A DNA stretch of 20,526 nucleotides, taken from a virus. Positions within the stretch are counted from its first letter, which is position 1; each line of letters starts with the position of its first letter. The stretch is from positions 1 through 20,526 of the IMG/VR virus record IMGVR_UViG_3300047553_000716; one strand, 5' to 3'. Below, piece by piece: positions 1-20,526 of the stretch. The position numbers were made by a program, and so were the translations under genes. Under the pieces are notes generated by a model that did not search any database, was not told the origin of the DNA, and saw nothing but the letters and a program-made list of their open reading frames with translations.

Positions 1-1185
1 AGCTTTTCTGAATGAATTCCCAATAGAGCTTGCCCCTCGTTCCCATACTTCAGAGGTGCATAAAATTCTTCTTTGATGGATCAGCCTTTTTACTCTTTGA
101 ATACCATTTAAGATATCTGTTCGTATTGGATCAGTGCACCACCTAAAAGGCATTCCTATGCCACCTTGATCAGCTGGCTTTGAAAGCTCATGAAAGGCTG
201 ATTGAGCTGTGCGATCTGATCTTGCTGATCCAGCCTTATCACCTGATGCACCATCAAGCAAAATACGATTGGGGTATCTCTTAGCCATATCTCTAGGACA
301 AGCAATCTTTAAGATCTCTTTGGCAAGCTCTGACAATGTGATCTCTTGAGGATTGATCTCAGCACAGATGATATCAGCTTCTAAAATAGGATCATGAGTT
401 AAGATCAGAACGGACGGCTTTCTAAAGCCAAAGTCAATGACTAGCCTTGATGACATGTTCTGATCATATTTCCAATTGCTGATAACATGGGATAAAGTCC
501 ATTCGCTATATATCACGCCTTGAGGTGGTCTAGGTTGATTCTCTACCATTGCCAGCCGTTCACTTTCAGGCAAGTTCTTGACGGCGTCAAACCAAGCTTC
601 AGAGAGGTTGGCTTTATTCACATGGCTTGCATAAAAGATTGGAGTGCATCCAGCCTTCTCAGCAAAACTTACCCACCACGCATCCCATACAGGCAAGCCA
701 ACCATGATGAGTTTTGGCGATGGACCTGATCGCAACCGACCAAGCGTCTTTTGTGCTACCTCTTCAGATAGAGTTTGACATTCATCAATCAAGGCAAGAC
801 CTGATGTTATATTTAAGCCTTCAAGGGGATTATGGGTGGCATCTCTTGTGCCTGGTCTAAAATAAGATCGACACCAAACAACATGACCATTTGGGGCCGT
901 CCATTTGCCTTCTTGCTGATGATAAATCCATCCATAAGGCACAAGCCATTTCTCCAACTCAGGGCCTAAAACAGATCTATAGCGGGGGGCTGTATCAGTG
1001 ACTAAGAGAGATGATTTATTGGGATGTATGCTTGACCAAGTCCACAAGGCGAAGACTAAAGCTGAAGTCTTGCCGCTACCCCAACCAGCACGAACGGCAA
1101 TAAATGGATCGTCCGAATAGATCAAGCGATCAATCAGATCAACTTGTAAAGGATTTAATTTAAGCTCAATATCAATCTTCTTCAT
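1..1185 (-). CDS. terL: Terminase large subunit (partial, C-terminus beyond left edge)
   Basis: This is the DNA-packaging motor: an ATPase that drives DNA into the prohead plus a nuclease that cuts the concatemer. Reading from ATG at 1185, 395 codons are open to the window edge. Walker A is at residues 33-41 (AGWGSGKTS) and Walker B at 130-135 (LALIDE). A new beta strand ending in D251 (VIDFGF) starts the RNase H-like nuclease fold, and a second acidic strand (ILLDGASGD) follows about 75 residues later. The start overlaps the TerS 3' end by 14 bp, so translation is probably coupled. No strong Shine-Dalgarno site is visible, which fits coupling. The missing part holds the end of the nuclease domain. 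Confidence 0.93.
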   Translation of the reverse strand, partial: MKKIDIELKLNPLQVDLIDRLIYSDDPFIAVRAGWGSGKTSALVFALWTWSSIHPNKSSLLVTDTAPRYRSVLGPELEKWLVPYGWIYHQQEGKWTAPNGHVVWCRSYFRPGTRDATHNPLEGLNITSGLALIDECQTLSEEVAQKTLGRLRSGPSPKLIMVGLPVWDAWWVSFAEKAGCTPIFYASHVNKANLSEAWFDAVKNLPESERLAMVENQPRPPQGVIYSEWTLSHVISNWKYDQNMSSRLVIDFGFRKPSVLILTHDPILEADIICAEINPQEITLSELAKEILKIACPRDMAKRYPNRILLDGASGDKAGSARSDRTAQSAFHELSKPADQGGIGMPFRWCTDPIRTDILNGIQRVKRLIHQRRILCTSEVWERGASSIGNSFRKA

Positions 1186-1687
1186 CGCTTTGATCTTCTA
1201 TTTCAGGCAAATCATGCTTGATCTCAATTGATTTTTGATGCTTCTCTTTTTGCACCTGCTGAATCACATTGATGATAACCTTTGAGTCATCGCCTTTAGT
1301 GTTCATGTCAATGGTCTGCTTCTCTCCAAACTCTAGAGGAAACTTTCGAGCGAGTAGCCATTGGGAAGCTCTGACATCGTTTTCAGAATGCCTTTGAATG
1401 TTTTGCAAATGCTTGAGTTTAAGGGATATTTCAGCCCTCTTGACATCAGCCACTAACTCAGCATCAGCCTTCATCCATGAATGAAAAGTACTGTATGAGA
1501 TGCCAACAACTGAAATCGCATCAGTTTGAGAAAGGCCTTGAGAAATAAGCTCAAGTATTTGCTCAGTTGCCACAAGCCTCTTCTTTTTTGCGATCTCAGC
1601 TTTATCTTCTGAAGGCTTTTTTGCGATTGCTTTGGTCGCTTTAGAATCAACTGTATCGATTTTTGTAGTAGTTTTACTCTTTGCCAT
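1172..1687 (-). CDS. terS: Terminase small subunit (TerS)
   Basis: This is probably the DNA-recognition subunit of the packaging terminase, 171 aa from ATG 1687. An in-frame extension to 1750 is possible, but the 1687 start overlaps the upstream stop by 14 bp in the same coupled style as the TerL junction. A Lys/Thr-rich head is followed by a helix-turn-helix at about residues 39-72 (ISQGLSQTDAISVVGISYST). A helical stretch ends in a WLLARKFPLEFGEK motif (110-123), a pattern common in phage TerS-like HTH proteins. The tail from 150 is charged and acidic. The position directly before TerL supports the call. Family assignment is from motif and context only. Confidence 0.82.
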   Translation of the reverse strand: MAKSKTTTKIDTVDSKATKAIAKKPSEDKAEIAKKKRLVATEQILELISQGLSQTDAISVVGISYSTFHSWMKADAELVADVKRAEISLKLKHLQNIQRHSENDVRASQWLLARKFPLEFGEKQTIDMNTKGDDSKVIINVIQQVQKEKHQKSIEIKHDLPEIEDQSDEED

Positions 1688-1913
1688 GATCAAGCTTTCT
1701 GATAATTTTAGTTGTGATTTTCTCAATAGCATCATCATCATCGCTTTCAAGTACTAAATCAATTTCATCTCTCTTCAGACCGTCAAGCAATATCTTTTCA
1801 GCAAGTTTTGAGATCTTGACTGCATGTCTATCGCTGATCGTATCTAGCAAGCTGATCAGCTTAGTTGATACATAAAGACTCAATATTGATTTGCGATCTT
1901 TGGGCTTCATCAT
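1674..1913 (-). CDS. Small ribbon-helix-helix-like protein
   Basis: This is a 79-aa protein whose start ATG overlaps the SSB stop in an ATGA junction. A second in-frame ATG at 1910 is equally possible. The predicted pattern is a beta strand (residues 9-15, SILSLYVS), a helix (16-30), a turn and a second helix (33-47, ISKLAEKILLDGLK). This matches an Arc/CopG-type ribbon-helix-helix DNA-binding fold, which acts as a dimer. An acidic patch (57-61) and a basic helix follow. It may autoregulate the SSB-terminase operon or aid packaging-site recognition. No direct evidence separates these. Confidence 0.6.
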   Translation of the reverse strand: MMKPKDRKSILSLYVSTKLISLLDTISDRHAVKISKLAEKILLDGLKRDEIDLVLESDDDDAIEKITTKIIRKLDHGKE

Positions 1914-2194
1914 AGAAAAACAACCTCTGAAGCGATGACTTTGATGTATTGCTTGCCCTCGTGTTCATTGATGACAATACGACCGATAACGGTGATCTTA
2001 TCGCCCTTTTTAGCTTGAGATTGAACAACGCTAGCAAAAGCCCCCCAAACCTCGCAATTGAACCAAGTTGTTTTTTCTTCGCCTTTAACTTTTTCACTAT
2101 AGGCAACGGAAAAGGTTGCAAGGTCTTTATCGCCAATCTTCTTAAGTTGTGGATCTTGTCCAAGTCTTCCAATGAGAGTAAATCTATTGAGCAT
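1910..2194 (-). CDS. ssb: Single-stranded DNA-binding protein, tail-less
   Basis: This is a 94-aa OB-fold SSB. The signature runs MLNRFTLIGRLGQDPQ at the N-terminus, then FSVAYSEK and TTWFNCEVWG in the middle, and ends in GDKITVIGRI and KQYIKVIASEVV. It coats single-stranded DNA during replication and recombination. It stops right after the OB fold, so it lacks the disordered linker and acidic C-terminal tip that cellular SSBs use to recruit partners. The ribosome site AAAGGA lies 9 nt before the ATG. The start overlaps the preceding gene by 11 bp. Cotranscription with the terminase genes is unusual. Confidence 0.92.
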   Translation of the reverse strand: MLNRFTLIGRLGQDPQLKKIGDKDLATFSVAYSEKVKGEEKTTWFNCEVWGAFASVVQSQAKKGDKITVIGRIVINEHEGKQYIKVIASEVVFL

Positions 2195-2411
2195 TTTTTT
2201 TATCCTTTAGTGATGAATAGATGTTTTTGATGTCTTTGATTTCATCAAGCACTGATAGAGTTTGATTGATTTCTTTCATCTCTTCTTTGTAGAAAATGAG
2301 ATTGATGCAAAAGTTGAGAGCTTGCCCAACCTCTGGAGCATCATCTTGAAACATGGCATCGACTACCTTTTTAAGGCAAGCAATGCGATTTATTAAATCT
2401 GAATTTAACAT
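2184..2411 (-). CDS. Small protein of unknown function
   Basis: This 75-aa protein is the first gene of the leftward SSB-terminase run. ATG 2411 was chosen over the longer reading to 2477 because a strong AAGGAG lies 8 nt upstream, and because the longer form would run through the promoter palindrome. It is mainly helical with a hydrophobic central stretch (QALNFCINLIFYKEE) and a charged C-terminus. I do not recognise a family. It shares the divergent control region with thyX. Confidence 0.7.
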   Translation of the reverse strand: MLNSDLINRIACLKKVVDAMFQDDAPEVGQALNFCINLIFYKEEMKEINQTLSVLDEIKDIKNIYSSLKDKKNAQ

Positions 2412-2444
2412 AAAAATTCTCCTTTGAGTGTATATAGAACACAT

Positions 2445-2470
2445 AATATTATATAATTTTATATAATATT
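2445..2470. promoter_or_regulatory. Perfect 26-bp AT palindrome in divergent control region
   Basis: Two 12-bp arms (AATATTATATAA and TTATATAATATT) are separated by TT, lying between the divergent genes at 2411 and 2489. Each strand holds TATAAT-type -10 hexamers (plus: 2452-2457 and 2462-2467; minus: 2453-2448). No good -35 box is present on either strand. The site could be an operator covering two back-to-back promoters, or promoters needing an activator. The role is inferred from position and symmetry. Confidence 0.55.
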
Positions 2471-2488
2471 TTTTCAAAGAGAGAGAAA

Positions 2489-3166
2489 ATGAAAATCAAT
2501 GTGAATGACGGCTTTGTTGAATTGGTCGATCATATGGGAGACGATTTAGCAATTGTGAATGCTGCTCGTGTTTCCTATGCTGGATCAAGTGATAAATGGA
2601 CAGATAGAGATGATAAGCTTTTAAAGTACTTATGGGAGCATGATCATACATCACCATTTAGACATGGGCATGTGAAATTTAGGATTAAAGCCCCGATCTT
2701 TGTTTTAAGACAATGGATGAAGCACCAAGTTGGCTGTGCATGGAATGAGCAATCAGCACGATACACTGAGATTAAAGAAAGCTTCTTTTATCCCGATTTC
2801 TTTAGACTTCAAGACACTAAAAACAAGCAAGGCTCTTTTGGTCGTCTTGATGATGATCGAGAAGATGAAGCATTGACATTGCTAGCTCAAGGTTATCAAG
2901 TTGCTTATTACAATTATTTAAGGTTGCTTGATATGGGCGTTTGTAGAGAACAAGCTCGCGTGATTTTGCCAGTTGGTACTTATAGCGAATGCATTTGGTC
3001 TGCAAGCATTCAGGCAATCATGCACTTTTTAAACTTGCGTTTAGATAGTCATGCTCAATTTGAGATACAAGAATTTGCGAAAGCCGTGTATGATATAACT
3101 AAACCGCTTTTTCCCAAGACCATGGAGTTAGTTAAATGCAATGTCTCAGATGTAAAAATACAATAA
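2489..3166 (+). CDS. thyX: Flavin-dependent thymidylate synthase ThyX
   Basis: ThyX methylates dUMP to dTMP using methylenetetrahydrofolate, with FAD and NADPH as reductant system. The product is 225 aa, typical for the family. HDHTSPFRH (51-59) and the signature block RQWMKHQVGCAWNEQSARY (74-92) are clear. In the block the classical RHR is replaced by KHQ (78-80), and there is one extra residue before the NE-S-RY part. H79, N86, E87, S89 and R91 are kept. Start ATG 2489 has GAGAGAG just upstream. It pairs functionally with the dCMP deaminase at 3777, which supplies dUMP. The product is probably active because KHQ-type signatures seem to occur in other phage ThyX proteins (from memory). Confidence 0.93.
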   Translation: MKINVNDGFVELVDHMGDDLAIVNAARVSYAGSSDKWTDRDDKLLKYLWEHDHTSPFRHGHVKFRIKAPIFVLRQWMKHQVGCAWNEQSARYTEIKESFFYPDFFRLQDTKNKQGSFGRLDDDREDEALTLLAQGYQVAYYNYLRLLDMGVCREQARVILPVGTYSECIWSASIQAIMHFLNLRLDSHAQFEIQEFAKAVYDITKPLFPKTMELVKCNVSDVKIQ

Positions 3167-3318
3167 AATCAACCTTAGCAGGCTCAAGCATTGAGTATCA
3201 CTATTGCATCAAGTGCAGAGCTATTTTTGATCATCAGCCTATCATCCTATCATACGATGATGTTGAATATGATGAGAGTTGGGATGACATCACCAAAGAC
3301 GAGGAAGATGATGAATAA
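3136..3318 (+). CDS. Zinc-ribbon miniprotein
   Basis: This is a 60-aa protein with two CxxC knuckles (C3/C6 and C24/C27) that would bind one zinc ion, followed by a strongly acidic tail (EYDESWDDITKDEEDDE). It overlaps the thyX 3' end by 31 bp in another frame. GGAG lies 8 nt before its ATG, supporting real translation. An acidic tail behind a zinc ribbon suggests a protein-binding partner role, for example with a nucleic-acid enzyme, but no function can be assigned. The paired cysteines make chance less likely than for other short frames. Confidence 0.62.
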   Translation: MQCLRCKNTIKSTLAGSSIEYHYCIKCRAIFDHQPIILSYDDVEYDESWDDITKDEEDDE

Positions 3319-3787
3319 CTTTTTTGATGTATGTTGGCTTGTCATGGGATTGATCTTTAACCCAACTCAGAGCAAGCAAGATTTGGGATGGGAAAAGATT
3401 ATTGCTCAATCAATCCCTTCAAGAATGAGAGTATGCCAACAAGTCGCATTTAGTGCTGATAGAATGGGCGTTGATCCAAATCTGATGATTGCCATCGCTT
3501 TCTATGAGAGCAAGTTTGAAAGAGGTTTAATTTCATCAGCTGGGGCGGTTGGAGTGATGCAAGTGAAAAAGCAATTTGTTGACTGTCAAGGATGCAATGA
3601 GATTGAGTATGGGATAAAGGCCTATCAGATATGGCTTGCTAAGAGTGAAGGCGATGTTTGTCTTGCTTTGGGTCGCTATGCTGTAGGCAATAAAGGCAAG
3701 TGTGGAAAGAGATCTAAAGCTATTATCAAGCTTGCTTCTGAGATAGCTTGTCTTGCCTCCAAGGATGATGATTGCTATGACTGCTAA
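3308..3787 (+). CDS. SLT-type lytic transglycosylase
   Basis: This is a murein-cleaving enzyme of the soluble lytic transglycosylase fold, 159 aa from ATG 3308. An ATG at 3311 is an alternative, and GAGGAAG lies just upstream. The in-frame opening to 3191 is ignored because it lies inside the previous gene. The family pattern is clear: DPNLMIAIAFYESKF with catalytic E67, SSAGAVGVMQV (76-86), and GRYAVGNKGK near the end. Residues 5-18 are hydrophobic and could be a signal or anchor. It has six or more cysteines. It sits between nucleotide-metabolism genes, far from the late lysis pair, so a role in DNA entry or accessory lysis are both possible. Confidence 0.82.
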   Translation: MMNNFFDVCWLVMGLIFNPTQSKQDLGWEKIIAQSIPSRMRVCQQVAFSADRMGVDPNLMIAIAFYESKFERGLISSAGAVGVMQVKKQFVDCQGCNEIEYGIKAYQIWLAKSEGDVCLALGRYAVGNKGKCGKRSKAIIKLASEIACLASKDDDCYDC

Positions 3788-4220
3788 AGATAAGGCATTT
3801 TTGAGTATGGCTGAGATCATGGCTAGCCTCTCACCATGTAGCAGGGCAAAAGTTGGGGCGGTGATAGTCAAGGGAGATGTGCCTATCATCTCTTCTTTCA
3901 ATGGAATTGCTCGCAAGCAAAGCGGATTATGTGGAGGTGCTGATTGTCTTAGAGATAGATGTAAAATAGCAAGCGGATCAGAAAGTCAAATAGGTTGCCA
4001 CCATGCTGAATTTAATGCAATTGCGAATGCTGCTAAGAATGGGACATCAACAGATGGATGCTCGATTTATGTGACTGCTCCACCTTGCTTAATGTGTGCC
4101 AAGCTAATTCATCATGCTGGGATTAAAGCCGTTATTTATGAAGATCGAGATAATCGTTGGATATCAACAGGCGAAGAGTATTTATCTATGAATGGGATTG
4201 ATATTTTAAAGATTAGATAG
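3777..4220 (+). CDS. dcd-like: dCMP deaminase
   Basis: This enzyme deaminates dCMP to dUMP, the ThyX substrate. It is 147 aa from ATG 3777, overlapping the transglycosylase by 11 bp. AAGGA lies 11 nt upstream. Start codons at 3753, 3765 and 3768 are possible but have poorer spacing. The zinc/catalytic motifs are H76-A77-E78 and P103-C104-x-x-C107. Additional cysteines and a histidine (C52, C57, C62, C74, H75) fall where many dCMP deaminases carry a second, structural zinc site. The N-terminal pattern SPCSRAKVGAVIVK fits the family. The stop codon lies inside the first copy of the 52-bp direct repeat. Confidence 0.9.
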   Translation: MTAKDKAFLSMAEIMASLSPCSRAKVGAVIVKGDVPIISSFNGIARKQSGLCGGADCLRDRCKIASGSESQIGCHHAEFNAIANAAKNGTSTDGCSIYVTAPPCLMCAKLIHHAGIKAVIYEDRDNRWISTGEEYLSMNGIDILKIR

Positions 4221-4266
4221 ATCAGCCCAAGTTTTGAGTTAGTATTTTACAAGTTTCTTCACTGAA
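4215..4266. repeat. Direct repeat copy 1 (52 bp)
   Basis: It begins AGATAGATCAGCCCAAG and ends TTTCTTCACTGAA. It is identical to 4792-4844 except for one missing T (GAGTTAG against GAGTTTAG). It overlaps the stop codon of the dCMP deaminase gene. Confidence 0.95.
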
Positions 4267-4320
4267 TCCTCATGCTCTGATTTTAGTTTGAGCGATTGTG
4301 TGGTATCTTGTTTAGTACGA

Positions 4321-4524
4321 TCATGGAGCAAAAAATAGTAGTTGGTTGTTTTTTGCATATCCCAAAATGCACGCTCCACACATAATAGATAGTATTAGCG
4401 TAACTACGAATATGGGGGATTTTCTTTCGTCGTCTTCTTCTCGATAAAAAGCACCTACATTGAGATTCATGACCATCCACATGAAGAAGAAGTTTAGAAT
4501 AATAATAAAAAGCGTCTTATTCAT
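4321..4524 (-). CDS. Small two-helix membrane protein, unknown
   Basis: This is a 67-aa protein from ATG 4524, with GAGGAAAG 5-6 nt upstream. The first hydrophobic helix is about residues 4-19 (TLFIIILNFFFMWMVM). It is followed by a short charged loop (YREEDDERKS, 27-36) and a second helix about 38-56. The upstream gene overlaps it by 8 bp. The two-helix hairpin and small size resemble phage holins, and the transglycosylase gene lies about 0.5 kb away on the other strand. That is only an inference, and a superinfection-exclusion or other envelope role is equally possible. The gene pair is bracketed by the direct repeat. Confidence 0.6.
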   Translation of the reverse strand: MNKTLFIIILNFFFMWMVMNLNVGAFYREEDDERKSPIFVVTLILSIMCGACILGYAKNNQLLFFAP

Positions 4525-4687
4525 GTGTGCTTTCCTCTTGTGCCGATAACTTGCTTGCTTCTTCAAAGTCTTTTTGCTTCTGAGTCATTTGGCTGTGATA
4601 TGCTTGATGATATTCGGTCATGCGAGGATTATCCTCATGGATATCAGAAATTTCATCTAAAAATTCACGAATTAAAGCACCGCACAT
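4517..4687 (-). CDS. 56-aa protein, unknown
   Basis: This short gene has a clear ribosome site (AAAGGA about 6 nt before ATG 4687) and an 8-bp overlap with the membrane-protein gene downstream. The product starts MCGALIREFLDEISDIHEDN and ends QEESTHE. It is acidic and helical, with no recognisable domain. Spacing, overlap and Shine-Dalgarno site make it likely to be real although it is under 60 aa. It would be the first gene of a two-gene unit. Confidence 0.6.
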   Translation of the reverse strand: MCGALIREFLDEISDIHEDNPRMTEYHQAYHSQMTQKQKDFEEASKLSAQEESTHE

Positions 4688-4715
4688 TTTTATTTCCTTT
4701 TATCAGATAGAGTCA

Positions 4716-4756
4716 CCAGCTCTTAAAGTAATCCCCATTTCTTAGGAGAGAGCTGG
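4716..4756. promoter_or_regulatory. Inverted repeat in leader of small minus-strand operon
   Basis: CCAGCTCT (4716-4723) pairs with AGAGCTGG (4749-4756) across a 25-nt loop. It lies about 30 bp before the 56-aa gene start, so it would be a stem-loop in its 5' leader. No T tract follows on either strand, which argues against a simple terminator. The function is unknown. Confidence 0.4.
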
Positions 4757-4791
4757 CAAATATTAAACACACAACAAGCAAAAGTTATTTC

Positions 4792-4844
4792 AGATAGATC
4801 AGCCCAAGTTTTGAGTTTAGTATTTTACAAGTTTCTTCACTGAA
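4792..4844. repeat. Direct repeat copy 2 (53 bp)
   Basis: This is the second copy of the element at 4215-4266, with one extra T. It is followed by a run of eight A residues. It lies in non-coding DNA upstream of the small minus-strand operon and downstream of the 388-aa gene. Confidence 0.95.
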
Positions 4845-4951
4845 AAAAAAGGGCTGAGATTAGTGTCTGCTCTAAGTGCTACGCGTCAATCTTCGTTTGT
4901 CTTATATGTCCCATCAAGGTTGAGCAGACAAAGCTTAAACACTGGAGCAAG
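4845..4951. other. Non-coding stretch with long-range inverted repeat
   Basis: No gene fits here. TGTCTGCTC (4864-4872) and GAGCAGACA (4922-4930) are exact 9-bp complements enclosing 49 nt. An AGTGT/ACACT pair lies at the outer side (4862-4866 and 4939-4943). A transcript would fold into a closed structure. It could be a structured 3' end, a small RNA or a relic. It lies just past the stop of the 388-aa gene. Confidence 0.35.
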
Positions 4952-6118
4952 CTATTTACTTTCAATTTTCCATCCATTTTCTAACAGATGTAAAGTTTCT
5001 TTTGATCTCATCTTTGCATAATTCAAATGACTAAGAAAAGGATTTTGGCTCTTGCTTTTAAATGTAATATGCTTTCTTTGATCATCTTTTGTTAAAGAAA
5101 GATGCAACCCTAGATAGTAATATCCTTGAGCTAGATATGATTTAATTTCATCAAATAAAACAGCTTGTACATCATCATCTTTATGCAAGATAATTGAATA
5201 CGGTGTTCTTGTTTTCTGCGATCTTGTAACAATTGATTTCTCAGAAGCAGCCTTTTCAAAATCTAAAGCTAATTGTTGTCCTAATTTCTTTTTATGTCTA
5301 AATGCTAAACATATTTTTTCAGAGCTTAATTCCCATCCAGTTCTCAAGAAATGTGCAATCTCAAGGTTTCTTGATCTTTCATACAACTCATAATCTTGAC
5401 CCGCAAAATGATTTTTAGGAGAAATCTGAAGATATCTACGTTTAAAATCACTTAGTCTAAAAATTGAAATTTGAGATGAAACAAATCTAAATCCATTTTC
5501 AAGAAAAGATAAGCATTTTTCATTTGGAACATATAATTGCTCATTGTCTTTTTTCATAATATGATGAAATCTTAGACTTTGATAAAATGCATTATGTTCA
5601 CCAGCCTTGACAGCTTCATCAGCCTTGACAGCTTCATCAGCCTTGACGGTTTCATCAGCCTTGACAGCTTCATCAGCCTTGACAGCTTCATCAGCCTTGA
5701 CGGTTTCATCAGCCTTGACAGCTTCATCAGCTTGAATTGATGTTGCATTGTAGCAAGTTCCAAGTTCTGAGAAAACAGAGATAAATTCATCACCAAATTG
5801 ATCAGCAGCAACAGCCATCATTTCTTCATAGGTTTGATAATAGCACAAATCAAATCTTGAAAAGGCATCAGCCCCCAATCTTTCAACATCAGCCTTGAGT
5901 TCTGGATGTCTAGCAATATTGATGCTATTGAGCAAATTTGATTTTGATCTTGTGCCAATGAAAAAGTGACCATTTTTCTTATTGATGATCATGTAAATCC
6001 AATTGTATTTTTCATCTTTGCCTTTAAAGACGGTGATGTTTTGATAGTCAAAAGTTTCATTCAAGAGATCATGGACATATTCTTGAGTGATTGGGCATGT
6101 GAAAGTAACATCTTTCAT
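4952..6118 (-). CDS. GIY-YIG-like protein with KADEAV repeat linker and GW-motif C-terminus
   Basis: This 388-aa protein has three parts. Residues 40-126 follow the GIY-YIG layout seen in phage SegB-like proteins: WIYMIINKKNGHFFIG, then TRSKSNLL, LGADAFSRFDL, TYEEMM and a closing CYN. Several catalytic positions are changed: YIG is FIG (F53), and the acidic residue of the last helix appears as D106 rather than E. Residues 130-173 are seven KADEAV/KADETV units. Residues 174-388 are basic and contain four copies of a LxxGW/F/Y-type motif (at 207-213, 258-264, 329-335 and 379-385). It is possibly a DNA-binding descendant of a homing endonuclease, with activity uncertain. It has its own sigma70-like promoter. 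Confidence 0.6.
   Translation of the reverse strand: MKDVTFTCPITQEYVHDLLNETFDYQNITVFKGKDEKYNWIYMIINKKNGHFFIGTRSKSNLLNSINIARHPELKADVERLGADAFSRFDLCYYQTYEEMMAVAADQFGDEFISVFSELGTCYNATSIQADEAVKADETVKADEAVKADEAVKADETVKADEAVKADEAVKAGEHNAFYQSLRFHHIMKKDNEQLYVPNEKCLSFLENGFRFVSSQISIFRLSDFKRRYLQISPKNHFAGQDYELYERSRNLEIAHFLRTGWELSSEKICLAFRHKKKLGQQLALDFEKAASEKSIVTRSQKTRTPYSIILHKDDDVQAVLFDEIKSYLAQGYYYLGLHLSLTKDDQRKHITFKSKSQNPFLSHLNYAKMRSKETLHLLENGWKIESK
5599..5742. repeat. 18-bp tandem array with 54-bp higher-order period
   Basis: Seven full 18-bp units (CATCAGCCTTGACAGCTT and variants) run 5599-5724, with a degenerate eighth to 5742. Units 3 and 6 carry the variant ending GACGGTTT, and the rest end GACAGCTT. 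This gives a two-times-repeated three-unit block. In the protein it encodes KADEAV and KADETV hexapeptides. All units keep the reading frame. Confidence 0.95.
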
Positions 6119-6162
6119 TTTTAAATCCTTCTGTTTTTGATTTAGTCATATTGACTTTTAAC

Positions 6163-6191
6163 AAAGTATGCTTTTTTAAATAACTTGTCAA
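6163..6191 (-). promoter_or_regulatory. Sigma70-like promoter for the 388-aa gene
   Basis: On the minus strand TTGACA (6191-6186), a 17-bp spacer and TACTTT (6168-6163) stand about 45 bp before ATG 6118. AGAAGGA precedes the start codon. The -35 box lies within a TTTTTAAATTGACA 14-mer that recurs at the promoter at 7518. Confidence 0.6.
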
Positions 6192-6197
6192 TTTAAA

Positions 6198-6210
6198 AAC
6201 AATCATTGTT
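6198..6210. promoter_or_regulatory. 13-bp palindrome next to -35 box
   Basis: AACAAT-C-ATTGTT is a perfect palindrome 6 bp from the -35 box of the 388-aa gene and 4 bp past the stop of the 418-aa gene. It is a candidate operator. It is too short and AT-rich to act alone as a terminator. Confidence 0.35.
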
Positions 6211-6214
6211 AAAA

Positions 6215-7471
6215 TTAAATTTCAATCTTAGTAAATAGTTTTTGATTTTGATCAGGCTTAGAGAAGATAACAATTGATCCATCAAAAGAAGATACTAAAT
6301 CATCAAATTGTTGCATCATCCTATCTTTGAATTTGCTTGATGCTGAAGGTGGATTGAAATCAGTGATGATGATGATATCCATCTTTCCAAAGTCGTCTTT
6401 GATAGTCGATAGAGTACCGCCCTTATTTCTTTGATAGTCATCATATCTTAACTCAAACAATTCTTTGAGAGATAGAAAAGCAATCCTAGGGGCTCCAAAC
6501 TGTGCTTGATTTGGATAATGCACCTCAAAGAGATTTTGCTTAAAGATACCTACTGCTAATTGCTCTAATTGAGCTTCATCATTTCCAACGATTTGAAGCT
6601 TGTGTTTGCCCCCTGTGCATATATCCACTACCAAATCTCTATTATCATCGCTTAGAGTGCCTTTAAATTGCTGAATAGAGATATCTTTATATTCAGCCTT
6701 AAAGTTAACATAAGGCAATTTCAATTTTCTTGAGATATGTATCTGTCTTGACTCGGTAGGCCAAACATCATTTAGATCATGAATTGAGTAGTATTTACCT
6801 GTATCTTCACAAGCCTTAAAATTGGATGAAGCTTTAGGTAGTTTTGAATTTAGCTTTTTAGTTTCTTGATTGACATATAGCAGCTTAGCAAATTCTATTG
6901 CCTCCCAATTTGTTGACGGTAGATCAATGAATGGATTTGCATCATGATTGACTTGAGATTGTACTTGCTCAGGCTGAACGGTCTCGATCTGTGTTTTCAC
7001 TTTTCTTTTATTTATTTTCTTTTGATTATCTTTATTAGATATATCTTTATTTGGGGGGTAAAATTCCACTGATTGATTAGGGGATTTTTCCACTGATTGA
7101 TTAGGGGATTTTTCCCTTGATTGAACATCAGATTTATAAAAATCAGTGTATGCTCTCCAGTATCTAGCTAAACAAAAATCACTCAAGATCAGCTGATTGA
7201 CTGATAGCACTTTCTTTTTGATGATGATGTTGGCCTTGATCATTTTAGGGATTGCATCTTTTACTTGATGTTCGGATAATCCAATCAATTTACCAATGAA
7301 CGCATATGAAACACAAATAGATCTGCCATCTGATTTATCATCTAATTCAATGAGCTCAATCATTCTCATCAAGATTGATTTGCTATTGGCGATTGAAGAC
7401 AAGATATCGCATCGATTGATGTTATTAAGAACGCCAAATGATGGCATAAGCTCGCTAAATAGCTTTGACAT
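6215..7471 (-). CDS. Probable replication initiator / helicase loader with degenerate AAA+ domain
   Basis: This 418-aa protein starts with a winged-helix-like region (about 20-100), including a helix-turn-helix IGKLIGLSEHQVKDAIPKMI and a beta wing (NIIIKKK). A repeat-bearing linker follows: KSPNQSVE twice, 121-136, then a Lys/Gln-rich stretch to 175. The C-terminus (about 285-418) aligns by eye with the DnaC/IstB ATPase core: KLQIVGNDEAQ where Walker A should be, IAFLSLKELFELR, then DIIIITDF where Walker B should be. The P-loop lysine is absent, so nucleotide binding is doubtful. The neighbouring divergent HTH and DnaB genes support a role in origin recognition and helicase loading. This is an inference, not a firm family match. 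Confidence 0.6.
   Translation of the reverse strand: MSKLFSELMPSFGVLNNINRCDILSSIANSKSILMRMIELIELDDKSDGRSICVSYAFIGKLIGLSEHQVKDAIPKMIKANIIIKKKVLSVNQLILSDFCLARYWRAYTDFYKSDVQSREKSPNQSVEKSPNQSVEFYPPNKDISNKDNQKKINKRKVKTQIETVQPEQVQSQVNHDANPFIDLPSTNWEAIEFAKLLYVNQETKKLNSKLPKASSNFKACEDTGKYYSIHDLNDVWPTESRQIHISRKLKLPYVNFKAEYKDISIQQFKGTLSDDNRDLVVDICTGGKHKLQIVGNDEAQLEQLAVGIFKQNLFEVHYPNQAQFGAPRIAFLSLKELFELRYDDYQRNKGGTLSTIKDDFGKMDIIIITDFNPPSASSKFKDRMMQQFDDLVSSFDGSIVIFSKPDQNQKLFTKIEI
7066..7113. repeat. Two tandem 24-bp units inside the initiator gene
   Basis: Two exact 24-bp units (CCACTGATTGATTAGGGG plus ATTTTT) lie at 7066-7089 and 7090-7113, followed by a partial third. They encode the KSPNQSVE octapeptide repeat. 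Initiator genes of some phages contain their origin iterons, so an origin role is possible but unproven. Confidence 0.9.
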
Positions 7472-7501
7472 TGTAAAACCTTTCTTTTAATGATTTCGCC
7501 T

Positions 7502-7529
7502 ATTGTATCTTTTTAAATTGACATTGCAA
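7502..7529 (-). promoter_or_regulatory. Sigma70-like promoter for the initiator gene
   Basis: On the minus strand TTGCAA (7529-7524), a 16-bp spacer and TACAAT (7507-7502) stand about 31 bp before ATG 7471. AGAAAGG lies 7-9 nt before the start. It overlaps the rightward promoter, so the two probably interfere with each other. Confidence 0.55.
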
Positions 7530-7546
7530 AAATAAAATGATACGAA
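7518..7546 (+). promoter_or_regulatory. Sigma70-like promoter for the HTH-dnaB operon
   Basis: TTGACA (7518-7523), a 17-bp spacer and TACGAA (7541-7546) with an upstream TG (extended -10 form) stand about 32 bp before ATG 7579. The -10 box is weak. It is the likely early promoter for the rightward replication genes. Confidence 0.55.
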
Positions 7547-7578
7547 TTTAAAAAAAAATCACTACAAGGAAAATAAAC

Positions 7579-7809
7579 ATGAAAGTTAACTTGAAATTAA
7601 ATCGAGTAAAAGAAACTACAGGGCTGACTATCGTTCAGATTGCAGAAAAGATGAATGTTAAAAGTCGCATTCAAGTCTATCAGATGATCAAAGAAGAAGG
7701 ATGCTCTATGAAAAACGCAATGCGACTTGAGCGAGCTACTGGCATCAGTCATCAGTTTTTTTTGTATCCATTGCCTACCGCTCTTCAATTTTTACCAAAG
7801 CAAGACTAA
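7579..7809 (+). CDS. Cro/XRE-like helix-turn-helix protein
   Basis: This is a 76-aa protein with ACAAGGAAAA before ATG 7579. Residues 6-56 have the helix pattern of a small Cro-like domain: LNRVKETTGLTIVQIAEKMNV, then SRIQVYQMIKEEG as recognition-helix region, and NAMRLERATGIS. It probably binds DNA as a dimer in the divergent promoter region between itself and the initiator gene and sets the balance between the two directions. It stands 3 bp before the dnaB gene. The regulator role is inferred from fold and position. Confidence 0.62.
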   Translation: MKVNLKLNRVKETTGLTIVQIAEKMNVKSRIQVYQMIKEEGCSMKNAMRLERATGISHQFFLYPLPTALQFLPKQD

Positions 7810-7812
7810 AAA

Positions 7813-9288
7813 ATGACTACACAAGAAAACAATGATCAGCCCAATCAATCTAATAAGTTTAATGATGGATGGGATCACAATGTAAGAATTTCAGATATGA
7901 TTTCAGATGGTCAAATCTTTGATGAAGCTGATTTAATCGCAAGTGCTATGAGAGCGGCTAGGATTATTTCAACGCTCATGATCGATGGATACGATGAAAT
8001 CAAAGAGATGATTTTTAGGCTTATTAAGTCTGATGACATGATGCTTGAGCATACTCTTTGCATGCTTTTCAGAATGGCTGTTAGGATCAGAGCAAAAGGC
8101 ACAAAAGAGAATCCATCACCTATCACTATCCCAGCAATCATCGAAGAGTATAAAGCTAGACATTCTTTTAATTCTAAAGAATTGCCACATTCTCAGCCCC
8201 CTGAGATGATCAGCCAATTCGTGATGAATTTGTCAATCAATCATGATCCTTTTGTCTTATATCCAATTGCATATGCTGAAGTGAAAAGGCATGTTCATTT
8301 TTATGTTACCTCTCAAATCGTTGCCTTAGATTTCTTTAAGGGAAAGCTTCTTAAAGAAGGCTATGATATGGCATGGGTGGAAGATCGACATAAAACTAAG
8401 GTTGATCTTTATAAGCAATTGCTCCCAGTGGAAAGCGAACAATTCAAACATCAGATTGCTAAAACGATTCAGATGATGCGAGCAGTCCCAACTGGAGTGA
8501 GTACCGACCTCGCTGAATTGGATAAATATTTAAAGCTTCAAAAGGGATGCCTTTACTACATTGGGGGGCGTCCAGGTGTTGGCAAGACTGCATTAGCTTT
8601 GCACCTTTTAAAGCTCAAAGATATTTGCAATCGCAAGACCATATTTATAAGCCTTGAGATGAGTCAAGATCAGTTAATCGCAAGGTTACTTTGCTCAGTC
8701 AGTGGAATCGATTATGCAAATATTAAAGATCGATCTTTAGATGAAGCACCTATCAAGGTGGTAGAGAAGATTGTTGATGCTGCTGAAAAGCTTGAGGCCT
8801 TGAACATAACGCTTGTTGATAAGGGCGTTAGCGATATAGCTTCCGCTGTGTCTCTTTGCAAAAACATTTTAGATCATCAAGGCGAATTGGGGATGATTGT
8901 GATTGACTATCTCCAATTGATGAAGGGATCAAGTCAGAATAAAAATCAAATTAGAGAACAAGAGGTTAGCGAGATCAGCAGATCATTAAAGCTACTTGCC
9001 AAAGAATGTGATTGCCCTGTTGTGTGCTTGACTCAAGTTAATAGAGAGGCTGAGAAGAGACAAGACAAGCGACCAGGATTAAGCGATCTTAGAGAGTCGG
9101 GATCTCTTGAACAAGATGCTGATGCTGTGCTGATGCTTTATAGAGAAGACTACTATGCTAAAGAGTTTTCAGTTGATGCTGGTCAACTTGAGATTATCGT
9201 TGCAAAAAATAGACATGGATCATTGGGAACAGCCAAAGTTAAGTACGATCGCAATACTCAGACAATATCAAATCTTGATAGTTTTTAA
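7813..9288 (+). CDS. dnaB-like: Replicative DNA helicase, DnaB family
   Basis: This is a 491-aa hexameric 5'-3' helicase that opens the phage replication fork. The N-terminal 200 residues are divergent and helical (primase-interaction part). The RecA-like core has Walker A at 251-260 (GGRPGVGKTA), SLEMSQDQL, Walker B at about 361-367 (MIVIDYLQL) and TQVNREAEKR. The DLRESGSLEQDADAV block at 425-439 follows, and the core ends with the basic KNRHGSLG arginine-finger region, as expected in DnaB. It begins 3 bp after the HTH gene with only a weak ribosome site, so translational coupling is likely. The eroded loader-like protein at 6215-7471 is its probable partner. Confidence 0.95.
   Translation: MTTQENNDQPNQSNKFNDGWDHNVRISDMISDGQIFDEADLIASAMRAARIISTLMIDGYDEIKEMIFRLIKSDDMMLEHTLCMLFRMAVRIRAKGTKENPSPITIPAIIEEYKARHSFNSKELPHSQPPEMISQFVMNLSINHDPFVLYPIAYAEVKRHVHFYVTSQIVALDFFKGKLLKEGYDMAWVEDRHKTKVDLYKQLLPVESEQFKHQIAKTIQMMRAVPTGVSTDLAELDKYLKLQKGCLYYIGGRPGVGKTALALHLLKLKDICNRKTIFISLEMSQDQLIARLLCSVSGIDYANIKDRSLDEAPIKVVEKIVDAAEKLEALNITLVDKGVSDIASAVSLCKNILDHQGELGMIVIDYLQLMKGSSQNKNQIREQEVSEISRSLKLLAKECDCPVVCLTQVNREAEKRQDKRPGLSDLRESGSLEQDADAVLMLYREDYYAKEFSVDAGQLEIIVAKNRHGSLGTAKVKYDRNTQTISNLDSF
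9266..9286 (+). terminator. Weak candidate terminator at dnaB end
   Basis: TATCAA-ATC-TTGATA forms a 6-bp hairpin followed by GTTTTT, lying over the last codons and stop of the helicase gene. The stem is AT-rich, so any termination would be partial. A new promoter follows at 9329. Confidence 0.3.
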
Positions 9289-9328
9289 TCTTTTGTATAA
9301 ATTTTTTTTAACATAGTTATTTTTTTTA

Positions 9329-9355
9329 TTGACAATATGATTAGAATGTTATAAA
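9329..9355 (+). promoter_or_regulatory. Sigma70-like promoter for the 65-aa/81-aa/RecT unit
   Basis: TTGACA (9329-9334) is followed by TATAAA (9350-9355) at 15 bp, or by TAAATT at 17 bp, about 55 bp before ATG 9410. It lies in the only long AT-rich gap of this operon. Confidence 0.5.
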
Positions 9356-9409
9356 TTATTTTTACAAAACAAAACAGAAAACATTTTACAACCTACTCAG
9401 GAGTACAAA

Positions 9410-9607
9410 ATGAACCAATCACCTAAATGTGGATTGTTCCCAACAGTCGATAAAAGACACCTTCAAGAAGGCATCTCTCAAGAACAACGCCAAGCAATCG
9501 CAAAAAAGCAAAGCATTGGAGATATCATTAACAATGCTGGAGTGATATTCTTCCATATGTTTCTTTGGGCGATGTTTTTCTTTTCACTACTTTTTTTCGG
9601 AGAATAA
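9410..9607 (+). CDS. Small single-pass membrane protein, unknown
   Basis: This 65-aa protein has AGGAG 7 nt before its ATG. The first 40 residues are polar and basic, ending in a helix with QEQRQAIAKK. Residues 41-62 form one hydrophobic segment rich in Phe (VIFFHMFLWAMFFFSLLFF). It is probably a tail-anchored inner-membrane protein with the N-terminus in the cytoplasm. It is the first gene after the 9329 promoter, so probably early. No family is recognised. Confidence 0.65.
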   Translation: MNQSPKCGLFPTVDKRHLQEGISQEQRQAIAKKQSIGDIINNAGVIFFHMFLWAMFFFSLLFFGE

Positions 9608-9611
9608 GCAG

Positions 9612-9857
9612 ATGAGCCAACTCAACACTCTCTCAAGACTCAATATCATCCAACTTGATGGCACAGGTCCATTGATGCATCAACTTGATGATTTAACAAC
9701 AGACTGGACAATCGATTGCGATGATGTGGAGATCATCACTGATCGTCTCAAGATCATCATCCCAATCGCAACTCTTAACCTCTCAATCGATGCAGAACCT
9801 TCTGAAATCATTGCTGCTATCTATGATCGATTTGTAGCAATTTTGAAAAACAATTAA
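9612..9857 (+). CDS. 81-aa acidic protein, unknown
   Basis: GGAG lies 9-10 nt before ATG 9612, and the gene begins 4 bp after the previous stop. The product is acidic, with alternating hydrophobic strands (VEIITDRLKIIIPIATLNLSI) and a C-terminal helix. It is a compact globular protein without a motif I recognise. It lies directly before the RecT-like gene, and could be a partner of it. Confidence 0.65.
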   Translation: MSQLNTLSRLNIIQLDGTGPLMHQLDDLTTDWTIDCDDVEIITDRLKIIIPIATLNLSIDAEPSEIIAAIYDRFVAILKNN

Positions 9858-9868
9858 GGAAAAACTAA

Positions 9869-10816
9869 ATGGCAAATCATAAACTTTTAGAATCTCTCTC
9901 TGATGTCAATGCTATCGCTGATAGTATGGAGCAACTCGTAAAACTCGCCGCCTATCTCACTGCAGGCACAAATTGGACTGCCCAACAACTTGTCACAGCT
10001 TATCTCTCTTATGGGATGATGCATGGTTGGAACATTGCTCAAACTATGGAAAAGATGAACATCATTAAAGGCAAGATCACATATCAAGCTTCTGCGATGT
10101 TTGGCATTGTCATTGCTTCTCCCAAGTGCAAGTCATGGAAAGTCTTATCAAACACTGAAGAAGAATGCTCAATTGAATTTACAAGAGGCGACAACAATCA
10201 AAAGTATGTAGTCACTTTCACGATTGCATTGGCACAGAAGCAAGGTTTGACAAATAATCGCCAATGGCAGACTATGCCCAAGCAAATGCTTATGGCAAGA
10301 TGTAAATCAATGGCTGTTCGTGATGTGTTTGGCGATGTTATCAGTGGCTATGATACGATTGAGATGGCTGATAATATGGAGATGTCTGAAGAAGAAAGAC
10401 TAGAAATCTTGAGTCAAGAGCTTGATACTCCAATCTATGCTGAGAGACAACCCGTTCAAAGAGCAAAGCCGGGCGTCAAGGCTGGGGCAGATACAAAAGC
10501 AAAGCCTCAACCTGTGCAAGTTCAACCTGTAGTTCAACCTGTGCAAGTTCAACCTGTGCAAGTACAAGCACCACCACAACAGCCCCAACAAGTGCAACAA
10601 TCAGCACCACCACCCCAACCCCAACAAGTGCAGCAGTCAGCACCGCCCAAGACTCAAGCACAACCACATGATCAAGCTTCACTCTTCCCAAGCGATCAAA
10701 AGCAAGCCGTTGAGTATCAATCCTATCGAGACAAGGATTTAAGAGGAGGCTGGGCTGATGCCGACTACGATGAAGATGATGCTAGGGATTGGAGAGAGTC
10801 GTGGAAAATTAAATAA
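9869..10816 (+). CDS. recT-like: RecT-like single-strand annealing protein
   Basis: This is a 315-aa DNA recombinase that anneals complementary single strands. The first 170 residues carry the RecT pattern: NWTAQQLVTAYLSYGMMHGW, IIKGKITYQASAMFGIVI, then the diagnostic W133, MPKQMLMARCKSMAVRDVF (136-154) and GYDTIEMAD. Residues 194-262 are a Pro/Gln/Val-rich low-complexity linker with nested repeats. The C-terminus is aromatic and acidic (ADADYDEDDARDW), resembling the partner-binding tails found on SSBs. AAGGAAAA precedes the ATG. No partner exonuclease is seen in this window. The gene end overlaps the convergent RNR gene by 8 bp. Confidence 0.82.
   Translation: MANHKLLESLSDVNAIADSMEQLVKLAAYLTAGTNWTAQQLVTAYLSYGMMHGWNIAQTMEKMNIIKGKITYQASAMFGIVIASPKCKSWKVLSNTEEECSIEFTRGDNNQKYVVTFTIALAQKQGLTNNRQWQTMPKQMLMARCKSMAVRDVFGDVISGYDTIEMADNMEMSEEERLEILSQELDTPIYAERQPVQRAKPGVKAGADTKAKPQPVQVQPVVQPVQVQPVQVQAPPQQPQQVQQSAPPPQPQQVQQSAPPKTQAQPHDQASLFPSDQKQAVEYQSYRDKDLRGGWADADYDEDDARDWRESWKIK
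10510..10650. repeat. Nested repeats coding the Pro/Gln linker
   Basis: Several copies of a CAACCTGTGCAAGTT-type unit (QPVQV) are followed by two copies of a 33-bp-class unit coding QPQQVQQSAPP. All are in frame. The length of such arrays is expected to vary between relatives. Confidence 0.8.
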
Positions 10817-12749
10817 GGCAGACCCCACCAGCGCAAGCAGGTTCAACACTAGGATTTTCTTTAAACCCTCCTACATTTAAATCAACCTTAGACCAATCAG
10901 CACTCAGCAATTTATTATATTTTTTAATCATTTGTGCATTTGTATCGCTGACAGTTTGATAAGGTGCATTCTCATAAACATGATCGCCATAATCGGATAA
11001 AAGAGAAATGCCTTTAACGGTATCTCTAAGCGACCAAATTCTATCCGTTAGATCATCCCATTCATCAGCCTTGACGGTGCAAGTATTAGACACATTATGA
11101 GTTAATCCGAATTGATCTTTTTCCCTAAGTTGTGTTGTTGGCTTGACCCAGTGCTTTTGAATAAAAGCGACCATCGTCAAAAAGTCTTTACTAGATAAAT
11201 TTTCTCTAAGTATTGCACAATATGGGGCTTCACAAGCAAAAGAAACGATCCCAACTTGTGCGTCGCGATCATCGCACACTTCGGGCAATTTGCTTAAAAT
11301 CTCTTGCCAAATAGGATTTATCTTATTGATGCGCATTGTTCTGATATATCGCCTTGCATGATATGGATGGATACCAGCTGAACAACCTGCAACTGTTGAG
11401 CTATTGCCTGATGGCTTAACGGTTGTAGCTCTTAATGCAGGATTGATCTTGATTAACTTAGCAACTTCCTTATTTACAGATACAACCTCTTGCGAACATT
11501 TTTTAAGCAAGTTTTCATCAAAGATCAGATCAGTTCTGCTCATAATGCCAGTCATAGAAACACCTAATAAAGCATCTCTCTCTATGATCTTTTTAGTAGT
11601 CTCTCCAAGATAACCCGTCTTTGTGTAACTTGCTTGAAGTGTACCTAAGAAAGCAGCTGCTTTACATGCACCTAAAAAATCATCAGCATCATCAAGGTTT
11701 GCAACAACAATCTCATTTAAATTGCATACAGCCCACCCGCTTGAAGTGTTGCCTTGATTATCTTTGAATGTTGGATATAAGCCTATTTCTCCACATGGAT
11801 TTGTAGAGAAGTCTTTATCATAGCAAAAGAAAAAGCCGGGCTCTCCAAATTGTCTTGCGTTGTCAATGATCTGAGTAAATACAGATTTTTTCTCAAATCC
11901 ATCAAGTAGGATCTGAGCGCTAATATTTGCATAAGCTCTTTGGGGATTGTCTTGCCACCAATTGCCAGTCTTAGCAGTCATCATCTCTTCATCATCAGGA
12001 GAAAAGAGAGCAATTGTAGCCGCTCTTCTTGAGCTGAGTAAAGCGGCGTGGCTTATGTGCATGAAGATATCAAAGCATTGAATTGGCCTTAATTTATCTT
12101 GTGCTTGATCGACCGCTTGATCAAGAATAAACCTAACCTTTTCAATAGCAACCTCAAGCACTTTGGGACCAGGAGCAACACCACCAATTGAAATGGGAGA
12201 TCCTTCAGGTCTAACTTGATCATAATGGAAACTGATGCAATATTTAGCTTCATCTTCGTTGGTTGGCAAATAGCTTTTTGTTAGCACATGCACAGCTTCA
12301 GCCCATCCTTCAATTGAGTCCTCAACTACATGAACAAGCTTTAGTCTTGCATCTCTTTGAGTCTTTGAAATCAAGTTTGGAAGCTTAGCAATATGATGCT
12401 TTTGTACTGAAAAGCCAACACCGCACCCACTCATCAACAGCCAAAAGCCTTCAGCAAAAAATCGAACACGATCAACATACGAAGCGGTGCAATTGTACAT
12501 TCGCATATTGTTTCTCTCAATAGCAACACCACCGAATTGAGTTGATCTTTGAGATGGGAAAACCTTTTTTTTATAAACATAATTTTGAAAAACTTGCTCG
12601 ATATCCATACTTAAAAAAGGAAATTTCTTTTGATGCATTTGCTTGACTCTTGCCATTGCATCTAAATAAGTTTCTCGCTTGCCATCAGCTTTAACATGAG
12701 CATATTGGGTAGCAAAAGCGACTTCACCTAAAATTTTATTTTGTGACAT
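10809..12749 (-). CDS. nrdJ: Class II (adenosylcobalamin-dependent) ribonucleotide reductase
   Basis: This enzyme reduces ribonucleotides to deoxyribonucleotides using coenzyme B12 as radical source. ATG 12749 gives 646 aa and has GGAG at the right distance; the in-frame opening to 12788 does not. Cysteines fall where monomeric RTPR has them: C109 in SGCGVGF, C319 in NPCGEI (thiyl radical), C342 in VCNLNEI and the C-terminal pair C639/C644 in ACAGGVCLI. TVKPSGNSSTVAGCSAGIH is the conserved phosphate loop region. No NrdB-like subunit is needed. A hairpin covers the start codon. A B12-dependent enzyme makes dNTP supply depend on host cobalamin. Confidence 0.93.
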   Translation of the reverse strand: MSQNKILGEVAFATQYAHVKADGKRETYLDAMARVKQMHQKKFPFLSMDIEQVFQNYVYKKKVFPSQRSTQFGGVAIERNNMRMYNCTASYVDRVRFFAEGFWLLMSGCGVGFSVQKHHIAKLPNLISKTQRDARLKLVHVVEDSIEGWAEAVHVLTKSYLPTNEDEAKYCISFHYDQVRPEGSPISIGGVAPGPKVLEVAIEKVRFILDQAVDQAQDKLRPIQCFDIFMHISHAALLSSRRAATIALFSPDDEEMMTAKTGNWWQDNPQRAYANISAQILLDGFEKKSVFTQIIDNARQFGEPGFFFCYDKDFSTNPCGEIGLYPTFKDNQGNTSSGWAVCNLNEIVVANLDDADDFLGACKAAAFLGTLQASYTKTGYLGETTKKIIERDALLGVSMTGIMSRTDLIFDENLLKKCSQEVVSVNKEVAKLIKINPALRATTVKPSGNSSTVAGCSAGIHPYHARRYIRTMRINKINPIWQEILSKLPEVCDDRDAQVGIVSFACEAPYCAILRENLSSKDFLTMVAFIQKHWVKPTTQLREKDQFGLTHNVSNTCTVKADEWDDLTDRIWSLRDTVKGISLLSDYGDHVYENAPYQTVSDTNAQMIKKYNKLLSADWSKVDLNVGGFKENPSVEPACAGGVCLI

Positions 12750-12778
12750 GATCATCTCCATGTGAAAGGGATGATCAT
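12748..12778 (-). promoter_or_regulatory. 9-bp hairpin over the nrdJ start codon
   Basis: GATGATCAT (12770-12778) and ATGATCATC (12748-12756) pair perfectly around a 13-nt loop. In the leftward mRNA the 3' arm contains the first two bases of the nrdJ ATG and the last G of its GGAG. The structure would hide the start unless melted or bound. Confidence 0.5.
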
Positions 12779-12791
12779 TAGAACACAAATC

Positions 12792-13034
12792 TCATTTATT
12801 TTTTAGAAAATCAACATTCGTTTCTATTCTTTCAAGAATAACTGTATGTCTATTCAATGCTTTATTGATCAGATCAAGCTCAGCATCTGTTTTTTCTTGC
12901 TTGACAAGCAAAGCCATTGTCTGATGTTCGAGCAATGCAATCCTCTTATCATATGATGAGAAGATCTTAAAGGCTGGCAGAAGAGCGGTTATAACAGCAG
13001 TTAATGCACTGATTGAGATCATATCTGAGTTCAT
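12792..13034 (-). CDS. Putative holin (one TM helix plus coiled coil)
   Basis: This is an 80-aa protein from ATG 13034 with AAGGGTGA before it, starting 4 bp after the endolysin stop. An in-frame opening to 13076 exists but lies inside the endolysin gene. Residues 5-26 are hydrophobic (MISISALTAVITALLPAFKIF), and 30-80 form a charged coiled coil. This layout matches small one-helix phage holin-type proteins, which act in the inner membrane to release or activate endolysin. The direct linkage to a peptidase gene supports it. Functional assignment is by layout and context. Confidence 0.6.
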   Translation of the reverse strand: MNSDMISISALTAVITALLPAFKIFSSYDKRIALLEHQTMALLVKQEKTDAELDLINKALNRHTVILERIETNVDFLKNK

Positions 13035-13038
13035 GTGG

Positions 13039-13416
13039 TCACCCTTGCCATCTTGCTCTTGTGCCTCTGATATCATAATGCACGAAGTTAGAATCTAGGT
13101 ACTTGCCAAGCCCGCCCTCTTTGATCTTGCCTTGAGCAATCAGCTTCTCAATGCGACTATAGATCTCTTCAGTTGGTACACCAGCGATCTTAATATCAGC
13201 GGCTTTCGCATGAAGATGCTGAGATTTATCAGCACCCCCAACTTGAGCGTTTCTAGTTGGCGAACGATATCCACTGATGATTATAATAGGCTTCTGAAAA
13301 TGCTCTCTAATGATCTGAAGATTCTTTAAAAGCTCAACGGCGTTGGCTACCAATTCAGGGGGGATTGCATCAGAAAATTCAAGTTCAGACAATTTAAAAT
13401 TTTTTGTTACTTGCAT
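13039..13416 (-). CDS. Endolysin, peptidase M15 family
   Basis: This is a 125-aa zinc peptidase that cleaves murein cross-links in late lysis. ATG 13416 has GAGG 6 nt upstream; a TTG at 13428 is the alternative. SGYRSPTRNAQVGGADKSQH leads to the metal site H67 and D74 (SxHLHAKAADIK), with the third ligand H113 in FVHYD. This is the M15A/M15_3 arrangement. There is no signal peptide, so it needs a holin, and a candidate is immediately downstream. The whole protein is one catalytic domain without a wall-binding module. Confidence 0.88.
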   Translation of the reverse strand: MQVTKNFKLSELEFSDAIPPELVANAVELLKNLQIIREHFQKPIIIISGYRSPTRNAQVGGADKSQHLHAKAADIKIAGVPTEEIYSRIEKLIAQGKIKEGGLGKYLDSNFVHYDIRGTRARWQG

Positions 13417-13424
13417 GATTTGCC

Positions 13425-13889
13425 TCAATCTGTATAGAAAATCGTGATGGAAGAATTTGCGATATAAGCATTTGCATTATCTTTATAGATTGATGTGCTT
13501 GCTGAATGAATTGTTTTTTTCAATTGAACTTGCAAAGTGGATGCAAGATTAACAGCGATCATTGCCACATTGCCCGAATATGTATCGCCATTCGGTGCAG
13601 TTGGTACATAGTAAGCATAAGCTTTTGCTTGATTTGAAAAAGTTGTCCCGCCACTTGCATTTATAAATGCGAACTCTGCATTATTGCCAGATGCTTGAGA
13701 AAAGTTAATTGATGCTGTTAAAAAATAGTCTCTTCCTGATGGAAGGCTGATTATATTGCTTGACACTGTGACAACAGACGAGTCGGTAATTGAGCCAAGA
13801 GTAAGAGTTGTTGCTGATGCAATTGCTTGAGCGGGGATATCTATTTGAACAGATTTTAAAGCCATTGCATGAATTGGATTAAATGTCAT
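13425..13889 (-). CDS. Putative virion/tail protein, beta-rich (154 aa)
   Basis: AAGGACT stands before ATG 13889. The product is rich in Ser, Thr, Ala and Asn and made of alternating strands (LTLGSITDSSVVTVSS, LPSGRDYFLTASINF). This suggests a jelly-roll or C1q-like fold as in receptor-binding trimers. It sits between tail genes and the endolysin. It lacks any recognised motif. It may be a fibre-tip, chaperone or decoration protein. Confidence 0.55.
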   Translation of the reverse strand: MTFNPIHAMALKSVQIDIPAQAIASATTLTLGSITDSSVVTVSSNIISLPSGRDYFLTASINFSQASGNNAEFAFINASGGTTFSNQAKAYAYYVPTAPNGDTYSGNVAMIAVNLASTLQVQLKKTIHSASTSIYKDNANAYIANSSITIFYTD

Positions 13890-13892
13890 GAT

Positions 13893-14312
13893 TTAGTCCT
13901 TTATTGGCATTATAAGAAAAACCGCACTGTCAAGATAAACCTGATCTCCACTATCTAAAATATTAACTGAAAGCTCAATGTTTGATTTTGTTGTGATGAT
14001 TGGATTAGTTGACTGATAAGACCGTTGAGATGAATAGGTGCTGATTGCAATTTGACTCCCAACCCTTGAAGTGATTGAGTCTGAATTTAAAACAGATGCG
14101 CTTGCTGTTGGATAGGATGTGTCAGCATCAGCTTGAAGTGCTATACTAAAAATTATTGCTGTATTTCCACCTAAAGAAGGCATCTTGCTATCATTATGAA
14201 AAATAGGTTGTTTTGAATATGCTTTTTCAAAAAGCCCGGCAGATATAAGTTGAGTTGCACCACTTGCCACCATATAAAAAGCGTCTTGTTGCATCGATCC
14301 TGAATAGCTCAT
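13893..14312 (-). CDS. Putative virion/tail protein, beta-rich (139 aa)
   Basis: This 139-aa protein overlaps the preceding gene by 4 bp (ATGA). It has strand-rich composition with many Ser, Thr and Asn (SITSRVGSQIAISTYSSQRS, NIELSVNILDSGDQVYLDSAVFL). The C-terminal part resembles its neighbours in size and style. No family is recognised. The position suggests a tail accessory or receptor-binding component. Confidence 0.55.
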   Translation of the reverse strand: MSYSGSMQQDAFYMVASGATQLISAGLFEKAYSKQPIFHNDSKMPSLGGNTAIIFSIALQADADTSYPTASASVLNSDSITSRVGSQIAISTYSSQRSYQSTNPIITTKSNIELSVNILDSGDQVYLDSAVFLIMPIKD

Positions 14313-14773
14313 TTATCAACCTCCATCAAAAAAAGATTTGTTCCAATTGAAGCTGAATAGATATTATAGATACTACCCGGATTTTTTGAATATCTGATAG
14401 ATAGAACATCTCCACTTGTTGCCACATACGAGAAAAACAACGGCATGCTTCTAGTTGTTCGATTGGATGGAGGATTAGCAAAGGTTTTTGCAAGATATCT
14501 TTGAGTAGATAATGAGCTTCCATTTATAAAAACAGACATACTAAAAGCATCATCTCCTCCGCTAGTTGGATGAAAAAAGCCATGATAAATCTTGTCTGCT
14601 AAAACAATATCTCCACTCGATAAGGTGGCTTGCAGTCCAGTTGATCCGCTCAATGTAGTCAATGCATATTGCACATTCGAATAAACACTCGTTGAATTTA
14701 AAGCGACATCTGTTGATCTGTTCGCATAAGCAAATTTAACTGCCTTATGTCCAAGTTTTAAGTTATATGTCAT
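14309..14773 (-). CDS. Putative virion/tail protein, beta-rich (154 aa)
   Basis: ATG 14773 overlaps the fibre-gene stop in an ATGA junction, which decides the start over TTG 14785. The product is Ser/Thr/Asn-rich beta structure ending in LFLMEVDK. It starts with a polar head, then shows strands such as VQYALTTLSGSTGLQATLSSGD and RYLAKTFANPPSN. Direct coupling to the fibre gene suggests a fibre chaperone or tip protein, though neither is shown. Confidence 0.55.
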   Translation of the reverse strand: MTYNLKLGHKAVKFAYANRSTDVALNSTSVYSNVQYALTTLSGSTGLQATLSSGDIVLADKIYHGFFHPTSGGDDAFSMSVFINGSSLSTQRYLAKTFANPPSNRTTRSMPLFFSYVATSGDVLSIRYSKNPGSIYNIYSASIGTNLFLMEVDK

Positions 14774-17340
14774 ATAATAATCCAATTCGAACCCGTTGAA
14801 ATAACGGTAACTGAAGCATATTGGGCAAGGAGTTGGATAGTAGCTGATCCATCAATGGTTTGAGCGCCGTTACATGCAATTGTAACTGTTGCCGTTCCAA
14901 GCCTTTTAATATCGTATCTCATACTTGCGCAAGCGGTTGCATCAGGTAAAGTCATGGTAACTGCTGAAGATCCTGAAACGGTATAAATCTCTTGAAGTGT
15001 TGTTGCGCTAGGTGTTGATATCGTGAAGTTGCTTGTCTTATCGCTTATTGTTGGTCTTGTTGCTCCACCGCCAACAGTAGCAGGCACCCAATTAGTGCCA
15101 TTCCAAGATAAAACTTGATTTGTCGTTGGAGCGGTTGTAGCTGTATCGACATCGCTTAAAGCATTGATAGAGAAGCCACTTAGAGAGACGGTTGAGTCAA
15201 TCTTATCTGACCCATCAACATAACTGTAACTGATGCCGGTATGTGATCCACTTGTTAAAAGGGATGCACTAGCATCTTGCGCAAGTTCATCGGTGTATTG
15301 AGTGATTGTTGTAGCGATTTGCCCGCTTGTGATTGTTATCCCCGTTCCTGCGCTAAAGGCATTTCTCGCAAGTGTATCAGAGAAATATTTATTGGTTGAA
15401 CCTTCGGTTAAATTATCGGTTGTTTTTGTTGCCAAGCGAGTATCAAAAGCACTATTAACCCTTGTGCTTGTATAATATAAATTGGTTGAACCTTCGCTTA
15501 AACTATCGGTTGTTTTTGTGGCAAGTCTATTATCAAAATTTGTATTAGTGAAATAAAGATTAGTTGATCCTTGATTGATATTATCAGTTGTCAATGTCAC
15601 ATTCCCAGCCACTGGAGAAACTGAATTAACTGAGTTAACTGTTCCACCGTTGGCGGTGACATAGCTTTTCATTGCTGATACTGATGGGGCTTGATCGGTT
15701 TCTGATCCTGCTGTGCTATTGACAACGGCGGCGGTCTTTGCTCTTGTGCTTGTAAAATATTGATTAGTTGATCCTTCTGAAATGTCATCGGTATCGAGTG
15801 AAACTGTACCCGTTTGACCATTAACTGAAACAACAGCACCACTCACACCAAAGGCAACCCATGCACTGCCATCATAAATCCAAGATGAAGAGTCGTCTGT
15901 TTGAATAGCAACATCGCCCTCTTGAGCAACTAAGGCGTTTCTCTCAGTTGCATCAGCGACAACATGAACATCAGTTATTGCTAAAGGTGGCAAGTGATTG
16001 GTAGGGACAAGACCATTTGCATCAAGCTCGCAAATCCCATTGTTTGCACCTTTTTGAAGGCTGATTCTAGCGTCTGCATCTGTGTCTGTGTATTGAGTGA
16101 TGGTTGATGAAATTTGACCACTAGAAAGAGAAATGCCAGTGCCTGCTGTGTAGTAGGCTTTTACTGATGAAACGGAAGGAGCTTGATCGGTTTCAGTGCC
16201 TGCCATGCTATTGACAACGGCGGCGGTCTTAGCAAGTGCATTTGTGAAATAGAGATTGGTTGAACCTTGAGTTAAATTGTCAGTTGTCTTTGTTGCCAAT
16301 CGTGTATCAAATCTTGAATTGGTATAAAAAAGATTTGTTGATCCTTCAGTCAAGTCATCGCTTGATGTTGGGATTGTTGGCTTGTTTCTTAGTTCGCTAT
16401 ATGATCCACTAAAAGAGGTTGATAAGCCATTATTTAGATCGTAAACATAGACATCAGCATTTTGAAATTGCTTGACGCTTAAATCATTATATCCCGTTCT
16501 TCCAACTGTAACGACATTTGAAGTTAAATTTGTTTGCAATAAATTAACTCCACTGCATTCAGTTAAAATCGTGAGCAATGGAGAACCCGCCCCTGATCTT
16601 GATGATGTGATTAACTGATTTCCCAAGTTGCAACGATCAAAATAAACTGTTGCTGTTACATTGGAAGCAATGGAAATTGCACCCGCAAAAGTACATTGCT
16701 CAAAAGTTATAAAATTGGCTGTTGAATTGTTGATTGTAACGGTGCTATCAAAGATCACATTCTTAAAATAGTGTCGCCCTTCTGTTCCATTGATCAAGAA
16801 AGCTCCCTCAATATTGAGGTTTTCAATCTTAATTCTTGTAGTGCTTGCCCCTGATATAGTCAAGCCTCTTGATAGTAGTTCACAGCCATGTACACCAGTG
16901 GGGGATTCAGGTGCTAAAATGTTAACATTTGCATGATTTGAGATTGTAACGGTTGAGCCACCATATGATCCCACAGACATGTAAATGGCACTAACTCCGC
17001 TTGATCCTGCAATACCATCTAAGACGGTTTGAATATCGTTAACCCCATCATTTACATAATAAGAATTTGAATAAAGAGTTTTTGCTTGTACTGATAGAAT
17101 ATCGCTTTGAGCGGTTGAAACATCGCTTTGAAGAGTGCTGATGTCGCTTTGGGCTGTTGTCATATCGCTTTGAAGAGTTGATACATTTCCTTGATCGGCT
17201 GATGTAAAATATTGACGATCAGCATTTGAGCCTTCTGCGATATTATCGGTTGTTAAGACGACAACACCAGTTTGACCATTAACGGAATCAACTGCACCAC
17301 CACCGCCACCACTTACTGGAGGTTTAATAATAATTGCCAT
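14770..17340 (-). CDS. Tail fibre / tail spike protein with modular repeats
   Basis: This is an 856-aa trimeric-type fibre. The N-terminus has a Gly5 hinge (VSGGGGGAVDSVNGQTG), then heptad-like SDISTLQSDVSTAQSD repeats (50-90). Residues 95-290 look like a right-handed beta-helix. Regularly spaced NI/TI strands (NVNILAPES, IKIENLNIEG, FKNVIFDSTVTI, FITFEQCTF) resemble pectate-lyase-like stalks that can bind or cut surface polysaccharide. From about 325 to 690, six to eight TTDNLTEGSTNLYFT-type modules follow. The last 100 residues form a conserved-style tip (TMTLPDATACASMRYDIKR). It is a likely host-range determinant. It is followed by three small beta-rich genes that may assist it. Confidence 0.85.
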   Translation of the reverse strand: MAIIIKPPVSGGGGGAVDSVNGQTGVVVLTTDNIAEGSNADRQYFTSADQGNVSTLQSDMTTAQSDISTLQSDVSTAQSDILSVQAKTLYSNSYYVNDGVNDIQTVLDGIAGSSGVSAIYMSVGSYGGSTVTISNHANVNILAPESPTGVHGCELLSRGLTISGASTTRIKIENLNIEGAFLINGTEGRHYFKNVIFDSTVTINNSTANFITFEQCTFAGAISIASNVTATVYFDRCNLGNQLITSSRSGAGSPLLTILTECSGVNLLQTNLTSNVVTVGRTGYNDLSVKQFQNADVYVYDLNNGLSTSFSGSYSELRNKPTIPTSSDDLTEGSTNLFYTNSRFDTRLATKTTDNLTQGSTNLYFTNALAKTAAVVNSMAGTETDQAPSVSSVKAYYTAGTGISLSSGQISSTITQYTDTDADARISLQKGANNGICELDANGLVPTNHLPPLAITDVHVVADATERNALVAQEGDVAIQTDDSSSWIYDGSAWVAFGVSGAVVSVNGQTGTVSLDTDDISEGSTNQYFTSTRAKTAAVVNSTAGSETDQAPSVSAMKSYVTANGGTVNSVNSVSPVAGNVTLTTDNINQGSTNLYFTNTNFDNRLATKTTDSLSEGSTNLYYTSTRVNSAFDTRLATKTTDNLTEGSTNKYFSDTLARNAFSAGTGITITSGQIATTITQYTDELAQDASASLLTSGSHTGISYSYVDGSDKIDSTVSLSGFSINALSDVDTATTAPTTNQVLSWNGTNWVPATVGGGATRPTISDKTSNFTISTPSATTLQEIYTVSGSSAVTMTLPDATACASMRYDIKRLGTATVTIACNGAQTIDGSATIQLLAQYASVTVISTGSNWIII
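15715..16230. repeat. Duplicated segments within the fibre gene
   Basis: A 24-bp stretch beginning GCTATTGACAACGGCGG occurs identically at 15715-15738 and 16207-16230. Each copy sits about 25 bp after GCTTGATCGGTTTC. Further diverged copies of the EGSTNLYFT-coding unit lie at about 15370-15600 and 16240-16350. Such tracts favour recombination and module gain or loss. Confidence 0.85.
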
Positions 17341-17342
17341 GA

Positions 17343-17723
17343 TTAAACAACCTTTCTATTAAATGCACAAATGAAAACAACATTATCCCCGCTAGCACCT
17401 TTTTTATAGGAGATATCAGTGATTGCGCCGCTTTTTGTCCCACCGCACTGAATATCAATTGCACCGCCAGCCAAGATAAAGATTTCATTTGTTGTGCTAT
17501 CTGATGCAGTTGTTCGAGGTCTCAATTTAAAGAAGGCTGTTGCTGATCCTGGATTATAGACGCTGATGTCACAAAAGGCAAGATCTGCATCTAGTGCTGT
17601 CCCTGTTGTGCTATCGATAAAATCGCTTGAATTTAAATCAGTCCAATCGGTTGAGTTATTGGCTGATGTACTCTTGCACGCGATAAATTCACCTGTTTGA
17701 ATTTGATATTGAAGGCGGTTCAT
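17343..17723 (-). CDS. Putative virion protein (126 aa)
   Basis: ATG 17723 overlaps the stop of the 53-aa gene, with GAGAG before it. The product is beta-rich (AFCDISVYNPGSATAFFKLRPRT, IFILAGGAIDIQCGG) and resembles small head or tail decoration proteins that bind along a structural lattice. It lies between hub and fibre. There is no specific family match. Confidence 0.55.
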   Translation of the reverse strand: MNRLQYQIQTGEFIACKSTSANNSTDWTDLNSSDFIDSTTGTALDADLAFCDISVYNPGSATAFFKLRPRTTASDSTTNEIFILAGGAIDIQCGGTKSGAITDISYKKGASGDNVVFICAFNRKVV

Positions 17724-17881
17724 TTGGCTCTCTTTATGATAATCGGTTGATCTTCGATGATAACGACTTTTTTGCTAGTCTTTTTATTGTCATCTTTTTG
17801 CTCTAAAATAGCAATTCTCTCTTCTAATCTTTCGATAAGATCAGCTAGATATCGCATCGTTAATTGTGGCTTTTCACTCAT
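17720..17881 (-). CDS. 53-aa coiled-coil protein
   Basis: This short gene is well supported: it starts inside the last codons of the hub gene (8-bp overlap) and its TGA overlaps the next ATG. The product contains a helical heptad stretch (YLADLIERLEERIAILEQKD, 11-30) then a basic, beta-prone tail (KKVVIIEDQPIIIKRAK). It is probably a small structural or assembly factor of the tail tip. Function is unknown. Confidence 0.65.
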   Translation of the reverse strand: MSEKPQLTMRYLADLIERLEERIAILEQKDDNKKTSKKVVIIEDQPIIIKRAK

Positions 17882-20504
17882 AGATGAAGCTCCTGTCTAT
17901 GTATGCTCTTTTTGTATGATGAGATGATGCATTTAAGTATGTTGTAGGTTGGATGATGCCACCCGCTGACATGCCATGATTGCTTGTGAAAGTGATTTGA
18001 TTTGCATTGATAGAAGCAATTGTCTTTGTCAAGGTGGTTGCCTCTGATCCTTGTAAAACATAATCAACGATATCACCAGCCTTAAAATAGCTGATATCTG
18101 CATCAGAGTAAAAGGCTGATTCAATCTCAATTGTTGTTGTATTGATGATTGTAGCGATTTTAGCTGATGCATTCCATGAAGGTGAAGAGTCGCCCAAGTG
18201 AATGAGTTTAAGTTCTGTACCTTCTCCCATAAGATCAATGCTAATTGATTGCACCATGGCAATCTTATTTGATATTCCATAAGCATCAGCATAACCCTTG
18301 AGAAATGCGCTAGTTATTTTTAGATATGATCCAACATCTAAAGCAAGGCCTTTACCTGTACCTATGGAAAGATGCCACATTCTCACCGCTTGACCATACA
18401 ATCTAAAAAGCCTTGCATAAGTTGGCAAGAAATTCTCTAGAAAATCGCTTGCATTTGTACCCCCTAGAATGTCGCTAGTGATGCCATATAAATCTAATTC
18501 CATTGATTTGGTTTCACCCGCTAGACGATTGATCGCATCGTAGTTATTAACAATTCTAGTCGTTGGTTCTTCTTGATGCATATCATATCTAAACTTAAAT
18601 TGAGTTACGATATCTTCAAAGTTCGACCAATAAGGCGGCTTGCTTGCTAGAAAGTCAACATCTGATAAAGAAGTTTGATCTTCGTCTGCTTCATGCCCAA
18701 GTAGTACCAAAGAGATGCGAGGATTAAAGCTATCTCTATTCATGACAATACAAGCCCCCATCGTTTTAAGCATAGGATCAAGTATCTCCCTTAAAGTCAA
18801 TTCGTCAGCAGGTAGCGAGAACATCCAATCTATTCCACTAGCTGAATTTAGGCTTAAAAACGATTGCTCATCAATTATGCTTGAGTGTAAATTGCACCCC
18901 GTTAATTGCAGATCATAAGCACCGTTTATTTCCCCACCCCCACCACTTTCTAAGAGTTGTAAAATCACTTCACCCGCTGGGCGTCTAGTGATGATCATCC
19001 CTTTTGAAATCTCAATTGGAGACCCTTCGCCAAGCCAATCGCCAAAAGGTGGCAATCGTCTATTCTCAGAGATAGTCATATCAAGATGCAAGAGATATAC
19101 ACCGCCTAAATCCTCTTCATGTGTAGCTAGCGCATTGACTACATCTTCGCCAATTTTTATTTGTATCGCATAGAGGTTGCCATCTGCTTCTGTTGGCAAG
19201 CCTAAAGAGTCTTGTACTAAAATATAAGGTTCGTCTCTATCTCTCCAACCTAAAGCAAAACCTCGAATATCATATAAATCTGGATTAGCTGAATTAGATC
19301 CAAAAAATCTTGTTGCTGTAAACTTTAAACCTAAATCAACTTGATAAGGTCTGTTGTCAGGCAACTCTGATGCTGGAGCAACAGACCCCAAAAAGCTAAT
19401 GCCAAAAGAAACAGCTTGAGGATCAAGAGCAACAAATGGCAATGGAACATCAAAGGAATAAGTTTCGTTACTTACTTGTATTAGCAAATCAGAGTTATCA
19501 GAAAAAACTAAAGAATCATCAGAATCAAAGCCGTTTATTCTTAAAAGATATCTTCCACTTCGTTTTAAAATACTGAATTTTTTCACTACTCCACCTTGAG
19601 AAGTGCCATACGCATTAAAGAGGCTTATCACTTCATCATGAGTTTTTAATCCCGATCCTAATACTAAAGGAAAATATCCATAGGCTTGAAATTCGGGATA
19701 TTGAAAGATCAACGGTGATAGCTGATTTCTAATATCTCCATAATAATGAACGCCTTGAGCTAGTCTAGTCTTCTGAGTCCCTGAAGAGACCTTATTGTCA
19801 AGCATGGCAGTCATAGGCAAGATTGAAATCGTAACTGAATTTAAGCCTTCAATCGTTGGAGAGCTTTCGATAATGCCTTGAAAAATGATCTGATTGTCCC
19901 AAGTGTTGCCGTTCTGATCAACTGAGCAAGCATATATTTTTGCTTGTCTACCTCGCCAAGATACCAACTCACTTGATACGATGGGCGTGTCTGTACCTCC
20001 CAAATAAATCTGATGTTGTTGTCTAAATCCCAAGCGATGAGTAGCTGTTATTGTATAGATGCCACCGCTTTCGCTTTGAGAAGTGCAATAGAAGCTCTCT
20101 GATCCAATATGCAAGAGATGCGGATAACTCACTGATGGATTGCTATCAACGATCAAATCAGGAGTATCATCAGACCTTAAAACATTGGCAACGAGTTGAC
20201 CGTTCCAAATAGAGCTTGATCTTGATAGACGGCTAAAAATGACATGTGGATCAGTGCTTGATCCTCTCATGCGATCCATAGCGATTGAAATTGAAATAGG
20301 TTGATATGTAGCGACCCCTCCACTAGGTTCTATCTCAGCTTGATATGGAGTGATTGACTGGATGCAATCAATATCTGTATATGATAGATCATAAAGTGAT
20401 GATGCTGTGAATGGATTGTGCCCCATATAAAAGCGAGTCATCAAGCCTTGTATCTCTAAGCCAAAGACTCTATAACCTTGATCATCTTGTAGTTTGAAAG
20501 CCAT
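17874..20504 (-). CDS. Putative tail hub / baseplate protein
   Basis: This 876-aa protein has AAGGAG 9 nt before ATG 20504. It lies first of the visible late run and just before the fibre. The middle region carries a hub-like pattern, with IDWMFSLPADELTLREILDP followed by MLKTMGACIVMN (about 572-600) and a strand block. This is seen in siphovirus-like tail-tip and hub proteins, where it forms a beta-domain on the tail tube. N-terminal strands (GGVATYQPISISIAM) suggest a tube-contacting barrel. C-terminal residues 790-876 form another beta domain ending in RSFIYE. The family is assigned from pattern and synteny, not a sure match. Confidence 0.55.
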   Translation of the reverse strand: MAFKLQDDQGYRVFGLEIQGLMTRFYMGHNPFTASSLYDLSYTDIDCIQSITPYQAEIEPSGGVATYQPISISIAMDRMRGSSTDPHVIFSRLSRSSSIWNGQLVANVLRSDDTPDLIVDSNPSVSYPHLLHIGSESFYCTSQSESGGIYTITATHRLGFRQQHQIYLGGTDTPIVSSELVSWRGRQAKIYACSVDQNGNTWDNQIIFQGIIESSPTIEGLNSVTISILPMTAMLDNKVSSGTQKTRLAQGVHYYGDIRNQLSPLIFQYPEFQAYGYFPLVLGSGLKTHDEVISLFNAYGTSQGGVVKKFSILKRSGRYLLRINGFDSDDSLVFSDNSDLLIQVSNETYSFDVPLPFVALDPQAVSFGISFLGSVAPASELPDNRPYQVDLGLKFTATRFFGSNSANPDLYDIRGFALGWRDRDEPYILVQDSLGLPTEADGNLYAIQIKIGEDVVNALATHEEDLGGVYLLHLDMTISENRRLPPFGDWLGEGSPIEISKGMIITRRPAGEVILQLLESGGGGEINGAYDLQLTGCNLHSSIIDEQSFLSLNSASGIDWMFSLPADELTLREILDPMLKTMGACIVMNRDSFNPRISLVLLGHEADEDQTSLSDVDFLASKPPYWSNFEDIVTQFKFRYDMHQEEPTTRIVNNYDAINRLAGETKSMELDLYGITSDILGGTNASDFLENFLPTYARLFRLYGQAVRMWHLSIGTGKGLALDVGSYLKITSAFLKGYADAYGISNKIAMVQSISIDLMGEGTELKLIHLGDSSPSWNASAKIATIINTTTIEIESAFYSDADISYFKAGDIVDYVLQGSEATTLTKTIASINANQITFTSNHGMSAGGIIQPTTYLNASSHHTKRAYIDRSFIYE

Positions 20505-20526
20505 TTAGATCTGCTCCTTGTAAAGC

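Follow-up and report, generated by a model that had tools for sequence, protein, structure and literature searches.

Free-standing genes for GIY-YIG homing endonucleases of the Seg type lie next to replication genes in phage T4, where, according to the account in PMC2988022, segE is a neighbor of uvsW and segG of gene 32. In the same account the GIY-YIG endonuclease I-TevI is described as able to repress transcription through its DNA-binding domain, which provides a precedent for regulation by an endonuclease of this fold (PMC2988022). Phage homing endonucleases have also been reported at the borders of genome modules, as described in PMC10448857. Their life cycle, as outlined in PMC13405050, is thought to run from fixation through the loss of cutting activity to disappearance. 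In the open-licence literature that was searched, we recognised no Seg-like line that had lost its catalytic residues and yet been maintained. The line described here appears to behave otherwise: without a canonical active site, it seems to persist and diversify where intact and gene-less alleles coexist in close phages.

The window, by which we mean the whole stretch of DNA that was analyzed, is a metagenomic phage fragment 20,526 bases long, entered as a virus record. The gene under study is flanked by an O-like replication gene and a gene for dCMP deaminase, and Pfam and PHROG annotation of its neighbors also identified DnaB, ThyX, an SLT transglycosylase, SSB, and ribonucleotide reductase, with a terminase small subunit gene further along the window. 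The open reading frames of the SLT transglycosylase (3191-3787) and the deaminase (3753-4220) overlap by 35 bases as listed. We refer to this gene and its relatives in four contigs as A-type; the relatives are 90% (L001 and L002), 95% (L003), and 40% (L178) identical to the window protein. The features of the gene and its surroundings are collected in Table 1.

Table 1. Positions of the A-type gene, its parts, and its flanks in the window
Feature	Position	Strand	Remarks
A-type gene, 388 aa: GIY-YIG-derived domain, repeat linker, and two C-terminal units	4952..6118	(-)	ATG start; fills complement(4952..6118)
N-terminal extension, residues 1-37	6008..6118	(-)	Common to intact alleles of the same site; 65% identity to L178
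GIY-YIG fold with non-canonical active site (predicted), residues 38-127	5738..6007	(-)	
Phe53 codon, replaces YIG Tyr	5960..5962	(-)	Alignment column 17
Ala104 codon, replaces catalytic Glu	5807..5809	(-)	Alignment column 67
18-bp tandem array coding KADE[AT]V	5597..5735	(-)	
C-terminal unit 1, residues 181-268, LENGF and LRTGW	5315..5578	(-)	Modelled secondary structure; unit-versus-unit alignment
C-terminal unit 2, residues 303-388, LAQGY and LENGW	4955..5212	(-)	Modelled secondary structure; unit-versus-unit alignment
Right junction, copy of O-like gene 3' end	4952..4969	(-)	Compared with the apparent empty site of L015/L025
96-bp leader separating O-like stop from A-type gene	6119..6214	(-)	
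O-like replication initiation gene, left flank	6215..7471	(-)	phrog_2365, E 4.9e-4
dCMP deaminase, right flank of site	3753..4220	(+)	PF00383, E 4.2e-22

A TTGACA hexamer and a 13-bp palindrome are present in the leader, but both are within chance expectation. A promoter there was not supported (14 promoter-like sites against 13.6 expected, none listed within the leader), nor was an operator, since 31% of shuffles contain such a palindrome. The spacing between the O-like gene and the GIY-YIG gene varies, from 96 bp in the window to 12 bp with an intact allele of the same site (allele B, below) and a 4-bp overlap in L106.

The original prediction assigned the N-terminal half to the phage SegB-like GIY-YIG family from its domain order and motif spacing, and profile and structure searches bore this out. 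The spacing is carried by Y42, N46, N49-G50, F53-I-G, G82, F86, and Y123-N124. In the PHROG search, phrog_314, annotated as homing endonuclease, matched the N-terminal 125 amino acids (E 8.7e-5) and phrog_447 matched residues 1-125 (E 2.9e-5); both families also strongly match homing endonucleases of a Vibrio phage and an Acinetobacter phage. Pfam scores stayed under the curated cut-offs, at 14.6 versus 22.6 bits for GIY-YIG (PF01541, window protein) and 15.8 versus 25 bits for SegE_GIY-YIG (PF19835, A-type), the latter a cut-off that intact alleles of the site pass, allele B with 26.6 bits. PADLOC named the L178 A-type protein (E 1.3e-4) and allele B (E 2.6e-14) as homing endonucleases and nothing else, and it returned nothing for the window protein. 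Homology to the intact alleles of the site extends into the N-terminal extension.

A structure model of the window protein, built with 63 of the 82 available aligned sequences, had good confidence across most of residues 1-130 (block means of 83-95 for the most part, with 76 at residues 61-70, and pLDDT of about 95 at residues 31-60 and 71-100). Its top VIA-align match was the I-TevI catalytic domain 1mk0 (Z 7.0, rmsd 3.0, 86 residues), and the next were E. coli PD-T4-3 and T4 EndoII chains, separated by one chain that matches another part of the model. At E <= 0.001, BFVD gave 35 matches, of which those with names were for the most part homing or intron endonucleases; a Foldseek search of the PDB gave none. 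The predicted catalytic-type domain thus has a GIY-YIG fold in the model, which we read as compatibility and not as an independent test because the model's alignment included Seg-like homologues. We drew no conclusion from a match of model residues 215-277 to 2ra8 (Z 6.2, 59 residues), such middling Z values being common. Profile, homology, and model comparisons support placing the N-terminal half among the SegE/SegB-like GIY-YIG domains, as a diverged member descended from Seg-like homing endonucleases.

The active site was examined in an alignment of 82 rows of Seg-like domains, near-copies included and two of them lacking the first half; the best 80 of 166 confirmed sequences were retained. 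The window protein retains Tyr42, Asn46, Gly55, Gly82, Phe86, Tyr123, and Asn124, among them the first-motif Tyr and the C-terminal Asn of YN expected of a GIY-YIG nuclease. Two other residues expected of such a nuclease, the YIG Tyr and the catalytic Glu, are gone both here (Phe53 and Ala104) and in L178 (Phe and Ile). Phe53 is the sole Phe in its column, which holds 79 Tyr and two gaps, and Glu fills the catalytic column in 79 of the 82 rows, the other two non-Glu rows, L096 (Lys) and L104 (Arg), appearing misaligned there. The Y-x-G-[SG]-G motif is destroyed, with Tyr changed to Asn and two Gly to Ala and His, a state unique among the 82 rows, and the GG after YN has also disappeared.

The substituted active site and the Tyr-to-Phe change of the original prediction were therefore confirmed by this alignment, and the losses go beyond what it had noticed. 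Two of its details fared differently. The catalytic Glu had been read as replaced by Asp; the alignment reaches the Glu column from Phe86 without gaps and Asp106, which L178 retains, lies two residues beyond, so that Asp106 is not the Glu equivalent. An Arg had been noted in place of the usual His after the motif; Arg57 is indeed there, but it is not diagnostic of loss, because the 22 intact relatives that share the site never carry His at this position (seven have Arg, twelve Lys, two Gln, and one Ile).

In the survey of the site, 79 loci were retained, of which 58, matching the deaminase at about 77% or more and including L187, were scanned, and 21 (L185, L186, and L188-L206, at 35-52% to the deaminase) were left out of the scan. 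Both flanks were called by HMM or phmmer match in 37 of the 58, the window and L015/L025 lying outside the 37. A GIY-YIG gene was present at the site in 19 of these two-flank contigs and there was none in 18. Such presence and absence at a fixed site beside a possible target gene is what characterizes a free-standing phage homing-endonuclease gene.

Individual contigs show what this polymorphism consists of. In L011, L013, and L014, the A-type gene is replaced by allele B, of 256 aa, beside an O-like/DnaB flank with 96-98% DNA identity to the window. Allele B is only 28% identical to the window protein over 136 residues; YIG, GGG, and Glu are all intact in it, a Gly-rich repeat forms its linker, and the LxxG[WY] motif occurs twice; TTGAAATCAARTA repeats flank the insert. 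The A-type contig L003 and the B-type contig L011 come from one and the same sample, 3300045999. In L015/L025 the two flanks are joined directly and are contiguous across the junction; because a scaffold gap, a run of 10 N, begins 51 bases later, we call this only an apparent empty site. The A-type gene finishes with codons and a stop that resemble a duplicate of the O-like 3' end (AAGATTGAAA..AAATAG in L001), and the right junction, which supplies them, agrees with that 3' end at 16 of 18 bases in L001. A wider search found further alleles of 190, 247, 251, about 300, and 400 aa at the same place. Since intact alleles, gene-less contigs, and the apparent empty site all occur at the locus of the A-type gene, we regard it as a homing-endonuclease site. 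In three other contigs (L152, L154, and L161), a 290-aa protein starting MNLDFLKDRPLVANVSGGKDSTAMALYL takes the place of the GIY-YIG gene between the deaminase and the O-like gene; it contains SGGKDS and is PP-loop-like by eye.

The site also lies where neighboring modules part company. Contigs L106-L127 are close to the window on one side (deaminase 78-98%, SLT 64-85%, ThyX mostly 77-100%), whereas on the other side the O-like protein and DnaB are only about 23-33% identical, so the GIY-YIG gene marks a module border; these contigs appear to carry a swapped replication module whose border falls at the GIY-YIG gene. On a smaller scale, positions 4212-4863 of the window, from the GIY-YIG-like gene to the deaminase, are swapped relative to L001/L003, with an 81-aa open reading frame (4321-4566) versus a 91-aa one, and the DNA on either side is about 95-96% identical between the window and L001.

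Catalytic positions were compared across the site in 28 rows from 27 contigs, L121 and L182 being one contig and L132 and L142 being partial. The YIG Tyr, Y-x-G-[SG]-G, Glu, and YN are retained in 22 of the 27 contigs (one partial). The five A-type contigs, namely, the window, L001 and L002 (with identical genes), L003 (partial), and L178, all lack the same set: the YIG Tyr is Phe, Y-x-G-[SG]-G is destroyed, and Glu is Ala or Ile. The L178 protein, of 400 aa, has only 40% identity overall to that of the window, yet it shares the four C-terminal motifs and the same losses, with no hexapeptide array. In a tree calculated without five long or misaligned rows (L050, L090, L095, L096, and L104), the two A-type rows form one group (SH-aLRT 100), which stands beside the intact alleles of this site in a joint group with an SH-aLRT of 79, weak and not decisive. 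In a tree without L178, the end branch of the window was 2.88 changes per column long, the median being 0.24, which suggests a burst of change before the present form arose. Beyond these contigs, 586 stretches of bacterial genomes fit a pattern for the A-type and none was confirmed, and in isolated phages the matches were either Seg-like GIY-YIG proteins or an unannotated place, with coverage below 80% throughout.

How the two halves of the protein have since evolved can be seen at two distances. Among the close copies, all five variable codons in residues 1-127 are synonymous (neutral probability, 0.0008-0.0015), compared with 6 of 27 in the C-terminal part, where the other 21 are nonsynonymous (p 1.0 against neutral); the synonymous shares differ (Fisher p 0.002), on small counts and in a way that exchange could mimic. 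Between the window and L178, the N-terminal part has 61% amino acid identity (dN 0.29 and dS 1.44, near saturation, the GIY part alone being saturated), versus 31% for the C-terminal part (dN 0.83, dS 1.28). Open frames are kept in L001, L002, L003 (partial), and L178. As far as codon comparisons can show it, the altered N-terminal domain is under purifying selection and is kept better than the supposed recognition half.

The two halves are linked by the hexapeptide array of the original prediction, which has an 18-bp period and 7.8 copies. Full copies of KADE[AT]V number seven in the window, four in L001/L002, five in L003, and none in L178, and the array was rejected as a defining part of the A-type because of its absence from L178. 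Its matches to EntB/EntC and to a LIM protein were set aside as low-complexity repeats. Comparable arrays occur elsewhere in the window. Within the O-like gene (6215-7471), a 24-bp tandem array at 7064-7124 codes KSPNQSVE, likewise in a protein linker, with two copies in the window, L014, and L015, three in L001, L002, and L011, and four in L013, these contigs being near-identical; 15-bp and 36-bp tandem repeats at 10507-10644 in a RecT-like gene (9869-10816) code a Gln/Pro/Val-rich tail.

An LxxGW motif had been said to recur four times in the C-terminal part. Four LxxG[WFY] motifs are present, at residues 206, 258, 329, and 379, only two of which are strictly LxxGW, the others being LxxGF and LxxGY; shuffles of the C-terminal 214 aa hold a mean of 0.107 motifs, and none of 20,000 reached four. 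The predicted model places each motif at the end of a repeated beta-beta-alpha element, and alignment of residues 181-268 with residues 303-388 points to a tandem duplication (Z 12.5, 0 of 300 shuffles). Because units 1 and 2 each best match their own counterpart in L178 (Z 18.2 and 15.9), the duplication is older than the split between the window and L178. In the intact alleles of the site, the unit occurs once or is missing. The units have no Pfam match, and the C-terminal part alone gave nothing convincing against isolated phages. From its position, and by analogy with Seg-like proteins bearing such motifs (L027), we infer that the C-terminal part binds DNA.

On balance, we consider it probable that the A-type gene encodes a maintained, non-canonical derivative of a homing endonuclease, predicted from its sequence to bind DNA without cutting it in the canonical manner. 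The model would be as follows: in related phages a free-standing Seg-like GIY-YIG homing-endonuclease gene occupies the site between the O-like gene and the deaminase; the A-type line has lost the canonical catalytic residues, a loss seen also in a protein only 40% identical; and A-type proteins would still fold as GIY-YIG, would bind DNA via the duplicated C-terminal unit, and would have stopped cutting by the canonical mechanism. Such a protein might act as a site-specific DNA binder that occupies or represses its target, and would be retained if the bound state or the occupied site were useful to the phage or the element. The original prediction that target recognition was kept while cutting was lost or altered agrees with the missing canonical residues, but less well with a recognition half that diverges faster than the altered nuclease domain. 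The binder reading has further points against it: the C-terminal half, the expected binder, varies at a neutral rate among close copies, five N-terminal codons are few, and a recent exchange of N-terminal sequence could be common to the two long A-type alleles. An anti-defence role had also been proposed; Pfam, PHROG, and PADLOC, the last of which covers defence and not anti-defence, gave no sign of it, and the locus instead has the surroundings of a homing-endonuclease site.

A doubtful but serious alternative is that the A-type protein is an active endonuclease with a rebuilt active site, in which other conserved polar residues replace the lost Tyr, Gly-Ser-Gly, and Glu. The window protein and L178 share H51, R57, K59, N67, R70, D77, D90, D106, and D110, some of them unlike the intact alleles, the gene remains at a homing-type site, and GIY-YIG enzymes may carry alternative residues at core positions, according to the description in PMC8263062. 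A conserved effector half with a faster-evolving recognition half (61% versus 31%) is possible for an active homing enzyme, and because N-terminal conservation is also expected of an enzyme with a new active site, we have retained this alternative. It has to contend with the loss of the Glu column in all five A-type contigs, with the report in PMC8263062 that a single Glu-to-Ala change, E180A, left Odn catalytically inactive, and with the position of Asp106, which, two residues along the helix in the model, should face elsewhere.

Ordinary decay, in which a homing endonuclease, once fixed, stopped cutting and is now disappearing as a functionless gene, seems unlikely. It would match the life cycle outlined in PMC13405050, the neutral variation of the C-terminal part among close copies, and a repeat array that expands and contracts. 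Because the altered domain is conserved better than the C-terminal part, however, plain decay is argued against: the same losses recur in L178 with an N-terminal domain that is 61% identical and has a dN well below dS, the frames are open in all four relatives (L003 being partial), and the five N-terminal variable codons of the close copies are all synonymous. We find it quite improbable that the gene is a passenger of recombination, the stretch of DNA at the module border being what matters and the protein being kept by chance; the divergent O-like/DnaB side of L106-L127 next to their close deaminase, SLT, and ThyX side, together with the replaced stretch at 4212-4863, would fit such a passenger, but constraint on the altered domain would not be expected of one. 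That the N-terminal domain resembles GIY-YIG proteins by chance, without common descent, is extremely improbable, for although the Pfam scores are below their cut-offs and Foldseek found no PDB match at its threshold, the phrog_314 match, the PADLOC match of the L178 protein, the I-TevI and other GIY-YIG chains heading the VIA-align list, and homology to intact same-site alleles that includes the N-terminal extension all speak for descent.

To the preferred reading of a maintained DNA-binding derivative we add a bolder and frankly speculative proposal. A-type alleles might be homing blockers, which would occupy the very site that active alleles invade, alter both ends of the target, and produce a pseudo-nuclease that binds DNA. 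Just as speculatively, this pseudo-nuclease might shield remaining targets or repress, and selection might keep the non-cutting domain for as long as active alleles circulate in the same waters. The natural set of alleles makes it testable whether a non-cutting derivative of this kind serves in homing block or regulation or has another active site.

Among known systems, the SegE_GIY-YIG family (PF19835), PHROG 314, and the T4 Seg proteins are closest, sharing the fold, the order of motifs, and a free-standing gene beside a replication gene; the A-type differs in having no YIG Tyr, Y-x-G-[SG]-G, Glu, or GG and in its duplicated C-terminal unit. I-TevI (PDB 1mk0 and 1ln0) appears from the model to share the fold of the catalytic domain (Z 7.0), but it is intron encoded and has the catalytic Glu75 where the A-type has Ala104, and its C-terminal part is a different one. 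The chimeric Odn (ICP1 Gp88) is, as presented in PMC8263062, also a phage GIY-YIG protein tied to replication biology and domain shuffling; it differs in retaining the catalytic Arg and Glu and in its RepA-like N-terminal domain, of which Pfam and PHROG found none in the window protein. T5orf172 homing endonucleases, as characterized in PMC10448857, similarly combine beads-on-a-string repeats with a GIY-YIG-superfamily domain at the borders of genetic exchange, but their repeats are Zn fingers (CapR, DUF723, and DUF4397), whereas those of the A-type are predicted beta-beta-alpha elements with LxxG[WFY]. The Seg-like protein of L027, from another genome, carries the same kind of C-terminal motif in five copies and differs from the A-type in its intact catalytic residues.
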